In this document: in pieces, positions 1 through 64,000 of the stretch
How positions within the stretch are numbered: position 1 is the first letter of the stretch
Layout of the letters: every line of letters begins with the position of its first letter
Source: Microbispora hainanensis
Lineage (GTDB): Bacteria; Actinomycetota; Actinomycetes; Streptosporangiales; Streptosporangiaceae
Direction of reading: 5' to 3'
Length of the DNA stretch: 64,000 bases
NCBI RefSeq assembly: GCF_036186745.1
Contig: NZ_CP108086.1
Coordinates: 5,952,001 to 6,016,000, forward strand
Translations under genes and position numbers: made by a program
The notes under the pieces: generated by a model
What the model saw: only the letters and a program-made list of their open reading frames with translations
Told to the model about the DNA's origin: nothing
The model's database searches: none

Positions 1-384
1 CTCACCACGCTCGTCATCACCCACGACGTCGGCGCGGTCGCCGAGGTCGCCGACAGCCTCGCCGTCATGTACGGCGGCCGGGTGGTCGAGCACGGCCCGG
101 TGACCGAGGTGCTCGGCGAGGCCCGGCACCCGTACACGCAGGGCCTGATCAGGGCAATCCCGCGCCTGACGGGCGACCTGTCGCTGGCCCGGGCGCTGCC
201 CGGCCGCCCACCGACGCTCGGGACGCTGCCCACGCAGGGCTGCGTGTTCCGCGCCCGCTGCGAGCGGCGCATGGAGGTGTGCGAGACCGACGAGCCCGTG
301 GCCGTCAACCGGGACGGCCGCACCGTCGCCTGCCACGCCGCCGACCGCCACCTCACGCTGATCAAGCGGAAGGAGTTCGTGTGA
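1..384 (+). CDS. Oligopeptide/dipeptide ABC importer ATP-binding protein, C-terminal end (DppD/OppD type)
   Basis: The gene enters from outside the window, so only the last 127 codons are seen. They begin at the H-loop (TLVITHD), the switch histidine after Walker B. Next come the MYGGRVVE strand and the oligopeptide-transporter tail: HPYTQGL, then a cysteine-bearing region (GCVFRARCERRMEVC) found in OppD/DppD-type ATPases. The protein would energise an inner-membrane importer with the next gene as its partner; the stop overlaps that gene's GTG (TGA/GTG overlap). The substrate cannot be read from the sequence. The neighbouring NamZ/MurQ genes suggest muropeptides or MurNAc-containing sugars. 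Confidence 0.9.
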   Translation, partial: LTTLVITHDVGAVAEVADSLAVMYGGRVVEHGPVTEVLGEARHPYTQGLIRAIPRLTGDLSLARALPGRPPTLGTLPTQGCVFRARCERRMEVCETDEPVAVNRDGRTVACHAADRHLTLIKRKEFV

Positions 385-1388
385 TCACGGGAACCGGGAT
401 CACCAAGGTCTTCAAGCAGCGCGGCGGCGTGCTCGGCGCCCGCGAGGTGCCCGCGCTGCGCGGCGTGGACTTCGCCATCGCCAAGGGCGGCGCGGTCTCG
501 TTCATCGGCGAGTCCGGCAGCGGCAAGACCACCCTCGGCCGCATCATCGCCGGGCTGGAGAGCCACGACGCCGGCGAGATCGTCATCGACGACGTGCCGA
601 TGTCGTCGCTCAGCCACCGCAGGCGGCAGCCGTACTTCCGCCGCGTCCAGCTCATCCACCAGGACCCGTACTCGGCGCTCAACCCCACCCGGACGATCCA
701 CCAGACGCTGGAGGCGCCGCTGAAACTGCGCGCCAAGCAGACGGGCCGCCCGAGGTCGTGGGTCGACGGGCGGGCCGCGGAGCTGCTGGCGATGGTCGGC
801 ATCGACCCCGGCTACGTGCTCCCGCGCTATCCCCACCAGCTCTCGGGCGGCATGCGGCAGCGTGTCGTGATCGCCCGCGCGCTCACCATGGACCCCGAGG
901 TGCTCGTCGCCGACGAGGCCGTCTCGATGATCGACGTGTCGCTGCGCCTGGGCATCCTCGCCCTGCTGAAGGACCTGCGCGAGCGGCTGAACGTCGGCGT
1001 GCTGTTCATCACCCACGACATCGCCACCGCCCGCTACATCGGCGACGACGGCGAGCTGTACGTGCTCTACCGCGGCCAGGTCGTCGAGCGGGGCGCCACC
1101 GAGAAGATCATCGCGGACCCGGTCCATCCGTACACGCAGTCGCTGCTGTCGGCCATCCCGGTGCTGCACGGCCTCGAACGGCCGGGCGCCGAGCGGGTCG
1201 TGCCGAAGGAGATGCAGCGGGAGGGCGAGCCCGACGCCGGCTGCCTGTTCGCCCGGCGCTGCCCGTTCAGCACCGAACGCTGCGCGAACGAGATGCCCGT
1301 GCTGGCCCGCGACCAGGACATCGAGCAGGAGTACGCCTGCTTCCACCCGAGGCGGCGCAGCGTGATCCCGGTGGGGGTGGGCGAGTGA
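381..1388 (+). CDS. Oligopeptide-type ABC importer ATP-binding protein (DppF/OppF type)
   Basis: A 335-residue ATPase, the second nucleotide-binding subunit of the importer. It shows Walker A (GESGSGKTT, about residue 50), the signature LSGGMRQR, Walker B and the switch (LFITHDIA), followed by the HPYTQSLL oligopeptide-family tail with the cysteine region CLFARRCPFSTERC. The D-loop region reads DEAVSMIDVS where the family normally has DEPVSMLD, so a near-invariant proline is alanine. The GTG start at 381 overlaps the preceding stop, and the stop overlaps the next start, so the three genes are translationally coupled. The cargo is inferred only from context (cell-wall sugar salvage). Confidence 0.93.
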   Translation: MITGTGITKVFKQRGGVLGAREVPALRGVDFAIAKGGAVSFIGESGSGKTTLGRIIAGLESHDAGEIVIDDVPMSSLSHRRRQPYFRRVQLIHQDPYSALNPTRTIHQTLEAPLKLRAKQTGRPRSWVDGRAAELLAMVGIDPGYVLPRYPHQLSGGMRQRVVIARALTMDPEVLVADEAVSMIDVSLRLGILALLKDLRERLNVGVLFITHDIATARYIGDDGELYVLYRGQVVERGATEKIIADPVHPYTQSLLSAIPVLHGLERPGAERVVPKEMQREGEPDAGCLFARRCPFSTERCANEMPVLARDQDIEQEYACFHPRRRSVIPVGVGE

Positions 1389-2266
1389 CGGACATCCTCC
1401 CGGCCGAGGCCGACGAGTCGCTGGAGCGCCTGGCCGCTGCCGCGCTGTGGGCCGACGCCGAGGAGGCCCCCCTGGTCGTACGGCACCTGGCGGGCCCGCC
1501 GGAGGACCGGGTGTGGACCGTCCTGGCCACCCGCGACCGGGACGGCGCCGTGTTCGCGTCGATCGGCGCGGACGGCGCCGGTCACATCGACCTGATCGCC
1601 GTGGACCCCGCCGCCCGGGGCCGGGGCATCGGGCGGGCGCTCGTCGGCGCGGCCGAGGAGTGGATGCGGGGGCACGGCGCGGCCGAGGCGAGGTTCGCCG
1701 GCAATCCGCCCTGCTACGCCTGGCCCGGCATCGACGTGCGCTACACCCCGGCCGCCTGCCTGGCCGAGCGCCTGGGATACGAGCAGTATCGCGTGGCCTG
1801 GAACATGACGGCCGACCTGCCCGCCCGCTACGACGAGGCCGAGCACGAGGCCGACCTGGCGAAGCTCGCCGCCGCCGGGGTCACCGTCACCGCGGCCCCC
1901 GTGGGGGAGCGCGCGGCGGTCGCGGCGTTCGTCCGCGAGCAGTGGAACGACAAGTGGGCCTGGGAGGCCGAGAACGCCACCGGCCTCCACTATGCCTACC
2001 GCGACCGGGCCTATCGCGACGGGGAGATCCTCGGCTTCGCCGCCTGGGGCGCCAGGCCGCTGTGGTTCGGGCCGATGGGCACGGCGCCTGCCGCCCGCGG
2101 TCTCGGCGTGGGCCGGGTGCTGCTGCGCCGCTGCCTCGACGAGCAGGCCGCCGCCGGGCAGACGTCCGCGCAGATCGGCTGGGTGGGCCCGCTCCGCTTC
2201 TACTCCCGGGCGGTGGGCGCCCGCGCCGAGCGGGTGTTCTGGCTCTACCGCCGCGCGCTGGGCTGA
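1385..2266 (+). CDS. Tandem GNAT N-acetyltransferase
   Basis: A 293-residue protein with two acetyltransferase domains. The first acetyl-CoA-binding motif is ARGRGIGRAL (about residue 80), with PCYAWPGID and ERLGYEQYR beyond it. The second is ARGLGVGRVLL (about residue 240), ending with FYSRAVGARAERVFWLY. The GTG start overlaps the end of the upstream ATPase by 4 bp, so it belongs to the transporter operon. It could acetylate an imported amino sugar or peptide, but the acceptor is unknown. The stop lies 2 bp from that of the convergent namZ, with no obvious terminator between them. Confidence 0.85.
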   Translation: MTDILPAEADESLERLAAAALWADAEEAPLVVRHLAGPPEDRVWTVLATRDRDGAVFASIGADGAGHIDLIAVDPAARGRGIGRALVGAAEEWMRGHGAAEARFAGNPPCYAWPGIDVRYTPAACLAERLGYEQYRVAWNMTADLPARYDEAEHEADLAKLAAAGVTVTAAPVGERAAVAAFVREQWNDKWAWEAENATGLHYAYRDRAYRDGEILGFAAWGARPLWFGPMGTAPAARGLGVGRVLLRRCLDEQAAAGQTSAQIGWVGPLRFYSRAVGARAERVFWLYRRALG

Positions 2267-2268
2267 TG

Positions 2269-3375
2269 TCAGTCGTACAGCAGTTCGCCTCGGGGCGGGC
2301 CCGGCGGAGGACACAGCCCCCGGGGGTCGCGGCCCGCTTCAAGGTGCTCGCGCAGCGACGCCGAGCCCCACAGCAGGTCGAGGAACGGCTCGCAGGCGAA
2401 GTCGTCCGGATAGAGGGCGCGCAGCACGTGCAGGACGGACACGCCCGTGAGCACCGGCAGGAAGGCAGCCCTGTCGGTCACGTGGAGCTGCGCGCCGCGC
2501 ACCACGACGCCCGCGTGCCTGCCGAACGTCGGCGTGAACCACGTGTCGCGGAAGCGCACGCCGGGCAGGCCGAGGTCGTTCAGCGCGGCGGCGAACCGCC
2601 CGTCCGCGTACGGCGCGCCGACCAGCTCGAACGGCCGGGTCGTGCCCCGGCCCTCGGCGGCGTTCACGCCCTCCAGCAGCCCGGTGCCGGGATAGACCAG
2701 GGCGGTGTCGGGGGTCGGCATGTTGGCCGACGGCATCACCCAGGGCAGCCCGGTGCGGTCGAAGTGCCACTCCCTGCGCCAGCCCTCCATCGGCACGACC
2801 TCCAGCTCGCACCCGAGCGACCGGTTGACCGACAACGCGATCTCGCCCGGCGTCAGGCCGTGCCGTACGGGCAGGGGGGCACGGCCGACGAAGCTCGCGA
2901 ACGCCGGGTCGAGCACCGGGCCCTCGGCCACCGCGCCGCCGATCGGATTGGGCCGGTCGAGCACGGTGAACGGCAGGCCGAGCCGGGCCGCCGAGCCCAT
3001 GAGGTCGTACATCGTCCAGACGTAGGTGTAGAAGCGCGCGCCCACATCGCACACGTCGAAGACGAGCGCGTCCACCCCGGACGAGGCGACCAGCGCGTCG
3101 AGCTCGCCGCCGGTCCTCTGGTAGGTGTCCAGCACGGGCAGGCCGGTGACCGGGTCGACGGTGTCGCCCTCGCCACCGCCTGCCTGGGCCGTGCCGCGCA
3201 GGCCGTGCTCGGGGCCGAACACCGTGGTCACGGGCACTCCGGCGGCCAGCAGTGCCGGTGCGGCGGCGGTCAGATCGGGCAGGACTCCGGTGGGGTTGGT
3301 GACGAGGCCCACCCGTCGCCGCCCGGCCTTCGGCGCGCTCACCAGCAGCTCAAGACCCGTACGCACGCGATCCAT
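2269..3375 (-). CDS. namZ: Exo-beta-N-acetylmuramidase NamZ family (DUF1343)
   Basis: A 368-residue DUF1343 protein. Characterised NamZ (Bacillus YbbC) removes non-reducing-end MurNAc from peptidoglycan fragments. Family hallmarks are VGLVTNPTG near the N-terminus, FGPEHGLRG (about residue 53, holding the conserved Glu-His pair), a DALVFDVCDVGARFYTY stretch, DRPNPIGG and FVGRAPLPVRHGLTPGE. I see no convincing signal peptide from the ATG at 3375, so it may act on fragments inside the cell or leave by another route. A GGAG five bases upstream supports this start. It is divergent from murQ, with only 29 bp between the start codons. Confidence 0.9.
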   Translation of the reverse strand: MDRVRTGLELLVSAPKAGRRRVGLVTNPTGVLPDLTAAAPALLAAGVPVTTVFGPEHGLRGTAQAGGGEGDTVDPVTGLPVLDTYQRTGGELDALVASSGVDALVFDVCDVGARFYTYVWTMYDLMGSAARLGLPFTVLDRPNPIGGAVAEGPVLDPAFASFVGRAPLPVRHGLTPGEIALSVNRSLGCELEVVPMEGWRREWHFDRTGLPWVMPSANMPTPDTALVYPGTGLLEGVNAAEGRGTTRPFELVGAPYADGRFAAALNDLGLPGVRFRDTWFTPTFGRHAGVVVRGAQLHVTDRAAFLPVLTGVSVLHVLRALYPDDFACEPFLDLLWGSASLREHLEAGRDPRGLCPPPGPPRGELLYD

Positions 3376-3404
3376 GAAGTCTCCGAAGCCGAGGAACCAC
3401 GACC

Positions 3405-4310
3405 ATGACGCACTCACTCGCCGCTCTCGCCACCGAACAGAGCGATCCCCGCTACAGCGGGATCGACACGCTCCCGACGGAGGAGATCGCGCGGCTCATG
3501 AACACGGCCGACGCCGCCGTCCCGGCCGCGGTGGGCCGGGCAATCCCGGCGATCTCCGCGGCCATCGACGCGATCGCCGCGCGGATGGCCGACGGGGGCA
3601 GGCTCCTCTACGTGGGCGCGGGCACCTCCGGGCGGCTCGCGGTGCTCGACGCGTCCGAGTGCCCGCCGACCTTCGGCACACACCCCGACCTGGTGCAGGG
3701 CATCATCGCGGGCGGCGAGGCCGCGCTCGTGCGCTCCGTCGAGGGCGCCGAGGACGACGCCGAGGCGGGCGCCGCCGTGATCCGCGACAAGCACGTCGGC
3801 CCGCTCGACTCCGTCGTCGGCATCTCCGCCAGCGGGCGCGCGCCGTACGTCGTCGCGGCGGTCGAGCAGGCCCGGCGGCTCGGCGCGCTGACCGTGGGCC
3901 TGGCCTGCAACACCGGCACCCCGCTCACGCTGGCCGCCGATCACGGCATCGAGGTCATCGTGGGGCCCGAGGTGGTCACCGGCTCGACCCGGCTGAAGGC
4001 CGGCACCGCCCAGAAGCTGGTCCTCAACATGATCTCCACGATCACCATGATCAGGTCGGGCCGCACGTACGGGAACTTCATGGTCGACGTCGTGGCCAGC
4101 AACTCCAAGCTCGTCGACCGGGCGGCCCGCATCGTCTCCGAGATCACCGGCGCGCAGGTGCTGCGGGCCCGGGAGGTCCTGGAGAGCGCCGGACGCGACG
4201 TGAAGACGGCCGTCGTGATGATCGAGCGCGGGGTGGGCGCCGACGAGGCGCGGAAGCTGCTCGCGGCGCACGGCAACCGGCTCGGCCCGGCGCTGCGCAG
4301 TGCCCGATAA
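3405..4310 (+). CDS. murQ: N-acetylmuramic acid 6-phosphate etherase
   Basis: A 301-residue SIS-fold lyase that cleaves the D-lactyl ether of MurNAc-6-phosphate, giving GlcNAc-6-phosphate and lactate in the cytoplasm. Diagnostic motifs are SGIDTLPTEEI, GAGTSGRLAVLDASECPPTFG (E85 corresponds to the catalytic Glu83 of the E. coli enzyme), GISASGRAPYV, and the C-terminal TYGNFMVDV / NSKLVDRA signature. The length is normal. The enzyme needs a phosphorylated substrate, so a MurNAc kinase or PTS is expected; none lies in the window, where an ABC importer is the nearby transporter. The last codons and stop form the first unit of a 15-bp tandem repeat. Confidence 0.96.
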   Translation: MTHSLAALATEQSDPRYSGIDTLPTEEIARLMNTADAAVPAAVGRAIPAISAAIDAIAARMADGGRLLYVGAGTSGRLAVLDASECPPTFGTHPDLVQGIIAGGEAALVRSVEGAEDDAEAGAAVIRDKHVGPLDSVVGISASGRAPYVVAAVEQARRLGALTVGLACNTGTPLTLAADHGIEVIVGPEVVTGSTRLKAGTAQKLVLNMISTITMIRSGRTYGNFMVDVVASNSKLVDRAARIVSEITGAQVLRAREVLESAGRDVKTAVVMIERGVGADEARKLLAAHGNRLGPALRSAR

Positions 4311-4344
4311 CACAGTGCCCGATAACACAGTGCCCGATAACGCA
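4300..4344. repeat. 15-bp tandem repeat over the murQ stop codon
   Basis: Three copies of GTGCCCGATAACACA lie end to end; the third ends in GCA. The first copy contains the last codons and TAA of murQ, so the repeat looks like slippage duplication of that stop region. Each copy also begins with a GTG in the frame of the next gene, giving several possible upstream starts. Confidence 0.9.
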
Positions 4345-4356
4345 GCTCTTGACGGG

Positions 4357-5385
4357 ATGTCCGCGCTCGAAGACGTCCTGCGGGCGGCCGTGCCCGAGGT
4401 CGCCTCGGCGGCGGTCGCCGTGATCGCCCTTGACGGGCGCACGGTCGCCGAGGCCGCCGTGGGCGAGGCCGTGCGATACGCCGACCCGTCCGGGGAACTG
4501 CTGCCAGAACGACCGGCCGTGACCATGGACGCGCTGTTCGACCTCGCCTCCGTGACCAAGCTGTTCACGGCCACGGTGCTGGTCTCGCTGGCTCAGGAGG
4601 GCGTGCTCGACCTCGACGAGCCGGTGGCCGTACGGCTGCCCCGGTTCTACGGGCACCGCCCCGAGATCACCGTGCGGCACCTGCTGACGCATTCGGCGGG
4701 CCTGCCCGCGAGCCGCCGGGTGGAGAAGGAGCCGGAGGACGCCCGCTGGGATCTGGTGCTGTCCACGCCCGTGCAGGGGCCGCCGGGGACGCACCGGTAC
4801 TCCGACGTCGGCATGATCACGGCCGGGCGGGTGGCGGAGGCCGCCGGCGGCGCGCCGCTGGACGTGCTCGTGCGCGAACGGGTCACCGGGCCGCTCGGGC
4901 TCGGCACCACGACGTACGGGCCGGTCGAGCCGGGCCTGGCCGTCGCCACCGAGTTCAAACGTGGCACGTGCGTGCGGGGTGAGGTGCACGACGAGACGGC
5001 CCACGCGCTGGGCGGCGTGGCCGGGCACGCCGGGCTGTTCTCCACCGCCGCCGACCTCGCCCGCTTCGGCGAGGCGCTGCGCACCGGCGGCGGGCCGGTC
5101 CTGTCGCCCTCCTGGACCGCCGAGATGCTGCGCGACCAGGGCGTGCCCGGCGCCGCCTTCCGGCAGGGGCTCGGCGTGCGCATCGACGACCCGGCCACCG
5201 TGGGGCCCCTCGCGGGCGCGTTCGGCCACTCGGGCTTCACCGGCACGTCGCTGGTCGTCGATCCCGTCCGCCGGCTGACCGTCGTGCTGCTCACCAACAA
5301 CGTCCACCCGCTGCGGGGCCGCCCCGGCATCCGCGACCTCCGGCACGCCGTCGCGGCGGAGGCCCTGCGTCTGGCCGATGTTTGA
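4357..5385 (+). CDS. Serine hydrolase, beta-lactamase/PBP-like family (S12), candidate muropeptide amidase
   Basis: About 342 residues with the class C beta-lactamase fold. The SxxK motif is ASVTK near residue 67, Tyr-Ser-Asp (YSDVG) stands where YxN is usual, and HSGFTG is the KTG-equivalent triad. Bacillus AmiE, encoded beside murQ and namZ, belongs to this family and cleaves MurNAc-L-Ala bonds. Location directly after murQ makes that role plausible here, though not proven. There is no signal peptide, so it should be cytoplasmic. The ATG at 4357 is preferred; in-frame GTGs at 4300, 4315 and 4330 inside the tandem repeat would add a PDNTV-repeat leader. Confidence 0.85.
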   Translation: MSALEDVLRAAVPEVASAAVAVIALDGRTVAEAAVGEAVRYADPSGELLPERPAVTMDALFDLASVTKLFTATVLVSLAQEGVLDLDEPVAVRLPRFYGHRPEITVRHLLTHSAGLPASRRVEKEPEDARWDLVLSTPVQGPPGTHRYSDVGMITAGRVAEAAGGAPLDVLVRERVTGPLGLGTTTYGPVEPGLAVATEFKRGTCVRGEVHDETAHALGGVAGHAGLFSTAADLARFGEALRTGGGPVLSPSWTAEMLRDQGVPGAAFRQGLGVRIDDPATVGPLAGAFGHSGFTGTSLVVDPVRRLTVVLLTNNVHPLRGRPGIRDLRHAVAAEALRLADV

Positions 5386-5463
5386 TCCTCCTCTCCCTGG
5401 TCAGTAGGTGACCGCCCAGTGGGTGACCGGTCACCCGGACCGATCGTGAGGAGAGGAGCCGCG

Positions 5464-6276
5464 ATGACGACCGCGCATCAGGCCGGCCGCCGTCTCGAGG
5501 GGGCGGCCCGCAGAGCGGCCGATCACCCCGTGCTGGAGAGGCTCGCCAAGGCCGGGTTCGCCGCCCGGGGCGTCCTTTACGCGATCATCGGCCTGGTCGC
5601 GCTGCACATCGCCTTCGGCGGCGGCGGGCAGGCCGACAAGAGCAGCGCGCTCCAGATCGTCCGCGACGCGCCCCTGGGCGACCCCCTGCTGTGGGTCATG
5701 GCGGCCGGCCTGGCCGCTTTGACGATCTGGCAGGTCTCCGAGGCCGTCTGGGGCACTCCCGGGGTCAAGGAACGCGTGCAGGCCGCGGCCAAGGCCGTCG
5801 TCTACGCCGCCCTGGTGTTCTCGATCGTGGCGCTGCTCACGCGCAACCAGCCGGCCTCCTCGTCCGACAGCAAGTCGCAGGACGTCACCAAGACGCTGTT
5901 CGAGTTGCCGGGCGGGCAGTTCCTGGTCGGCCTGATGGCGCTCGGCGTGCTCGCCCTCGGTGCCTTCTGGATCTACGCGGGCTGGACCGCGAAGTTCATG
6001 AAGGACATGAACGTGACCGAGCCCCGGGCCCGTGGTGTCGTCGTCAAGCTCGGCAAGGCCGGTTACATCGCCCGCGGCGTCATCGCGCTGGCCGCCGGCG
6101 TCCTGATCGGCCGGGCCGCCCTCACGTACGACCCCGGCAAGGCGGCCGGCGTCGACGGCGCGGTGAAGGCGCTCGCCGACACCCCGGCCGGTCCCTGGCT
6201 GCTCGTCGTGGTCGCCGTGGGCCTGGTGCTGTTCGCCGTCTACTGCTTCGCGGAGGCCCGCTGGCACCGGGTGTGA
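5464..6276 (+). CDS. DUF1206 membrane protein
   Basis: A 270-residue integral membrane protein of the actinobacterial DUF1206 family. It is built of three two-helix repeats. Each begins with an Ala/Gly-rich GFAARGVLY or GYIARGVI-type signature (about residues 37 and 205) and contains small-residue helices separated by short polar loops. Its function is not established. The start at 5464 has a strong GAGGAG ribosome-binding site. The stop lies 18 bp from the convergent TetR-like gene. Confidence 0.88.
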   Translation: MTTAHQAGRRLEGAARRAADHPVLERLAKAGFAARGVLYAIIGLVALHIAFGGGGQADKSSALQIVRDAPLGDPLLWVMAAGLAALTIWQVSEAVWGTPGVKERVQAAAKAVVYAALVFSIVALLTRNQPASSSDSKSQDVTKTLFELPGGQFLVGLMALGVLALGAFWIYAGWTAKFMKDMNVTEPRARGVVVKLGKAGYIARGVIALAAGVLIGRAALTYDPGKAAGVDGAVKALADTPAGPWLLVVVAVGLVLFAVYCFAEARWHRV

Positions 6277-6294
6277 GTGCCGCAGGCCCTCTGC

Positions 6295-6741
6295 TCAGGC
6301 CGGCGCGCCCGGCGCCCCGCGGCGCAGGCCGTCCATCAGCAGGTCGAGCAGGCGCCCGGCCTGCTCGCGCTGGGCGGCCTCCCCGGCGGCGAGGCAGATG
6401 CCGTTCACGCCGGTGAGCACGTCCTCGGGTGGCACGTCCCGCCGCAGGACCCCGGTCGCCGCGCCCGCGTCGAGCAGCGTGCCGATCGCGCCGAGCAGCC
6501 GGTCGCGGCTCTGCGCGTACGGGTTCGAGCCGGAGGCGATCACTGCCCGCAGGGCGTCGGCCATGCCCCGCTTGGTCGCCAGGTAGTCGATGAAACGGTC
6601 CATCCAGGTGCGCATCGCCTCGTCGGGCGGCATCTCGGCCACGAGCTCGGCCGCCGCGTCGCACAGCTTCGCCAGCTCGTTGCGGTAGGCCGCGGCCGGC
6701 GCCCCAGAAGGGCCGCCGCCGTAGGGGACGGGGACGAACAT
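6295..6741 (-). CDS. TetR-family ligand-binding domain lacking its HTH (truncated regulator)
   Basis: A 148-residue open frame that matches only the C-terminal half of a TetR regulator: AYRNELAKLCDAA, DRFIDYLATKRGMADALR, LLDAGAATGVLRRDV and a final amphipathic helix. In intact relatives the N-terminal 45-50 residues form the helix-turn-helix; here they are replaced by an unrelated Gly/Pro stretch (VPYGGGPSGAP). The frame ends 2 bp inside the start of the divergent SDR gene. No HTH remnant is visible on the reverse strand beyond it. Either it is a pseudogene left by deletion of the HTH and the old promoter region, or a headless protein that titrates ligand or dimerises with another TetR. Confidence 0.7.
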   Translation of the reverse strand: MFVPVPYGGGPSGAPAAAYRNELAKLCDAAAELVAEMPPDEAMRTWMDRFIDYLATKRGMADALRAVIASGSNPYAQSRDRLLGAIGTLLDAGAATGVLRRDVPPEDVLTGVNGICLAAGEAAQREQAGRLLDLLMDGLRRGAPGAPA

Positions 6742-7696
6742 GACTCAGACCACCCGCATCACCACGCCGTTCACCACGCCGTTCAATGGGCAGTCCACCG
6801 CGGCCGAGGTCATGGAGGGGATCGACCTGCGCGGGCGGCGGGCGATCGTGACCGGCGGCGCGTCGGGCATCGGCGTCGAGACCGCGCGGGCGCTTGCCGC
6901 GGCGGGCGCGGAGGTGACGATCGCGGTCCGCGACCTCGACGCGGGCAAGCGGACCGCCGACGACATCGCCGCCACGACCTCAGGAGCGTCCGTCGTCGTC
7001 GCGCCGCTGGATCTCGCCGACCGGGCCTCCGTCGCGGCGTTCGTCGCGGCGTGGGAAGGGCCGCTGCACATCCTGGTCAACAACGCCGGCGTGATGGCCT
7101 GCCCGGAGACGCGGACGCCGGAGGGCTGGGAGCTGCAGTTCGCGACCAACCACCTCGGTCACTTCGCGCTGGCCACGGGCCTGCGCCCGGCGCTCGCCGC
7201 GGCCGGCGGCGCCCGCGTCGTGTCGGTCAGCTCCAGCGCCCACCTGCGCTCGCCGGTCGTTTTCGACGACATCCACTTCAACGAGCGCCCGTACGACCCG
7301 TGGCTCGCGTACGGGCAGTCGAAGACGGCCAACGTGCTGTTCGCGGTCGAGGCCGCCCGGCGGTGGGCCGGCGACGGCATCGCGGTCAACGCGCTCATGC
7401 CCGGTGGCATCCCCACCGGCCTGCAGCGGCACCTGGAGCCCGACTACATCGAGCGTCGCCGCGCGCTGGGCAGCTCGACCGGCGTGACGTGGAAGAACAC
7501 CGAGCAGGGCGCGGCCACCTCCGTGCTGCTCGCCGCCTCGCCGCTGGTCGAGGGCGTCAGCGGACGCTACTTCGAGGACAACCAGGAGGCGGAGGTCGTC
7601 GAGTCGGGCGAGGGCCGGGGCGTCGCGGCGTACGCGGTCGACCCGGAGGCCGCCACCCTCCTCTGGCAGGTGTCGGCGGACCTGCTCGACCTGTAG
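6740..7696 (+). CDS. Short-chain dehydrogenase/reductase (SDR)
   Basis: A 318-residue NAD(P)-dependent oxidoreductase resembling the WW-oxidoreductase/retinol-dehydrogenase group of SDRs. The cofactor motif is TGGASGIG (about residue 40). NNAGVM, SVSSSAH and the catalytic YGQSK (Tyr-x-x-x-Lys) follow. The length is usual for the group. Such genes are commonly repressed by a divergent TetR; here the divergent TetR has lost its DNA-binding half and its frame overlaps this start by 2 bp, so the original control is probably gone. Substrate unknown. Confidence 0.88.
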   Translation: MTQTTRITTPFTTPFNGQSTAAEVMEGIDLRGRRAIVTGGASGIGVETARALAAAGAEVTIAVRDLDAGKRTADDIAATTSGASVVVAPLDLADRASVAAFVAAWEGPLHILVNNAGVMACPETRTPEGWELQFATNHLGHFALATGLRPALAAAGGARVVSVSSSAHLRSPVVFDDIHFNERPYDPWLAYGQSKTANVLFAVEAARRWAGDGIAVNALMPGGIPTGLQRHLEPDYIERRRALGSSTGVTWKNTEQGAATSVLLAASPLVEGVSGRYFEDNQEAEVVESGEGRGVAAYAVDPEAATLLWQVSADLLDL

Positions 7697-7854
7697 ATCC
7701 TTGAGCTCTCCGGCCGGGCTCGCCGTTTCCGGCGCCCGCGTCACCGCGCCGGCCGGAGCGCCTCTCGCCGTCCGGCGCGTGCGGGGGCCGCGTCGGACGG
7801 CGGTGCCGCAGCGCGGCCGACAACGCCAGGATCGCCGCTGTGGTCGCCCGCCGA

Positions 7855-8790
7855 TCAAGAGGTCCGCTGGTCGCGCCGGGTCTGCTTCTTCTCGCGGATG
7901 ACCGCGTGGGCGTCGGCGACGGGGCCGAGGTGGGCGAGCTTGTCGGGATTGACGATCGAGCGGATGGTCTGGATGCGTCCGTCGAGGATGTCGAACGTCC
8001 AGACGTTGAAGACGCGGCCCTCGCGGTCGCGGATGATCAAGCCAGGCTGGCCGTTCACCTCGTGCGCCTCCAGCACCGCGCCGATCCGGGCGAACGGCGG
8101 GATGGTGACCGACAGCACCCGGGCGACCCTCGCGGCGCCGAAGAGGGGGATCGTGCTCCCGATCTTGCCGGCGCCGTCGTTGACGAGCTGGACGTCGGCG
8201 GCCAGCAGTTCCCGCAGCCCCGCGACGTCCCCCTCCCGCATCGCGTGGAGGAACCGCCCGGCGAGCCGGTCGCGCGCCTGGCGATCCGCCTCGAAGCGGG
8301 GCCTGCCCGCGTCCATGTGACGGCGCGCCTGCAGCGCGAGCTGGCGGCAGGCCGCCTCCGACCGCTCCACCGCGTCGGCGATCTCCCGGTAGCTGAAGGC
8401 GAACACCTCACGGAGCACGAAGACGGCGCGTTCGAGCGGGCTGAGCCGCTCCAGCAGGATCAGCGCCGCCATCGACAACGAGTCGGATAGCTCCGCCGAC
8501 CGCTCAGGGTCCTGGTAGGGGTCGGTCAGCAGTGGCTCGGGGAACCACGGCCCGACGTACGCCTCGCGCCGCACGCGGGCCGAGCGCAGCACGTCGATCG
8601 AGATCCGCGTCACCGTCGCCGACAGGAACGCCTTGGGCGACTCGGCCTGGGTCGCGGAGCCTTCGTAGCGCAGCCAGGCCTCCTGCACCGCGTCCTCGGC
8701 CTCGCTCACGCTGCCCAGGATGCGATAGGCGATCGCGAACAGCAGCGGCCTCAGTTCCTGGAACTCCTCGACGCGGGTCACGCCGACCAT
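7855..8790 (-). CDS. ECF41-family RNA polymerase sigma factor (SigJ-like) with SnoaL-like C-terminal domain
   Basis: About 311 residues. Sigma region 2 is at roughly residues 10-75 (LLFAIAYRILGSVSEAEDAVQE, with DAVQ typical). Region 4 is at about 110-160 (LSPLERAVFVLREVFAFSYREIADAV). An NTF2/SnoaL-like C-terminal extension then carries NDGAGK, in place of the family's DGGGK, and closes with NPDKL, both ECF41 marks. In this family the extension replaces a separate anti-sigma factor and tunes activity. ECF41 genes usually sit beside an oxidoreductase, carboxymuconolactone decarboxylase or epimerase that they activate; here a divergent SDR starts at 8915. ATG at 8802 is an alternative start. Confidence 0.9.
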   Translation of the reverse strand: MVGVTRVEEFQELRPLLFAIAYRILGSVSEAEDAVQEAWLRYEGSATQAESPKAFLSATVTRISIDVLRSARVRREAYVGPWFPEPLLTDPYQDPERSAELSDSLSMAALILLERLSPLERAVFVLREVFAFSYREIADAVERSEAACRQLALQARRHMDAGRPRFEADRQARDRLAGRFLHAMREGDVAGLRELLAADVQLVNDGAGKIGSTIPLFGAARVARVLSVTIPPFARIGAVLEAHEVNGQPGLIIRDREGRVFNVWTFDILDGRIQTIRSIVNPDKLAHLGPVADAHAVIREKKQTRRDQRTS

Positions 8791-8813
8791 TGATATCACC
8801 ATGCCGGACAAAG

Positions 8814-8854
8814 GTGACATTGTGCCGCAGGTCACACTCGGGCGATCTCATGTC
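8814..8854 (+). promoter_or_regulatory. Candidate ECF41-type promoter and inverted repeat upstream of the SDR
   Basis: GGTCACA at 8830-8836 resembles the ECF41 -35 element TGTCACA, and TGTC at 8851-8854 may stand for the CGTC -10 element, with a 14-nt spacer. GTGAC (8814-8818) and GTCAC (8831-8835) also form an inverted repeat with a 12-nt gap. The match is partial, so this is a candidate only. Confidence 0.35.
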
Positions 8855-8914
8855 TGCGCCGGCCGTCTCGTCCAGGGGGTTGTAACGGCTGAACGCAGCA
8901 ACAAGGAGCACGCC

Positions 8915-9760
8915 ATGCAGAAGGTCTGGTTCGTCACCGGCTCGTCCCGCGGCCTGGGCCGCAACTTCGTGGAGGCCGCCCTGTCGCGCGGCGACAAGGT
9001 CGCCGCCACCGCCCGCGACACCGCGAGCCTGAAGGCGCTGGCCGACACCTATGGGGACGCGGTGCTCCTCCTGGAGATGGACGTGACCGACAGGGCCGCC
9101 GTCTTCGAGAGCGTGCGGCGCGCCAAGGAGCACTTCGGGCGGCTCGACGTCATCGTCAACAACGCGGGCTACGCCCAGGTCGGCGCGATCGAGGAGCTCA
9201 CCGAACAGGAACTGCGCGACCAGCTCGAAACCAACCTGTTCGGCGCGGTTTGGGTGGTCCAGGCCGCGCTGCCCCACCTGCGCGAGCAGCGCTCGGCGCA
9301 CATCATCCAGCTGTCCTCGGCCGCCGGGGTGATCGCGATGCCGCTCGGCGGCGCGTACCACGCCTCCAAGTGGGCCCTGGAGGGCCTCAACGAGGCGCTC
9401 GCCGGCGAGGTCGCCGAGTTCGGCGTCAAGCTGACCATCATCGAGCCCGGCGGCTTCGCCACCCGGAACGGCAACAACCCCGACCCGCTGGCCAACGGCC
9501 ACATGGCCACGCCCGACCCGGCGTACGACGGTCTCCGTCAGCGCCTCGGGGCGCTGACCGGGAAGTTGCCCGCGGGCGACCCGGCCGCCGCGGCGCAGGC
9601 ACTGCTGAAGCTCGTGGACTCCGACAACCCGCCGCTGCGGGTGCTGTTCGGCAAGGGCTTCCACCCGCTGATCGAGCAGGCATACGCCGCCCGCCTCAAG
9701 ACCTGGTCCGACTGGCAGGACCTCTCCATCGAGGCGCACGGCAACCTCGAAGCCCGCTGA
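8915..9760 (+). CDS. Short-chain dehydrogenase/reductase (SDR), probable ECF41 target
   Basis: A 281-residue classical SDR with cofactor motif VTGSSRGLGR at the N-terminus, NNAGYAQ, SSAAG and catalytic YHASK. It has the extended C-terminus (GLRQRLGALTGKLP...) common in actinomycete oxidoreductases of this type. AAGGAG lies six bases before the ATG. The gene is divergent from the ECF41 sigma factor, and oxidoreductases are among the standard ECF41 partner genes. The physiological substrate is unknown. Confidence 0.9.
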   Translation: MQKVWFVTGSSRGLGRNFVEAALSRGDKVAATARDTASLKALADTYGDAVLLLEMDVTDRAAVFESVRRAKEHFGRLDVIVNNAGYAQVGAIEELTEQELRDQLETNLFGAVWVVQAALPHLREQRSAHIIQLSSAAGVIAMPLGGAYHASKWALEGLNEALAGEVAEFGVKLTIIEPGGFATRNGNNPDPLANGHMATPDPAYDGLRQRLGALTGKLPAGDPAAAAQALLKLVDSDNPPLRVLFGKGFHPLIEQAYAARLKTWSDWQDLSIEAHGNLEAR

Positions 9761-9881
9761 CACAGGCGGAAGGCCGCAGCCCCAGAGCCCGATCACCGTC
9801 GCAGGCCGGACCGGCACCATGCTGCTCGACTGAGACAAGATCGCAGCAGCCCACGTCTTAGAAGCGGCGTGGGCTGCCCGC

Positions 9882-10083
9882 TGCTCGAACCTTTGGTTCC
9901 ATCTCTTCCGGGACGCGGTTCCCATCACCTACTGGATCGCGCCGGGAAGACGCATCATTCTGCTTACGGCCTTCCGCAAAGGGACTGTACAAACAGCGGA
10001 TGCGGGAGATGGCCGAGATCGAGCGAGCTGTGCGGGCGATGCGGCGATGTATCGCGGAGGCGCACACGGCGGACGGGGAGTGA
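9882..10083 (+). pseudogene. HigB/RelE-type toxin remnant with frameshift
   Basis: Two frames together spell the second half of a phage Gp49/HigB-like mRNA interferase. In one frame, 9882-9980 gives NLWFHLFRD, ITYWIAPGRRIILLTAFRK. After a shift near 9981-9991, another frame gives KQRMREMAEIERAVRAMRRC and IAEAHTADGE with a stop at 10081. The N-terminal third is missing. In the first frame, 9834-9881 continues upstream as DKIAAAHVLEAAWAAR behind a TGA at 9831; the sequence before it (TGTMLLD-stop-DKI) hints at a second, fused remnant, perhaps of a phosphotransferase, which is weak. The partner antitoxin gene starts 5 bp later and looks intact. Confidence 0.7.
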
Positions 10084-10088
10084 TCGAC

Positions 10089-10388
10089 ATGGGCGAGCGC
10101 AAGGCATGGTCGGACAAACGCGCCGAGATCATGAGTCGTCCAGGCACCGGAGCCGCTTATGAGGCCGCTCGCCTCCGCTTCGAACTCGGTGACGCGGTGC
10201 GGCGACGTCGGGAGGAGCTCGGCCTGACGCAGACGGAGCTGGCCGAGCGCGCGGGTCTCAAGCAACCTGCTGTCGCCCGCTTCGAGGCCGGCGGCACCAT
10301 GCCCATCCTTCCCATGCTGGAGCGTCTCGCCGAAGCCCTTGAGGTCCGGCTCAGTGTCCAGTTCCAGCCCCTTCACCAAGCGAGTTAG
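10089..10388 (+). CDS. XRE-family HTH protein, HigA-like antitoxin
   Basis: A 99-residue DNA-binding protein with the Cro/C1 helix-turn-helix at residues 37-90: DAVRRRREELGLTQTELAE, then GLKQPAVARFEAGG and LPMLERLAEALEV. The N-terminal SRPGTGAAYEAARLRFELG is typical of antitoxins encoded behind HigB-type toxins. Such proteins neutralise the toxin and repress the operon. The adjacent toxin gene is broken, so this may now act only as a solitary regulator or an anti-addiction factor. The stop overlaps that of the convergent HNH gene by 4 bp. Confidence 0.85.
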   Translation: MGERKAWSDKRAEIMSRPGTGAAYEAARLRFELGDAVRRRREELGLTQTELAERAGLKQPAVARFEAGGTMPILPMLERLAEALEVRLSVQFQPLHQAS

Positions 10389-13300
10389 ACGCGCGGCCGT
10401 CTGCTCCCGATCCGGTGGTAGGTGAAGGCCCAGCGGTCTTCGCCTACGTTGCGGCGGGTGTAGCGTTCGGGGTGCTGGTAGCGGTCGCGGTTGTGGAACT
10501 GGCAGGCCGGGCCCAGCAGCTTCAGGTCGGTCAGGCCGCCGGTGCTCCAGTTGTCGGCGTGGTCGATCTGGCACATGGTCGCCGGGAGCGGGCAGCCGTC
10601 GATCCAGCAGGTGGCGTAGCGGGCGTAGATGGCCCTGCGTTGGGCGGGGGTGGCCAGGCGGACTTTTCGGCCCATGTCGAGCACCTGCCCGTCGGCGTTC
10701 ATGACGATCCGCACCAGAGTCGAGGTGCGGGCGAGGCGGTGCACGCTGGAGACGGGCAGCACCTGCCCGGTCGCCAGCAGCAACCCCGGCGCTGTCCCCG
10801 GTGCCATTCCCAACGACGCCCCCAGCAGCGCGCCTGCCGACGCTCCCAGCGCCGACCCCAGGATCGCCCCGGGCATCGTGCCCGCCGACGCACTCGGAGC
10901 CGCTCCCTGCGCAGCCTCCTGCGCCGTCCCGGGGAGCGTGCCTGCCGCCCCTCCCGGAGCTGCTCCCGATGACGCCCCCTGCGCCGCTGCTTGCGCCGTC
11001 CCCAGCGTCCGACGCCCGGCTCCTGGTGCTGTTCCTGATGCCCTCCTGGGTGGTGTCTTCTGCTCCGGTCCAGGTCCGCCGGGTGTCGCTCCCGACAGTC
11101 CCGGCGTCCCGGGCGCCTGCGTCGCGCGGGAGCAGCGCGCCTCGCCGCAGCACCGGCACGTGCCCTGGCCATGCCGGTAGTCCCCCGCAGGCCGAGGCCC
11201 GGCGTGGGTGTGAGGCGCGGAGGCGTCCTCGGGCGGAGGATCCGGCCGCGCTGTCTCCGAAGGCGCCGCCTCCGAAGGCGCTGCCTGCGATGGTTGTGCG
11301 TCCGAAGCCGTCGCGCCCGAAGGTACTGTGTCCGAAGGTGCAGCGTGCGAAGGTGCTGTGGGCCCATGCTCGCCACCGTCGGCTGGGCATGCTGACGCGT
11401 GCCGGGTGGCGTGCGGTGCTCTTGCCTGAGTCGCGGCGCGGTCGCCGTCTCTGCCCTTGCCGAGCGCGGTCTCGTCGCGCTCGGCAGAGCGGGTGCTGAT
11501 GGTCTCGTCGCCCTTGGGGGAGGCGGCGTTCGCGGTGTGGTCGCCCTCGGCAGTGGCGGTGTTCACGGTGTCGCGCGGCTCGCACTCGCCGGGCCGCCGC
11601 TCACCGGCCCCAGGCTCACCGGTCCCGCGCTCACCGGTCCCGCGCTCACCGGTCCCGCGCTCACCGGCTCCACAGCCGCGAGACTCCCCGTCGCGAAGCC
11701 CGCTCGTGGCATAGGGGGAGTCGGTTGAGGAGTCGGTGCTTTCGGCGTCGCCGTCGCAGTCGCCGGTGACAACGGTCTCGTTCGGGGCCTCGGGGTTTCC
11801 GGTCGCGTGGTGAGCGTGGCCGCTGAGGGCGCTGTCGCTGAGGTCCGCGAGGTCGTCGCTGACGTCGTCGGCCTCGGCGGGTGCAGGGGCGGTGTCATCG
11901 GCGCTCCCGGCACCGGCATCCGCCTCGGCCTCAGCTTCGGCAGTGTCGAACTCCTCCGGGATGTCGGGGTCGTCAGCGCCGCCCGCAGCGCCGGGGTCGC
12001 CCAACGCGCCGGAAACGGCGTCATCGGCCCGGCTCAGGTCGTCGGCGCTTCCGGTGGCGTCGGGGGCGTAGGCGTTGGTGTCGTCGGCGCTCTCCGCACC
12101 GGCATCTGCCCCGGCCTCGCCGGGAGCAGAGTCGCCCGTGTCGTCCCGGCCTTCCCCGAAGCCCTCGGCGTCCCGCGTGTCGTCGACGTGGTCGGCGGTG
12201 TCGTCGGCCTGGCTCGGCTCGTCAGTGGTCCCGGCGGTGTCGGGAAGGTAGTCGCTGGGCGCGCTGTCGCCGAGGTCTACGAGATGGTCGCTGACGTCGT
12301 CATCGGCGGCAGGGGCAGCGGTGTCTTGGGTGGCCGGGTCGGCGGGGTCTTGGGTGGCCGGGTCGGCGGGGTATGGGTTGTCGTCGGTGGGGTCGGTGGG
12401 GTCGGTGGGGTCGGTGGGGTCGGTGGGGTCGGTGGGGTCGGTGGGGTCGGTGGGGTCGGTGGGGTCGGTGGGGTCGGTGGGGTCGGTGTCGTCGGCGGCG
12501 GGGTCGGCGGGGTCTTGGGTGGCCGGGTCGGTGTCTTCGGTAGCCGGGTCGGCGGTGGGGTCGGTGGTTTCGGGGTCGGTGGGGAGGGATTCGGCGCTGA
12601 CCACGACGAGGAGCTCAGCGGCGATCTTCTGCTCCAGCAGGGCGATCAAGGCGTCCGCCTGACGTACCGTCAGCGGGCGGTCATCCCCCTGCGCCCTCAG
12701 CTTGGCGTACGCCTGCAACAACGTCATCAACCGGGCGCCGGCCTCACGCGGCAGGTAGAACTCTCCTTCCACGCCGCCGCCCTTGCCCGGGCGGACCCGC
12801 AGGAACCGCCTCCCGTAATCGGCCCGCTCATCCCGCTCTTCCCCATCGGGGTCCAGCACCGCCCGCAGATGGCGGCCGGCCTTGGCGACCTCCGCCGCCC
12901 CCGCTTTACTGGCCAGGTCCACCAGGATCGGCTCGGCCAGCGCGGCCTGTTCGTCGGTTAGTCCGGCGACAGCGGCGCAGATGGCCTCCACCACCCCGGC
13001 CGCCAGCTCACCCGTGGCGAACTTCTCCCGCACGACGGGGAGGCGCGGCAGCTCCGCGCCGAGGGTGAGCAGGCGGCCCGCACCGCCCACCGTCATCCCC
13101 CCACTGGTGCGCAACCAGCAGCGGGTGGAGGCATGCCCATGCTGCCTGGCCTGCCCTGCTCGGTGGACCCGGCCGACCCGGTCGGCCAGGGCGCTGGTGA
13201 TCCGGTCGCGGGCGAACAGCAACTCCTCCGCCTCGGCCAGGCACATGTCCACGTCGTCGGGCAGCGGGGTCAGCGCCAGCTCTTGGGCCACCTCACGAAC

Positions 13301-14065
13301 CGACCCCACCACCACCCACGACGACCGCACACGACCCCGACCACGACCACGGCCACGACCACGATCACGCCCGCCCACACCGCCGGAAGCACCCGCACCT
13401 GCGCCCGCACCCGAGCCGGCCGCGCCAGTGCCATCCGCGCTAGCGCCAGAGCCGGAGCCATTCGCACCGGCGGGAGTCGCGTCCTCGGCAGTCTCACGGG
13501 CGGCATTCGCGCCAGTGCCGTTCGCGCCACCCACATTCGCACCGGCGAATGCCGCACTGTCGGCGGCCCCGCGCGCGGCGTGCGCGCGAGCGCCATACGC
13601 GCCAGCGGCGTCCGCACCGGCGGCAGCCGCACGATCGGCAGCCCCACGGGCGGCGCCCGCGTCAGATCCCGCGCTGTCGGCGGTCCAACACACGGCGTTC
13701 GCGTCAGCGCCGTCCGTGCCAGCACCGCTCATGCCAGCGGCATACGTACCGGTGGCCGCCCCACTCGTGGCATCCGCGCCGTCGCTATCTGCCCTGTCGG
13801 TATGCGTGCCTGGGGCGTCCGCGCTCGGGTCGTCCACGCTCTCGACAACAGATGCGTCGGCGCGCTGCCGGGGCCCGAAGTTGATGATCGGGAAGGGATC
13901 GCGGGCGGACGAGCCGTCGGACGACCACAGTGGGGAATTGGCGATCAGACGGTCCCACCACTCACCGTCGGCATCGTTCGAATGACGAAGGCGCTCAGGA
14001 TCAAAGTCGAACAGATCCACCACACCCTCCTCGCTCGATTCGAACTGATGTATGGATTCTCTCAC
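10385..14065 (-). CDS. DUF222 (13E12-type) HNH endonuclease-domain protein with giant low-complexity linkers
   Basis: 1,226 residues, against roughly 400-600 for typical DUF222-HNH proteins. The order is: a short N-terminus (DLFDFDPERL); Ala/Gly/Asp-rich sequence (about 70-235) ending in RGRGRGRG; DUF222 (about 255-485, with LAEAEELLFARDRI and ARQHGHASTRCWLRTSGGMT); an acidic linker with about a dozen TDP units (about 526-560) and GTGER repeats (about 797-822); Ala/Gly/Pro-rich sequence; and the HNH (about 1150-1210: CWIDGC, CQIDHADNW, CQFHNRDRY). Both ends are well formed, so the nuclease may still fold. The first codon is GTG at 14065; a GTG at 14020 behind AGGAGG is a strong alternative. 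The biological role of the family is unclear. Confidence 0.85.
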   Translation of the reverse strand: MRESIHQFESSEEGVVDLFDFDPERLRHSNDADGEWWDRLIANSPLWSSDGSSARDPFPIINFGPRQRADASVVESVDDPSADAPGTHTDRADSDGADATSGAATGTYAAGMSGAGTDGADANAVCWTADSAGSDAGAARGAADRAAAAGADAAGAYGARAHAARGAADSAAFAGANVGGANGTGANAARETAEDATPAGANGSGSGASADGTGAAGSGAGAGAGASGGVGGRDRGRGRGRGRGRVRSSWVVVGSVREVAQELALTPLPDDVDMCLAEAEELLFARDRITSALADRVGRVHRAGQARQHGHASTRCWLRTSGGMTVGGAGRLLTLGAELPRLPVVREKFATGELAAGVVEAICAAVAGLTDEQAALAEPILVDLASKAGAAEVAKAGRHLRAVLDPDGEERDERADYGRRFLRVRPGKGGGVEGEFYLPREAGARLMTLLQAYAKLRAQGDDRPLTVRQADALIALLEQKIAAELLVVVSAESLPTDPETTDPTADPATEDTDPATQDPADPAADDTDPTDPTDPTDPTDPTDPTDPTDPTDPTDPTDPTDDNPYPADPATQDPADPATQDTAAPAADDDVSDHLVDLGDSAPSDYLPDTAGTTDEPSQADDTADHVDDTRDAEGFGEGRDDTGDSAPGEAGADAGAESADDTNAYAPDATGSADDLSRADDAVSGALGDPGAAGGADDPDIPEEFDTAEAEAEADAGAGSADDTAPAPAEADDVSDDLADLSDSALSGHAHHATGNPEAPNETVVTGDCDGDAESTDSSTDSPYATSGLRDGESRGCGAGERGTGERGTGERGTGEPGAGERRPGECEPRDTVNTATAEGDHTANAASPKGDETISTRSAERDETALGKGRDGDRAATQARAPHATRHASACPADGGEHGPTAPSHAAPSDTVPSGATASDAQPSQAAPSEAAPSETARPDPPPEDASAPHTHAGPRPAGDYRHGQGTCRCCGEARCSRATQAPGTPGLSGATPGGPGPEQKTPPRRASGTAPGAGRRTLGTAQAAAQGASSGAAPGGAAGTLPGTAQEAAQGAAPSASAGTMPGAILGSALGASAGALLGASLGMAPGTAPGLLLATGQVLPVSSVHRLARTSTLVRIVMNADGQVLDMGRKVRLATPAQRRAIYARYATCWIDGCPLPATMCQIDHADNWSTGGLTDLKLLGPACQFHNRDRYQHPERYTRRNVGEDRWAFTYHRIGSRRPRV
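11600..11674. repeat. 15-bp tandem repeat (five units) in the HNH gene
   Basis: Five units of CTCACCGGTCCCGCG, the first and last diverged, lie in tandem. On the coding (minus) strand they encode a Gly-Thr-Gly-Glu-Arg repeat in the disordered linker. Confidence 0.9.
12384..12488. repeat. 9-bp tandem repeat (about 11.7 units) in the HNH gene
   Basis: Perfect GTCGGTGGG units run end to end. On the minus strand they encode Thr-Asp-Pro repeats in the linker between DUF222 and HNH. The number of units is a multiple-of-three expansion, so the frame is kept. Confidence 0.95.
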
Positions 14066-14075
14066 ACTCTGTGAG
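14061..14075. promoter_or_regulatory. 15-bp palindrome at the HNH gene start
   Basis: CTCACA-CTC-TGTGAG is a perfect 6-bp inverted repeat with a 3-nt centre, overlapping the GTG at 14065. Its position suits an operator for the HNH gene if translation begins downstream at 14020. No matching second copy was noticed in the window. Confidence 0.35.
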
Positions 14076-14259
14076 CGAGTGACAACCGTGCGAAGCGAAG
14101 GGTTGGAGCCTCAGATCGCCGAGGGAAAGGGGGCGTCGGCCGCCTAGCTGGTCAGCGTTCAGCGGATAGGGGGCCGACGGAGACCTGCTGTACAGGGTGC
14201 TGAGAGGTGCCGGGCGGCGGCCGGCATGGGGCGCAGGTGGGCGGCTCGGGGTCGATTAC

Positions 14260-14300
14260 TGGCCGATCGGTCAAAAGCTGGCCGATCGGTCAGTTAGGGT
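14260..14300 (+). promoter_or_regulatory. Duplicated TetR operator and leaderless-type -10 upstream of tetR-mmpL
   Basis: TGGCCGATCGGTCA occurs twice (14260-14273 and 14279-14292), 19 bp apart. Its core, CCGATCGG, is a perfect palindrome. A -10-like TAGGGT at 14295-14300 lies six bases before the ATG, with no ribosome-binding site between, which suggests a leaderless transcript. The two boxes would cover the promoter, fitting autorepression by the TetR protein. Confidence 0.75.
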
Positions 14301-14306
14301 GTCCGC

Positions 14307-14855
14307 ATGGCACGTTCCGCAACCACCACGCGGGCGGACATCCTGGACTCGGCTGTGCGGCTGTTCGCCGCGCACGGCTTCCGCGGCACCTCCCTGCAGG
14401 ACATCGCCACGGACGCGGGCTGCTCCAAGGCGTCCTTGCTCTACCACTTCACGAACAAGGACGCGATTCTCACCGAGCTGCTGGCCCCCGTCGGGCCGGA
14501 GTTCGCCGCGCTGGAGGAGAGGATCGCCGGGCTCGACGGCGAGGAGGCGGCCCGTGCCGCCGTCGCCGGGCTCGTCGACCTGTCGCTGCGCTTCCGGCTG
14601 CAGGTGAAGATCCTGCTGCAGGACGTCGACGCGCTGATCAACCGGCCGGAGCTGCCGGACGTGGACGGCCTGACCGAACGGCTGGCGGACGCCCTGGCCG
14701 GCCGCTCGGCCGCCCCCCAGGCCCGGGTCTGGGCCTGGATGGCCATGCTGGGGATCATCCTGACCAGCGCCAGCGAGCTCGCGCTCCCCGACGAGACGCT
14801 GCGCGCGGAGCTGACCCGCGGTGCGTCGCGCACGCTCGGCCTGCCGGCCGACTGA
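14307..14855 (+). CDS. TetR/AcrR-family transcriptional regulator
   Basis: A 182-residue repressor. The helix-turn-helix is at residues 8-55 (ADILDSAVRLFAAHGFRG, SLQDIATDAGCSKASLLYHF), followed by an all-helical ligand domain. The MMPL exporter gene starts 24 bp after its stop, so the two are one operon. Two palindromic boxes just upstream are the likely targets of its own product. By analogy with other TetR-MmpL pairs it probably senses a lipophilic compound or toxic agent that the transporter exports. Confidence 0.92.
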   Translation: MARSATTTRADILDSAVRLFAAHGFRGTSLQDIATDAGCSKASLLYHFTNKDAILTELLAPVGPEFAALEERIAGLDGEEAARAAVAGLVDLSLRFRLQVKILLQDVDALINRPELPDVDGLTERLADALAGRSAAPQARVWAWMAMLGIILTSASELALPDETLRAELTRGASRTLGLPAD

Positions 14856-14878
14856 CCTCCCGAAGAAAGAGATCTGCT

Positions 14879-17068
14879 GTGGCAACCCTGCTGTACCGGC
14901 TGGGCCGGTTCTCCTTCCGCAGACGCGGGCGCGTGGCCGCCGTGTGGCTGCTGCTCCTCGTGGTCCTGGGCCTGGCCGCCGCCGCGTTCCACGGCCCGAC
15001 CGGCGACAAGTTCGCCATGCCCGGCACCGAGTCGCAGCGGGCGCTGGACGCCCTGGCCAAGGAGTTCCCGCAGGCCAGCGGTGCCACCGGCACCATCGTC
15101 GTCGCCGCTCCGCAGGGCCGGAAGCTGGACCCGGCCGAGGTCGCACCGGTGGTCAAGGAGGCCGCCGGCATCCCCGGCGTCGTCGCCGCCCTCGACCCCT
15201 TCAAGTCCGGCGCCGTCTCCGCCGACGGCCGCTACGCCCTGGTGCAGGTGCAGTTCGACCGCGGGGCCAAGGACGTCACCGAGGCTCAGCGCGCGGCGTA
15301 CCTGAAGGCCGGCTCATCGGCCAAGGGGCTGCGGGTCGAGCACGGCGGCGAGGTCCTGAACGCCGCGCCGGAGGTGGGCGGGTCCGAAGGGATCGGCGTC
15401 GTGATCGCCGCGGTGGTGCTGATCGTCACCTTCGGCTCGCTGGTCGCCGCCGGGATGACCCTGCTGAACGCGCTGATCGGCGTGGGGGCCGGCATGGGCG
15501 GCCTGTTCGCGCTCAGCGGCCTCGTCGAGCTGACCTCCGTCACGCCGGTGCTGGCGCTGATGCTGGGCCTGGCCGTCGGCATCGACTACTCGCTGTTCAT
15601 CACCTCCCGCTACCGCCAGTTCCTGGCCGAGGGCGTGGCGCCGGAGGAGGCCGCGGGCCGGGCGGTCGGCACGGCCGGATCGGCCGTCGTGTTCGCCGGG
15701 GCCACCGTGGTCATCGCGCTCGCCGGTCTGTCGGTGGTCGGCATCCCGTTCCTGAGCGTGATGGGCCTGGCCGCCGCCGGCACCGTGGCCGTCGCCGTGC
15801 TGGTCGCCCTCACGCTGCTGCCCGCCTTCCTGTCGTACGCCGGGGCCCGGGTGCTGCCCCGCAAGCAGCGCACCGGCGAAAACGCGGACGCGGGCGGCCG
15901 GGGCTTCGGCCACGCCGGCTTCGGACACGCCGGCTTCGGACACACTTGGGGGCGGGTGGTCACCCGGCTGCGCGTGCCGATCCTGCTGGCCGGGGTCCTC
16001 GGCCTCGGCGCGCTGACGCTGCCCGCCCAGGACCTGCGGCTGGCCCTGCCCGACGCGGGCACCGCCGCCCCGGGCACTCCGGCTCGCGAGGCGTACGACC
16101 TGACCAGCGAGGGGTTCGGCGAGGGCTTCAACGCCCGCCTGATCGCCGTGGTCACCGCCGCCGACCGCGCGGCCACGACGGCCGCCGCCGGGGAGGCCGC
16201 CAAGCTGATCCAGCAGACCCCCGGTGTGCTGGCCGTGGCCCCGCCGCAGCCGAACGCCGCGGGCACAACCGCGCTGCTGACCATCATCCCCAAGGCCGGG
16301 CCCACCGCCGCGGCCACCGAGGACGCCGTGCACGCCATCCGCGCCAAGGTCGCCACGATCGGCGGCGCGGAGATCGCCGTCACCGGCGCGACGGCGGTGG
16401 GCATCGACGTCTCCGACAAGCTCGCCGACGCCATGCCGGTCTACCTGCTGCTGGTGGTCGGCCTGTCGGTGCTGCTGCTCATGCTCGTCTTCCGCTCGAT
16501 CCTGGTGCCGGTGAAGGCGGCGCTGGGCTTCCTGCTCACCGTCGGATCGACCTTCGGCATCACCGTGTGGATCTTCCAGGAGGGTCACCTGGCCGGTCTG
16601 CTGGGCGTGGACGTGCCGGGCCCGCTGGTGAGCTTCCTGCCGATCCTGCTCATCGGCATCCTGTTCGGCCTGGCCATGGACTACGAGGTGTTCCTGGTCT
16701 CGCGGATGCGCGAGGACTACGTGCACGGCGACACTCCCCGCCAGGCGACGATCAACGGCATGGGGCACAACGCGCGGGTGGTCACCGCCGCGGCGCTGAT
16801 CATGACGGCGGTGTTCGGCGGGTTCGTGTTCATGAACGACCCGATCATCAAGTCGATGGGCTTCGCGCTGGCCGTCGGTGTGCTCGTGGACGCCTTCGTG
16901 GTCCGGATGACCCTCGTCCCCGCCGTGATGTCCATGCTCGGCCGCGCCGCATGGTGGCTGCCCCGCGTCCTGGACCGGGCGCTTCCCGACCTCGACGTCG
17001 AGGGCGAGCGGCTGCGTCACCACCTCACCACCCGCGCCGCCGTCGAGCCGGAGCGCGCCCTGTTGTAG
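14879..17068 (+). CDS. MMPL/RND-superfamily exporter
   Basis: A 729-residue membrane protein of usual MmpL length with two homologous halves. Each half has one helix, a large external domain and five helices. Signatures are the N-terminal FRRRGRVAAVWLLLLVVLG, GIDYSLFITSRYR in half one and GLAMDYEVFLVSRMRE in half two; the Asp-Tyr pairs form the proton relay of the family. Predicted role: proton-driven export of lipids or hydrophobic compounds. The GTG start is 24 bp after the upstream tetR. A GFGHA repeat lies in the central cytoplasmic loop (about residues 341-356). Confidence 0.92.
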   Translation: MATLLYRLGRFSFRRRGRVAAVWLLLLVVLGLAAAAFHGPTGDKFAMPGTESQRALDALAKEFPQASGATGTIVVAAPQGRKLDPAEVAPVVKEAAGIPGVVAALDPFKSGAVSADGRYALVQVQFDRGAKDVTEAQRAAYLKAGSSAKGLRVEHGGEVLNAAPEVGGSEGIGVVIAAVVLIVTFGSLVAAGMTLLNALIGVGAGMGGLFALSGLVELTSVTPVLALMLGLAVGIDYSLFITSRYRQFLAEGVAPEEAAGRAVGTAGSAVVFAGATVVIALAGLSVVGIPFLSVMGLAAAGTVAVAVLVALTLLPAFLSYAGARVLPRKQRTGENADAGGRGFGHAGFGHAGFGHTWGRVVTRLRVPILLAGVLGLGALTLPAQDLRLALPDAGTAAPGTPAREAYDLTSEGFGEGFNARLIAVVTAADRAATTAAAGEAAKLIQQTPGVLAVAPPQPNAAGTTALLTIIPKAGPTAAATEDAVHAIRAKVATIGGAEIAVTGATAVGIDVSDKLADAMPVYLLLVVGLSVLLLMLVFRSILVPVKAALGFLLTVGSTFGITVWIFQEGHLAGLLGVDVPGPLVSFLPILLIGILFGLAMDYEVFLVSRMREDYVHGDTPRQATINGMGHNARVVTAAALIMTAVFGGFVFMNDPIIKSMGFALAVGVLVDAFVVRMTLVPAVMSMLGRAAWWLPRVLDRALPDLDVEGERLRHHLTTRAAVEPERALL
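15902..15946. repeat. 15-bp tandem repeat (three units) inside the MMPL gene
   Basis: GGCTTCGGACACGCC-type units occur three times in frame, encoding Gly-Phe-Gly-His-Ala/Thr in the loop that joins the two halves of the exporter. The insertion keeps the reading frame. Confidence 0.9.
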
Positions 17069-17102
17069 GAGCGGGGGTGTCGTAGAGGGCGCCGGGGGCC
17101 GG

Positions 17103-17124
17103 AGGTCCCGCCCCTGCGGGACCT
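17103..17124 (+). terminator. Hairpin after the MMPL gene
   Basis: AGGTCCCGC-CCCT-GCGGGACCT is a perfect 9-bp stem with a 4-nt loop, 35 bp past the MMPL stop. There is no T-run, as is common for terminators in very GC-rich genomes. Confidence 0.6.
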
Positions 17125-17187
17125 TCGATGCTCGTACGGCACGGCGGGGAACGATGTGATGGAGGGACCGGACGAGGGGAGGGCGTC

Positions 17188-18048
17188 ATGATCGTCGTGG
17201 GTGTCGACGGCTCACACGCCGGCATGGAGGCCGTCTGCTGGGCGGCCCGGGAGGCCGCCCTGCGCGGCGTCCCCTTGCGCATCGCCAACGCCATCCCCGC
17301 CTGGGCGTGCTCGACCGCCCAGCAGGGCCCGTACACGGACGTCGCCGCGTGGATGCGCGACGGCGCGGCCGCCGTGCTCGGCGCCGCCGCCGAGCGGGCC
17401 CAGGCGGAGGCGCCCGGGGTGCCGATCGACACCGCGATCCTGGCCGGCGACCCGCGCCCGGCGCTCGTCGAGGCTGCCATGGAAGCCGATCTCCTCGTGG
17501 TCGGCAACCACGGGCTCGGCGGCTTCCGCGGCCTGCTGCTCGGCTCGGTCGCGTACGGCGTGGTGGGTCACGCCCCGTGCGACGTGGTCGTCGTGCGGGA
17601 GGTGCCCTCCGCGCCGCGGCCGGAGATCGTGGTGGGCATCGACGCGTCGCCCGCGTGCGGCAAGGTGCTCGACTTCGCCTTCGCCGAGGCGGCGTTGCGC
17701 GGGACCGGCGTGCGGGTGGTGCACGCCTACAGTCCGCTGGAGGCGGGCGGCGGCTTCGCGCCGCTCCCCGACGACTTCGACGAGGAGAAGGTCGAGGTGC
17801 GGATGGTCAGGGAGGCCGTCGCCGGCCGCCGTGAGCTCTACCCCGACGTCAAGATCGTCGAGGAGGTCGTCCGGGGACATCCGGTGGACGTGCTGCGGCA
17901 GGCGTCGGCGGGCGCCGACCTGCTCGTCATCGGCTCCGCGGGGCGCGGCGGGTTCACCGGCCTCGTCCTCGGGTCGGTCTGCCAGGCCATGATCCACCAC
18001 GCGACCGGCCCCATGGCCGTCGTCCGCACCTCGGCGTCCACCGGCTGA
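17188..18048 (+). CDS. Universal stress protein, tandem UspA domains
   Basis: A 286-residue protein with two Usp domains. Domain 1 runs about 1-145, starting MIVVGVDGSHAG, with the nucleotide motif GNHGLGGFRGLLLGS (G-2x-G-9x-GS). Domain 2 runs about 150-283, starting VVGIDASPACG, with GSAGRGGFTGLVLGS. Both keep the ATP-binding glycines. Tandem Usps in actinomycetes are linked to hypoxia or general stress, but no specific role is readable here. GAGGGGAGGG precedes the ATG. A second tandem Usp is encoded at 48796-49653. Confidence 0.92.
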   Translation: MIVVGVDGSHAGMEAVCWAAREAALRGVPLRIANAIPAWACSTAQQGPYTDVAAWMRDGAAAVLGAAAERAQAEAPGVPIDTAILAGDPRPALVEAAMEADLLVVGNHGLGGFRGLLLGSVAYGVVGHAPCDVVVVREVPSAPRPEIVVGIDASPACGKVLDFAFAEAALRGTGVRVVHAYSPLEAGGGFAPLPDDFDEEKVEVRMVREAVAGRRELYPDVKIVEEVVRGHPVDVLRQASAGADLLVIGSAGRGGFTGLVLGSVCQAMIHHATGPMAVVRTSASTG

Positions 18049-18078
18049 GCGGTCCGTGCCGAACCCCGCAGCCTTGAA

Positions 18079-18134
18079 GAACAGAGCGCCCCGAACAGAG
18101 CGCCCCGAACAGAGCGCCCCGAACAGAGCGCCCC
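18079..18134. repeat. 14-bp tandem repeat (four units) in the usp-rbpA spacer
   Basis: Four perfect copies of GAACAGAGCGCCCC occupy the start of the convergent intergenic region; a fifth, degenerate copy follows (GAAGAACAGAGTGGCCC). No coding sense is apparent. Confidence 0.92.
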
Positions 18135-18161
18135 GAAGAACAGAGTGGCCCGGAAATGCCG

Positions 18162-18205
18162 AACGCCCCCGGCGGGCCCGGTTCGTCCGGGCCGCCGGGG
18201 GCGTT
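18162..18205. terminator. Strong bidirectional terminator between usp and rbpA
   Basis: AACGCCCCCGGC pairs with GCCGGGGGCGTT (12 bp) and, inside it, GGCCCGG pairs with CCGGGCC (7 bp). A single bulged G separates the two stem sections and the loop is TTCGT. The convergent genes end on either side, so it can serve both. Confidence 0.85.
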
Positions 18206-18215
18206 TGCCGGCGCC

Positions 18216-18560
18216 CTACGCGCTCTTGCGTCGCTGCTCGCGCAGAATGGCGAGACGCTCGTTCAGCACCTCTTCGAGGTCCTCGATCGAGCGGCGCTCC
18301 AGCAGCATGTCCCAGTGGGTCCGCGGGGGCTTCGCCTTCTTCTGCTGAGGCTGCTCAGCGTCCACCCGCAGTGCCGGGCTGCCGCAGTGACGGCACTCCC
18401 AGGTCGTGGGAATCTCGGCCTCGACGGCGAGCGGAACGGTGGTGAGATGGCCCTTCGGGCACGTGTAGGACACCTCCTGGCGCGGGGCCAGGTCGGTGTT
18501 GCGGTCGTTCTCGTAGCTGGTCGCGCCGAGCCGGGTACCGCGAAGTGCACGCTCGCCCAT
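18216..18560 (-). CDS. rbpA: RNA polymerase-binding protein RbpA
   Basis: A 114-residue actinobacterial transcription factor that binds RNA polymerase and the principal sigma factor and stabilises the open complex. The N-terminal tail is MGERALRGTRLGA. The core has CPKGH, TWECRHCG (the zinc-type cysteines) and PPRTHWDMLLERRSIEDLEE, which contains the basic linker and sigma-interaction domain. The length is exactly typical. AGGAGG precedes the ATG. In Streptomyces coelicolor rbpA belongs to the sigma-R (thiol-oxidative stress) regulon, and a matching promoter is present here. Confidence 0.97.
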   Translation of the reverse strand: MGERALRGTRLGATSYENDRNTDLAPRQEVSYTCPKGHLTTVPLAVEAEIPTTWECRHCGSPALRVDAEQPQQKKAKPPRTHWDMLLERRSIEDLEEVLNERLAILREQRRKSA

Positions 18561-18616
18561 AGTCTTTAAGCCTCCTGAGGTCCCCGCCTTCGAGGGGTTC
18601 GTTCGCCACCGCGTAC

Positions 18617-18642
18617 AACGCCTGATACCGTGTGTGGATTCC
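18617..18642 (-). promoter_or_regulatory. Sigma-R-type promoter of rbpA (GGAAT-N18-GTT)
   Basis: On the minus strand GGAAT (18642-18638) is followed, after exactly 18 bases, by GTT (18619-18617). This is the -35/-10 pattern of SigR/SigH promoters in actinobacteria, lying 57 bp upstream of the rbpA start. The spacing and both elements match the consensus. Confidence 0.7.
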
Positions 18643-18686
18643 CAGCGGAGACCTGATCCAATCGCGCTTTTTCCGTCCCACTGGTC

Positions 18687-20036
18687 TCAGATGTGGTCGG
18701 GCACCTCGTTCCCCGCCTCACGGATGGCCCGGGGAAGGTTGACAACGCTGAGCAGGACGAATCCGAGGACGAAGAACACCACCAGCGAGACGATCGCGGT
18801 GCGGTAACTGTCGGTGACCTGGAGCGCCAGTGTGAGCACCAGCGACCCGAGGAACGCCGACCCCTTGTCGCTGATCTGGTAGAGGCTGAAGTATTCCGCT
18901 TCCCGGCCGGGCGGGATCACCAGGGAGTACATCGAGCGCGACAGCGCCTGGGTGCCGCCCATGACGATCGCGATGGCGAAGGCGATCGCGTAGAACTGGA
19001 CGGCCGAGCCCTTCTGCAGGAAGTAGGCCACGCCCACGACGACCGTCCACACCACCAGGCTGGCCAGCACCGTGCGCTTGGTCCCGAACCTCAGCGCGAG
19101 CCGTCCGAGCCCGAGCGCGCCGCCGACGGCGATGAACTGCACCATCAGGATCGCGCCGATCTGGTGCGTCTGGCCCAGGCCCAGCTCCTGGTCGGCGTAC
19201 GTGGCGGAGAAGCTGATCACCGTCTGCACGCCGTCGTTGTAGACCAGGTAGGCCGCGAGGAACAGCAGCGTGCGGGGGTAGCGCCGCAGGTCGGCGATCG
19301 TACGGCCGAGCTGGCGGACGCTGCCCGCCACGGCCCGCACCGCGGTCGCCTCGTGGACGGGCACCCGCCGGTTGCGCAGGCGCAGCATCGGGATCAGGGT
19401 GAACGCGCCCCACCACAGGCCCGCCGACGCCAGGCTGATCCGCACCGCCAGGCCCGTCTCGATGTCGGCGAACAGGTAGATCACCAGGTTGAGCGCGAGC
19501 AGCAGGCCGCCGCCGAGGTAGCCGAAGCCCCACCCCCTGCTGGAGATCTCGTCGCGTTCCTCCGCCCCGGCGATCTGCGGCAGGAAGGAGTCGTAGACCA
19601 CGCGCGCCGCGCCGAAGGTCACGTTGGCGATCAGGAACAGCGCGCCGCCGAGCAGGTAGGCGTCACCGGACACGAAGTAGAAGCCGAGCGTGGCCACCAC
19701 GCCCAGGTAGGCGAAGACCCCCAGAATCTGCTTCTTGCGGCCGGTGTGGTCGGCCAGCGCGCCGACCACCGGCATGATCACGATCTGCAGCAGCACCGAG
19801 ATCGTCACCATGGTGGTGAAGTACGCCTTGGGCCGCAGGTCGAGGCCGAGGAACGCCACGAAGCCGCCCTCGCCGCCCGCCGCGGTCGTGGCGATCGTGG
19901 TCAGGTACGGCCCGAGGAAGACGGTCAGGACGGTCGTCTGGAACGCGGAGTCCGCCCAGTCGTACCAGTACCAGCCACGTTGCTCGCGCCGCCGCGTGCC
20001 GGGGGTCTCCTCGTGGACGACCTGGGGAGCGGTCAT
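18687..20036 (-). CDS. MFS transporter, UMF1 (Atg22-like) family
   Basis: A 449-residue protein with about 12 membrane segments. UMF1-type marks are the N-terminal YDWADSAFQTTVLTVFLGPY, the loop 2-3 motif GALADHTGRKKQ, and GGTQALSRSMYSLVIPPGRE (about residue 370), followed by FSLYQISDKGSAFLGS. The family includes fungal vacuolar Atg22 and many uncharacterised actinobacterial transporters; the substrate is unknown. It lies upstream of rbpA on the same strand with a 126-bp gap that holds the rbpA promoter, so the two are probably separate units. Confidence 0.9.
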   Translation of the reverse strand: MTAPQVVHEETPGTRRREQRGWYWYDWADSAFQTTVLTVFLGPYLTTIATTAAGGEGGFVAFLGLDLRPKAYFTTMVTISVLLQIVIMPVVGALADHTGRKKQILGVFAYLGVVATLGFYFVSGDAYLLGGALFLIANVTFGAARVVYDSFLPQIAGAEERDEISSRGWGFGYLGGGLLLALNLVIYLFADIETGLAVRISLASAGLWWGAFTLIPMLRLRNRRVPVHEATAVRAVAGSVRQLGRTIADLRRYPRTLLFLAAYLVYNDGVQTVISFSATYADQELGLGQTHQIGAILMVQFIAVGGALGLGRLALRFGTKRTVLASLVVWTVVVGVAYFLQKGSAVQFYAIAFAIAIVMGGTQALSRSMYSLVIPPGREAEYFSLYQISDKGSAFLGSLVLTLALQVTDSYRTAIVSLVVFFVLGFVLLSVVNLPRAIREAGNEVPDHI

Positions 20037-20174
20037 GGTCTCTCCTCACGGGGGTGGAGCGTCGCCGGGGGCCGGGAGGTCGGCGCAGGCCGGTTTCGTC
20101 AGGGGACAGGGTCGGTGAGCCGGGGGACAGACGGCGTCAGCGGGGTGGTCCGGGCCGGGCGGGATGGTCCGTGG

Positions 20175-20972
20175 TCACGGCTCAGCCGGGCGGGGGTGCC
20201 ACTGCCCGCGCGACTTGAGCACGTCGCGCAGGCCGCTGATGTTGTCCGTCATGATCCCGTCGACGCCGAGATCGAGCAGGTGGGCCATGGTCACCGGGTC
20301 GTTCACCGTCCACACGTGCACCTGCATCCCGATCGCGTGCGCGGTGCGCACGAGGGCGCGGGTGGTCACCCGCAGGCCGCGGAACCCGATCGGCGCCTGC
20401 GCACACGGCACGCCCGCCCGGGCGAGCCCGGACAGCAGCCGGCCGTACCCGCCTCCCATCGCGGCCGTACGCAGGGCGGCCAGGCCGCGCGGGCCGAGCG
20501 AGAAGCAGACCTCCCGGTCGATCGCCCGCCGGGCCCGGGCCAGCCGCGCGTCGGAGAACGAGGTCAGGCACACCCGGTCGTACGCGCGGGTGCGTCGGAT
20601 CGCCTGGGCCAGCGGCGCGATCGCGGCGCTCTCCTTGACGTCGATGTTGAAGCGTACGTCCGGCCAGGTGCCGAGCAGGTCTTCCAGCAGCGGGATCTCG
20701 TGCCGGCCGCCGATCCTGGCCTCGCGCACCTCACGGTAGGGCATCCGCGAGATGCGGCCGGTGCGGTCGGTGACCCGGTCGAGGGTGTGGTCGTGGAACG
20801 CGAGGAGGACGCCGTCGGCGGTCGCGTGCGCGTCGGTCTCCAGGTAGGTGTAGCCGAGCTCGACCGCCCGGGAGAAGGCGGCCATGGTGTTCTCGCGGGC
20901 CTCCGCCGCTCCGCCTCGATGCGCGAAGGCGAGCGGTCCGGGGTGGTCGAGGAACGCGAAACGGCGATGCAC
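20175..20972 (-). CDS. Glycerophosphodiester phosphodiesterase
   Basis: A 265-residue TIM-barrel enzyme that hydrolyses deacylated phospholipid headgroups to glycerol-3-phosphate and an alcohol. The GDPD motifs are visible: FAHRGG (catalytic His), ENTMAAF, YLETDAHATADGV (metal-binding Glu and Asp), FHDHTLDRVT (second His), FNIDVKES, and VWTVND near the end. There is no signal peptide, so it is likely cytoplasmic. It follows the ACP gene on the same strand after 113 bp and may or may not be cotranscribed with the FAAL operon. Confidence 0.92.
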   Translation of the reverse strand: MHRRFAFLDHPGPLAFAHRGGAAEARENTMAAFSRAVELGYTYLETDAHATADGVLLAFHDHTLDRVTDRTGRISRMPYREVREARIGGRHEIPLLEDLLGTWPDVRFNIDVKESAAIAPLAQAIRRTRAYDRVCLTSFSDARLARARRAIDREVCFSLGPRGLAALRTAAMGGGYGRLLSGLARAGVPCAQAPIGFRGLRVTTRALVRTAHAIGMQVHVWTVNDPVTMAHLLDLGVDGIMTDNISGLRDVLKSRGQWHPRPAEP

Positions 20973-21085
20973 GAGAGGAGTATGCCGGGTTCCGGCGAAA
21001 CAGTCAGCGCGCCAAGGTGAACATTTGCGTCACAAGAGTCCATTGTCATCTTCGGGGCGGAAGTTCCGCTTCACCGTGTCGCGGT

Positions 21086-21382
21086 TCACTCCGGGTCCGG
21101 CGGGGCCTGTACGGTTCGATCTTCCGGCAGGAGATCGGCCAGATGGGCGGTCATGTCGTCGATCGTCGGGTGGTCCCAGGGCATGGTCGGCTCGACCAGC
21201 ACGCCGACCGTCTCCTCCACGTCGACGCACAGGCCGAGCGCGTGGACCGAGTCCAGGCCGTACGTGCGGAGCTTCACCGTCGGGTCGATATCGGCGGGCG
21301 GCAGGCCGAGATAGGCGGCCACCCGCTCGATCAGCCATCGGCGCAGGGCATCGGGGGACATCGGAGCGGAGGCGGCGCTCAT
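21086..21382 (-). CDS. Acyl carrier protein
   Basis: A 98-residue carrier with the phosphopantetheine attachment serine in GLDSVHAL (about residue 49). The fold signature AAYLGLPPADIDPTVKLRTYG precedes it, and the recognition helix region DVEETVGVLVEPTMPWDHPT follows, in the style of PKS/FAAL-partner ACPs rather than the housekeeping FabC ACP. The ATG overlaps the FAAL stop by 4 bp (ATGA), so it is coupled to the ligase and is its probable acyl acceptor. Confidence 0.93.
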   Translation of the reverse strand: MSAASAPMSPDALRRWLIERVAAYLGLPPADIDPTVKLRTYGLDSVHALGLCVDVEETVGVLVEPTMPWDHPTIDDMTAHLADLLPEDRTVQAPPDPE

Positions 21383-23049
21383 GCGACGGTCTCAAGCAGG
21401 TCGTTGACCGCGGGTTCGAGTTCGGCGTGCAGCGGGGTGAGGCGGCCGCTGAGGAACAGCTCCCGCATGTGCCGGCGGCGGAGCTTGCCGCTGGTGGTCT
21501 GCCGCACCGCGCCACGAGGCACCAGCAGCAGGCTCAGCGGGATGCCGAACTCCCGCGTCACCCGATCCATGATCCGGTCGGCCGCTTCGCCGAGGTCGCC
21601 CGGCTGTCCCCGCCGCATCTCCTGGACCAGGACGACGTGTTCCCCGCCGTCGTGGCGTCGTACGCCGAAGGCGGCGCTGCGGCCCGCGGCCGGGTTGGCC
21701 CGTGCGGCGGCCTCCTCCAGGTCCTGCGGGTAGAGGTTGCGGCCGTTGACGATGATCACATCCTTGATCCGCCCGGTCACGTAGAGCTGGCCGTCGAGCA
21801 GGAACCCCAGGTCGCCGGTGCGCAGCCAGCGGCCGTCGCCCGAGTGGAAGCCTGCGTGGAAGGTCGCGCGGGTCTCCGCCGGGCGGCCCCGGTAGCCGAG
21901 GGCGACGCTGGGGCCGCAGACCCAGATCTCCCCGATCTCGCCGTCGGCGAGGGGCCGGAGGCCGTCCGGATCGACGATCCGCAGGTCGAGCCCGGAGACC
22001 GGCCCGCAGGCGACCAGGGGCGTCCCCTCGGGCGCCGGGACCGCCCGGTGCCGTTCCAGCGCGGCGGGATCGAACCGCCGTACGGTCACGCCCTGCCCCT
22101 GCGGCACGCAGGTGACCATCAGGGTGCACTCGGCCAGGCCGTAGCCGGGATTCCAGGTGGCCGGCCGGAAGCCCGCCGGTGCGAACCGCCGCTCGAACGC
22201 GGCGAGCGTGGCGGCCCGGATCGGCTCGGCTCCGCTGATGGCCATCGCCAGCGTGGACAGGTCGAGCCCGGCGAGCTGCTCGTCGGTGATCCTTCGGGTG
22301 CACCAGGCGTACCCGAAGTCCGGCGACACGGTCCAGTCCGCGCCGTACCGGGTGATCAGCTCCAGCCAGCGCACCGGCCGCGCGACGAACGCGCCGGGCG
22401 ACATGAACACCAGGTCGGCGCCCGCGTGGAGCGCCTGGAGCTGGAGGCCGACCAGGCCCATGTCGTGGTAGTGCGGCAGCCACCCGGCCAGCCGCCGCAA
22501 CGGCCTGCGGGCCAGCAGCCGGAACAGCTCCAGGTTGTGCAGCAGGTTGCCGTGCGAGACCTCGACGCCGCGCGGGTCGCTGGTCGAGCCGGAGGTGTAC
22601 TGCAGGTAGGCGAGGGTTCCTGCGGACATGGCCGGCGGGGCCCAGGCGTCCGGATCGGCGGGGGCGGTGTCGGGCACGCGGGCCGAAAGATCGGACAACC
22701 CGGACGCGTGCGCGTGATCGGTCAGGACCAGCCGCGCGCCGGCGTCCCGCATCAGCGTCCGTACGCGGTTCGCATGGGGTGCGCCCACGTCCGGCAGGGG
22801 AGCGGGGATCGCCGGCACCCGGGCGTACAGACAGCCGAGGAACGCCACCGTGAAGTCGAGCCCCGCCGGGTAGAGCAGCAGCACCGGCTCGTCGGTCAGG
22901 CCGTGTGCGGCGAGCCACACGGCGGTGGCGCGCGCCCGCCGGTCCAGCTCGGTGAAGGTGAGCCGGTCCGTGCCGCCGTCGTCCCGCACGAAGACGAACT
23001 CCCGATCGTCGCTGACGCGGTTCCGTACGTGTGTCACGAAATCGGTCAT
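21379..23049 (-). CDS. Fatty acyl-AMP ligase (FAAL)
   Basis: A 556-residue adenylate-forming enzyme expected to activate a fatty acid as acyl-AMP and load it onto the neighbouring ACP rather than CoA. Core motifs are YTSGSTSDPRGVEVSHGNL (P-loop, about residue 165), GWLPHYHDMGLVGLQ, the FAAL-type NPGYGLAECTL, RTGDLGFLLDGQLYVTGR (A8) and GRNLYPQDLE. The sequence aligns with FAALs better than with CoA ligases, though the FAAL-specific insertion needs an alignment to confirm. It overlaps the upstream SDR and the downstream ACP by 4 bp each. Confidence 0.92.
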   Translation of the reverse strand: MTDFVTHVRNRVSDDREFVFVRDDGGTDRLTFTELDRRARATAVWLAAHGLTDEPVLLLYPAGLDFTVAFLGCLYARVPAIPAPLPDVGAPHANRVRTLMRDAGARLVLTDHAHASGLSDLSARVPDTAPADPDAWAPPAMSAGTLAYLQYTSGSTSDPRGVEVSHGNLLHNLELFRLLARRPLRRLAGWLPHYHDMGLVGLQLQALHAGADLVFMSPGAFVARPVRWLELITRYGADWTVSPDFGYAWCTRRITDEQLAGLDLSTLAMAISGAEPIRAATLAAFERRFAPAGFRPATWNPGYGLAECTLMVTCVPQGQGVTVRRFDPAALERHRAVPAPEGTPLVACGPVSGLDLRIVDPDGLRPLADGEIGEIWVCGPSVALGYRGRPAETRATFHAGFHSGDGRWLRTGDLGFLLDGQLYVTGRIKDVIIVNGRNLYPQDLEEAAARANPAAGRSAAFGVRRHDGGEHVVLVQEMRRGQPGDLGEAADRIMDRVTREFGIPLSLLLVPRGAVRQTTSGKLRRRHMRELFLSGRLTPLHAELEPAVNDLLETVA

Positions 23050-24110
23050 TCGGGCAGTCCCTCCCGTACGTACCAGGAGACGAGCCGGTCGAGGGTCGCG
23101 GGAGTGACGGCGGGTGGGGCCATCGCGTGCCGCCACGCGAAGTCGTAGTGGTGCCGGAAGTAGGTCGCGGTGTATTTGGCCCGCATGTTGACCACCGCCT
23201 CGAACCGGCCGAACGGCCTGTCGCGGATCTCTTCGGTTGTGGCGGCGACCAGTTCGATCGGCAGGCGGGCGTTGATCACCTCGAACAGGTCGCGCACCCG
23301 CACGGTGGCTCCGTTCACCACGTGGGAGATCGGGGACGGCCGGTCGGCGGCGGCGAGCGCGACCAGCCGGGAGACCGTCGTGTCGACGGGGGTCAGATGG
23401 AGGTTGGCGTCCGGGTGGCAGGGCAGGCGGACCCGTTCCCCCGGCGTGCGCCGGGCGAAGAAGGCGATCACCCGGAGGAAGTCGTACAGGCCGTAGTCGG
23501 TCAGCGCCCGCCCGGTGCGGGAGTGCCCGACCATCACGCCCAGCCGGGCCACCAGGGCGGCGCCCTCGCGGACGGACCGCGACCGGGCCAGCGCGATCTC
23601 CGCCTGCCGTTTGGAGTATTCGTAGAAGTTCCGGAACCGGTCCGGCGGGGCCTGCGACGGCCAGTCCTCGGGCACGGGGCCCTCGGTGTCGAGCCCGCAC
23701 TGGTAGGCCGTCCCGACGAGGATGTAGCGCGAGCCGGGCCGGGCGTGCCGCTCGTACGTGGCCAGCGCGTTGGCCGATCCCGCGACGTTCACGTCCAGGA
23801 GCTCCTCCTCGCGGCGTGGGAAGAAGGTGACGAGCGCGGCGACGTGCCAGTAGACGCAGGGCTCGGCGAAGACCTCGGTGACCGGGAGGCCGAGGTCCGG
23901 CTCGTCCAGCGCCAGCCCGCGCACCCGCAGGCGTCCCGCCGGGGACTCGTCGAGGCCGAGGCAGCGCAGCGCGTCCGCGACCCGGCGGCGCACCACCTCG
24001 GCGGACGCGCGAGCGAGGGCGATCACCTCCTCGCCCCGGGCCAGCAGTGTGCCGATGAGATGAGAGGCCACGAAGCCGTTGGCCCCGTCGATCACGTGAA
24101 CCCGCACCAC
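23046..24110 (-). CDS. NAD(P)-dependent SDR, thioester-reductase/epimerase-like
   Basis: About 354 residues of the extended (atypical) SDR family to which carboxylic-acid-reductase R domains belong. The nucleotide motif is DGANGFVASHL, in which the third glycine of GxxGxxG is alanine. Catalytic residues are in VGTAYQCG (Thr) and YEYSKRQAE (Tyr-x-x-x-Lys), and LGVMVGHSRTG is typical of thioester reductases. Being first in an operon with FAAL and ACP, it could reduce an ACP-bound acyl thioester or modify the acyl chain. GTG at 24110 behind GGAAGG is chosen; an ATG at 24158 has no such site. Confidence 0.82.
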   Translation of the reverse strand: MVRVHVIDGANGFVASHLIGTLLARGEEVIALARASAEVVRRRVADALRCLGLDESPAGRLRVRGLALDEPDLGLPVTEVFAEPCVYWHVAALVTFFPRREEELLDVNVAGSANALATYERHARPGSRYILVGTAYQCGLDTEGPVPEDWPSQAPPDRFRNFYEYSKRQAEIALARSRSVREGAALVARLGVMVGHSRTGRALTDYGLYDFLRVIAFFARRTPGERVRLPCHPDANLHLTPVDTTVSRLVALAAADRPSPISHVVNGATVRVRDLFEVINARLPIELVAATTEEIRDRPFGRFEAVVNMRAKYTATYFRHHYDFAWRHAMAPPAVTPATLDRLVSWYVREGLPE

Positions 24111-24178
24111 GGCACCTTCCCACAAGAGGTAGCGGAAGGTAAAGTCACGATCGCTCACAGTGACATCAGGGAGGGTGC

Positions 24179-24742
24179 ATGCTCAACGACCTGCAGCAGC
24201 GCAAGCTGGCTCATCTGTTCACGCTTCTGGACGTGGACGACGACGGGACCGTCGACAAGATGGACTACACCGCCTCGGCCGACCGGCTGGTGAACGCGTT
24301 CGGGTTCGCACCGGGCTCCACGGAGTCGCGGCGGGTCCGGGAGCGGTACGCGAGGCTGTGGGACGAGGTGACCCTGCCCATGGACGCCGACGGGGACGAG
24401 CGCGTCGAGCTGAAGGAGTTCACGGCCGGGTTCTACCGGTTCGTCACCCAGCCCGGCACGGGCTACCACACCCATATCGCGCCGGTCGCCGACGCCTTCT
24501 ACGACCTGATGGACACCGACGGGGACGGGCGGATCACCCGGATCGAATACCTGCGGATGGCCGAGAGCGCCTTCCGCCTGTCGGAGGCGAACGCCGCCGT
24601 CGCGTTCGAGCGTCTCGACCTCGACGGCAACGGCTCACTGAGCCGGCAGGAGCTGCACGTGGCCAACGAGCAGTTCTTCCGCAGCCCCGACCCGGAATCT
24701 CGCGGCAACTGGCTGTTCGGCCCGCTCCCCGCGCTGGGCTGA
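24179..24742 (+). CDS. EF-hand calcium-binding protein (calerythrin-like)
   Basis: A 187-residue protein with four EF-hand loops: DVDDDGTVDKMD (about residue 19), DADGDERVELKE (about 70), DTDGDGRITRIE (about 113) and DLDGNGSLSRQE (about 147). Loops 1, 3 and 4 carry canonical 1-3-5-12 ligands; loop 2 has Glu at position 6, where Gly is usual, so it may bind weakly. Size and layout match calerythrin of Saccharopolyspora and the sarcoplasmic calcium-binding family. GGGAGGG precedes the ATG. The gene is divergent from the SDR-FAAL-ACP operon, sharing a 68-bp spacer. Role unknown: a calcium sensor or buffer. Confidence 0.92.
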   Translation: MLNDLQQRKLAHLFTLLDVDDDGTVDKMDYTASADRLVNAFGFAPGSTESRRVRERYARLWDEVTLPMDADGDERVELKEFTAGFYRFVTQPGTGYHTHIAPVADAFYDLMDTDGDGRITRIEYLRMAESAFRLSEANAAVAFERLDLDGNGSLSRQELHVANEQFFRSPDPESRGNWLFGPLPALG

Positions 24743-24838
24743 CCGCCGTACGGCGGTCCGGGGCGCGGAGCGAGGCCCGGGCCCTTGAAGGCGCGCGACT
24801 TTCAGGCGCGTGGCGGGGCTCGCGACTTCGAAAGACAC

Positions 24839-24880
24839 GCGGTGAGGCTCGCGGCCGGCGCGGGCCGCGGGCCTCACCGC
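24839..24880. terminator. Bidirectional terminator between the EF-hand and trmH genes
   Basis: GCGGTGAGGC pairs with GCCTCACCGC and, inside, CGCGGCC pairs with GGCCGCG, with one T/G position between the two sections and loop GGCGCG. It lies between convergent genes. A separate perfect 16-bp palindrome (ACCGCCGTACGGCGGT, 24742-24757) sits at the EF-hand stop. Confidence 0.8.
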
Positions 24881-24906
24881 CTGGCGCGCCCGGGGCTGGA
24901 CGCCGG

Positions 24907-25458
24907 CTATCCGGCCGCCGACGCCCACTCCTGCCGCCGGGCCTCCGCCATCGAGATGGCCGCGGCGACCGCCACGTTGACCGAGCCGACCCTGCCGACC
25001 TGCGGGATGTAGGCCACCGAGTCTGCCGCCTCCAGGCAGGCGGGGGAGCAGCCGTGGTCCTCGCTGCCGAGCACCAGGCAGACGTCGCCGCCGAGCTTGG
25101 CCTCGTGCAGGGGAACGGCGTCGCCGGTCAGCTCGACCGCGACCACCCGGAAGCCGTCCTCCCTGGCGGCGCGTACGGCCTCGGCGACCGGGACCGGCTC
25201 GTGCCACTCGACCAGCCGGTCGGTGCCGAGCGCGGTCTTCTGCGCCTTGGGATTGGAGGGCGGGGTGGCGTTGCCGGCCAGCCAGATCGTCTCCACGCCG
25301 AAGGCGGCGGCCGTACGGAAGATCGATCCGATGTTGAACGGACCGGTCACCGATTCGAGGATCAGCGCGAGACGGCCCTCGGTGTTGCGGCGCCAGGTGC
25401 GGTTGAGCCGTTTGACGTCGGTCGGCTTGAGCTGCCTGCGCGGGTTGGGAGTGCTCAT
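24907..25458 (-). CDS. TrmH/SpoU-family RNA 2'-O-methyltransferase
   Basis: A 183-residue SPOUT methyltransferase. The three family motifs are visible: NIGSIFRTAAAFG (motif 1, about residue 42), LVLGSEDHG (motif 2, about 127) and IPQVGRVGSVNVAVAAAI (motif 3, about 150), which together form the knotted SAM site. It would methylate a ribose 2'-OH in tRNA or rRNA; the site cannot be read. It starts 7 bp after the stop of the upstream methyltransferase gene, so they are probably cotranscribed. Confidence 0.92.
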   Translation of the reverse strand: MSTPNPRRQLKPTDVKRLNRTWRRNTEGRLALILESVTGPFNIGSIFRTAAAFGVETIWLAGNATPPSNPKAQKTALGTDRLVEWHEPVPVAEAVRAAREDGFRVVAVELTGDAVPLHEAKLGGDVCLVLGSEDHGCSPACLEAADSVAYIPQVGRVGSVNVAVAAAISMAEARRQEWASAAG

Positions 25459-25465
25459 CGGGCGG

Positions 25466-26080
25466 TCATCGCTCCTGAATTTCTGCGGTGCGGGCGTCGA
25501 CCCGCAGGACGCGGTAGGCCGACCGGGAGGCCAGCCGGGACGTGGGCCAGCCCCGGTCGCCCAGCCAGCGCTGCAGGGAGTCGGAGCCGAGGTGTTTCTG
25601 CACGACCAGATAGGCGCTGCCGTCGGGGGTGAGCCGGTCGAGCCACCGGGTCAGCATCTCGTGGAGCGCGGCCTTGCCGATCCGGATGGCAGGATTCGAC
25701 CAGATGGCCCGGAACCTGACGTCCTCGGGCATCTCGTCAGCATGCACCGACCTTACTTTGTCAAGGCCGGCGCTCGCGGCGTTCCGCGCGCACAGCTCCA
25801 CCGAACGCCGGTTCACGTCGACGGCCCACACCGTGGCCTTCGGCGCCCGTGAGGCCATCGTCAGCGCGATGGGCCCGTAGCCGCAGCCGAGGTCGAGCAG
25901 GTCGCCCTCGGCCGGGGGCGGCGGGACGGTCTCCAGCAGCACCCGCGTCCCCGGGTCGACGCGTTCGGGGGAGAACACCCCGCGGTCGGTCTCCAGCCGC
26001 AGGTGCAGATCCGGGAGGACCAGCGCGACCGAACCGGGCCGGCTGGCCGCCTGGGGACTCTCCTCGAAGTAATGGGCCAC
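25466..26080 (-). CDS. Class I SAM methyltransferase, RsmC/RlmG-like (MTS domain)
   Basis: About 204 residues. The start VAHYFEESPQAASRP is the typical N-terminus of short actinobacterial RsmC-like enzymes, with LVLPDLHLRLETDRGVFS next. The SAM loop is DLGCGYGPIAL (about residue 68), and the catalytic-type motif WSNPAIRIGK (NPPxR in relatives; here NPAIR) lies at about 130. The likely substrate is guanine N2 of rRNA or a similar target. GTG at 26080 is inferred from family N-termini; there is no clear ribosome-binding site. It is paired with trmH. Confidence 0.85.
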   Translation of the reverse strand: MAHYFEESPQAASRPGSVALVLPDLHLRLETDRGVFSPERVDPGTRVLLETVPPPPAEGDLLDLGCGYGPIALTMASRAPKATVWAVDVNRRSVELCARNAASAGLDKVRSVHADEMPEDVRFRAIWSNPAIRIGKAALHEMLTRWLDRLTPDGSAYLVVQKHLGSDSLQRWLGDRGWPTSRLASRSAYRVLRVDARTAEIQER

Positions 26081-26160
26081 GTGCCCAAACGTACCAACGC
26101 CGGAGACCGGTGATCTCCGCGCCTGCGGGGGCGCTGCCGCCGGGATCGTGCCGTGTGCGG

Positions 26161-27108
26161 TCAGGGGATGCGGGCGCCGAGGAGCATGGCCGCGATGGCG
26201 GCCAGCAGGCCCGCGACGATCGCCGCGACGAGGAACCGCTGGGTGATCTCCTGGTGCACCACCTTGTAGCCGAGCGAGGTGCCGATCTGTGTGTACACGT
26301 CGCGCAGCTCGCTGCCCGACTCGGCGGTGTAGGCCCGGCCCCCGGTGCCGTCCGACAGCGACTTCAGCGTGGTCTTGTTCACCGGCACCTGCACCGCCCG
26401 GTTGTCGATCGTCACCGTGCCGTCGGGCGTGCCGTACGCGATCGTGGAGACCGGCACCTTCGCGCTGACCGACGCCTCGATGGCCTCGTTGACCGAACGC
26501 CCGGAGGTGTTGTCGCCGTCCGACAGCAGCACGATGGCGGACGGGGGCGGATCGGTGACCGCCCGCTGGTCGAACGACCTGATCGAGTCGAGCGAGTTGA
26601 ACACGGCCTCGCCGATCGCCGTGCCGGGCCGGGTGGTCAGGCTGGAGATCGCGGTGTTGACGGCCGCGTGGTCGGTGGTGGGGGAGATCACGACGGCGGC
26701 CGATCGGGCGAAGGCCACCACGCCGACGTTGAACCGCTCGGGCAGGTCCTTCACGAACTGCTGGGCCGCCTGCTTGGCCGCGACGAGCCGGCTGGGCGGG
26801 ACGTCCGCCGACTCCATCGACAGCGACACGTCCACGGCGACCATGATGGTGGCGCGGTCGCGGGGCACCCTCACCTCGCCCGCGGGCCGGGCCGCGCCGA
26901 GGACCAGCAGGCTCATCATGACGAGGAACAGCACGGCCGGCACGTGCCGCCGCCAGGTGGGCCGCTCGGGCGCCACCAGCGACAGCAGCGCGAGGTTCGT
27001 GAAGCGCACGGTGTAGCGGCGGCGCGCGAACTGCGCCGCGACGTACGCCGCGACCAGCGCGGCGACCAGGACGAACAGCCAGAGCCACCCGGGGGCGAGG
27101 AAGGTCAT
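26161..27108 (-). CDS. VWA-domain membrane protein (BatA-like) of the MoxR operon
   Basis: A 315-residue protein with membrane helices at about 7-26, 56-72 and 291-311. Between the last two is a von Willebrand A domain with the MIDAS motif DVSLSM (D93, S95, S97), TTRPGTAIG (the MIDAS threonine) and LLSDGDN. The topology matches BatA-type proteins encoded with MoxR ATPases and DUF58 proteins. Its start overlaps the DUF58 stop by 4 bp. The complex is thought to aid assembly or metal insertion of partner proteins, but the client is unknown here. Confidence 0.92.
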   Translation of the reverse strand: MTFLAPGWLWLFVLVAALVAAYVAAQFARRRYTVRFTNLALLSLVAPERPTWRRHVPAVLFLVMMSLLVLGAARPAGEVRVPRDRATIMVAVDVSLSMESADVPPSRLVAAKQAAQQFVKDLPERFNVGVVAFARSAAVVISPTTDHAAVNTAISSLTTRPGTAIGEAVFNSLDSIRSFDQRAVTDPPPSAIVLLSDGDNTSGRSVNEAIEASVSAKVPVSTIAYGTPDGTVTIDNRAVQVPVNKTTLKSLSDGTGGRAYTAESGSELRDVYTQIGTSLGYKVVHQEITQRFLVAAIVAGLLAAIAAMLLGARIP

Positions 27109-28025
27109 GCGCCCGCCTTCCTGTTCGCGGCGCGGCGCAGCAGATGGGAGGCCCGCCGCTGGCGCAGCACGAACTCGGCGATGTCGAAAACCCAGTCGCG
27201 GTCGGTGCGCAGCACCAGGTGGGCCGCCCCGGCCCGGCGCAGCGCCGCCCGGGTGTCCTGCCGTTGACCGGCCGCCGCCTCGGCGTACCGCTGTCTGAGC
27301 GACTGAGACAGGTGGACGCCGCGCGAGCGCCCGGTCTCGGGGTCGGCGAGGGTGACGAACCCGACATCGGGCAGTTCCAGCTCGCGGGGATCGATGATCT
27401 CCACGGCGAGCACCTGGTGGCGCGCGGCCAGGCGGCGCAGCGGCGGCTCCCAGGAGTCGGGCGAGTCGAGGAAGTCGGAGACGATCACCCGCAGCCCGCG
27501 CTTGCGGTGCGCCGTCGCCATCATCTCCAGAGCCTCCCCGAGGTCCACCGCGCCCTGCGCGGGCGGCGCGCTCAGCAGCGAGTGCAGCAGAGCGTACAGC
27601 CGGGGCCGGCCCGGCTTGGCCGGATAGCGGTGCACGTCGTCGCCGTACAGGATGTAGGCGCCGAACCGGTCGCCCACCCGGCCGGCCAGGATTCCGATCG
27701 CCCCGACGGCGCTGATGACGAGGTCGCGCTTGGACATGTCGGCCGTGCCGAACTCCATGCTGGCCGACAGGTCGGCCACCGCCCAGGTCTCCAGCTCCCG
27801 GTCGGCGATCAGGTCGCGCACGTGCGGCACGGTCGTGCGCGCCGTCACCGCCCAGTCCATGCGGCGTACGTCGTCCTCGCCGGGCACGTACACGCGGCTG
27901 TCGCCCTGCTCGCTGCCCGGCCCGGGGATCAGGCCCTGGTGGCGGCCCTGCAGCAGCCCGTCGAGCCGCCGCACCACCGTCAGCTCCAGCCGCCGCAGCG
28001 CCTGGTCGGGGTTCGCCCCGCTCAT
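27105..28025 (-). CDS. DUF58-domain protein of the MoxR operon
   Basis: A 306-residue cytoplasmic protein with a degenerate VWA-like fold. Family marks are GSEQGDSRVYVPGEDDVRRM with DWAVTAR, DRELETWAVADLSASM (a DxSxS-like motif) and VSDFLD. It pairs with MoxR ATPases. The ATG at 28025 overlaps the moxR stop (ATGA), and the stop overlaps the VWA gene start, so the three are strictly coupled. An ATG at 28043 inside moxR is a weaker alternative. Confidence 0.92.
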   Translation of the reverse strand: MSGANPDQALRRLELTVVRRLDGLLQGRHQGLIPGPGSEQGDSRVYVPGEDDVRRMDWAVTARTTVPHVRDLIADRELETWAVADLSASMEFGTADMSKRDLVISAVGAIGILAGRVGDRFGAYILYGDDVHRYPAKPGRPRLYALLHSLLSAPPAQGAVDLGEALEMMATAHRKRGLRVIVSDFLDSPDSWEPPLRRLAARHQVLAVEIIDPRELELPDVGFVTLADPETGRSRGVHLSQSLRQRYAEAAAGQRQDTRAALRRAGAAHLVLRTDRDWVFDIAEFVLRQRRASHLLRRAANRKAGA

Positions 28026-29065
28026 CGCATGCCCTGGTTCCACACGACGAGCGGCGGCGGCACCGCCTGCAGCACCCGGCGTACGACGTCGTCGGGGTCC
28101 ACCTCGTCGGCCAGCGCGTCGAAGGTGAGCATCAGCCGGTGGGACATGACGTCGACCGCCACGTCGCGGACGTCGTCGGGCAGCAGGTAGTCGCGCCCGC
28201 GCAGCAGGGCCAGGGCACGCCCGGCCGCGATCAGGCCCAGCGTCGCCCGGGGGCTCACCCCGATCTCGATCGTGTCCTGCAGGTCGGCCAGGCCGTAGTC
28301 CACCGGGGCGCGCGTGGCCATGACCAGCCGTACGACGTAGTCGGCCACGAGCTGGTGCACCGAGACCTCCTCGGCCAGGTCCTGCAGCCGCACCAGCGTG
28401 GCCGGGTCGAGCACCGGCCTGGGCACGGGCGGGCGCACGCTCATCCGCTGCAGGATCTCCAGCTCCTCGTGCGCGCTCGGGTGGGACACGCGCACCTTGA
28501 ACAGGAACCGGTCGCGCTGCACCTCGGGCAGCGGGTAGACGCCCTCCGACTCGATCGGGTTCTGCGTCGCCAGCACGATGAACGGCCGGGGCAGCGGGTG
28601 GGTGCGCCCTGCGAGCGTGACCTGCCGCTCGGCCATCACCTCCAGCAGGGCCGACTGCACCTTCGCCGGAGCGCGGTTGATCTCGTCGGCGAGCAGGAAG
28701 TTGACGAACACCGGCCCGAGCTCGACGTCGAACCGCTCCGAGCTCGGGTGGTAGACGCGGGTGCCGACGATGTCGCTGGGCACCAGGTCGGGGGTGAACT
28801 GGATGCGGGCGAACGTGCCGCCCACGACGGTGGCCAGCGTCGAGGCGGCCAGCGTCTTGGCGACCCCCGGGACGCCTTCGAGCAGGCAGTGCCCACGGGC
28901 GAGCAGCGCCACCAGCAGCCGCTCCACCATGTGGTCCTGGCCGACGATCACTCGCCGGACCTCGGCCAGCGCCTCCCGCAGGGCGTCCAGCCGCGCTTCG
29001 CCCTCCTCCTGCTCCGTCACGCCCTCGCCGGGCTCCGGGTCACTGCGTTCATCGGCAACGGTCAT
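28022..29065 (-). CDS. MoxR-family AAA+ ATPase
   Basis: A 347-residue AAA+ chaperone. Walker A is GVPGVAKT (residues 64-71), Walker B LLADEINRAP (about 124), sensor 1 ATQNPIESEGVYPLPEAQ-like (here TQNPIESEG, PLPEVQRDRF), and arginine-finger and sensor 2 regions follow (GVSPRATLGL). It is the first gene of a three-gene MoxR-DUF58-VWA operon with 4-bp overlaps. MoxR systems remodel or mature partner proteins using ATP. The acidic, Glu-rich first 25 residues are probably disordered. Confidence 0.95.
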   Translation of the reverse strand: MTVADERSDPEPGEGVTEQEEGEARLDALREALAEVRRVIVGQDHMVERLLVALLARGHCLLEGVPGVAKTLAASTLATVVGGTFARIQFTPDLVPSDIVGTRVYHPSSERFDVELGPVFVNFLLADEINRAPAKVQSALLEVMAERQVTLAGRTHPLPRPFIVLATQNPIESEGVYPLPEVQRDRFLFKVRVSHPSAHEELEILQRMSVRPPVPRPVLDPATLVRLQDLAEEVSVHQLVADYVVRLVMATRAPVDYGLADLQDTIEIGVSPRATLGLIAAGRALALLRGRDYLLPDDVRDVAVDVMSHRLMLTFDALADEVDPDDVVRRVLQAVPPPLVVWNQGMR

Positions 29066-29171
29066 GCTCGTTATTCAATCGTGACTCGGCTGGAGAATCC
29101 ATTTCTCTCCCATTTGCCCGTCCCGGCGCGTGCCACACCCCCTGACGCGCCCGTGTGTTTTCATGTGGGTG

Positions 29172-29948
29172 ATGGTGACTCCGCTGCAGTACGGCGATCC
29201 GCCCCACGTGGGGCCGTTCGCGCTGCAGGCGCGTCTGCAGACGGCCCCGGCCGGGCTCGTCTACCTGGGCCAGGCGCCGGACGGACGGGTGGTGTCGGTG
29301 GCCGTCCTGTCCAGCGGCGCCGCCCTCGACGCCGCCGCAAGGGACCGGTTCGTCACCGCGATCAAGGAGGCGCAGAGCAACGCGGCCAGGCAGGCACAAG
29401 GCTGGATGGGCGTACGCGGGTGGGGCGCCTCCCTGGTCGACCGGGTGCGCGGCCGGGTGCCCCCCGACACGCCTCCCGTGCTGGCGATGCAGGGCGGTCC
29501 CGCGCCCTGGGTGGCCGTGCCGTACGTGCCGAACGGGCCGGGGGCCGAGCGGTTCCTCGACCCGGTCCCCGTGTCCGGCACGCTGATCGGGCGGCGGCAC
29601 GGGCCCGACTTCGCGCACTACTGGCTGGGCGACCGCACTCCCGCGCTGCCCGCCCCGCCCGCGCCGCCCCCGCCGCCGGTGGCCACCCGGCGCGCGGTCG
29701 TGCTCGCCTCGACGCTGCTGGCCACGCTCGTGCTCGCGCTGCTGCTGGTCACCTGGATGCTGCTGTTCCGCAGCGAGGAGGACCCGGAGCCGCCCCGGCC
29801 GCTGCCGAACACGCAGTTCGTGCCCACTCCGCCGCCCGAGCCCGCCTCGCCCGAGCCGCAGCAGCCCACTCCCGGCCCGTCCGGCAGCGGCGACGGCAGC
29901 GAGAGCCCCTGGCCGGACGAGCTCTTCGACGGCCGCGGCCCCATCTGA
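29172..29948 (+). CDS. Membrane-anchored protein with a Ser/Thr-kinase N-lobe fragment (catalytically dead)
   Basis: 258 residues. The first 70 or so resemble the start of an actinobacterial Hanks-type kinase (DPPHVGPFALQARL, GLVYLGQAPDGRVVSVAVL). The glycine loop is degraded and the ATP-binding lysine of VAVK is missing (VSVAV); no catalytic loop (HRD) or DFG follows. A proline run, one membrane helix (about 175-197, VVLASTLLATLVLALLLV) and a Pro/Glu/Ser-rich external tail follow, as in receptor kinases. This looks like a kinase that lost its catalytic core, or an adaptor that evolved from one. Start choice: ATG 29172, with ATG 29163 nine bases upstream. Confidence 0.65.
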   Translation: MVTPLQYGDPPHVGPFALQARLQTAPAGLVYLGQAPDGRVVSVAVLSSGAALDAAARDRFVTAIKEAQSNAARQAQGWMGVRGWGASLVDRVRGRVPPDTPPVLAMQGGPAPWVAVPYVPNGPGAERFLDPVPVSGTLIGRRHGPDFAHYWLGDRTPALPAPPAPPPPPVATRRAVVLASTLLATLVLALLLVTWMLLFRSEEDPEPPRPLPNTQFVPTPPPEPASPEPQQPTPGPSGSGDGSESPWPDELFDGRGPI

Positions 29949-29956
29949 CGCACCCG

Positions 29957-31180
29957 TCAGGCGCTGGTGAACACCAGCGACGCGTTGTGCCCGCCGAAGC
30001 CGAAGGAGTTCACCAGTCCGGCCGTCCATCGGCCGCTGCGCGGCGCGCCGGCCACCAGGTCGAGCTTCACCTCCGGGTCCGGGACGTCGAGGTTGCGGAT
30101 CGCGGGGATCACCCCGTCGCGGAGGCCGAGCACGGTGGCGATCGCGCCCAGCGACCCGGCCGCGCCGCACAGGTGACCGGTCATCGACTTGATCGCGGTG
30201 ACCGCCGGGTGCGTGCCGATCGCCTCGGCGATCGAGGCGTTCTCGGTCAGGTCGCCCGTGGGCGTCGAGGTGGCGTGGGCGTTCACGTAGCCCACGTCGA
30301 GCGCGTCCAGATCGGCGTCGGCAAGGGCGAGCCGCATCGCGCGCGCCTGTCCCGCCGCGTCGGCGGCGGTGATGTGGTGGGCGTCGGAGGTGACCCCGGC
30401 GCCGGCGAGGGCGGCGTGCACCCGGGCGCCGCGGGCGGCGGCGAACTCCTCGCGTTCCAGCACCACCAGCGCGGCACCCTCGCCCAGCACGAAGCCGTCG
30501 CGCCCCACGTCGAACGGCCGCGACGCCTCCTGCGGCGCGTCGTTGCGCTGGGACACGGCCTTGGCCTGGGCGAACCCGGCCAGGGTCAGCGGGTGGACAC
30601 ACGCCTCCGCGCCGCCCGCGATCACCACGTCGGCGCGCCCGAGCCGGATGAGGTCGAGGCCCATCGCGATCGCCTCGGCGCCGGTGGCGCACGCGCTCAC
30701 CGGCGTGTGCGCGCCTCCGCGCGCGCCGAGCTCGATGCTGACCACCGCCGCCGGTCCGTTGGGCATCAGCATCGGCACCGTGTAGGGCGAGATCCGGCGC
30801 GGCCCCGACCTTTCGAGGATCTCGTTCTGCGTCAGCGTGGTGAGGACGCCGCCGACCCCTGTGCCGATCACCACGGCGAGGCGCTCGGGCTCGACACCGG
30901 GCGCGCCCGCGTCCGCCCACGCCTCCCGCGCGGCGACCAGCGCCGCCTGCTGGCAGCGGTCGAGCCGCCGCGCCGCCACCCGGCCCAGCACCTCGGCGGG
31001 GTCCACCTGCAGCCGGCCGGCGATCCGTACGGGCAGGCCCTCGGCCCAGTCGTCCTGGATCAGGCGGATGCCCGACCGTCCTTCCAGCAGGCCCGCCCAG
31101 GTGGCGGCCACGTCCCCGCCGAGCGGCGTGGTGGCGCCCAGCCCGGTGACCGACACCCGCGTCCTGATCCCGTCTCCCAT
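29957..31180 (-). CDS. Beta-ketoacyl-ACP synthase II (FabF-type)
   Basis: A 407-residue condensing enzyme. The active-site cysteine is in VSACATGAEA (about residue 163), the two histidines in NAHATSTPTGD (about 301) and GHLCGAAGS (about 336), and the conserved lysine in IKSMTGH. The C-terminal NSFGFGGHN is typical. It would extend acyl-ACP with malonyl-ACP. It stands alone: no KR, ACP or other fab gene is adjacent, so it may be an accessory or secondary KAS. AGGGGG upstream supports the ATG at 31180. The lone ACP/FAAL system lies 8 kb away. Confidence 0.92.
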   Translation of the reverse strand: MGDGIRTRVSVTGLGATTPLGGDVAATWAGLLEGRSGIRLIQDDWAEGLPVRIAGRLQVDPAEVLGRVAARRLDRCQQAALVAAREAWADAGAPGVEPERLAVVIGTGVGGVLTTLTQNEILERSGPRRISPYTVPMLMPNGPAAVVSIELGARGGAHTPVSACATGAEAIAMGLDLIRLGRADVVIAGGAEACVHPLTLAGFAQAKAVSQRNDAPQEASRPFDVGRDGFVLGEGAALVVLEREEFAAARGARVHAALAGAGVTSDAHHITAADAAGQARAMRLALADADLDALDVGYVNAHATSTPTGDLTENASIAEAIGTHPAVTAIKSMTGHLCGAAGSLGAIATVLGLRDGVIPAIRNLDVPDPEVKLDLVAGAPRSGRWTAGLVNSFGFGGHNASLVFTSA

Positions 31181-31457
31181 CGACGACCCCCTGCTCTGTG
31201 CTGGCCGCACCGGCTGGTTCTCCATCGCGGTGCGCTTTCCGGATCTCACGCTGCCGCAGCGCCACCATTTCGGTCAGGCGTGATGATCAACCAAAAAGCC
31301 GCGGAAGATTTGTGGATGCCGTGCTGCCCGCCCCCGCTCGGCACCGGGCCGTGGTCCGCCTGCCGTGAAGCGGCATGCGAATCTCGTGGACGTCTTTTTG
31401 AAGGGCAATAGGCTCGGATACGTCGCTATACGTCGAAAAGATAAGGGAGGCCCGTAA

Positions 31458-31901
31458 TTGGTGATCATCGCTCAGGAGACGGCGTTCGACGAGGCGGAGG
31501 TGTTCGAGCTCTACGACTCGGTCGGCTGGCACCCATGGACGCGCGATATCGCTCGGGTGTGCCGGAGCCTGGCCAACTCGCACCTGGTCATCACCGCCAG
31601 AGACGAGTCGGGCCGACTGCTCGGCCTGGCACGGACGGTGTCCGACGACGAGATCGTCTGTTATGTGCAGGAGCTGCTGGTCAATGCCCGGCACCACGGC
31701 AAGGGCGTCGGCCGCCGGCTGCTGGAGCACCTCAAGGACCGGTACGCGCATTGCCGCTACTTCGTCCTGACCACCGACCACGAATCCACTTCGGAAGGCC
31801 CCGCCAACCACGCCTTCTACCGCCGCCTCGGGCTGATCGAGCACCACGAGCAGGGCCTGTCGGCCTTCGGCCTGCGGGTGCGCGACCCGCGGAGCCTCTA
31901 G
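31458..31901 (+). CDS. GNAT-family N-acetyltransferase
   Basis: A 147-residue single-domain GNAT. The acetyl-CoA motif A is LLVNARHHGKGVGRRLL (about residues 74-90, R/Q-x-x-G-x-G/A pattern), and motif B is NHAFYRRLGLIEH. The acceptor is unknown. AGGGAGG lies 7 bases before a TTG at 31458 and 10 before a GTG at 31461; either could be the start. The spacer upstream contains a direct repeat of ATACGTCG, 2 bp apart (about 31417-31435). Confidence 0.88.
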   Translation: MVIIAQETAFDEAEVFELYDSVGWHPWTRDIARVCRSLANSHLVITARDESGRLLGLARTVSDDEIVCYVQELLVNARHHGKGVGRRLLEHLKDRYAHCRYFVLTTDHESTSEGPANHAFYRRLGLIEHHEQGLSAFGLRVRDPRSL

Positions 31902-32131
31902 GTCCTCCGGGCGCGTTCGCGCAGGAGCTCGACACGTACCTGGCTGTGCTGCCGGGAGGTGCCGGCGCGCCGTCGAGGAACCTTCGCCAGGCCGATCAGC
32001 CGGCCTGGGAGTCGCCCGGCAGGTCGTCCGGCCACACGCGCCCGGCGAGCCGGCCGCGCGGTCCCGGGACCCCACGTCGATGATCATCCGGTCGGCGACG
32101 AGGCCCTTGGTCTCGTCGAACGGACCTTCGG

Positions 32132-32638
32132 TCACCGGCGGGCGAGGCGCTCACGCTCGGCCCGCCGCCGCACCAGCTCCTCGACCGCGCTCGGCAGGGT
32201 CGTCTCGAAGTCGATCAGCTTCGCCCATGTCGGCGTCACCACGATCCTGACCATGCCGTCGTAGAGCGAGCGGACCTCGGCCTCCCATTCGACCCGCTGC
32301 TCGGGCGTCATCGTGTACGAGCCGTTCATCTGGAGGTACTCGTCCGGGATACCGTCGACGACGTCCAGTTGGGCCCGGCCGCGGATCAGCAGGATCCTGG
32401 GCGGGTGCACCTCGGTGTCGATCGTCAGGGCGACCATCGGGTTCTCGCGCAGGGCCGGGAGCTTCGGAGCGTTCTTCGTGGTGCACATGACGATCTCCGA
32501 TCCGTTCCAGGTGAACGCGATCGGGACGTTCCGGGGCGTGCCGTCCTTGGCCACGTAGGCCAGCCGGGTCACGTCGCGTGCCAGCAGCTCTCGGCTGATC
32601 GGCCGGTCCAGGATCTCGATGATCTCGCTCGCTCGCAT
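32132..32638 (-). CDS. Pyridoxamine-5'-phosphate-oxidase-fold (PPOX/FDOR) protein
   Basis: A 168-residue split-barrel protein that likely binds a flavin or F420 and carries out an oxidoreductase or storage role. Recognisable strands are VTRLAYVAKDGTPRNVPIAF, IVMCTTKNAPKLPALRENP, VALTIDTEVHPPRILLIRG, and a helical C-terminus ending in Arg-rich sequence. GGAGGG lies six bases before the ATG. Substrate unknown. The 230 bp downstream to the GNAT stop hold no gene I can support. Confidence 0.85.
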   Translation of the reverse strand: MRASEIIEILDRPISRELLARDVTRLAYVAKDGTPRNVPIAFTWNGSEIVMCTTKNAPKLPALRENPMVALTIDTEVHPPRILLIRGRAQLDVVDGIPDEYLQMNGSYTMTPEQRVEWEAEVRSLYDGMVRIVVTPTWAKLIDFETTLPSAVEELVRRRAERERLARR

Positions 32639-32904
32639 AGCCGTCCCTCCAGGGTCGTTGTCGTGATCCACCTCAGGGACGGAGCCGTCGGAGCATTCTC
32701 GACATCCGCCGGCCCCCGAATTCCCAACTTTTCCGGTGCCCACCGCCATGACAGCCCAGCCACACCGCCGAACCGGGCCGCCGCCGGCGTCATCAGGCTC
32801 GCGGCGCTTCCCTCGGCCGGTCAGGCCGGGTGAGATTGCGTGCCGTTCCCGCGGTCGCGCCGGGCCACGCGGTTCGTCTTGCATCAGCCGGGCCTGAACG
32901 GGGC

Positions 32905-33620
32905 TCAGCCGGGGGAGACGAAGCCCGACTCGTAGGCGGCGACCACCGCCTGCGTGCGGTCCCGAGCGTTCAGCTTGGTCAGGACGTTGTGCCGCCGCTC
33001 CTGCCGCGCCGATGTGATCCGGTGAGGGTCCGCCGACGACTCGCACCGACCTCGTTGCGCACACGCATCTCCAGGACGCGATCGCGGACGCCGGCGTCCA
33101 CCTCGATGGGGCCCGTGCCGTGCCGGATCGCGTTGGTCAGCGCCTCCTGCGCGACGCGGTAGGCCTCCCGGGAGATCACGGGAGGCACGCCGGACAGGTC
33201 GCCGAGCCTCCGGACGACCGGTCTGTCTCCGGTGACGGCGGCGTCGAGCAACGTGGGAAGGTCGTCGAGGGACGGCTCCGGCGAGGCCCGCCCCGCGCCC
33301 TCGCGCAGCACGCCGATGACGTGGTCGAGTTCGTCCAGCGCGTTGCGGGCGGAGGTCTCGATCGTCTCCAGCGCGACCCGGGCGGCCGCGGCCTCGAAGG
33401 CCCGGATCGGCAGGAGCAGCCCGGTCACGGCCACCGCGGGGAGCACTCCGATGAAGATCAACGGCTGCACCGGCAGCAGCGGATCGCCGGTCGGACGCCA
33501 CAACGCCGTCGCGACCTCTCCGGCCATCATGTAGGGCATGAGCAGCGCCCCGCCGACGATCAGGCAGGCTCACCTGCGGTAGGTCACGCCGTCGAACAGC
33601 GGGGCGAGGACGCGGTTCAC
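32905..33620 (-). pseudogene. Two-component histidine kinase fused by deletions to a LuxR response-regulator tail
   Basis: The minus strand starts at a GTG (33620) with VNRVLAPLFDGVTYRR, then a TGA at 33572-33570 where relatives have Trp. The frame resumes with membrane sequence (LIVGGALLMPYMM, LIFIGVLPAVAVTGLLLP). It then jumps straight to ARVALETIETSARNALDELD: the H-box helix with the phospho-accepting His is missing. The ATPase region starts (EALTNAIRHGTG, VDAGVRDRVLEMRVRNEVG) and stops short. In another frame the last residues of a NarL/LuxR regulator follow (HNVLTKLNARDRTQAVVAAY, ESGFVSPG). There are therefore at least one nonsense mutation and two deletions. It is not functional. Confidence 0.8.
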
Positions 33621-33663
33621 GGTCCGATGGTCTCGCACGCGCCGCGAGCACCGTGCCGTACGG

Positions 33664-34977
33664 TCACGGCTTGTGGACAAGGATCCGCCAGCCGTGTGCG
33701 GGCACGAGAGCGGGATCCCCGTCCGCCCCGCCCGCACCGGCGCAGCCGTCCGCCACGGTCAGGCCGGAGACGTCCACCGGGAAGCGGTAGGCGTCGTCGC
33801 CGATGTTGAGCAGCGTGACGACGTCCCCCTCCGGTCCCTGGCTGCGCAGCGCGAGGGCTCGGTTGGCGACGTGCTCGGCCTTCGTATGCGCCCGGACCAG
33901 CCAGGGGTGCCGGCGGCGCAGGCCGACCAGCCGCTGGTGCAGCCGGTAGACGGGCATGCCGTCCGGCGGCAGGTCGCCCGGGTCGTCGGGGAAGGCGGGC
34001 CGGATCGCGTCGTCGCCCCCGGCGCGTTCCTCCTTGATCCCGAGGAACGCCTGCTCGTCGCCGTAATAGAGGCTCGGCACCCCGCCCACCGTCAGCAGGA
34101 CGGCCAGCGCGTGCCCCAGGTGACGGGGATCGGTGAGTCTGCTGGCCAGGCGCGTCACGTCGTGGTTGCCGACGAACGTCATCGGCGCGAACACCTCCAG
34201 CAGCCGGTTGTGCCGGTCGAGCGCCCAGGCGAGCTCGAAGAAGTTGCCGTCGTTCAGCGAGCTCCAGATGGCCTTCCAGAGCTCGTACTGCGTGACCGAG
34301 TCGAGCCCGCCCTCGGTCACGTACGCCGTGTAGTCGCCGTGGATCACCTCGCCGACGAACCAGGCGTCCGGATGCTCCCGCCGCACCCGGGTGACGGCCT
34401 CCCGCCAGAAGGCGCGCGGCACCGCGTAGGCCGCGTCGAGCCGCCAGCCGGACGCGCCGCGGTCGAGCCAGTGGCCCATCACTCGTACGACGTAGTCGAG
34501 GACGGCGGGCTCCGCGTGGTTCAGCGCCACGAGGTGGTCGTGGCCCTCGAACACGGCGAAGCCGCCCGCGCCGTCACCGGGACGGAACCAGCGGGCGGCG
34601 GGGGAGTCCGGCCCCTCCGCGAGCGCCCGCGCGAAGACCGGAAACCCCCTGCCCACGTGGTTGAAGACGCCGTCGAGCAGGACCCGCAGCCCGCGCCGCC
34701 GCGCCTGCGCCACCAGGTGGTCGAAGTCGTCGTCGTCCCCGAGCCGGGGATCGACGCGGAAATGGTCCACCGTGTCATATCCGTGCGTCTCGGACGCGAA
34801 GATCGGGCCGAGCTGGAGACCGGAACAGCCGAGGTTCACGACGTAGTCGAGCCAGTTCTCCAGACGCCGCAGCCGATGCGAGACCGGCGCTCCCTCGGGC
34901 GGCGCCGTCAACGGGGCGCCGGTGAAACCCAGCGGGTAGACATGCCACCAGATCGCGTGGTCGCTCCACGACGTCAC
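33664..34977 (-). CDS. Alpha-amylase-family glycoside hydrolase (GH13)
   Basis: A 437-residue cytoplasmic GH13 enzyme without a signal peptide. The four conserved regions are present: GVFNHVG (about residue 103), GWRLDAAYAVP (nucleophile Asp), WFVGEVIHGDY (acid/base Glu) and TFVGNHDVTR (transition-state Asp). A short C-terminal beta domain (VVTLLNIGDDAYRFPVDVSG) ends it. The length suits a maltodextrin- or oligosaccharide-acting amylase, glucosidase or transglycosylase; exact specificity is not readable. The GTG start has GAGGAG five bases upstream. Confidence 0.93.
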   Translation of the reverse strand: MTSWSDHAIWWHVYPLGFTGAPLTAPPEGAPVSHRLRRLENWLDYVVNLGCSGLQLGPIFASETHGYDTVDHFRVDPRLGDDDDFDHLVAQARRRGLRVLLDGVFNHVGRGFPVFARALAEGPDSPAARWFRPGDGAGGFAVFEGHDHLVALNHAEPAVLDYVVRVMGHWLDRGASGWRLDAAYAVPRAFWREAVTRVRREHPDAWFVGEVIHGDYTAYVTEGGLDSVTQYELWKAIWSSLNDGNFFELAWALDRHNRLLEVFAPMTFVGNHDVTRLASRLTDPRHLGHALAVLLTVGGVPSLYYGDEQAFLGIKEERAGGDDAIRPAFPDDPGDLPPDGMPVYRLHQRLVGLRRRHPWLVRAHTKAEHVANRALALRSQGPEGDVVTLLNIGDDAYRFPVDVSGLTVADGCAGAGGADGDPALVPAHGWRILVHKP

Positions 34978-35127
34978 ATCAGCTCCTCACCGTTCGTCCC
35001 TCTGATCACAGTGTCGTCGTCGCCGCCCCCTCCCGCGTCGCCGCCCCCTCCACCCGGGCTGCCCGCCGCCCGATAGGCTCGCTCGTCGGATCCGTCAAAT
35101 GGATACAAAAAGGGGGAATGGAGCCAT

Positions 35128-35895
35128 ATGGGTGCCGGACAGGTGGTGCTCCTGCTTCTCGCCGCCGTGGCCGCCGGATGGGTGGACGCCGTAGTGGGCG
35201 GGGGAGGACTGCTCCAGCTTCCGGTGCTGCTGCTGGCCGGTCTCACCCCGGTCCAGGCGCTGGCGACGAACAAGTCCGCCGCGATCTTCGGGACGGGTTC
35301 GGCCGCCATCACCTACGCGAGCAAGACGAAGCTCGACCGGGCGGTGGCGGTGCCGGCCGCGGCGCTCGCGGTCGCCTTCGCCGGCCTCGGCGCCGCCTCG
35401 GCGGCGCTGCTCGACGCGGACGTGCTGAAGCCGCTGGTGATGGTCGTGCTGCTCGGCGTGGGGGCGTTCGTGACGCTGCGGCCGGGGTTCGGCCGCCTGC
35501 CCCACCCGCAGTTGCGTACGGGTGCCCGGGTGGTGACGGGGGTCGCGGTCGCGGGCGTCGGCATCGCCTACTACGACGGCATCGTGGGGCCGGGCACCGG
35601 CACGTTCCTGCTCATCGCGTTCACCTCGATCCTCGGGATGGACTTCGTCCACGCGTCCGCCACGGCGAAGGTCGTCAACACCGGCACCAACCTCGGGGCG
35701 CTCGTCGTCTTCGCCGCGCAGGGCCACGTGGTGTGGGCGCTCGGCCTGGGGATGGCCGTCTGCAACATCGCCGGAGCGCAGATCGGCGCGCGCATGGCGC
35801 TCAACCGGGGAGCGGGGTTCGTCCGCGTCGTCCTGCTGTGCGTGGTTGCCGCCCTGGTCGCCAAGCTCGGGTACGACCAGTTCCTCAGTCGATGA
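35128..35895 (+). CDS. TauE/SafE-family membrane protein
   Basis: A 255-residue, about eight-helix permease of the sulfite-exporter TauE/SafE family. The two half-motifs are GWVDAVVGGGGLLQLPVLLL with ALATNKSAAIFG (N-half) and YYDGIVGPGTGTFLLIAF with ASATAKVVNTGTNLGAL (C-half). Members move sulfite, sulfoacetate or other organosulfonates, or have unknown cargo. GGAG lies in front of the ATG. A second member of the family is encoded at 44961-45713. Confidence 0.92.
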   Translation: MGAGQVVLLLLAAVAAGWVDAVVGGGGLLQLPVLLLAGLTPVQALATNKSAAIFGTGSAAITYASKTKLDRAVAVPAAALAVAFAGLGAASAALLDADVLKPLVMVVLLGVGAFVTLRPGFGRLPHPQLRTGARVVTGVAVAGVGIAYYDGIVGPGTGTFLLIAFTSILGMDFVHASATAKVVNTGTNLGALVVFAAQGHVVWALGLGMAVCNIAGAQIGARMALNRGAGFVRVVLLCVVAALVAKLGYDQFLSR

Positions 35896-35989
35896 GATCG
35901 CCCGACCTGCGAGCCGACGCGATCCCGCGTGTCGTCGCGGCAGCGTCGGCGTGACTGGCAACTCGACCGTGTCTGCCCGGTTTGCGGCG

Positions 35990-37015
35990 TCAGGGCGCGG
36001 CGGGCGTGGGTTCGACCACGACCTTGAGCCCGCGCCGGGACACGGCGGCTGAGAAGGCGTCCGGCGTCGCCGCGAGCGGGAAGCGGTCGGTGACCAGGGA
36101 CGACACGTCCACGGACCCGTTCTCGACGAGGCGGATCGCCCGGGGATAGGTGAGGTTCATCCGCCGGACCAGCGCGAGCGTGAGGCCCTTGCGCCGGGCC
36201 AGCGACGCGGGGAACGACGTGCGGTCCTCGTCGGGGATGCCGGCCAGCACGACCCGGCCGCCGGGCCGCGCCGCGGTCATGGCCGTGCGCACCGCGTCGT
36301 CGTTGCCCGCCACCTCGAAGGCCACCCGTACGCCGAGGCCGTCGAGCCCGTCGCTATCGGTCCATGCGGCCGGTCCCGCGTCCTCCGGGGACAGGGCGTG
36401 GTCGGCGCCGAGCCGCAGGGCGGCCGCGCGGCGGTGCGGCAGGGGATCGACGGCGATCACGGTCGAGGCGCCGGTGAGCCGGGCGAGCTGGATGACCAGC
36501 AGCCCGATCGGCCCGCAGCCGACGACGGCGACGGGCGCCCCGAGCCCCACGTGTGCCAGATCCACGGCGTGGATCGCCACACCGAGCGGTTCGAGCATGG
36601 CCCCATCCGCGGCGGAGAGCGCGTCGGGCAGCGGGTGCAGCAGGTCGTCGGGCCAGGCGAGATACTCGCGCAGGCCGCCGTCGAGCGTGCCATGCCCGGC
36701 GAAGCGGACGTCCGGGCACAGGTTGCCATATCCCGTCGCGCACACCACGCACCGGCCGCAGGGGATGGCGGGATCGACCGCGACCCGCGTGCCGTGACGT
36801 GGGCCGCCCTCGATCACTCCGGCGATCTCGTGCCCCACGACGAGCGGATCGTCCAGCACCGCGTCGCCGATGCCGCCCTCGGAATACCAGTGCAGGTCGG
36901 AGCCGCACAGGCCGACGGCGGTGACCCGCACGAGGCTCTCGCCGGGCCCGGGCTGTGGGCGAGGTTCCTCGGACAGCCGGATGTCGCCCACCTTGTGCAG
37001 CCGGGCTGCCCTCAC
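35990..37015 (-). CDS. Zinc-dependent polyol/alcohol dehydrogenase (MDR family; sorbitol/L-idonate dehydrogenase-like)
   Basis: A 341-residue medium-chain dehydrogenase. The catalytic zinc site is GLCGSDLHWYSEGGIGD with GHEIAGVI. The structural zinc loop CGRCVVCATGYGNLC has all four cysteines. The NAD site is VVGCGPIGLLVIQLAR. HWYSEGG is characteristic of sorbitol/L-idonate dehydrogenases, so oxidation of a polyol or sugar acid is likely. GTG at 37015 is the probable start; no ATG is available. It is divergent from the sugar ABC cluster across a 900-bp spacer that holds a minisatellite and LacI-type sites. Confidence 0.9.
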   Translation of the reverse strand: MRAARLHKVGDIRLSEEPRPQPGPGESLVRVTAVGLCGSDLHWYSEGGIGDAVLDDPLVVGHEIAGVIEGGPRHGTRVAVDPAIPCGRCVVCATGYGNLCPDVRFAGHGTLDGGLREYLAWPDDLLHPLPDALSAADGAMLEPLGVAIHAVDLAHVGLGAPVAVVGCGPIGLLVIQLARLTGASTVIAVDPLPHRRAAALRLGADHALSPEDAGPAAWTDSDGLDGLGVRVAFEVAGNDDAVRTAMTAARPGGRVVLAGIPDEDRTSFPASLARRKGLTLALVRRMNLTYPRAIRLVENGSVDVSSLVTDRFPLAATPDAFSAAVSRRGLKVVVEPTPAAP

Positions 37016-37279
37016 GGCCTGGTCCCTCGCGTCATCGCCGCTCCCCCTTGATCCGTCCGTTTTCTTGATCGTAACCCCGCGCCCGATCCGGACGTACGGC
37101 ACCTGCCGCCGCCGGCTCGACGCATCGAGCCGGGTCACGTGTGCTGCGGACGGGCGCGTACGGCCGGGCGGGGCGGTGCTGCGGCCGGCGGCCGGGATGG
37201 CCGGGGACGTGCCCGGCGTGTGGTGGGGAAACGGCGGCCCCTCTTCGGTGGAGCTGCGGAGAGCTTCGAGCGGAGATGT

Positions 37280-37441
37280 GGGAACAGCGGGAACAGCGGG
37301 AACAGAGGGAACAGCGGGAACAGCGGGAACAGCGGGAACAGAGGGAACAGAGGGAACAGCGGGAACAGCGGGAACAGCGGGAACAGAGGGAACAGCGGGA
37401 ACAGCGGGAACAGCGGGAACAGAGGGAACAGCGGGAACAGC
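37280..37441. repeat. Minisatellite: 18 units of GGGAACAGM (9 bp)
   Basis: Eighteen 9-bp units, each GGGAACAGC or GGGAACAGA, are uninterrupted. The last base follows the order C C A C C C A A C C C A C C C A C C, so a four-unit (36-bp) higher-order period is visible for much of it. It lies in the spacer and ends 4 bp before a LacI-type palindrome. Confidence 0.97.
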
Positions 37442-37445
37442 GGAC

Positions 37446-37461
37446 GGGAGAGCGCTTTCCC
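37446..37461. promoter_or_regulatory. LacI-type operator, imperfect copy
   Basis: GGGAGAGCGCTTTCCC is a near-palindrome (one mismatched pair) sharing GAGAGCGCT with the two perfect sites at 37618 and 43986. It immediately follows the minisatellite. Confidence 0.55.
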
Positions 37462-37584
37462 AGAGCGTGAAGCCTGACGGCCGCCCTGTCAAGGCCGGCG
37501 CTCAACACCGGGGAAACCTGCAGGTCATCTAGGAGAAACCGAACCGGGCCGGTCGGCCGTGCGGGTGCGGCGGAGGATCGCCCC

Positions 37585-37637
37585 TTGACACTCTCCGCCT
37601 TCCGCGACACTCTCCTGCTTGGAGAGCGCTCTCCAAG
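37585..37637 (+). promoter_or_regulatory. Promoter and perfect LacI operator of the sugar ABC operon
   Basis: TTGACA at 37585-37590, a 17-nt spacer and CACTCT at 37608-37613 could be the promoter. Just downstream, CTTGGAGAGCGCTCTCCAAG (37618-37637) is a perfect 20-bp palindrome, placed to block transcription. Its core matches the site before lacI and resembles CebR-type boxes of cellobiose clusters. Confidence 0.75.
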
Positions 37638-37919
37638 CCGACGGCGGTGAGGAGAGCCGGTGCTCGCCTGGCCGGCACCCCCTCACCTGGGACGACTCCC
37701 GCGGCGGCGGGGCCGTCCGCAGTGCTGCCGCAGGACCGCGCTGTGACGGCGCGCTGTTCGTCGGCACGCGTTGCCACGACGCGCGCAGTTCATCGGCGTG
37801 CGCTGTGACGGCTCGTGCCGTCCGGAACCGGGCCGTCACCGGCGTGAGGACTGTTCACCCCCCAGGCCGCCCCGCCCTCACGGGCGGGCGGTCGCACCGC
37901 AAGAGTGAGGACAACACCC

Positions 37920-39239
37920 GTGCGCAGACGCAAGCCATATCTCTTCGCCGTCACCGGAGCCCTCGTGCTCGCCGCGACGGCCTGCGGCGCCGACGACTCG
38001 TCGTCCACGGCCGGCTCGGCCGGTGGGAGCGCGGCCCAGACGATCACCTACTGGGCGTCCAACCAGGGCACCAGCCTGGAGAACGACAAGGAGGTGCTCA
38101 CGCCCGAGCTGGACAGGTTCACCAAGGAGACCGGGATCAAGGTGAACCTGGAGGTCGTCCCGTGGGCCGACCTGCTCAACAGGATCCTCGCCGCGACCAC
38201 GTCGGGCAAGGGCCCGGACGTCGTCAACATCGGCAACACCTGGTCGGCCTCGCTGCAGGCGACCGGGGCGTTCGTGCCCTGGGACGACGCACTGCTCAAG
38301 ACGCTCGGCGGCAAGGAGCGCTTCCTCGGCCCCAGCCTCGCCGCGACCGGCGCCCCCGGCCAGCCGCCCACCGCCGTGCCGATCTACGGCATGACCTACG
38401 GCCTCTTCTACAACAAGAAGATGTTCAAGGAGGCCGGCATCGACAAGCCGCCGGCGACCTGGGACGAGCTGATCGCGGACGGCAAGAAGCTGACCAAGGA
38501 CGGCAAGTGGGGCCTGGCGGTCGAGGGCGCGAGCGTCAGCGAGAACTCCCACCACGCCTTCATCTTCGGCCAGCAACACGGCGCGGAGCTGTTCGACGCC
38601 TCCGGCAAGCCGCAGTTCGACTCCGACCAGGAGGTCGCGGCCATCAAGCAGTACCTCGACCTGATGGCCGTCCACAAGATCGTCAACCCGAGCAACGCAG
38701 AGTATGCCAACGGCACCGAGGCGGTGCAGGACTTCGTCTCCGGCAAGGCCGGCATGCTGATGTGGCAGTCGATCGCCACCCAGCTCAAGCAGGCCGGCTG
38801 GACCGAGGACGACTACGGCCTTGCCCCGATCCCGCTGCCCGACCCGTCGCAGGGCGGCAAGCAGGTCAACGCGATGGTCGCCGGCATCAACCTCGCCGTG
38901 TTCAAGACGGCCGCCAACAAGGACGGGGCACTGAAGTTCGCCCAGTTCATGACGTCGAAGCAGACCCAGCAGAACCTCAACAAGGCGTACGGCTCGCTGC
39001 CGACCGTCACGGACGCCTACGACGACCCGGCGTTCGAGAGCGAGACGATCAAGACGTTCCAGCAGATCCTGTCCAGCACGGCCGCGCCGCTGCCGCAGGT
39101 GGCGCAGGAGAGCCAGTTCGAGACGCTCGTGGGCAACGCGATGAACCAGCTGTTCGCCGACGTCGCGAGCGGCAAGCCGGTCACCGCCGATGCCGTCAAG
39201 GCGAAGCTGACCGAGGCCGACCAGCAGATGGGCGGCTGA
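37920..39239 (+). CDS. Sugar ABC transporter substrate-binding lipoprotein
   Basis: A 439-residue family-1 solute-binding protein. The signal peptide starts RRRKPYLFAVTGALVLAA with lipobox ATAC (Cys about 22), so it is a lipoprotein. Binding-protein marks are TYWASNQG, IKVNLEVVPWADLLNRI, GKGPDVVNIGNTW, YGLFYNKKMFKEAG and AGINLAVFKTA. With the two permeases and GH1 downstream it should bind beta-glucosides or cello-oligosaccharides (inference). No ATPase gene is in the cluster; a shared MsiK-type ATPase is usual in actinomycetes. GTG 37920 is preferred; GTG 37905 is possible. Confidence 0.9.
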   Translation: MRRRKPYLFAVTGALVLAATACGADDSSSTAGSAGGSAAQTITYWASNQGTSLENDKEVLTPELDRFTKETGIKVNLEVVPWADLLNRILAATTSGKGPDVVNIGNTWSASLQATGAFVPWDDALLKTLGGKERFLGPSLAATGAPGQPPTAVPIYGMTYGLFYNKKMFKEAGIDKPPATWDELIADGKKLTKDGKWGLAVEGASVSENSHHAFIFGQQHGAELFDASGKPQFDSDQEVAAIKQYLDLMAVHKIVNPSNAEYANGTEAVQDFVSGKAGMLMWQSIATQLKQAGWTEDDYGLAPIPLPDPSQGGKQVNAMVAGINLAVFKTAANKDGALKFAQFMTSKQTQQNLNKAYGSLPTVTDAYDDPAFESETIKTFQQILSSTAAPLPQVAQESQFETLVGNAMNQLFADVASGKPVTADAVKAKLTEADQQMGG

Positions 39240-39316
39240 GCGGCCCGGTGACCCGGCGCCGGGCGGAGCCTCCGCCCGGCGCCCCGACGCAGACCCTCGA
39301 CATCGAGAGGAAGTCC

Positions 39317-40603
39317 GTGACTCCTCCGTCCCCTGAAGAGGACGGCTTCTCGCTGTGCCCGGCCGAGGTGGCCGGGGCAGAAGACGGCCAAACCCTGACC
39401 GATGCCCCTGCCGGGCGCACCAGGACGGCATCGGGCGGCACGCGTTCCCCCCATGCGGAGCCCGCACCGGATCCGGCTGCGGTGTCCGCCATGTCGTCCG
39501 CCATGTCGTCCGCCATGTCGTCCATCACGTCGTCCATCACGTCGTCCACCGCGTCCCGGCCCGGCGCGGCACGCAGGCCCGCACCCCCGGAAAAGCCTTC
39601 GTCGCCACGAGGCTCCACGTCTCCGGAAACGCCTTCTTCTCCGGGGAGACCTCCGTCTCCCGGCGGCCGGAGGCGGGGGCTCGCGGACCGGGTGCCGGTG
39701 CGGGTGCGCCGCGCCGCCCTGCCCTACCTGCTGATCCTCCCGGCCGTGCTGCTCGAACTGCTCGTCCACCTCATTCCGATGCTGATCGGCATCGGGATGA
39801 GCTTCCTGAAGCTCACCCAGTTCTTCCTGCGCAACTGGTCGGCCGCGCCGTTCGCGGGGCTGGACAACTACAGCGTCGCCGTCGACTTCGACGGCGCGGT
39901 CGGCCGCTCGCTGCTGCACTCGTTCCTCGTCACCGTCGTGTTCACCCTGCTCACCGTCGGGCTGTCGTGGCTGCTCGGCATCTGCGGCGCGGTGCTCATG
40001 CAGGGCTCGTTCCGGGGCAGGGCCGTGCTGCGCGCGCTGTTCCTCGTGCCGTACGCCCTGCCGGTCTACGCCGGGGTGATCACCTGGAGCTTCCTGCTCC
40101 AGCGTGACTCGGGGCTGGTCAACCACGTGCTCGTCGACCAGCTGCACCTGTTCGGCGAGCGGCCGTTCTGGCTGATCGGGTCCAACAGCTTCTGGTCCCT
40201 CATCGTGGTCTGCGTCTGGCGGTCGTGGCCGTTCGCCTTCCTCGTGCTGATGGCCGGGCTGCAGAACATCCCCGGCGACCTGTACGAGGCGGCCGCGATC
40301 GACGGCGCGGGCTGGGGCCGGCGGCTGCGCGCGGTGACGCTGCCCATGCTGCGCCCCGTCAACCAGGTGCTCGTCCTGGTGCTGTTCCTGTGGACGTTCA
40401 ACGACTTCAACACGCCGTACGTGCTGTTCGGCAAGTCGGCGCCGCACGAGGCGGACCTGATCTCGATCCACATCTACCAGAGCTCGTTCGTCACCTGGAA
40501 CTTCGGCTCGGGATCGGCCATGTCGGTGCTGCTCCTGCTGTTCCTGCTGGTGGTGACCGCCGTGTATCTGGTGGCGACGTCCCGGAGGAGGAGCGATGCG
40601 TGA
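39317..40603 (+). CDS. Sugar ABC permease (MalF-type) with long Ser/Pro-rich N-terminal extension
   Basis: 428 residues, about 110-130 more than the family norm. Residues 1-128 are disordered (Ser/Pro/Thr-rich, containing an MSSA/ITSS repeat). Six helices then begin at YLLILPAVLLELLVHLIP, and the EAA loop EAAAIDGAGWGRRLRAVTLP contacts the ATPase. GAGAGGAAG is placed three bases before the GTG at 39317, so the extension is probably translated; an internal ATG within the repeat could instead give a nearly normal length. It overlaps the next permease by 8 bp. Confidence 0.87.
   Translation: MTPPSPEEDGFSLCPAEVAGAEDGQTLTDAPAGRTRTASGGTRSPHAEPAPDPAAVSAMSSAMSSAMSSITSSITSSTASRPGAARRPAPPEKPSSPRGSTSPETPSSPGRPPSPGGRRRGLADRVPVRVRRAALPYLLILPAVLLELLVHLIPMLIGIGMSFLKLTQFFLRNWSAAPFAGLDNYSVAVDFDGAVGRSLLHSFLVTVVFTLLTVGLSWLLGICGAVLMQGSFRGRAVLRALFLVPYALPVYAGVITWSFLLQRDSGLVNHVLVDQLHLFGERPFWLIGSNSFWSLIVVCVWRSWPFAFLVLMAGLQNIPGDLYEAAAIDGAGWGRRLRAVTLPMLRPVNQVLVLVLFLWTFNDFNTPYVLFGKSAPHEADLISIHIYQSSFVTWNFGSGSAMSVLLLLFLLVVTAVYLVATSRRRSDA
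39488..39547. repeat. 12-bp tandem repeat (five units) in the permease N-terminal extension
   Basis: Three GCCATGTCGTCC units and two ATCACGTCGTCC units lie in frame, encoding Ala-Met-Ser-Ser and Ile-Thr-Ser-Ser. Each of the first three carries an ATG that could start translation. Confidence 0.88.
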
Positions 40604-41435
40604 CCCCCGCTGGCTGCCGTGGGCGCGGTGGGCCGGCCTCGGCCTGCTCGGCCTGTTCACCCTGACCCCGCTGTACGTGATGCTGACCTCGGCGATCAAG
40701 CCGCTGCAGGACGTGCAGGGGGACTTCCACTGGATCCCCACGACGATCACGCTGCGGCCGTTCTCCGACATGTGGCGGACGGTCCCGCTGGCGCGTTACT
40801 TCGCCAACAGCCTGATCGTGGCGTCGGTGGCCGCGCTGGTCTCGGTGCTCATCGCGATCTTCGCGGCGTACGCGATCAGCCGCTTCCGCTTCCCGGGACG
40901 CCGGATCTTCTCGGTCACCGTGCTGTCGACGCAGATGTTCCCCGGCATCCTCTTCCTGCTCCCGCTGTTCATGATCTACGTGAACCTCGGGACCGCGATC
41001 GGGGTCGAGCTGTACGCCAGCCGCACCGGGCTGATCATCACCTATCTGACGTTCTCGCTGCCGTTCTCGATCTGGATGCTGGCCGGATATTTCGACTCGA
41101 TCCCGACGGCGCTGGACGAGGCCGCCCAGGTGGACGGCAGCGGCCCTATCGGGGCACTGCTGCGGGTCGTCCTGCCCGCCGCGACCCCCGGCATCGTGGC
41201 CGTCGCCATCTACGCCTTCATGACCGCCTGGGGAGAGGTGTTGTTCGCGTCGGTCATGACCGACGAGTCGAGCCGCACCCTCGCCGTCGGCCTCCAGGGG
41301 TACGCCACCGAGAACGACGTCTACTGGAACCAGATCATGGCGGCCTCCCTGGTCGTCAGCGTCCCCGTGGTGGCCGGGTTCCTGCTGCTGCAGCGCTACC
41401 TCGTGCAGGGGCTCACCGCGGGCGCCGTCAAGTGA
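40596..41435 (+). CDS. Sugar ABC permease (MalG-type)
   Basis: A 279-residue inner-membrane subunit with six helices, starting [14 protein letters not shown]. The EAA loop is [20 protein letters not shown] with family-typical P-A-A-x-PG following, and the C-terminal [11 protein letters not shown] is diagnostic of carbohydrate MalG-type permeases. It overlaps the MalF-type gene by 8 bp. The partner ATPase is not in the window. Confidence 0.94.
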
Positions 41436-41457
41436 CCCTTCCGTGATCCATCACCCT

Positions 41458-41499
41458 CGAATCGACACCCCCGAATCGACACCCCCGAATCGATACCCC
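41458..41499. repeat. 14-bp tandem repeat (three units) before the GH1 gene
   Basis: CGAATCGACACCCC occurs three times in tandem (the third with ATAC for ACAC), then a partial copy runs into the AAGGAG ribosome-binding site of the GH1 gene. It sits in the short spacer between the permease and the glucosidase. Confidence 0.9.
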
Positions 41500-41520
41500 C
41501 GAATCAAGGAGAACCAGCGA

Positions 41521-42891
41521 ATGGAGCCGCAGCGCGGCCATGTCCCCGATGTAACCGCTTTCACCGACTTCGTCTGGGGCGTCGCCACCTCGGCCTACCA
41601 GATCGAGGGCGCGACCCTCGAAGACGGCAGGCTGCCCTCGATCTGGGACACCTTCTGCGAGGTGCCCGGGGCGATCGACGGCGGCGACACCGGGAAGGTG
41701 GCCTGCGACCACTACCACCGGTGGCGTGAGGACGTCGGCCTGCTCGGACAGCTCGGCCTGGACGCCTACCGCTTCTCGGTGGCCTGGCCCCGCGTGGTGC
41801 CCGACGGCACGGGACCGGTCAACCCGCGCGGGCTCGCCTTCTACGACCGCCTCGTCGACGCCCTGCTCGACGCCGGCATCCGGCCGTTCGTGACCCTCTA
41901 TCACTGGGACCTGCCCCAGGCGTTGCAGGACCGCGGCGGCTGGCCCGAGCGCGACACGGCCCAGCGCTTCGCCGACTACGCCGCCGTCGTGGCCGAACGG
42001 CTCGGCGACCGCGTCGCCGACTGGACGACGATCAACGAGCCGCTGTGCTGCTCCTGGCACGGCCACCTGGAGGGCTCCATGGCCCCCGGGGTGCGCGACC
42101 TGGAAGCGGCCGTCCGCACCTCCTATCACCTCCACCTCGGCCACGGCCTCGCGGTGCAGGCCGTACGGGCGGCGGCGCGGCTCACGCCGTCGATCGGGAT
42201 CGTCAACAACCTCAGCCCGATCGACCCCGCGACCGACGGCGAGGAGGACCACGCCGCCGCGCGCCGCCTCGACGGGCACGTCAACCGCTGGTGGCTCGAC
42301 CCGGTGACCGGCCGCGGCTACCCCGAGGACATGCTCGCGGTGTACGGCGTCGACCTGCCGATCCGGCCGGGCGACCTGGAGACGATCGCCGCGCCGCTCG
42401 ACTACCTGGGCGTCAACTACTACTTCCGCCAGGTGGTGACGGCCGACCCCGAGGGGCCCGTGCCGTACGCGCGGCAGCTGGAGGTGCCGGGGGCGACGAC
42501 CACGGCCATGGGCTGGGAGGTCGACGCGACCGGTCTGGAGCGTCTGCTGGTGCGCCTCGCCCGCGAGTACGCCGCGCCCCGGCTGTACGTCACCGAGAGC
42601 GGGTCCGCCTGGCGCGACACGGTCGGCCCCGACGGGACGGTGGACGACCCGGAGCGCCTGGCCTACCTGGAGGACCACATCGCGGCCTGCGGCCGGGCCA
42701 TCGAACAGGGTGCGCCGGTGGCGGGCTACTTCGCGTGGTCGCTGCTGGACAACTTCGAGTGGGCGTACGGATACGACAAGCGGTTCGGCCTGGTGCACGT
42801 CGACTACGAGACGCAGGCGCGGACCGTGAAGGCGAGCGGCCACCGCTACGCCGAGATCGTCAAGGCGAGCAAGGGGCTGCGCGTGGCGTGA
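41521..42891 (+). CDS. GH1 beta-glucosidase
   Basis: A 456-residue intracellular family-1 glycosidase without a signal peptide. The N-terminal [13 protein letters not shown], the acid/base region TTINEPLCC (Glu) and the nucleophile YVTESGSAW (Glu) are all present; most relatives have TENG where this has [26 protein letters not shown] near the end forms the aglycone-side signature. It would split imported cellobiose or other beta-glucosides, completing the ABC cluster. AAGGAG precedes the ATG. Confidence 0.95.
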
Positions 42892-42913
42892 CGGACGCGG
42901 CGCCGGTGGTCCG

Positions 42914-43963
42914 TCAGGCCGACTCGCGGACCACCAGCGTCGGCTGCACGATGACCGAGGTGACCTGGAAGTCCGGGTCCGCGACGTGCGCGAGCAGCAG
43001 GCGGGCCATCTCGGCGGCCATGTCCTCCATCGGCTGGCGCACGGTCGTCAGCGGCGGGCGGCAGGTCACCGCGGCGCTGTCGTCGAACCCGATGACGGCG
43101 ACGTCCTCGGGCACCCGGCGCCCGAGGTCGCGCAGCGCGAGCAGCGCGCCCTGCGCCATGAGGTCGTTGGCGACGAAGACGCCGTCGATGTCCGGGTGCT
43201 CCTTGATGAGCCGGTGCATGCCGGCCTCTCCGCTCGCGGGCATGAAGTCGCCCTCCACGGCCGGCACGTACGGGTGGCCGTGCCCGGCCATGGCCTCCTG
43301 GAACCCTGACAACCGGTCCTGCGCGGCGGGCACGTCGAAGGGGCCGCTGATGGTGGCCACCCGGCGGCAGCCGCGCGCCACCAGCCGGTCGGCCGCGAGC
43401 GCCGCGCCGGCCCGGTGGGCGAGGTCGACGAAGCTGATCGGGATCGGCCGGGCGGGCCGCGCCCACAGCACGGCGGGCAGCGCGGCGTCCACCAGCAGCT
43501 TCGGCAGCGGGTCCTCCGCGTGCGTCGAGACGACCAGCGCGCCGTCGGCGCTGCCCTGCCGCAGGTAGGACACGACGTCGTCGCGGGTCTGCGCCGAGTC
43601 CGCGAGCATCAGCACCGGATGGATGCCCCGGGGCCGCAGATATCCCACCACGCCGCTGGCGACCCGGCCGAAGAACGGGTCGGCGAAGACGCGCGACTCG
43701 AACGGCTCGCCGCCCTTCGCGTCGCCCGCGCCCGACACGACCAGCGCGACCGCCCCCGTACGGCGGGTGACGAGCGAGCGGGCGGCCCGGTTCGGCACAT
43801 AGCCGGTCGTCTCGATGGCGCGGTGCACCGCCTCCTGGATGTCCGGCGCGACGTTGCGGATCCCGTTGATCACACGCGAGACGGTCGCCCGGGAAACTCC
43901 CGCCACACGGGCGACATCCTCCAGCGTGGGGGCTCCCGACGTGCGCGGGAGATCGGTGCTCAT
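42914..43963 (-). CDS. LacI-family transcriptional regulator (CebR/BglR-like)
   Basis: A 349-residue repressor. The helix-turn-helix with hinge is at residues 12-65 (TLEDVARVAGVSRATVSRVI, NGIRNVAP, TGYVPNRAARSL), followed by a periplasmic-binding-protein-like sugar domain (DGVFVANDLMAQGAL, AVIGFDDSA, PLTTVRQPMEDMA). It is convergent with the GH1 gene (22-bp gap). A perfect palindrome lies in its own promoter region and another before the ABC operon, so it probably represses both and is released by a beta-glucoside. Confidence 0.94.
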   Translation of the reverse strand: MSTDLPRTSGAPTLEDVARVAGVSRATVSRVINGIRNVAPDIQEAVHRAIETTGYVPNRAARSLVTRRTGAVALVVSGAGDAKGGEPFESRVFADPFFGRVASGVVGYLRPRGIHPVLMLADSAQTRDDVVSYLRQGSADGALVVSTHAEDPLPKLLVDAALPAVLWARPARPIPISFVDLAHRAGAALAADRLVARGCRRVATISGPFDVPAAQDRLSGFQEAMAGHGHPYVPAVEGDFMPASGEAGMHRLIKEHPDIDGVFVANDLMAQGALLALRDLGRRVPEDVAVIGFDDSAAVTCRPPLTTVRQPMEDMAAEMARLLLAHVADPDFQVTSVIVQPTLVVRESA

Positions 43964-43985
43964 GCAGCCATTTATAGCACGAGGT

Positions 43986-43999
43986 GGAGAGCGCTCTCC
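43986..43999. promoter_or_regulatory. LacI operator upstream of lacI
   Basis: GGAGAGCGCTCTCC is a perfect 14-bp palindrome identical to the core of the site at 37618-37637. On the minus strand a TATAAA (-10-like) lies between it and the ATG at 43963, so the operator would sit just above the -10 and allow autoregulation. Confidence 0.75.
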
Positions 44000-44145
44000 G
44001 GTTTCGCGCGGACGGCCGGACGGCGTTGGGGACGGGCCGGAATGGCATGATTCGGGCTGCGCCTGCGTGCCGCCGGAGCGGCCACGGGAACGCCACGGCG
44101 CGAGGCCGCCGTCACTCGGACGACATGTGAGGAAGGGCGTCTCTG

Positions 44146-44378
44146 ATGCCCGACCACCTGGCCCTTCGGCCGTCACGGAAGCCGACCTGGACGCCTTCGA
44201 CGCGGCCTTCCAGAGCGAGAGCGGCGCGACCCCGCACCAGTGGTTCGGATTCACTCCGACCATCGCGCTGCGCGAGGCGCTGCGCACGCGCGGGCTCCTG
44301 GCGGGAGCCGACAACATGCTCGCCGTCACGGTGGACGGCGAGCTCGCGGGGCGGGTCGAGTGGCTGGAGCGGCGCTGA
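44146..44378 (+). pseudogene. GNAT acetyltransferase remnant (frameshifted and truncated)
   Basis: From ATG 44146 the frame reads MPDHLALRP. A one-base deletion at 44172 (CCGTC for CCGGTC) then shifts it; the next frame continues TEADLDAFDAAFQSESGATP, HQWFGFTPTIALREAL, NMLAVTVDGELAGRVEWLERR and ends at 44378. This is the N-terminal third of a GNAT; the acetyl-CoA-binding half is missing. GAGGAAGGG is still present before the ATG. Confidence 0.75.
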
Positions 44379-44448
44379 GTTCGACCTCGCGTCCGGATGA
44401 GCCCGGAAATCGCCTGCAAGGCCGCCACCTCGGAGGGGAGGATGAGGC

Positions 44449-44892
44449 ATGGCCATCGATGATCTTCCCGGCGCCATCCGGCTCCCGGACGGCACCCCGG
44501 TGCGGGGCCGCGGCTTGAGAAGGCCCACGCCGCCGGGCGCCCTGCCCGACCACGGTCTCTACCTGGGCGGCCGGCGGCTCAGGGACAAGCACGACCACGC
44601 CCTCACCTGGCCGCACGAGTGGATCGACTGGCCCGACTTCCTCCTGCCCCGCGACCACGAGCACGCGATCGGCCGCATCCGGGAGCTGCACGCGCACGCG
44701 CGGGCGGGCCGCCGGGTCGAGGTCGCCTGCGGCGGGGGAGTCGGGCGCACCGGCACCGTGATCGCGTGCCTGGCCGTCCTGTCGGGCCTGCCCGCCGACC
44801 GGGCCGTCGCCTGGGCCCGGGCCGAATATCACCCGCGGGCCGTGGAGACACCCTGGCAGCGCCGCTGGGTGCTGCGCTTTCCCGCCCTCTGA
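44449..44892 (+). CDS. Protein-tyrosine/dual-specificity phosphatase family protein
   Basis: A 147-residue protein with the phosphatase P-loop C-x5-R in VACGGGVGRTGT (about residues 98-108). Most family members have His just before the Cys; here it is Ala, which may alter the acidity of the nucleophile. An upstream FLLPRDHEHA segment could supply the general-acid Asp. The C-terminus WQRRWVLRF is common in short actinomycete members. GGAGG lies upstream of the ATG. It starts 70 bp after the GNAT remnant and shares no operon partner that I can identify. Confidence 0.82.
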   Translation: MAIDDLPGAIRLPDGTPVRGRGLRRPTPPGALPDHGLYLGGRRLRDKHDHALTWPHEWIDWPDFLLPRDHEHAIGRIRELHAHARAGRRVEVACGGGVGRTGTVIACLAVLSGLPADRAVAWARAEYHPRAVETPWQRRWVLRFPAL

Positions 44893-44960
44893 CGGACGCC
44901 GGGCGCCGGGAGGAGGAGGCCGGTAGCGGTCGTCCGAAATCCGTATGGTTGGGTGCCTCT

Positions 44961-45713
44961 GTGCTTGTGGACGTGCTGGAGCTGGCCGGGATCGGCCTGG
45001 TCGCAGGAGTCGTCAGCACGGTCGTGAGCCTGGCCACGATCGTGTCGTACCCCGCGCTGCTGGCCTTCGGCCTGCCGCCGCTGGCCGCGAACGTCACCAA
45101 CACGGTCGCGCTGCTTTTCACCGGCGTGGGAGCGGCGGCCGGGTCGAGGCCCGAGCTGGCAGGTCAGGGACGTCTCCTCGGCCGCCTCGGGCTCGCCGCC
45201 GGGCTGGGCGGCGCGGCCGGCGCCGGGCTGCTGCTGGTCACGCCGTCGCGGACGTTCGAGATGGTCGCCCCGTGGCTGATCGCGGGCGCCTCGCTGCTGC
45301 TGTTGCTGCGCCCGCAGCGTCCCGGGCAGGTGGGCCTCGGCGGGGAGAGCGGTCTGGCGCTGCGCGCGGGCGTCTTCTGCGTCGCCGTCTACACGGGCTA
45401 CTTCGGCGCCGCGGGCGGGATCATCATGTTCGCCGTGCTCGCGGCGGCGCTCGACCGGCCGGCGGCGGGTGTCAACGCGGTGAAGAACATCGTCTCGGCG
45501 CTCGCCAACGCCGTCGCGGCCGTCTGGTTCGCCCTGCTCGGCCCGGTCGACTGGGCGGCGGTGGGCCCGCTGGCCGTGGGGTTCCTCGCGGGCGGCTGGC
45601 TCGGCCCGGCGGTCGCGCGCCGCCTGCCCGGCCAGACGCTGCGGATCGCCGCGGCCCTGTGCGGCCTCGCGGTCGCGGTCAAGCTCGGCGTCGACGCCTA
45701 CCGCGGCGGCTGA
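44961..45713 (+). CDS. TauE/SafE-family membrane protein
   Basis: About 250 residues with about eight helices. Half-motifs are GVVSTVVSLATIVSYPALLA with PPLAANVTNTVALLF, and YTGYFGAAGGIIMFAVLAAA with NAVKNIVSALANAVAAV. The starts of the two halves mirror each other, as in all TauE/SafE proteins. Possible role: export or uptake of sulfite or organosulfur anions. GTG 44961 is chosen; GTG 44967 is as likely, and there is no clear ribosome-binding site. It is a paralogue of the protein at 35128-35895 with low direct similarity. Confidence 0.88.
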   Translation: MLVDVLELAGIGLVAGVVSTVVSLATIVSYPALLAFGLPPLAANVTNTVALLFTGVGAAAGSRPELAGQGRLLGRLGLAAGLGGAAGAGLLLVTPSRTFEMVAPWLIAGASLLLLLRPQRPGQVGLGGESGLALRAGVFCVAVYTGYFGAAGGIIMFAVLAAALDRPAAGVNAVKNIVSALANAVAAVWFALLGPVDWAAVGPLAVGFLAGGWLGPAVARRLPGQTLRIAAALCGLAVAVKLGVDAYRGG

Positions 45714-45889
45714 GCGGCGATCCCGGTTTGCTCCGCCGCGGCGACGGCCTCGGCGTGCCGGGCACGCAGGCGCTCCCGGATCTCCTCCGGCGTGTACGCA
45801 CGCCGCCGCCGCTCGGCCCGGGCGATCACGACACCGGTCGCCGCGACCCCCGCGAAGGCCGCCAGACCGAGTATCTTCCACCAGCGCAT
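45698..45889 (-). CDS. Small single-span membrane protein, unknown function
   Basis: A 63-residue protein: one N-terminal helix (MRWWKILGLAAFAGVAATGV, about residues 4-23) followed by a basic, then amphipathic, tail (RRRRAYTPEEIRERLRARH). The layout is common among small actinomycete membrane proteins of unknown role. The 3' end overlaps the convergent TauE gene by 16 bp. Its ATG is 17 bp from the divergent GTG at 45907, with a -10-like TAGCCT six bases before the ATG and no ribosome-binding site, so a leaderless transcript is likely. Confidence 0.75.
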   Translation of the reverse strand: MRWWKILGLAAFAGVAATGVVIARAERRRRAYTPEEIRERLRARHAEAVAAAEQTGIAAQPPR

Positions 45890-45894
45890 GTGCC

Positions 45895-45901
45895 TAGGCT
45901 A
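45895..45901. promoter_or_regulatory. Overlapping divergent leaderless-type -10 elements
   Basis: On the plus strand TAGGCT (45895-45900) lies six bases before the GTG at 45907. On the minus strand TAGCCT (45901-45896) lies six bases before the ATG at 45889. Both fit the TANNNT pattern at the distance expected when transcription starts on the first base of the start codon. The two overlap in a GCCTAGGC palindrome. Confidence 0.6.
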
Positions 45902-45906
45902 CTGCC

Positions 45907-46614
45907 GTGGCTCATACGCGGATAAGTCTCGACAAAGCGCTCGAACTAGCCCGCACGGGCGACGTCTGGGTGTTCCGCGGACGCAGTGCACCGGACCGCG
46001 CCATCCAGGTCACCACCAACAGCCCGGTCAACCACGTCGGCATGGCCGTCGTCATCGAGGACCTGCCGCCGCTCATGTGGCACGCCGAGCTCGGCCGGTC
46101 GCTGCCCGACATGTGGTCGGGCACGCACCAGCGCGGCGTCCAGTTGCACGACCTGCGCGACGCGGTCCGCGTCTGGGCGGCCAGGTACGGCCAGCGCGCC
46201 TGGCTGCGGCAGCTCGAGCCGTCCGCCACGAGAGAGATGGAGGATGCCGTCCTGCGGACGATCGCGCGGCTGGACGGCACGCCGTTCCCGTCCACGGCCC
46301 GCCTGGCCGGGCGCTGGCTGCGCGGGCGGCTGCCCTCGCTGCGCCGCGCGGCGCGGATCGGCGCGGCGGAAGGTGCCCGTGGAGGTACGGAGGACGGCGC
46401 GGGGGAGGGCGCGATCGATCGTGCGCTGGAGACGGCCTACTGTGCCGAGGTCGTCGCCGTGACGTACGAGGCGATGGGCCTGCTGCCCGCCGACCGCCGT
46501 CCCAACTGGTATGACCCGGGGAGGTTCTGGAGCGGCGACAACCTGGCGCTGAGCGGGGGTCACCGGCTGGGCGGGGAGATCGCGGTCGACGTCCCCGGCG
46601 GCGAGGCGCCCTGA
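45907..46614 (+). CDS. Permuted papain-fold (NlpC/P60-like, YiiX/YebB-type) protein
   Basis: A 235-residue protein. A conserved GDVWVFRG segment comes first, then NHVGMAVVIEDL with the putative active-site His, and finally TAYCAEVVAVTYEAMGLL with the putative Cys. His before Cys is the circularly permuted order found in YiiX/LRAT-like hydrolases. No signal peptide is visible, so it is likely cytoplasmic. Targets in the family include amide or thioester bonds; none is known here. It probably has a leaderless start (see the site at 45895). Confidence 0.7.
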   Translation: MAHTRISLDKALELARTGDVWVFRGRSAPDRAIQVTTNSPVNHVGMAVVIEDLPPLMWHAELGRSLPDMWSGTHQRGVQLHDLRDAVRVWAARYGQRAWLRQLEPSATREMEDAVLRTIARLDGTPFPSTARLAGRWLRGRLPSLRRAARIGAAEGARGGTEDGAGEGAIDRALETAYCAEVVAVTYEAMGLLPADRRPNWYDPGRFWSGDNLALSGGHRLGGEIAVDVPGGEAP

Positions 46615-46751
46615 CCGGTCATCGGCGAAACCGGTCTCACTACCGGCCGGTACGCACATGTTTCAAAGTTTTTCTCACAGCGGTCAACCTAGGGCCGTCG
46701 AGGCGCGTCAGGTGTAGGCACCGTTCGTCCAGACCCGGAGGGCAGAGCCCC

Positions 46752-46976
46752 ATGCCTACTCCTGAGATGAGACGCGAGGATCTCGCCGGAACCACCGAGC
46801 GGGAGAGGCAGGCGCGTCTCGCACTCGACGCCCTACGCCGCCAGGGTCCAGAGGCGGTGCAGGAGGAGACGCTCCGCATGAAGTCCGAGCTGTTCCGGTT
46901 GTACGGCTGGGAGGGGTACCAGCGGGTCATCGCCAAGATGGAGAGCGACCTGGCGCGGCTGCACGAGTCACGCTGA
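46752..46976 (+). CDS. Small helical protein, unknown function
   Basis: A 74-residue, strongly charged protein predicted to be nearly all helix (RREDLAGTTERERQARLALD, MKSELFRLYGWEGYQRVIAK, MESDLARLHESR). I do not recognise a family. GGAGGG is located about ten bases before the ATG. It lies alone between the papain-fold and expansin genes. The 220 bp that follow hold nothing I can support. Confidence 0.65.
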   Translation: MPTPEMRREDLAGTTERERQARLALDALRRQGPEAVQEETLRMKSELFRLYGWEGYQRVIAKMESDLARLHESR

Positions 46977-47196
46977 GCGCCGCGGCGGCGGTCACCCCGA
47001 GGACACCCCGGTCAGCCGGGCGCGCGCCTCGGTGTGCATCACGCGCGTCTTCGGTTTGGTGTGCTGCTGAAAGTTGCAGGCACTCACTGAGGATCGCCCA
47101 GCTCACCGGGCCGACCCGCGAGCATGCCTTGACCGGGCCATCGCCCCGCGCCACGATCTGCGCGTCCCACGCCCGACCGTAAGCGCAGGGAGCCCG

Positions 47197-48585
47197 ATGA
47201 CCGGCCGCCCAACCTCCGTCCGACGCCGCATATGGGCGGCAGCCGTCGCCGCGGTGCTGCTCACCGCCTGGCCCGCCGCGTCACCCGCCGGCGCCGTCGA
47301 CGATCCGCCCGCGCCGGTGACCGGCAGCGCCACCTACTTCGACGCCCTCGGCTCGCCGTACGGCGGCTGCGGGCTGCCGCAGTCGGAGCTGGACTCGCAG
47401 GACTTCGTCGCGCTCAACGTGTACGACACGCCCGGCGACTACTCCTTCTACCCCCGGCCGCTCACCGGCGCGAACGCGTCCAAGGCCGGGCTGTGGAACA
47501 ACGGTCTCAACTGCGGCCGGTATGTGCAGGTGACGATCTCCGACTACTGCACCGGCGTCAACGACGGCGCGCCCGGCCAGGCGTTCTGCCGCAACGGCTC
47601 GTGGGTCTCCGACGCGTACAACGGCGCGACGCTCACCATGCTCGTCGCGGACAGCTGTGGCGACTCCAACGGCTGGTGCCGCGACGACCGGTATCACCTG
47701 GACCTGTCGAAGCCGTCGCTCAACAAGTTCGTCAAGAACGGGGCGCCGGTCGGGGACATGTACCCGAACCACTGGAACAACCGCCACGTGACCTGGTCGT
47801 TCGTCCCGGCGCCCGGCTACAGCGGCGACATCAGGATCGGGTTCATGAAGGGCGCGCAGGCGTGGTGGCCCGCGATCGCCGTCTCCCACCTGCCCAACGG
47901 CATCCACGGAGTGGAGTACTACGCCGACGGCACCTGGAAGCAGGCCCAGATGAACTCCGACATGGGCCAGTCGTACATCATCGGCGGGGTCACCCAGGGC
48001 GCGACGCAGTTCCAGATCCGGGTGCGCGACGCGTCCGACGCGCTGCTGAACGGCGGCCGGGTCTACAGCTTCTCCCTGCCCGCGTCCTGCGGATCGCAGT
48101 GCGGCGCGGACTACACCGCGGCGAGCTACACCACGACCACGCCCAGCGGCTCGCCGTCCCCGTCGCCGTCGGCGTCTGCCTCGGCCTCCCCTTCGCCCTC
48201 GGCGTCCCCGTCCGCGTCGCCGTCGGCCTCTCCTTCCGCGTCCCCCTCCCCGTCGCCCAGCCCCAGCCCGTCGCCGTCGGCGAATCCGGGCACCTGCCAG
48301 GTGACCTATCAGGTGGCCAGCTCCTGGCAGGACGGCTTCACGACGAACGTCACCGTCAAGAACACCGGCACGACGACCTGGCAGAACTGGACGGTCACCT
48401 GGGACATGCCGTCCGGAGTGAGCCTCGTCAGCGGCTGGAGCGCGACCGTGACCGCCGGCGGCACCCGCTGGACGGCCAAGGCGCCTTCGTGGGCGACGAA
48501 CCTCGCGCCCGGCGCGTCGGCGAGCTTCGGCTTCCAGGCGTCCGGCCCCTCCTCACCGGGGGCGAGCGGGTTCACCTGCTCCTGA
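47197..48585 (+). CDS. Secreted bacterial expansin (EXLX-type) with C-terminal CBM2
   Basis: 462 residues. The signal peptide is RRRIWAAAVAAVLLTAWPAA with cleavage near AGA-VDD. Next come a double-psi beta-barrel (about 42-150: TYFDALGSPYGGCGLP, DYCTGVND, LTMLVADSCGDSNGWC) and a CBM63-like half (about 155-300: YPNHWNNRHVTWSF, QIRVRDASDALLNGG). A Ser/Pro linker of about 45 residues ends in a CBM2 (about 365-462, CQVTYQVASSWQDGFTTNV) that binds cellulose. Expansins loosen cellulose-xyloglucan contacts without hydrolysis. AGGGAG supports the ATG. It fits the plant-polymer lifestyle shown by GH1, GH43 and the esterase. Confidence 0.87.
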   Translation: MTGRPTSVRRRIWAAAVAAVLLTAWPAASPAGAVDDPPAPVTGSATYFDALGSPYGGCGLPQSELDSQDFVALNVYDTPGDYSFYPRPLTGANASKAGLWNNGLNCGRYVQVTISDYCTGVNDGAPGQAFCRNGSWVSDAYNGATLTMLVADSCGDSNGWCRDDRYHLDLSKPSLNKFVKNGAPVGDMYPNHWNNRHVTWSFVPAPGYSGDIRIGFMKGAQAWWPAIAVSHLPNGIHGVEYYADGTWKQAQMNSDMGQSYIIGGVTQGATQFQIRVRDASDALLNGGRVYSFSLPASCGSQCGADYTAASYTTTTPSGSPSPSPSASASASPSPSASPSASPSASPSASPSPSPSPSPSPSANPGTCQVTYQVASSWQDGFTTNVTVKNTGTTTWQNWTVTWDMPSGVSLVSGWSATVTAGGTRWTAKAPSWATNLAPGASASFGFQASGPSSPGASGFTCS

Positions 48586-48795
48586 GTTCTGCTCCTGACT
48601 CTCGGGCCTGCTCCCGGCTTCCGTTCCCGACCTCCGGCCGGCGCGCGCGCCTCGTCGCCGCGCGAGCCGGCCGCGTCATGCCCGCCCATGAACCCTGACA
48701 CGGGGAGGAGAAAGGTCCCGCCGGGCGGGGACCAGCGGCCCTGCCCCGGACGTCGCGCGGGCGGTCGGATGGAGGCAGGAGCACAAGGAGGAGCC

Positions 48796-49653
48796 ATGGC
48801 CGAACCCGTCATCGTCGGCACCGACGGATCACGCCCCGCGGCCGCCGCGGTGGAATGGGCAGCGGGCGACGCGGCACGCAAGGGCCTGCCGCTGCGGATC
48901 GTCCACGCGGTGGACCGCCTGCCGTACGAGATCGCACGCTATCCCATCCCGATCGAGGACCAGCTCGACCGGGCCGGCCGGCGGATCCTGGAGGAGGCCG
49001 AACAGGCCGTGCGCGAGACCCACCCGGCCGTACGCGTGACCACCGCCATGATCGAGGGCGACCCGTCCCGGGTGCTGCGTCAGGAGGCCGGGAACGCCGC
49101 GGAGATCGTGATCGGCAGCAGGGGCCACGGCGGGTTCACCGGCATGCTCCTCGGGTCGGTCGGCATGCACGTCGCCGGTCAGGTCGACGTCCCCGTCGTC
49201 GTGGTGCGGGCCGGGGTGTCGGCGCCCCACGGGCTTGTCGTCGTCGGCGTCGACGGCTCCGACGAGGCCGCCACCGCTCTGACCTACGCGTTCGAGGAGG
49301 CGCGGCTGCGCGACTGCCGCCTGCTCGCCGTGTATGCCTGGCAGCTTCCCGTGCACCCCTTCGCTCCCGAGATCGCGTACGACGTCGACGAGGTGCGCAA
49401 GGCCCAGGAGGACTACGTGGCGGGGGCCCTGCGGGCCCACCGGGACCGGTATCCCGACGTCGCCGCCGAGATGCGGGCCGTCTGCGGGCATCCGGTCACC
49501 GCACTGGTGGAGGCGGGGGAGAAGGCCGACCTGCTCGTCGTGGGGTCGCGCGGGCGCGGCGCCGTCGGAGCGGCGGTGCTCGGCTCGGTGAGCCGGGCGG
49601 TCCTGCACCACGCGCACCGCCCCGTCGCCGTGGTGCGGGCTCCCCGGAGCTGA
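48796..49653 (+). CDS. Universal stress protein, tandem UspA domains
   Basis: A 285-residue protein with Usp domains at about 1-140 (VIVGTDGSRPAAAAVEWAA, GSRGHGGFTGMLLGS) and 145-283 (LVVVGVDGSDEAATAL, GSRGRGAVGAAVLGS). Both keep the G-2x-G-9x-GS ATP-binding loop. AAGGAGGAG is two to three bases from the ATG, giving strong translation. It is a paralogue of the protein at 17188-18048. The upstream 210 bp hold no gene. Confidence 0.93.
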   Translation: MAEPVIVGTDGSRPAAAAVEWAAGDAARKGLPLRIVHAVDRLPYEIARYPIPIEDQLDRAGRRILEEAEQAVRETHPAVRVTTAMIEGDPSRVLRQEAGNAAEIVIGSRGHGGFTGMLLGSVGMHVAGQVDVPVVVVRAGVSAPHGLVVVGVDGSDEAATALTYAFEEARLRDCRLLAVYAWQLPVHPFAPEIAYDVDEVRKAQEDYVAGALRAHRDRYPDVAAEMRAVCGHPVTALVEAGEKADLLVVGSRGRGAVGAAVLGSVSRAVLHHAHRPVAVVRAPRS

Positions 49654-49777
49654 GCGCGGAGGTTCCACCCCCGACTTGAGGGTTGACGCACGGTCGTCAG
49701 CGGATTTCCCGGAAAAGCCTTATAAAGGACTTGAATGAGAAACTTGAAGGAGGAATCCAGCGAGAAAAGGACCTCGT

Positions 49778-50263
49778 GTGACCGAGAACGACGTCATCGC
49801 ATTCGTGTCCGGCCTGCCGGGTGTCGTCGCCTTCACCGCCGCGGAGGACAACGGCGCCCCGCAGGCGGCATGGGGAGACACCTTCTTCTACTACGACCCC
49901 GACGACGAGCCGGCCAACCGGAAGATGCCCTTCGCCACCATCGTCGTGAAGGACTACGAGGGGTTCGACACCGCCTCCGACCTGAACCGGCCCGGGGTGT
50001 TCCGGGTCAACATCGGGGTCGGCCGCGCCGTGTTCGAGGAGCTGCTCGGTTATCCGCCGGCCGCCCACGCCGACCACCACGAGGCGCTGGACTACCGCGT
50101 GCCCGACCGGATCCTGCCGCATCCCCTGTACGCCACCCAGTCGTGGGTCTGCGTGCTCAACCCCGGCGACGGCACCGCCGAGCAGGTGCGCGCTCTCCTC
50201 ACCGGCGCGCACACCCGCGCGGCCGCCCGCCACAGGACGGGCGAGTGCACCACCCGGGCGTGA
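49778..50263 (+). CDS. DUF6194-family protein
   Basis: A 161-residue protein of a family seen in actinobacteria, with no known activity. Recognisable stretches are GVVAFTAAEDNGAPQAAWGD, FFYYDPDD, RKMPFATIVVKDYEGFD, GVFRVNIGVGRAVFEELLGY and the C-terminal WVCVLNPGDGTAEQVRALL, resembling a PPOX- or MmcQ-like small alpha/beta fold. The GTG start has AAAAGG upstream. The last 20 residues (TGAHTRAAARHRTGEC...) look like a variable basic tail. Confidence 0.78.
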   Translation: MTENDVIAFVSGLPGVVAFTAAEDNGAPQAAWGDTFFYYDPDDEPANRKMPFATIVVKDYEGFDTASDLNRPGVFRVNIGVGRAVFEELLGYPPAAHADHHEALDYRVPDRILPHPLYATQSWVCVLNPGDGTAEQVRALLTGAHTRAAARHRTGECTTRA

Positions 50264-50332
50264 CCCCCGCGCCCGCCGCCGCCCGGTGGCGGGTGTTAGC
50301 GTGGCCGGGGATGCGATCTCCGAGGAGGTTCC

Positions 50333-50641
50333 ATGTCGGTTCTCGTCGCGTTCAGCGTCACGCCGATCGGCGCCGGTGAGGACGTCGGCGAGATGGTGGC
50401 GGAGGCGGTGCGCGTGGTCCGCGCGTCGGGGCTGCCCAACCGCACCGACGCCATGTTCACCACCATCGAGGGCGAGACGTGGGACGAGGTGCTCGCCGTC
50501 GTCAAGGACGCGGTCGCCGCCGTGGAGGCCCGCTGCTCCCGCGTCAGCCTGGTGCTCAAGGCCGACGCCCGCGCCGGTGAGGGCAGGCTCGACGCCAAGG
50601 TCGCCACCGTCGAACGCCACCTGGCCGAAGGCGCCTCCTGA
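50333..50641 (+). CDS. MTH1187-family (thiamine-binding/YqgV-like) protein
   Basis: A 102-residue single-domain ferredoxin-like protein. The family pattern is [35 protein letters not shown] (with the ligand-site Thr/Thr/Glu) and [31 protein letters not shown]. Relatives bind thiamine or hydroxymethylpyrimidine analogues and form tetramers. AGGAGG lies four bases before the ATG, and a -10-like TAGCGT at 50295-50300 gives a short leader. No thiamine gene is nearby. Confidence 0.85.
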
Positions 50642-50665
50642 CCCGGGCCGGGGCGTGGGCCACGG

Positions 50666-51358
50666 TCAGGTGATGGCGGAGGAGCCGGCCAGGGCGGCCT
50701 TCAGCGCCGAACGGGACAGGTGGTCGGCGGCGCGCGTCGTCTCGGGAAGCCGGTGACGCGGGGTCAGGGCCAGCACGTCGTGGCAGGCGGTGTCGAGGTC
50801 GACCCGGTGGCCGACGGAGACGAAGACCGGCTTCACGCCGTCCTGGGTACGCAGCACCCGGCCGACCACCTGGCCGTCCAGAAGCAGCTCGCTCCACGAG
50901 CCGCGCTCCCGGCAGGGCGGCTCGAAGGAGCCGACGAAGGCCGTCTTGCCGACGCCGATCGTGGGCAGGCCGGTGAGCACCCCGAGGTGGCAGGCGAGGC
51001 CGAACCGCCGGGGATGCGCCAGGCCGTACCCGTCGCAGACGATCAGGTCGGGCGTGACGGTGAGCCGCTCCAGCGCCTCGACGAGGCTGGGCAGCTCGCG
51101 GAAGGCGAGCAGGCCGGGCACGTAGCCGAAGGCGGGTCGTCCCGGCACCGTCACCTGCTCGACCACGTCCAGGCTCGCCCCGTCGAGCACCACGACCGCG
51201 GCGGCCAGCAGGTCGCCGGCGTAGGCCACGTCCACCCCCGCCACCAGGGCGGGGTCGCGGGGGCCCGGGCCGGTCAGGTCCAGCCTGGGCCGCAGGGCGT
51301 CCTGGATCGCCTCCGCCTCCTCCGCCGAGGCCGGAGCGGCGATGGAACAGACCTTCAT
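50666..51358 (-). CDS. nfi: Deoxyribonuclease V (endonuclease V)
   Basis: A 230-residue repair nuclease that nicks DNA next to deoxyinosine. The catalytic carboxylates lie in VAGVDVAYAGD, LIVCDGYGLAHPRRFGLACH (the wedge and active-site helix) and HRVDLDTA. GVGKTAFVG and LRTQDGVKPVFVSVGH are further family signatures. The length is standard. It ends 24 bp from the convergent MTH1187 gene. No partner genes are evident. Confidence 0.95.
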   Translation of the reverse strand: MKVCSIAAPASAEEAEAIQDALRPRLDLTGPGPRDPALVAGVDVAYAGDLLAAAVVVLDGASLDVVEQVTVPGRPAFGYVPGLLAFRELPSLVEALERLTVTPDLIVCDGYGLAHPRRFGLACHLGVLTGLPTIGVGKTAFVGSFEPPCRERGSWSELLLDGQVVGRVLRTQDGVKPVFVSVGHRVDLDTACHDVLALTPRHRLPETTRAADHLSRSALKAALAGSSAIT

Positions 51359-51448
51359 GCCGGGAACGATAGACGCCGTGGTCGCCGACCCGCACAGGGC
51401 GCTCGTGGCGGGCCGGCGAGACGAGGTCGCCGGCCCGCCACTCGCCGG

Positions 51449-54409
51449 CTATCGCACCGTCAACTTCTGGTAGTCGGCGGCGTGGGGCCGGTAGGTCGGA
51501 TTGCCGGAATAGGCCACGTGGACCGGGTAGACCCCGCGCTGCAGATCGGCGGTCCGCAGTGTGACGACGGCCTCGCCGTCCGCCAGCGGCACGACCTGCA
51601 CGGTGCCGCCGAAGGTGACGGTGACCTCGCCGGTCGGGGTCGGAGCGTTCTTCTTCTGCCCGCCCGCCGGACCGACGGTCACGTCCAGCGCGAACGTGTT
51701 CCCGCGGACGACCGACGCGGGCGCGGTTTTCGCCTTGACCTTGACGGCGTTCTGGCCGGACGGCACCTGGAACGACGCCGTGCCTTCCGATGCCTTCAGG
51801 TAGTCGAAGCCGAGGTACTCGGCCTTCACCGTGCGGGCACCCGCAGGCAGATCCGCCGGCAGCGTGACCGTGGCCGTGCCGTCCTTCAGGTGGGCGAGCT
51901 TCGACCACGAGCCGACGCTGAACCGCACCTGACCGCCGGTCTCGAACCCGTCGGCCGCCTCGACCGTGGCGGTGGCCGTGGTCGTCTGGGCCCCGGTCGC
52001 GTACGGCTCGACAGCCACCTCGGTGGTGGTCGTGACGTCGCTGTTCGGGATCCCGCGGATGTCGTTCCACTCGCGGAGGGTGATTGGGATCACGGTGCCG
52101 TGCCGCGGACGGGCCACGCCCGCGTTGGTCATCGTGAGCGCCTTGGCGTTCCAGGTCGGAGCCTCGATGTTCTCGTGGCATGCGGCCTGGTATCCGCCGC
52201 CGTTCGTGTACCGGTCACCCCAGAGGTAGAACTGGCCGGGGCAGGAGGTGTCGCCGGGGTTGGCCTTGAAGATGATCGGCCCTTCGTACCCCTGGTTGGC
52301 GACCCACGTCGTGCGCCCCAGAGCCGGAGCGACCAACGTCCAGTGGTCGATGTCGCTGTCCAGGAAGTCGGTGTGCTTCTCCGAGAAGATGTCCGAGCCC
52401 TGGTTGCCGGCCTCGTTCTTCGTCACGCGGTAGTAGTAGTCGCCGACGCGTATGGCGGTCGTGTCGATCCGTGACAGCGGGGCCGGGTTCTGCCACACCT
52501 GCGGATCCGAGAACGTCTGGAAGTCGCGCGTCGTGGCGTACCACATCTGAGCGTTCCCCTGACCGGTGCGGTTCACCGGGTCGTTCCACAGCGACTGTGC
52601 CCAGAAGACGGCGTAGGCGCCGATCTCGTCGACCCACAGCGACTCGGGTGCGAAGGCGTTGCCCGCGTTGTCGGGCGCGATCTTCACGTGTCGCTGGGGA
52701 GTCCAGTGCACGAGGTCGTGCGACTCGAACACCTCGATGTACTGGGTGTCGTTGATGGCGTATCCGCCCTGGTCGTACCAGTTCAGATCGGTGGCGATCA
52801 TGTAGAACGTGTCGCCGTCGGGGGAGCGGACGATGTGGGGGTCACGAAGGCCCTGGTCGCCCAGCTGCGAGATGAGCGACGGCCGGCCTCCGGTCAGACC
52901 GGTCCAGTCCAGGGCGGTGTTCCCGTTGGACGTCGCGAACATGATCTGTTCGCCGTCGGCGATCCCCTCGCCCTTGAAGTACCCCATGAAGTACCGCTCG
53001 TACTCCTCGGACCGGGGCATGGCGGTGATGGTCACCGGGAACGACTTCGTCTTCGAGGCCGAGCCCTTGGTGATGGTCGCCGTCAGGACGGCGTCGACGT
53101 CCGCACGGCCGAAGGCGGGGCGGGTCACCTCACCCGTCGGGGTGATGAGGTCGGTGGTCGACTTCCAGGTGATCGCGGAGCCGAACTCGCCGGTGGCGGG
53201 GAGGTCGATGTTTCCCCGCACGTGGTCGGCGGCGTGCAGGGTCAGGTCGGATGCGTCACGGTCGACCGCCTGCGCGTCGTCGAACTCGGCCTTCACCACG
53301 ATGGGAATCTCCCGTGTGGTGACCTCTTGGGCGCCCTTGCGGACGGTCGCCGTGAGCGTGGCCGTCGCGTCGGGCCGTCCCCGCGCGGGCCGGGTGATCT
53401 TGCCGATCACCGCGACCTTGCGTGCGCTGGGGAGGGCCGGCGGGGTGCGGACCTCGACGACCGACGGGTCAGAACTCGTCCACGTGATGGCCGAGCCCGC
53501 CACGGAGCCCACCTTGGGCAGAACGATGTCGCGTACGATCGCGCTGGTCAGACCGAGATCGATGGCCTCGGCGTCGGCGCGCACGCCATCGGAGACGGTC
53601 CTTTCCGCCAGGGCGAGTGTCTCGTCGAGGCTCACTGCCCGGTCGTAGACCCGGAAATCCCGGATCGTTCCGCGGAACGAGTAGTGGCCCGACGTCTGCG
53701 AGCGGGCGAGGAAGTTGCAGTTGGTCCCCGCGGCGTTCAGCGACGGCGGTGTGGTCAGGTTCGTCGCCGTCGCGTGCAGCACGCCGTCGAGGTAAAGCCG
53801 GCCGGTCCAGCTCGCGCCGTTCGCGTTGAGCGACTGGGTGTAGGTGACGTGCGTCCAGGCTCCCTCGGGCATGCGGACCCGATTCTGCTGGAGGTTCGCC
53901 GAACCCACCGCGATGCGGAACCGCTGGGTGTTGGACGCGAAGATGGAGCCCTGAGCGCCGGTGTCGGCGTCACACGAGCCGGACTTCGCGCCGAAGCTCC
54001 ACATCTGGTGCTCGCCGACGTTCGCCGGGTCGATCCACACGTCATAGTCGACGGTGAGGTTCGACATGCCGGCGGTGATGTCGTCCGGCAGAGCCACGTA
54101 CGCACCGTCGAGTGCGCTCTCGTAAGAGTCGGGGTTGAACCTGACTCCATCGCCGGTCAAGGTCGCCTTTTCCGGATGCACGAGCGTGGCGTTCGCCGCC
54201 GGGCCCGCGCTACCCGAGTTGACCAGCGTCGTCCCACTGGTCTCGTCGAGGGCGAAGTGGTGCACCAGGCCCTCGTCGAGCTGCTCCTCGGCAGCCTGTG
54301 AAGGCGTCGCCGCGAGCGAGACCGAGAGAAGCGCACCCAGCGCCAGGCCCGCGACACCTCTCCCCGTTCGGCCCGGTCTGCGACGCGATCCTTGCTGTCG
54401 CGATCTCAA
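51449..54409 (-). CDS. Secreted multidomain GH43-family glycosidase (LamG, Ig-like, GH43, Ig-like)
   Basis: About 986 residues. The signal peptide is GLALGALLSVSLAATPSQA. A LamG/concanavalin-like domain follows (about 45-215: GLVHHFALDETSGTTLVNSG). Two Ig-like (atrophied bacterial Ig) repeats come next (about 225-400, WTSSDPSVVEV). The five-blade propeller (about 405-740) has LRDPHIV (base Asp), FAPESLWVDE and YEGPIIFK (acid Glu). Two C-terminal Ig-like domains end it. The probable activity is arabinofuranosidase or arabinan/xylan debranching. TTG at 54409, six bases after AAGGAG, is the best start; longer GTG/ATG frames lack a site. It is divergent from the esterase. Confidence 0.88.
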   Translation of the reverse strand: MRSRQQGSRRRPGRTGRGVAGLALGALLSVSLAATPSQAAEEQLDEGLVHHFALDETSGTTLVNSGSAGPAANATLVHPEKATLTGDGVRFNPDSYESALDGAYVALPDDITAGMSNLTVDYDVWIDPANVGEHQMWSFGAKSGSCDADTGAQGSIFASNTQRFRIAVGSANLQQNRVRMPEGAWTHVTYTQSLNANGASWTGRLYLDGVLHATATNLTTPPSLNAAGTNCNFLARSQTSGHYSFRGTIRDFRVYDRAVSLDETLALAERTVSDGVRADAEAIDLGLTSAIVRDIVLPKVGSVAGSAITWTSSDPSVVEVRTPPALPSARKVAVIGKITRPARGRPDATATLTATVRKGAQEVTTREIPIVVKAEFDDAQAVDRDASDLTLHAADHVRGNIDLPATGEFGSAITWKSTTDLITPTGEVTRPAFGRADVDAVLTATITKGSASKTKSFPVTITAMPRSEEYERYFMGYFKGEGIADGEQIMFATSNGNTALDWTGLTGGRPSLISQLGDQGLRDPHIVRSPDGDTFYMIATDLNWYDQGGYAINDTQYIEVFESHDLVHWTPQRHVKIAPDNAGNAFAPESLWVDEIGAYAVFWAQSLWNDPVNRTGQGNAQMWYATTRDFQTFSDPQVWQNPAPLSRIDTTAIRVGDYYYRVTKNEAGNQGSDIFSEKHTDFLDSDIDHWTLVAPALGRTTWVANQGYEGPIIFKANPGDTSCPGQFYLWGDRYTNGGGYQAACHENIEAPTWNAKALTMTNAGVARPRHGTVIPITLREWNDIRGIPNSDVTTTTEVAVEPYATGAQTTTATATVEAADGFETGGQVRFSVGSWSKLAHLKDGTATVTLPADLPAGARTVKAEYLGFDYLKASEGTASFQVPSGQNAVKVKAKTAPASVVRGNTFALDVTVGPAGGQKKNAPTPTGEVTVTFGGTVQVVPLADGEAVVTLRTADLQRGVYPVHVAYSGNPTYRPHAADYQKLTVR

Positions 54410-54690
54410 TCGATTCTCCTTGATCCGGTCGCCGTGGACACGTGAGGCACGGCCCTGTCCGGGGCGGGGCCGGCCGCGGGCGCGGAGAGGCGAAGCCCGG
54501 AAAGAGTGGTCAGCGTGCCGAGGCCAAGCGTGATCAGGCCCCGTCGAGCGCCCCGATGGGACGAGGGCAGCACAGGCAAGGGTCACCTCGCTGTCAGTTG
54601 TGGGGGGACGGCGTGAACTGGGGGTGTTGGTCCATATGACGCAGGTGTCCGGGTCTTGAATGCCGACCATAACCTTCGGGCGCAGCGAAA

Positions 54691-54724
54691 GATAGCGCTA
54701 ACATGAGCAAACTTTGTGAGTCAA
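54691..54724 (-). promoter_or_regulatory. Candidate GH43 promoter overlapped by a LacI-type TAGCGCTA box
   Basis: On the minus strand TTGACT (54724-54719), a 16-nt spacer and GTTAGC (54702-54697) form a promoter-like pair. GATAGCGCTAAC (54691-54702), palindromic but for the second base pair, covers the -10. The box differs from the GAGAGCGCTCTC operators of the GH1 cluster, so another LacI regulator, outside the window, would be involved. Confidence 0.5.
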
Positions 54725-54831
54725 TAGATGAAAGTCGCTCTGGACTAGGCTAAAGATCTCGGCCGGGTCGTGGCTTCGTCGCGGTCAGTGCAGATCGAGG
54801 ACCTGCTGCCGATCGAGCGGGGCGCGCTGCA

Positions 54832-54846
54832 TTGCGTATGCTGCAA
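54832..54846. promoter_or_regulatory. IclR-type palindrome upstream of the esterase
   Basis: TTGCGTATGCTGCAA matches TTGC-N7-GCAA and is very close to the reverse complement (TTGCGCATAGTGCAA) of the site beside the IclR gene at 57497. It lies 28 bp above the esterase -35 element. Confidence 0.65.
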
Positions 54847-54874
54847 CGCCTGAAACCTCATATGCAATTTTCTC

Positions 54875-54902
54875 TTGACATCGTTGAGTGCCCACATACG
54901 AT
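54875..54902 (+). promoter_or_regulatory. Esterase promoter (TTGACA-N16-TACGAT)
   Basis: TTGACA at 54875-54880 and TACGAT at 54897-54902 are separated by 16 nt, giving a leader of roughly 55-60 nt before the GTG at 54967. The same hexamers with the same spacing precede the sugar ABC operon at 57544-57571. Confidence 0.7.
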
Positions 54903-54966
54903 CACGGCAACGGTCAGGTCCGATTCGTTACGTCTGACCACATTTCACTCTCGGAGGGAGAGCAAC

Positions 54967-56541
54967 GTGCAGGTCGCCTATCCCCATCGTTCGCCGAGGA
55001 CCCAACGAGGTAGAAGGCTGAGGTCGCTTCTGGCCGGCCTGACTGTCGCGGCCGCAGTGACGGGAGTGGGGGTGTCGGCGCCTCCGGCCTCGGCGGCACC
55101 GGCGAAGCCGCTGGGGCCGACCCTGGTCAAAACCGACGCACCCCCGACCGGGTACGCGGTGACGTTCCGATACCAGGCACCCGCCGGTGTCGACAGCGTG
55201 CAAATCTACGGTGACTGGTTCTTCGCTCAGCCCGACAACGTCGGTGACAACCACGCGCCGTCACAGTGGCAGCCGGGCGACACCGCGGCCACTCCCTGGC
55301 GCATCCTGCCCATGCAACTCGGCGCCGACGGGATATGGGAGATCACCGTCCCGTTACCCGCCGGAACGTTCCGCTACGCCTTCACCCACGACTGCACCGA
55401 CGTGGAGGCCACCGGCTGCGCCCTGCACGACGACCCGGCCAACCGGTGGGAAGTGCAGCCCCAGTACCCGAGCGCGCCGGGTGCGGTGCGCAGCACGATC
55501 TACGTGCCGGGCAGCAAGAAGTTCCCCACCTACGACAACGGCTACCAGGCGCCGGTCAAAGCCCATGAGGCCGGGAAACTGGAGTCGCGGCGGTATCCGT
55601 CGCCGCTGTCGACCAACCCGGCCGGGGTGCATGACATCGTCGTCTACACGCCGCACGGTTACGACCCCAACCGGGCGACGCCCTACCCCACGCTGTATCT
55701 GAGCCACGGCGCCGGGGACAGCTCGATCGCCTGGACGATGCAGGGCGTGGCCCACCACATCGTGGAGAACGCCATCAAGGACGGCGTGGCGCAGCCCATG
55801 GTGGTCGTGTCCACCGACTTCAACGGCCTGCCCGGTGGCAATCAGGGGTATGCCGACGAGCTGCGCAACAACGTCATCCCGTTCGTGGAGCAGAACTACC
55901 ACGTCTCGACCCGGCCGGAGGACCGCGCGTTCGGCGGGTTCTCCGCGGGCGGGAGTCGTGCGTTCACCATCATGTACGACAACACCGACCTGTTCGCCTA
56001 CGACGCCGCCTGGAGCATCGGCGGGCCGGCCGCCTCGCAGGCGCAGATCGACCGCCTGAAGACGGTGCCCGGCGGCCTCCTCTTCGGCACCGGACGGCAG
56101 GACGGCACCAGTGCCCAGAGCCTGCACACGCGCGCCGAGGCGTTGCGGTCCGCCGGCGTCGAGATCAAGGAGTACTACGTCGACGGCATGCACACCTGGC
56201 ATGTCTGGCGTCCGATGCTCGACTTCTATCTGCGTGACGTGGCGTTCCGCACCACCACGACGGGCCTGGACGTCACCGCCGCGCCCGCCGGGAACTCCCA
56301 CAACGTCAGGCTCACCGCGACCGCCGCGGTGGGCGCCGTGACCGCCAACGTCGCCTCCCCGACCGGCAAGGTCGAGTTCTACGCCGGTGACACCCACCTC
56401 GGATCCGCGCCGGTCAAGAACGGTGTCGCCACCTTCCGCAAGGCCGTCGACCGCGCGCTTCTCGACAACCCCGTCGTCGCCCGCTACCCGGGCGACAAAC
56501 TGTTCAACGCATCACAGAGCACGCAGGTGACCGTCGACTGA
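54967..56541 (+). CDS. Secreted esterase with N-terminal E-set and C-terminal Ig-like domain (CE1/feruloyl-esterase type)
   Basis: 524 residues. The signal peptide is RSLLAGLTVAAAVTGVGVSA with cleavage after ASA. A CBM48-like E-set domain runs about 45-185 (VTFRYQAPAGVDSVQIYGDW, GIWEITVPLPAGTFRYAF). The alpha/beta-hydrolase (about 215-425) has DIVVYTPHGYDPN, SHGAGDS, nucleophile GGFSAGGSRAF (Ser about 325) and the His of MHTWHVW. An Ig-like domain (TGKVEFYAGDTHLGSAPVKN) ends it. The architecture matches ferulic- or acetyl-ester hydrolases of arabinoxylan. The GTG at 54967 follows GGAGGGAG. Divergent from GH43, it is probably controlled by the IclR protein. Confidence 0.85.
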   Translation: MQVAYPHRSPRTQRGRRLRSLLAGLTVAAAVTGVGVSAPPASAAPAKPLGPTLVKTDAPPTGYAVTFRYQAPAGVDSVQIYGDWFFAQPDNVGDNHAPSQWQPGDTAATPWRILPMQLGADGIWEITVPLPAGTFRYAFTHDCTDVEATGCALHDDPANRWEVQPQYPSAPGAVRSTIYVPGSKKFPTYDNGYQAPVKAHEAGKLESRRYPSPLSTNPAGVHDIVVYTPHGYDPNRATPYPTLYLSHGAGDSSIAWTMQGVAHHIVENAIKDGVAQPMVVVSTDFNGLPGGNQGYADELRNNVIPFVEQNYHVSTRPEDRAFGGFSAGGSRAFTIMYDNTDLFAYDAAWSIGGPAASQAQIDRLKTVPGGLLFGTGRQDGTSAQSLHTRAEALRSAGVEIKEYYVDGMHTWHVWRPMLDFYLRDVAFRTTTTGLDVTAAPAGNSHNVRLTATAAVGAVTANVASPTGKVEFYAGDTHLGSAPVKNGVATFRKAVDRALLDNPVVARYPGDKLFNASQSTQVTVD

Positions 56542-56565
56542 TCTGATTCATCCCGCCGATCCGGC

Positions 56566-56616
56566 GAGGCCTTGCCGTGGCGCCTCTCACCTGCGGGGAC
56601 GCCACGGCAAGGCCTC
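56566..56616. terminator. Perfect 17-bp stem terminator between the esterase and iclR
   Basis: GAGGCCTTGCCGTGGCG (56566-56582) pairs base for base with CGCCACGGCAAGGCCTC (56600-56616) around a 17-nt loop. It lies between convergent genes and can act in both directions. Confidence 0.85.
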
Positions 56617-56712
56617 CGAACGATCCGAGCCCGCGGCCTGGGGAGGTCTTGGGAGAAGTCGGCGTGTCAGGCCAACGCCGACGGCACCTCGAAATGCTCC
56701 ACAGGCCGCGAC

Positions 56713-57480
56713 TCAGCTCGCCGACGGCGGCTCCGGCGTGTATCCGGCCTCTTCCGAGATCAGCGCCGCGGTCTCCAGCACCAGCGGAAGTTTCTCCTTC
56801 AACTGGTCCAAGGTCTCGATCACCTCGATCGCGGTGACGGAGACGGCGGCGACGACCTTGCCCCGGGAATCCCTGACCGGTGCGGCCACGCACATGACGT
56901 AGGCGTCGTGCTCGCCGTTGTCGACGGACCAGCCCTGCTCGCGGACCTGGGCGAGTTCGGCTTCGAAGGAGTCGCGATCGGTGATGGTCGTGTCGGTGTG
57001 CCGCTCGAACGTGACGTGCGCGAGCAGGCGATCGCGGTCCTCTCTGGGGAGGTAGGCGAGGATCGCCTTTCCGACGGCGCTCGCATAGAGTGAGACGGCC
57101 CGGCCGATCCGAGACGGTAGTTTCACCGCGTCGAACGCGGGGCTGTCGACCTTGTCGATATAGATGATCTCGTCGCCGGTCAGCTGCGCCAGGTGGACGG
57201 TATGGCCCGTCTGCCGCTGGAGCCGGCGCAGATGCGCGGACGCGAGCTGGCGCAGGTCCATCGAACTGAGCGCAAGCTCGGACAGTTCGATGAGCCCGCT
57301 TCCGAACACGTAGGTCCCCGCTCCTGTCTTGCGTACGAACCGTGCGGCCTCGAGCGCTTGCAAGATCCGCAAAGCCGTGGACTTGTGGACGCCGAGCACG
57401 TCCGAGGCCTCTGTGAGCGTCAGCGGATGCTCCGCTGCCACCCGGATCAGGTTGATCGCACGCTGGATGGATTGTGCCAC
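56713..57480 (-). CDS. IclR-family transcriptional regulator
   Basis: A 255-residue regulator. The winged helix-turn-helix is at residues 3-65 (SIQRAINLIRVAAEHPLTLT, EASDVLGVHKSTALRIL). The IclR ligand domain follows (about 80-245: HLAQLTGDEIIYIDKVDSP, LYASAVGKAILAYLP, and AAPVRDSRGKVVAAVSVTAI). GTG 57480 has GGAGGG just upstream. It is divergent from the sugar ABC operon and convergent with the esterase. TTGC-N7-GCAA palindromes at both promoters make it the likely regulator; the inducer could be a sugar acid or aromatic acid. Confidence 0.94.
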   Translation of the reverse strand: MAQSIQRAINLIRVAAEHPLTLTEASDVLGVHKSTALRILQALEAARFVRKTGAGTYVFGSGLIELSELALSSMDLRQLASAHLRRLQRQTGHTVHLAQLTGDEIIYIDKVDSPAFDAVKLPSRIGRAVSLYASAVGKAILAYLPREDRDRLLAHVTFERHTDTTITDRDSFEAELAQVREQGWSVDNGEHDAYVMCVAAPVRDSRGKVVAAVSVTAIEVIETLDQLKEKLPLVLETAALISEEAGYTPEPPSAS

Positions 57481-57496
57481 TACTGCCCTCCCTGCG

Positions 57497-57511
57497 TTGC
57501 ACTATGCGCAA
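57497..57511. promoter_or_regulatory. IclR-type palindrome in the iclR-ABC divergent region
   Basis: TTGCACTATGCGCAA (TTGC-N7-GCAA) lies 17 bp upstream of the iclR GTG and above the divergent ABC promoter. Further half-site-like words GTTGCACATG (57552-57561) and CGTTGCAG (57572-57579) occur within and just after the ABC promoter. Confidence 0.65.
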
Positions 57512-57543
57512 TGTAGAGCATAGGGCACGCAACCGTGCACTTC

Positions 57544-57571
57544 TTGACAGCGTTGCACATGTCGCTACGAT
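57544..57571 (+). promoter_or_regulatory. Promoter of the sugar ABC operon (TTGACA-N16-TACGAT)
   Basis: TTGACA at 57544-57549 and TACGAT at 57566-57571 with a 16-nt spacer, identical to the esterase promoter hexamers. The leader to the ATG at 57627 is about 50 nt. Confidence 0.7.
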
Positions 57572-57626
57572 CGTTGCAGAAAACGGCGTTTCGGGGGGAA
57601 CGAACGGTTGGAAATGGGAGTAACTA

Positions 57627-58883
57627 ATGGAGCAACATCGCGTTCGCCGTAGCCTGGCTGTGGCGACCAGTCTCATCTGTACGGCCGTCGCCTTCCTGAG
57701 TGGTTGCGGCTCTGACAGTGATTCCGGCAGCGGATCCGGCGGCGTGACCACGCTGACCTTCGCCGCCTCGACGTTCGGCGACCCCGGTCGCGGGCCGCTG
57801 CTCACGGAGTGGCTCGAAGACTTCAACAAGAGCCAGAGCGCGATCAAGGTGTCCGCCGCGGCGGTGCCGTACCCGACCTTCGGCCAGACCGTCCTGACCC
57901 AGATGGGCAGCGGGAAGGGGCCCGACCTCATCCGCTTCGACATGCCCGAGTTCGAGGCCGCCTCGGACGCCGGCCTCATCGCGCCGCTCGACGACCTGAT
58001 CGACGTCAGCAAGTATGACCTGCTCAAGCAGCCGGACCAGTTCATGGTCCACAACGGCAGGCGTGACGGGATCATCTTCGAGGCGTCGAACTACGCGATG
58101 TTCTACAACGCCGACCTGATCCCGAAGCCGCCGACGACCTACGAGGAGTTCGTCAAGACGGCGAAGTCGCTGACCAAGGGCGACGTCTACGGCCTGGCGT
58201 TCCGCCAGACGGAGGCCGAGGAGGCCGGTGTCTGGCAGGACATCTTCAACTACGTCTACGGTTTCGGCGGCAAGTGGTCGGACGGCAAGAACCTGACCAT
58301 CAACTCGCCCGAGAACCTCAAGGGCCTGCAGGCGTACAAGGACCTGTACGACGCGAAGGTGATCCCGCGTGGCGCGGACGCGGCGACGTTCCGCCGCATG
58401 TTCGCCGAGGGCAAGGTCGGCATGGAGCTCAACAACGGTGGCTACGTGACCGCGACCCGCGGCCAGAACCCCGATCTGAACTTCAGCGTCGCGCCCATCC
58501 CGTTCCCGGTCCGCAGCCAGGGTGCGATCCTCGCGCCCATCGTCATCAACGAGGCGAGTCCGTCGAAGGAGGCGGCCGCCACCTTCATCCGCTGGGCGCT
58601 CGAGCCGGCCAACCAGGTGAAGCTGCAGGAGATCCTCGGCGCGAGCAGCGTGGCGACGGTCACCCAGCGAAGCGCCGAAAAGCTCAAGGAGACGCCGTTC
58701 CTCAAGGTGTTCGACGACCTCACCGAATCGAGCCTGCCCCAGATCGTCCTGGGATTCGAAGCGAAGACGCCGGACATCCGCAAGATCGTCGTGCAGAACG
58801 TCATCGCGGCGCTCCAGGGCACGGTCGACCTGAAGACCGCGCTGGACCGCGCCCAGGAGCAGGCGACCCAACTGGTCGGTTGA
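57627..58883 (+). CDS. Sugar ABC transporter substrate-binding lipoprotein
   Basis: A 418-residue family-1 binding protein. The signal peptide starts RRSLAVATSLICTAVAFL with lipobox SGC (Cys about 27). Family segments are LTFAASTFGDPGRGPLLTEW, PYPTFGQTVLTQMGSGKGPD, FYNADLIPKPPTTYEEF, GKVGMELNNGGYVTA and APIVINEASPSKEAA. It heads a five-gene operon with two permeases and two sugar-acid enzymes; the ligand may therefore be a pentose, a sugar acid or an oligosaccharide. GGGAG lies before the ATG. No ATPase is encoded here. Confidence 0.92.
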   Translation: MEQHRVRRSLAVATSLICTAVAFLSGCGSDSDSGSGSGGVTTLTFAASTFGDPGRGPLLTEWLEDFNKSQSAIKVSAAAVPYPTFGQTVLTQMGSGKGPDLIRFDMPEFEAASDAGLIAPLDDLIDVSKYDLLKQPDQFMVHNGRRDGIIFEASNYAMFYNADLIPKPPTTYEEFVKTAKSLTKGDVYGLAFRQTEAEEAGVWQDIFNYVYGFGGKWSDGKNLTINSPENLKGLQAYKDLYDAKVIPRGADAATFRRMFAEGKVGMELNNGGYVTATRGQNPDLNFSVAPIPFPVRSQGAILAPIVINEASPSKEAAATFIRWALEPANQVKLQEILGASSVATVTQRSAEKLKETPFLKVFDDLTESSLPQIVLGFEAKTPDIRKIVVQNVIAALQGTVDLKTALDRAQEQATQLVG

Positions 58884-58952
58884 TCGGACGAGACCGCCGG
58901 CGCGAGCACGCCTCGCGCCGGCGGCGTCCTACCCGTACAAGGACCGAACGCG

Positions 58953-59897
58953 ATGACTGTGCAGAAACAACAGCGAACCTCAGGGTCTCGAACCGAGACC
59001 CGGCGTCGAGGCAGCCCACGGGGGAGCAAATGGACCCCCTACCTCTTCCTGGCGCCCGCCGCCGTCTTCATCCTCGTCTTCCAGGTGGTTCCGCTGGTTC
59101 AGGAGATCTTCCTGAGCTTCACGCGGACGTCGCTGCTGAATCCCACGCACAGCACCTGGGTGGGGTTGGACAATTTCTCCCACATCTTCGGTGACAAGGA
59201 CTTCCGCCGCACCCTTCTCACCACCTTCATCTACGTGATCGTGTGTGTTGTCGGCGCGGTGGGATCCGGGCTCGCCGTCGCCCTGCTTCTCAACAAAGGA
59301 TTCCGCGGCAGGGGGTGGGCGCGCGCGCTGGTCACCATTCCGTGGGCGGCGCCCGGCATCGCGGTCGCGCTCATCGCGACGTGGATGCTCAACCCGGACT
59401 ACGGGATCGTGAACCGCTTCCTGGACGCGGTCGGCCTCGGCGTCCCGGGCGGCGCCATCCTCGACAGCCCGACGTACGCCCTCCCGGCGATCCTCGCCAC
59501 GACCATCTGGCAGCTGTTCCCGTTCACCTCGGTGGTGCTGCTGTCCGCGCTGCAGTCCGTGCCCTCGGACCTGACCGAGGCCGCGACGGTGGACGGCGCG
59601 GGGCGGTGGTGGACCTTCCGCGCCGTCACCTGGCAGGTCATCAAGCCCACCATCGGACTGCTCGCCATCCTCATGACCATCTGGTCGCTGCGGCGGTTCG
59701 AGCTCATCTGGCTGATGACCAAGGGGGGACCGGTCGGCGCGACCGAGACGCTCGTCATCGACCTCTACTCACAGGCCTTCGACTCCAAGCAGCTCGGTTC
59801 CGCGGCGGCGATCGGCATGGTCGGCGTGGTCGTGTCGCTCATCGTCGTCGCCGGCAGCCGGTTCGTCGCCCGCGCCGCCGAAAGGGAGGCCCGCTGA
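58953..59897 (+). CDS. Sugar ABC permease (MalF/UgpA-type)
   Basis: A 314-residue, six-helix permease. It starts with a basic cytoplasmic tail, then YLFLAPAAVFILVFQVVPL. The EAA loop is TEAATVDGAGRWWTFRAVTW, followed by the P-x-x-x-G-L-L-A pattern, and WSLRRFELIWLMTKGGPVGA lies near the end. Its stop overlaps the next permease start (TGA/ATG, sharing one base). Coding density and codon use match the neighbours. Confidence 0.94.
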   Translation: MTVQKQQRTSGSRTETRRRGSPRGSKWTPYLFLAPAAVFILVFQVVPLVQEIFLSFTRTSLLNPTHSTWVGLDNFSHIFGDKDFRRTLLTTFIYVIVCVVGAVGSGLAVALLLNKGFRGRGWARALVTIPWAAPGIAVALIATWMLNPDYGIVNRFLDAVGLGVPGGAILDSPTYALPAILATTIWQLFPFTSVVLLSALQSVPSDLTEAATVDGAGRWWTFRAVTWQVIKPTIGLLAILMTIWSLRRFELIWLMTKGGPVGATETLVIDLYSQAFDSKQLGSAAAIGMVGVVVSLIVVAGSRFVARAAEREAR

Positions 59898-60727
59898 TGA
59901 GGCCGCTTCGCATCGGTCTGACCCTGCGCATCCTCGGCGTTCTCGTCGTGCTCGGCGTCGCCGTCTTCCCCCTGTACTGGATGATCGTCACGGCGCTGTC
60001 GAGCAACTCGGATCTGTTCGCCGCGAAGGCTCGGCTCGTCCCCGACTTCTCCCATTTCGGGGTCTTCATCGACGCGCTGGCCGAAGGCAAGGCGCTGGGC
60101 TGGCTGCGTAACAGCCTGGTGATCGCCGTCGGCACGACGGTCCTCTCGATCGGGCTCGGCATTCCGCTCGGCTACGCGCTCTCGCGGTTCTCGTTCTGGG
60201 GCAAGGCCGTCGTGACCGTGCTTCTGCTGTTCACGCAGATGCTTCCCGAGGCGCTCATGGTCGTGCCGCTGTTCTCGCTCTTCCGGCGGTTCGGCCTGCT
60301 CGACTCCCTGGGCGGCCTCATCCTGGTCAACTCCGCCTTCGTCCTGCCGATCGTCGCCCTCATTCTCAAGGGTGCGATCGACGGCATACCGCGCGCGCTG
60401 GAGGAGTCCGCGCGTGTCGACGGAGCACGGCCGCTCACGGTGCTGACGCGCATCAACGTGCCGCTGATCGCGCCGTCCATCGCGGCCACCGCGGTCATCG
60501 CGTTCTTCCACGCCTGGAACGAGTACGTGTTCGCCGTGACATTCATCTTCACGCCCGGGAAGCAGCCTGCCTCGGTGGGGATCGCGAACTTCATCGGCGA
60601 GCTGGGCACGCCGATCCAGACGGTGATGGCGGTCGCCTTCATGTTCACGCTGCCCGCCGTCGTCTTCTACCTGTTCGCGCAGAGGCATGTGGTGGCCGGC
60701 ATGACCGCCGGCGCCGTGAAGGGGTAA
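59897..60727 (+). CDS. Sugar ABC permease (MalG/UgpE-type)
   Basis: A 276-residue, six-helix permease. It starts MRPLRIGLTLRILGVLVVLG, has the external loop SSNSDLFAAKARLVPDF, the EAA loop EESARVDGARPLTVLTRINV and the C-terminal VVAGMTAGAVKG typical of carbohydrate permeases. It overlaps the preceding gene and is followed, 8 bp after its stop, by the dehydratase gene, so all are one operon. Confidence 0.94.
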   Translation: MRPLRIGLTLRILGVLVVLGVAVFPLYWMIVTALSSNSDLFAAKARLVPDFSHFGVFIDALAEGKALGWLRNSLVIAVGTTVLSIGLGIPLGYALSRFSFWGKAVVTVLLLFTQMLPEALMVVPLFSLFRRFGLLDSLGGLILVNSAFVLPIVALILKGAIDGIPRALEESARVDGARPLTVLTRINVPLIAPSIAATAVIAFFHAWNEYVFAVTFIFTPGKQPASVGIANFIGELGTPIQTVMAVAFMFTLPAVVFYLFAQRHVVAGMTAGAVKG

Positions 60728-60735
60728 ACGGGAGC

Positions 60736-61917
60736 ATGAAGATCATCTCGGTCGACACCCTCGTCGTCGACTTCTACCGCACCAATCTCGTGATCGTCCG
60801 CGTCACCACCGACGAGGGGATCGTCGGACTCGGCGAAGCGACCCTGGAGGGCAAGGAGCGCGCCGTCCAGGGGGCCATCGCCGAAGTCGCCGAAGCCGTG
60901 GTGGGGCTCGATCCCACCCGTATCTCCGGCATCCTGTACGAGCTGGCCAGAGACTGGTACTGGCGAGGCGGCCCGGTCATCATGACCGCGCTGAGCTCGC
61001 TCGAAATGGCACTGTGGGACATCTCGGCACGGGAGCTCGGTGTCCCGGTCTCCCGGCTTCTCGGCGGCGCCACCCGGGATCGCGTTCGCGCCTATGCCAA
61101 CGGCTGGTTCTCGGGAGCCGTCACGCCGGAGGATTACGCGGCCGCCGCGAGGAGGACCGTCGACAGCGGCTTCCGCGGTCTCAAGTGGGATCCCTTCGAG
61201 AATTTCGACCTGACGATCACATCCCGGCAGCTGGACCGCGTGCTCGCGCAGATCGACGCTGTCCGCTCTGCCGTCGGGCGCGACGTCGAGCTGTTCATCG
61301 AGGGCCATGGCCGGTTCGACGTCCGCCACGCCATCAAGGTCGCACGTGAGATCGCGCAGTTCGACCCGGTGTGGTTCGAGGAGCCGTGCCCGCCGGACAA
61401 CCTCGACGCCCTCGTGGACATCCGCCGGGCGTCTCCGGTGCCCATCGCCGCCGGAGAGCGATGGTTCGGCCGGCAGGGTTTCGCGCCGGCGATCGCCCGC
61501 CAGGCGGTCGACTTCGTCCAGCCGGACGTGACGCACGCCGGCGGCATCGCCGAACTGGCCTTCATCTCGACGCTCGCCGCGACCAGCTACGTCGGGTTCG
61601 CCCCGCACAATCCCAGCGGGCCGCTGAGCACCGCGGCGACACTGCAACTCGGGGCGACCCTGCCCAACTTCCGATACCTGGAAATCATGGCGACCGACGT
61701 GCCATGGCGCCCGGAGATCACCAACGAACGACTCGTGCTCACGAAGGAGGGCGACGTCATCATCCCGACAGGGATCGGACTCGGCATCGAACTCGATCTC
61801 GAGGCGATCGCGCGGCACCCCTTCACACCCCACCCCCTGCGGATGTTCCGGGACGCCGTCTTCGACATCCGGCCCTCGGACGAGCGGTCCTTCTTCAACC
61901 TGGGAGATGACGTATGA
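60736..61917 (+). CDS. Enolase-superfamily sugar-acid dehydratase (mandelate racemase/muconate-lactonizing family)
   Basis: A 393-residue enzyme with the N-terminal capping domain (WYWRGGPVIMTALSSLEMAL) and the barrel. Catalytic features are GLKWDPF (Lys), LFIEGHGRF (metal ligand Glu), VWFEEPCPPDN (Glu), AAGERWFGRQGF (Glu) and FAPHNPSGPL (His). This resembles the D-galactonate dehydratase group of the MR/MLE family. The likely reaction is loss of water from an aldonate, giving a 2-keto-3-deoxy sugar acid. With the next gene it suggests an oxidative pentose or hexose pathway. Exact substrate unknown. Confidence 0.9.
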   Translation: MKIISVDTLVVDFYRTNLVIVRVTTDEGIVGLGEATLEGKERAVQGAIAEVAEAVVGLDPTRISGILYELARDWYWRGGPVIMTALSSLEMALWDISARELGVPVSRLLGGATRDRVRAYANGWFSGAVTPEDYAAAARRTVDSGFRGLKWDPFENFDLTITSRQLDRVLAQIDAVRSAVGRDVELFIEGHGRFDVRHAIKVAREIAQFDPVWFEEPCPPDNLDALVDIRRASPVPIAAGERWFGRQGFAPAIARQAVDFVQPDVTHAGGIAELAFISTLAATSYVGFAPHNPSGPLSTAATLQLGATLPNFRYLEIMATDVPWRPEITNERLVLTKEGDVIIPTGIGLGIELDLEAIARHPFTPHPLRMFRDAVFDIRPSDERSFFNLGDDV

Positions 61918-63125
61918 GCCGGGCATCGTCCGAGGCGTACCCCGCCGAGGCCGACTGGTTCGGCACGGCCGCCGACGCGCTGCCGGACGACGCCGAGGAG
62001 AGCATCCTGATCGGCCGGATCTGGGATCCCGGCGTCGAAGGGCCGTCACCCATCGTCGTCCGCGACGGCGACGTCTTCGACATCAGTGCCGAGTTCCCGA
62101 CGATCCGCGACGTCTGTGAACTGCCGGACCCTGCCGCGGTGGTGTCCAGGCTCGACGGCCGGCGGGTCGGCAGCTTCGGTGACGTGCTCGCCAACACCGG
62201 AGCCGCGGACCGGGACCGCACCCGGCCCTGGCTGCTCGCACCGGTCGACCTCCAGGCGCTCAAGGCCGCCGGGGTGACCTTCGCCGTCTCGATGATCGAG
62301 CGCATCATCGAAGAACGGGCCCGCGGCGACCTGCTGCTCGCGGCGGACATTCGCCAGCGGATCCTCGCCGGCCTCGGAGCCGACCTGCACGGCCTGTCAC
62401 CGGGCTCGGAGGAGGCGACCCGGCTGAAGGATCTCCTCGTCGCCGAGGGCATCTGGAGTCAGTACCTGGAGGTCGGGATCGGACCGGATGCCGAGATCTT
62501 CACCAAGGGTCAGATCCTCTCGGCCATGGGAACCGCGGTCCCCGTCGGCGTACTCGCCGCCTCGACCTGGAACAACCCTGAGCCCGAAGTGGCGCTCATC
62601 GTCCAGTCGAGCGGCCGGATCGTGGGGGCGACCCTCGGCAACGACGTGAACCTCCGTGATGTCGAGGGCCGATCCGCGCTGCTGCTGCCAAGGGCGAAGG
62701 ACAACAACGCCTCGTGCGCGCTGGGGCCGCTGATCCGGCTCTTCGACGAGCGGTTCGACCTGGAACGGGTACGCGGCCTCGTGGTGGGCCTGGACATCGA
62801 GGGCGTGGACGGCTTCCGCCTTGAGACCGTCTCGGAGATGGCGCGGATGTCACGTGATCCGGAGGCGTTGGTGCGGCAGATGATCGGCCCGCATCATCAC
62901 TATCCCGACGGCGCGGTCCTCATGCTCGGCACCATGTTCGCGCCGATCCAGGACCGCGACCGCCCCGGCGAGGGGTTCACGCACAAGGTCGGCGACATCG
63001 TCAGGATCAGCTCCGGCGCGCTCGGCACCCTGGTGAACCGCGTGCGGCACGCCGAGGAGTGCGAGCCATGGAACTTCGGAGTCCGCGATCTCATGGGGAA
63101 TCTCGTGAAGAGGGGACTCCTGTGA
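61914..63125 (+). CDS. Fumarylacetoacetate hydrolase (FAH)-family protein
   Basis: 403 residues with a longer N-terminal half than simple FAH enzymes. The FAH core shows EIFTKGQILSAMG, NPEPEVALIVQSSGRIVGAT, LGNDVNLRDVEGRSALLLP and AKDNNASCALGP. Relatives act as 2-keto-3-deoxy-pentonate dehydratases or diketo-acid hydrolases in sugar-acid pathways, such as the archaeal KdaD family. Coupled to the upstream dehydratase by an ATGA overlap, it would take the next step. An aldehyde dehydrogenase, expected after such a step, is not in the window. Confidence 0.88.
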   Translation: MSRASSEAYPAEADWFGTAADALPDDAEESILIGRIWDPGVEGPSPIVVRDGDVFDISAEFPTIRDVCELPDPAAVVSRLDGRRVGSFGDVLANTGAADRDRTRPWLLAPVDLQALKAAGVTFAVSMIERIIEERARGDLLLAADIRQRILAGLGADLHGLSPGSEEATRLKDLLVAEGIWSQYLEVGIGPDAEIFTKGQILSAMGTAVPVGVLAASTWNNPEPEVALIVQSSGRIVGATLGNDVNLRDVEGRSALLLPRAKDNNASCALGPLIRLFDERFDLERVRGLVVGLDIEGVDGFRLETVSEMARMSRDPEALVRQMIGPHHHYPDGAVLMLGTMFAPIQDRDRPGEGFTHKVGDIVRISSGALGTLVNRVRHAEECEPWNFGVRDLMGNLVKRGLL

Positions 63126-63241
63126 TCATCGTCGTCGGTCGTTCCACCACACGGCCGGCGCCGCGCCTGGTCGCCTCGCCGCCGGCGCAGGAGTGACGGG
63201 AGCCCAGGTGGCCGCCGGGCTCGTCCTGCCACCACGGTCCG

Positions 63242-63989
63242 TCAGCCGGCACGCTCCGGGATAGGCGGCCGTGTGGCAACGTGATCGGCGGATCGCCGGG
63301 CCCGCAGCAGCGGGACGGCGGCGGCGAGCGCGGCGAGGGTGGCGAGGGCCGCAGGTGCGACGCCGCCCAGCTCGGCCAGCCCCTCCGCGGGCCTCTCCAA
63401 GAGGCCCGCCACGCCGTCGGCCACGCTGGTGAGGACGACCAGCACGGCGCCCGTCCGTCCGAGCAGCCGGTGGGGCGTGACTGCCTGCCGATGACTGAGC
63501 AGGGCGACGGAGGCGACCAGCCTTCCGGTCGCCGGGACGGCCGCCCCGAGGACGTACCAGACCCACCCGGGCCCGGTGCCGGACAGGGCGAGCAACAGGG
63601 TGAACGGTCCGGTCACGATCAGGGCCCACCAGGCCAGACGGAAGGCCCCGAGCCTGCGGTGCAGCAGCAGCGCCGCCAGCGCCCCGAGGACGGGCGGGAC
63701 GTACGCGGGCGCGCTCATCGACGGACACGAAGGCCACCGCTCCCAGCAGCGCCGACAGCACAAGCACGGACCGGGGCCGTGCCCGGTCGACCAGCGCTCC
63801 CAGCGGCAGCGCCAGCACGAAGATCGCGACCGGCTCCACGGCCTGGTCGAACATGATGAGGAGCTTCGACCTGAGGCTCCCGTCGGCGTTCCACAGAGCC
63901 GGTTCGGCCAGCGGGAAGCAGACGCAGACGATGGCGGCGGCGAGCGCGAAGAGCGCGAATCGCCCTCGCGACGGGCTGGGGGAGACCAT
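63242..63989 (-). pseudogene. MFS transporter remnant (internal deletion and frameshift)
   Basis: On the minus strand, 63989-63725 or so gives an MFS N-terminus (MVSPSPSRGRFALFALAAAI, ALPLGALVDRARPRSVLVLS, ALLGAVAF), helices 1-2 or so. A frame change near 63719 leads to a second frame with late helices (VPPVLGALAALLLHRRLGAF, WALIVTGPFTLLLALSG, GRTGAVLVVLTSVADGVAGL) ending at 63242. The middle of a roughly 400-residue transporter is missing. A 25-codon frame (GTG 63122 to 63196) that overlaps the FAH stop has no recognisable product. Confidence 0.65.
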
Positions 63990-64000
63990 CCGGCGATCTT

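Follow-up and report, generated by a model that had tools for sequence, protein, structure and literature searches.

Carboxylic acid reductases (A-PCP-R) bring together the same three activities as are predicted for the cassette described here. Rice DPW is an acyl-ACP reductase and is not known to belong to an operon with a fatty acyl-AMP ligase (FAAL) or EF-hand gene. EF-hand relatives of the coelenterazine-binding type bind ligands, as the titles of their structure entries indicate, and the functions of bacterial EF-hand proteins are largely open. Among the closest described systems is that of tambjamine YP1, in which PtTamA and PtTamH take a C12 acid through acyl-ACP and aldehyde to the amine, and in which acyl-CoA yielded no product, according to passages of PMC9594044.

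The window analysed here, a stretch of 64,000 nucleotides from Microbispora hainanensis (NZ_CP108086.1, positions 5,952,001 to 6,016,000), harbors the four genes, the ATGA overlaps and the 68-bp divergent gap that an earlier note had described. Three genes lie on the minus strand. The first encodes an SDR of the acyl-ACP/thioester-reductase type (23046–24110, 354 aa) and starts at the GTG at 24110, with GGGAAGG upstream; it overlaps through an ATGA (23046–23049) with the FAAL gene (21379–23049, 556 aa), which overlaps in the same way (21379–21382) with the ACP gene (21086–21382, 98 aa, phosphopantetheine serine in YGLDS) at the end of the unit. The fourth gene, on the plus strand, encodes a four-EF-hand protein (24179–24742, 187 aa). 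All four products exceed the Pfam cut-offs, with 193 bits for AMP-binding (PF00501), 72 for NAD_binding_4, 47.3 for PP-binding and 53.3 for the best EF-hand models. The cassette FAAL is the window's sole AMP-binding place, of 39 listed for the genome, and therefore the window holds no NRPS adenylation module.

The model proposed is a self-contained four-gene pathway, which we regard as reasonably probable, and for which we infer the following order of reactions and class of substrate. The FAAL would use ATP to adenylate a fatty (or related) acid and load it onto the dedicated holo-ACP, and the SDR would then play the part of the R domain of a carboxylic acid reductase, in trans, and reduce the acyl-ACP thioester with a nicotinamide cofactor to the aldehyde, or further to the alcohol. 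The EF-hand protein, probably cytosolic and Ca2+-binding, would be the fourth part, most likely as a Ca2+-responsive partner whose target is either one of the other three proteins or the product, which is hydrophobic. The weakest step of this proposal is the binding target of the EF-hand protein and its switching by Ca2+.

The four genes form a unit that is conserved and lost jointly. In the family of the window, an EF-hand orthologue (E<=1e-40) is found in 13 of 341 genomes, each with the full four-gene cassette (the window plus 8 and 4 further loci), and the SDR (E<=1e-25) is found in 14 of 341, namely those 13 and one NRPS-linked relative. In Pseudonocardiaceae, the EF-hand gene occurs in 13 of 390 genomes, adjoined by the SDR and the start of the FAAL in all 13, and the SDR occurs in 12 of 297, all of them among these 13. 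EF-hand orthologues thus lie beside the SDR in 26 of 26 cases over two families of different orders. In a sample of the class comprising 394 genomes, the SDR is present in 3, each from the window's own genus and the window's genome among them. The scan of genome contigs used two short peptide patterns, which diverged cassettes may escape. Between the loci of the two families (L082 left out) identity is 71% for the EF-hand protein, 63% for the SDR, 59% for the FAAL and 52% for the ACP. Two Microbispora relatives have lost the unit and keep only scars, one of which retains pieces of both the SDR and the EF-hand gene. The SDR piece in the scar of one of them (G012) matches at E 3.6e-8 but has a rival, weaker match in another part of the unit at E 1.9e-6, and in a control some match at E<=1e-3 was found in 4 of 200 shuffled spacers.

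Eighteen loci fall in 12 unrelated flank contexts, and only the four genes are common to all. Among ORFs of at least 100 aa within 6 kb a side (only 2.8 kb on the EF-hand side of L080), none is shared between contexts at 50% identity or more over at least 100 aa, and at E<=1e-8 each flank family is confined to at most 3 of the 12, so that a larger cluster is rejected within the reach of this test. The neighboring GDPD gene (20175–20972) and SpoU/TrmH methyltransferase gene (24907–25458) are both kept in genus members that lack the unit and are absent beside the unit in other genera, and are not members of it. Carriage by plasmids was rejected, as the SDR had no match in PLSDB at E<=1e-20, and so was a defence system, as PADLOC gave no match for any of the four proteins. 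The note had raised the conservation of the pairing as a condition and chance adjacency as what would undo it; the two-way co-occurrence and the 12 contexts rule out chance and make the EF-hand gene a regular member of the unit.

The four EF-hands of the divergent gene's product sit in one compact domain, whose fold is of the SCP/calerythrin-like, sarcoplasmic/calexcitin/coelenterazine-binding kind. Loop positions 1, 5 and 12 are invariant in all four loops at 19 of 19 loci, so the Ca2+-binding residues are intact, and the protein is predicted to bind Ca2+; Mg2+ may be possible at loop 1, since position 12 of that loop is Asp. No signal peptide is evident by eye. The label "calerythrin-like" is a fair one, nonetheless insect JHDK (4.5e-20) and 3aka (1.5e-16), by its entry title a putative calcium-binding protein of S. 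coelicolor, outscore calerythrin (1nya, 2.8e-13) by sequence. Cassette EF-hand proteins are 57–95% identical to that of the window, and the non-cassette ones matched in cassette genomes reach at most 40%. The tree of EF-hand proteins has long paralogue branches and no clear single cassette clade; among 200 bootstrap trees, 28% need a single change. For 10 of the 27 weaker, distant matches (31–39% identity), no FAAL, ACP or SDR of the cassette type was found in the 7–14 kb checked.

It could tentatively be argued that this protein is a carrier, which would hold the hydrophobic aldehyde or alcohol in its core and release it upon Ca2+ binding, as the coelenterazine-binding protein of Renilla does with its ligand. 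With the AF2 model (pLDDT 91.5), the nearest structure in VIA-align is the ligand-bound coelenterazine-binding protein 2hps (Z 22.4, 178 aligned, rmsd 2.3), and calexcitin (Z 21.5–21.6) is on a par with it. The matches also include photoproteins and okadaic acid binding protein 2.1; in addition, no transporter is found beside the unit in more than 3 of the 12 contexts. However, Foldseek places JHDK first, the Ca2+-loaded apo form 2hq8 reaches only Z 16.5, and the fold is common to proteins usually termed Ca2+ buffers. A second possibility, which we likewise hold with reserve, is a calmodulin-like regulator that would bind the SDR, the FAAL or the ACP when Ca2+ rises. The EF-hand protein is the best conserved of the four, has many invariant residues outside its loops and is lost along with the enzymes, and its distances correlate with those of the SDR (r = 0.94), although such a correlation is also expected from shared descent. 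A calcium-gated lipid pathway, in which the fatty aldehyde or alcohol of the trio would be held or controlled by its own EF-hand protein, and in which a rise in Ca2+ would release the lipid or switch its synthesis, is a rather unlikely outcome at present; if true, bacteria would have in it a counterpart to the Ca2+-triggered ligand release of the coelenterazine-binding protein. Finally, that the protein is a mere Ca2+ buffer or stress protein, kept near the operon by a promoter region that both use, would fit its separate transcript, the shortness of that region (68–84 bp) and the name of buffers often given to relatives such as SCP and calerythrin, but it is unlikely given the 12 unrelated contexts and the 26 of 26 orthologues adjoining the SDR.

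The region between the SDR and EF-hand genes (24111–24178, 68 bp in the window) measures 68–84 bp across 19 loci with automated choice of starts. The alignment of the 19 intergenic regions has three invariant columns, GTA; this core, GTAAAGT in the window, lies between two Shine-Dalgarno-like sites, and TAAAGT at 24140–24145 could be the -10 element of the EF-hand gene. As this gene is oriented opposite to the trio, it must have its own transcript. Linkage by itself demonstrates neither protein contact nor Ca2+ control.

In the FAAL, the adenylate-forming motifs and the C-terminal lysine are present, and YTSGST, YGLAE, RTGDLG and TTSGK are invariant in 19 of 19 cassette loci. Its sequence is nearer to FAALs than to CoA ligases: it scores 274–373 bits with the fatty acyl-AMP ligase models of NCBIfam and at most 142 with the CoA-ligase models listed, except PRK07768 (310, named a CoA ligase), and reaches the curated cut-off of none of the 25 models listed. 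Its PDB sequence matches include 7r7f (1.4e-106), 3kxw (1e-91) and FadD23 (1e-79). Of the 16 matching at E<=1e-40, six bear the name of a fatty-acid AMP ligase or acyl-adenylate ligase, and the top ones, titled polyketide synthase and saframycin synthetase B, are FAALs as well. All 19 cassette ACPs, that of the window included, have the phosphopantetheine serine.

The SDR had been assigned to the thioester-reductase type, and both its catalytic residues and its modelled fold bear this out. T134, Y163, K167 and GxxGxx[AG] are present at 19 of 19 loci, and the protein matches only SDR-type Pfam models, the best being NAD_binding_4 (male sterility/acyl reductase; cut-off 20.1). The AF2 model (pLDDT 86.9) is nearest in VIA-align to rice DPW (7eoz, Z 30.2, 340 aligned, rmsd 2.8, 17% identity) and the MxaA R domain (Z 29.4), and its fold resembles acyl reductases more than epimerases: ranks 1–8 are all DPW and R domains (Z 26.3–30.2), the eighth leading the best epimerase (25.6) by less than 1, and other R domains of carboxylic acid reductases and AusA (Z 24.6–25.2) are interspersed with epimerases. 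Identity to solved R domains is 16–25%. With TIGR01746 (thioester reductase domain) the SDR reaches 70.7 bits against a cut-off of 213.35, and is therefore not filed under that model. An SDR relative (G314) adjoins NRPS genes, and in the cassette of Nonomuraea PA05 an acyl-CoA-dehydrogenase-like gene is inserted between FAAL and ACP; both are compatible with thioester-bound substrates. In a MAG of Prolixibacteraceae (Bacteroidota), a relative with 31% identity lies on a 12-kb contig without FAAL, ACP or EF-hand gene of the cassette type, and so this subfamily is not everywhere tied to acyl-ACP. This relative, the missed TIGR01746 cut-off and a fold common to extended SDRs would suit an epimerase or dehydrogenase acting on another substrate, with the trio supplying acyl-ACP to an enzyme encoded elsewhere, but the NAD_binding_4 match, the R domains and DPW as best solved relatives, the ATGA coupling to the FAAL and the relative beside NRPS genes make this improbable.

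One kind of EF-hand protein thus adjoins, in 26 of 26 genomes, a small set of enzymes open to reconstitution in the test tube, so that the action of Ca2+ on a bacterial lipid pathway can be tested directly, and the natural loss strains are ready controls for such a four-protein test. The stand-alone FAAL–ACP–reductase set is also offered as a predicted means of converting fatty acids into aldehydes or alcohols.

The note knew of no description of calcium controlling or acting with such a pathway. FAAL-type activation with an ACP and a separate thioester reductase is already known from passages of PMC9594044, and therefore only the EF-hand partnership appears new. No paper joining FAALs with EF-hand or calcium-binding proteins was found, in a search that may have passed over papers on gene clusters with FAAL and thioester reductase, nor, in titles and the starts of abstracts, any linking the calerythrin, 3aka, calexcitin or coelenterazine-binding kind to FAAL, ACP or SDR. 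The main text of the FAAL review PMC11837247 has no word beginning with calcium, EF-hand, reductase or aldehyde (ketoreductase-type words uncounted).

Calerythrin 1nya, S. coelicolor 3aka/3akb, calexcitin and the coelenterazine-binding protein share the compact four-EF-hand fold with the cassette protein (Z 16–22). Rice DPW has the closest solved fold to the SDR, yet at 17% identity, and is a longer plant protein. The R domains of carboxylic acid reductases (5msv, 8aep) align with the SDR model at Z 25.1–26.9; these enzymes have A, PCP and R in one polypeptide, whereas the cassette divides them over three separate genes and proteins, its activator being of the FAAL type, and adds an EF-hand protein. 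As described in passages of PMC9594044, TamA/TamH differ in their ANL-ACP fusion, their transaminase–TR fusion and a TR termed AAR-like; the cassette has separate genes, neither a transaminase domain nor such a fusion, and an EF-hand partner, and those passages name no EF-hand protein. In TamA/TamH, as would be the case in the cassette, an adenylating enzyme and an ACP load the fatty acid, and a separate thioester reductase frees the aldehyde (PMC9594044, same passages).

In the 8.8-Mb genome carrying the window, the SDR (23046-24110), FAAL (fatty acyl-AMP ligase, 21379-23049) and ACP (21086-21382) genes lie on the minus strand, the FAAL joined to each of the others by an ATGA overlap, and the four-EF-hand gene (24179-24742, plus strand) diverges from the SDR across a 68-bp gap, an arrangement that the earlier note had described and that the coordinates bear out. 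Family scans uphold each of these gene names, although the SDR's score for the thioester-reductase model is below that model's curated threshold. The closest named loci are from Microbispora (M. rosea: SDR 93%, EF-hand protein 95%), and the flanking GDPD (20175-20972) and TrmH-type (24907-25458) genes are part of a stable Microbispora neighbourhood. The intergenic regions retain two Shine-Dalgarno-like sites and an invariant GTA core, conserved elements for which we infer putative promoter roles.

The pairing with the EF-hand gene, whose conservation the earlier note had left conditional, is conserved. Among 100 relatives, source genome counted, the SDR (E<=1e-30) occurs in nine, and exactly those nine have a close orthologue of the EF-hand protein (82-100% identity); any EF-hand match (E<=1e-10) is found in 24, the non-orthologues being at most 39% identical. 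Family-wide, the SDR (E<=1e-25) is present in 14/341 genomes and the EF-hand orthologue (E<=1e-40) in 13, every one among those 14, and all 13 carry the four genes in identical order and orientation; the unit of one genome, G223, has an additional gene between FAAL and ACP. The SDR relative of the fourteenth genome, G314, is 42-44% identical and directly adjoins NRPS genes and a methyltransferase (locus L064, 2841-9782), with no EF-hand match in the 18 kb fetched around it, and is possibly an in-trans reductive release enzyme. The pairing extends to Pseudonocardiaceae, the family of Lentzea, which belongs to a different order: the EF-hand orthologue occurs in 13/390 genomes, and in all 13 the SDR and the FAAL start divergently adjoin it, within 1.5-kb flanks that are too short to include the ACP. 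There the SDR was found in 12/297 drawn genomes, all 12 among the 13 with the orthologue, and EF-hand matches (E<=1e-10) in four genomes comprise one 70-73% orthologue each, the rest reaching at most 40%.

Scanning a contig collection with a pair of SDR peptide patterns yielded 19 loci, which overlap the genomes of the family survey, and the two counts are not summed. They come from Microbispora (five), Microtetraspora (four), Sinosporangium and Nonomuraea, with seven further loci from Lentzea, Allokutzneria, Umezawaea and Saccharothrix. The four genes are complete in 18; the lone exception, a Bacteroidota (Prolixibacteraceae) MAG, has only a 31% SDR of the same DGANGFVASH type (L081, 9663-10766), and its contig lacks a FAAL, ACP or EF-hand of cassette type. 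Comparison of the ORFs on either side (50% identity, 100 aa, <=6 kb per side) sorts the 18 loci into 12 groups, no ORF being common to different groups at these thresholds and no flank family occurring in more than three groups even at a loose one.

Within Microbispora, 7 of 15 genomes, source genome included, carry the unit. Of the eight that lack it, seven have GDPD next to TrmH; in the other, G002, 2.7 kb of other DNA separates them (L053, 3738-6401), a stretch in which none of the four genes has left a trace. The proteins flanking the empty site of G012 are up to 99% identical to their counterparts, and its spacer holds remnants in the correct order. They comprise the final bases of the ACP gene (to window 21103), the start of the SDR gene over some 14 codons (24068-24113; 83%, E 3.6e-8) and the 3' end of the EF-hand gene (24699-24767; 91%, E 1.7e-18). 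The SDR piece is overlapped by weaker matches to other parts of the unit (best E 1.9e-6), and some hit at E<=1e-3 came up in 4 of 200 shuffled versions of the spacer. G013 retains the ACP end (to window 21104); the longer spacer of G014 resembles the EF-hand/TrmH intergenic region (71%), with no gene pieces beyond the ACP stop, and G001, G005, G010 and G011 show no unit traces. The remnants in G012 and the ACP end in G013 indicate that the unit was lost in the former at least and probably in the latter too, and that the EF-hand gene did not survive the loss of the enzymes. A further presence/absence spot lies nearby, at 26150-26160, where the methyltransferase and VWA genes adjoin; in several relatives roughly 1-5 kb of other DNA lies between them (for example L042, 10627-13681; L046, 10775-15700).

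In all 19 four-gene loci, window included, positions 1, 3 and 5 of all four EF-hand loops are Asp or Asn and position 12 is Asp or Glu (Asp in loop 1), and numerous residues beyond the loops are invariant. Between the two families, Nonomuraea left out, this protein is the most conserved of the four (71%, versus 63% for SDR, 59% for FAAL and 52% for ACP). In M. catharanthi (G008; L044/L068) the orthologue is two residues shorter (185 aa) via a TAG, and otherwise intact. For the EF-hand protein model (pLDDT 91.5), VIA-align puts the coelenterazine-binding protein of Renilla (2hps, Z 22.4) at the top, on a par with calexcitin (21.5-21.6), followed by JHDK (21.2, first by Foldseek), SCP (19.5), photoproteins, S. 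coelicolor 3akb (17.8) and calerythrin (16.1). Some of these structural relatives, by their entry titles, bind hydrophobic ligands; hence two mechanisms are live, in which the protein may be a carrier or a regulator exerting putative Ca2+ control. A mere buffer would run counter both to its conservation and to its joint loss with the enzymes.

Likewise intact in 19/19 loci are the FAAL motifs with their C-terminal lysine, the serine of the ACP, and GxxGxx[AG] and T-Y-K in the SDR. The SDR model (AlphaFold2, pLDDT 86.9) is closest by VIA-align to DPW, the rice acyl-ACP reductase (Z 30.2, 340 aligned, rmsd 2.8, 17% identity), and next to the thioester reductase (R) domains of myxalamid (29.4), an archaeal NRPS (28.6) and an S. 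coelicolor PKS (28.1), then to those of fungal and bacterial carboxylic acid reductases (CAR; 26.9, 26.3); epimerases appear from Z 25.6 down, interspersed with other CAR and AusA R domains (25.2-24.6). The myxalamid domain ranks first by Foldseek and by sequence profile search (6.1e-10). Taken with the operon, these fold and sequence relatives make reduction of the ACP-bound acyl chain the best reading; the product would be an aldehyde or alcohol. In the Nonomuraea sp. PA05 cassette, FAAL and ACP are separated by an acyl-CoA-dehydrogenase-like gene (L063, 4097-5650; L082, 12639-14192), whose product could desaturate acyl-ACP, and a glyoxalase-fold gene lies 3' of the ACP.

No paper on a constant EF-hand partner of FAAL, ACP and reductase was found in searches of open-licence papers, and in the 2025 FAAL review (PMC11837247) no main-text word begins with calcium or EF-hand. 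The acyl-ACP reduction route has a direct precedent in TamA/TamH of tambjamine synthesis (PMC9594044). The FAAL/ACP/reductase logic is thus already known and the constant EF-hand partner appears to be the new element, giving the unit an unusual and testable link to calcium, whose role is putative.
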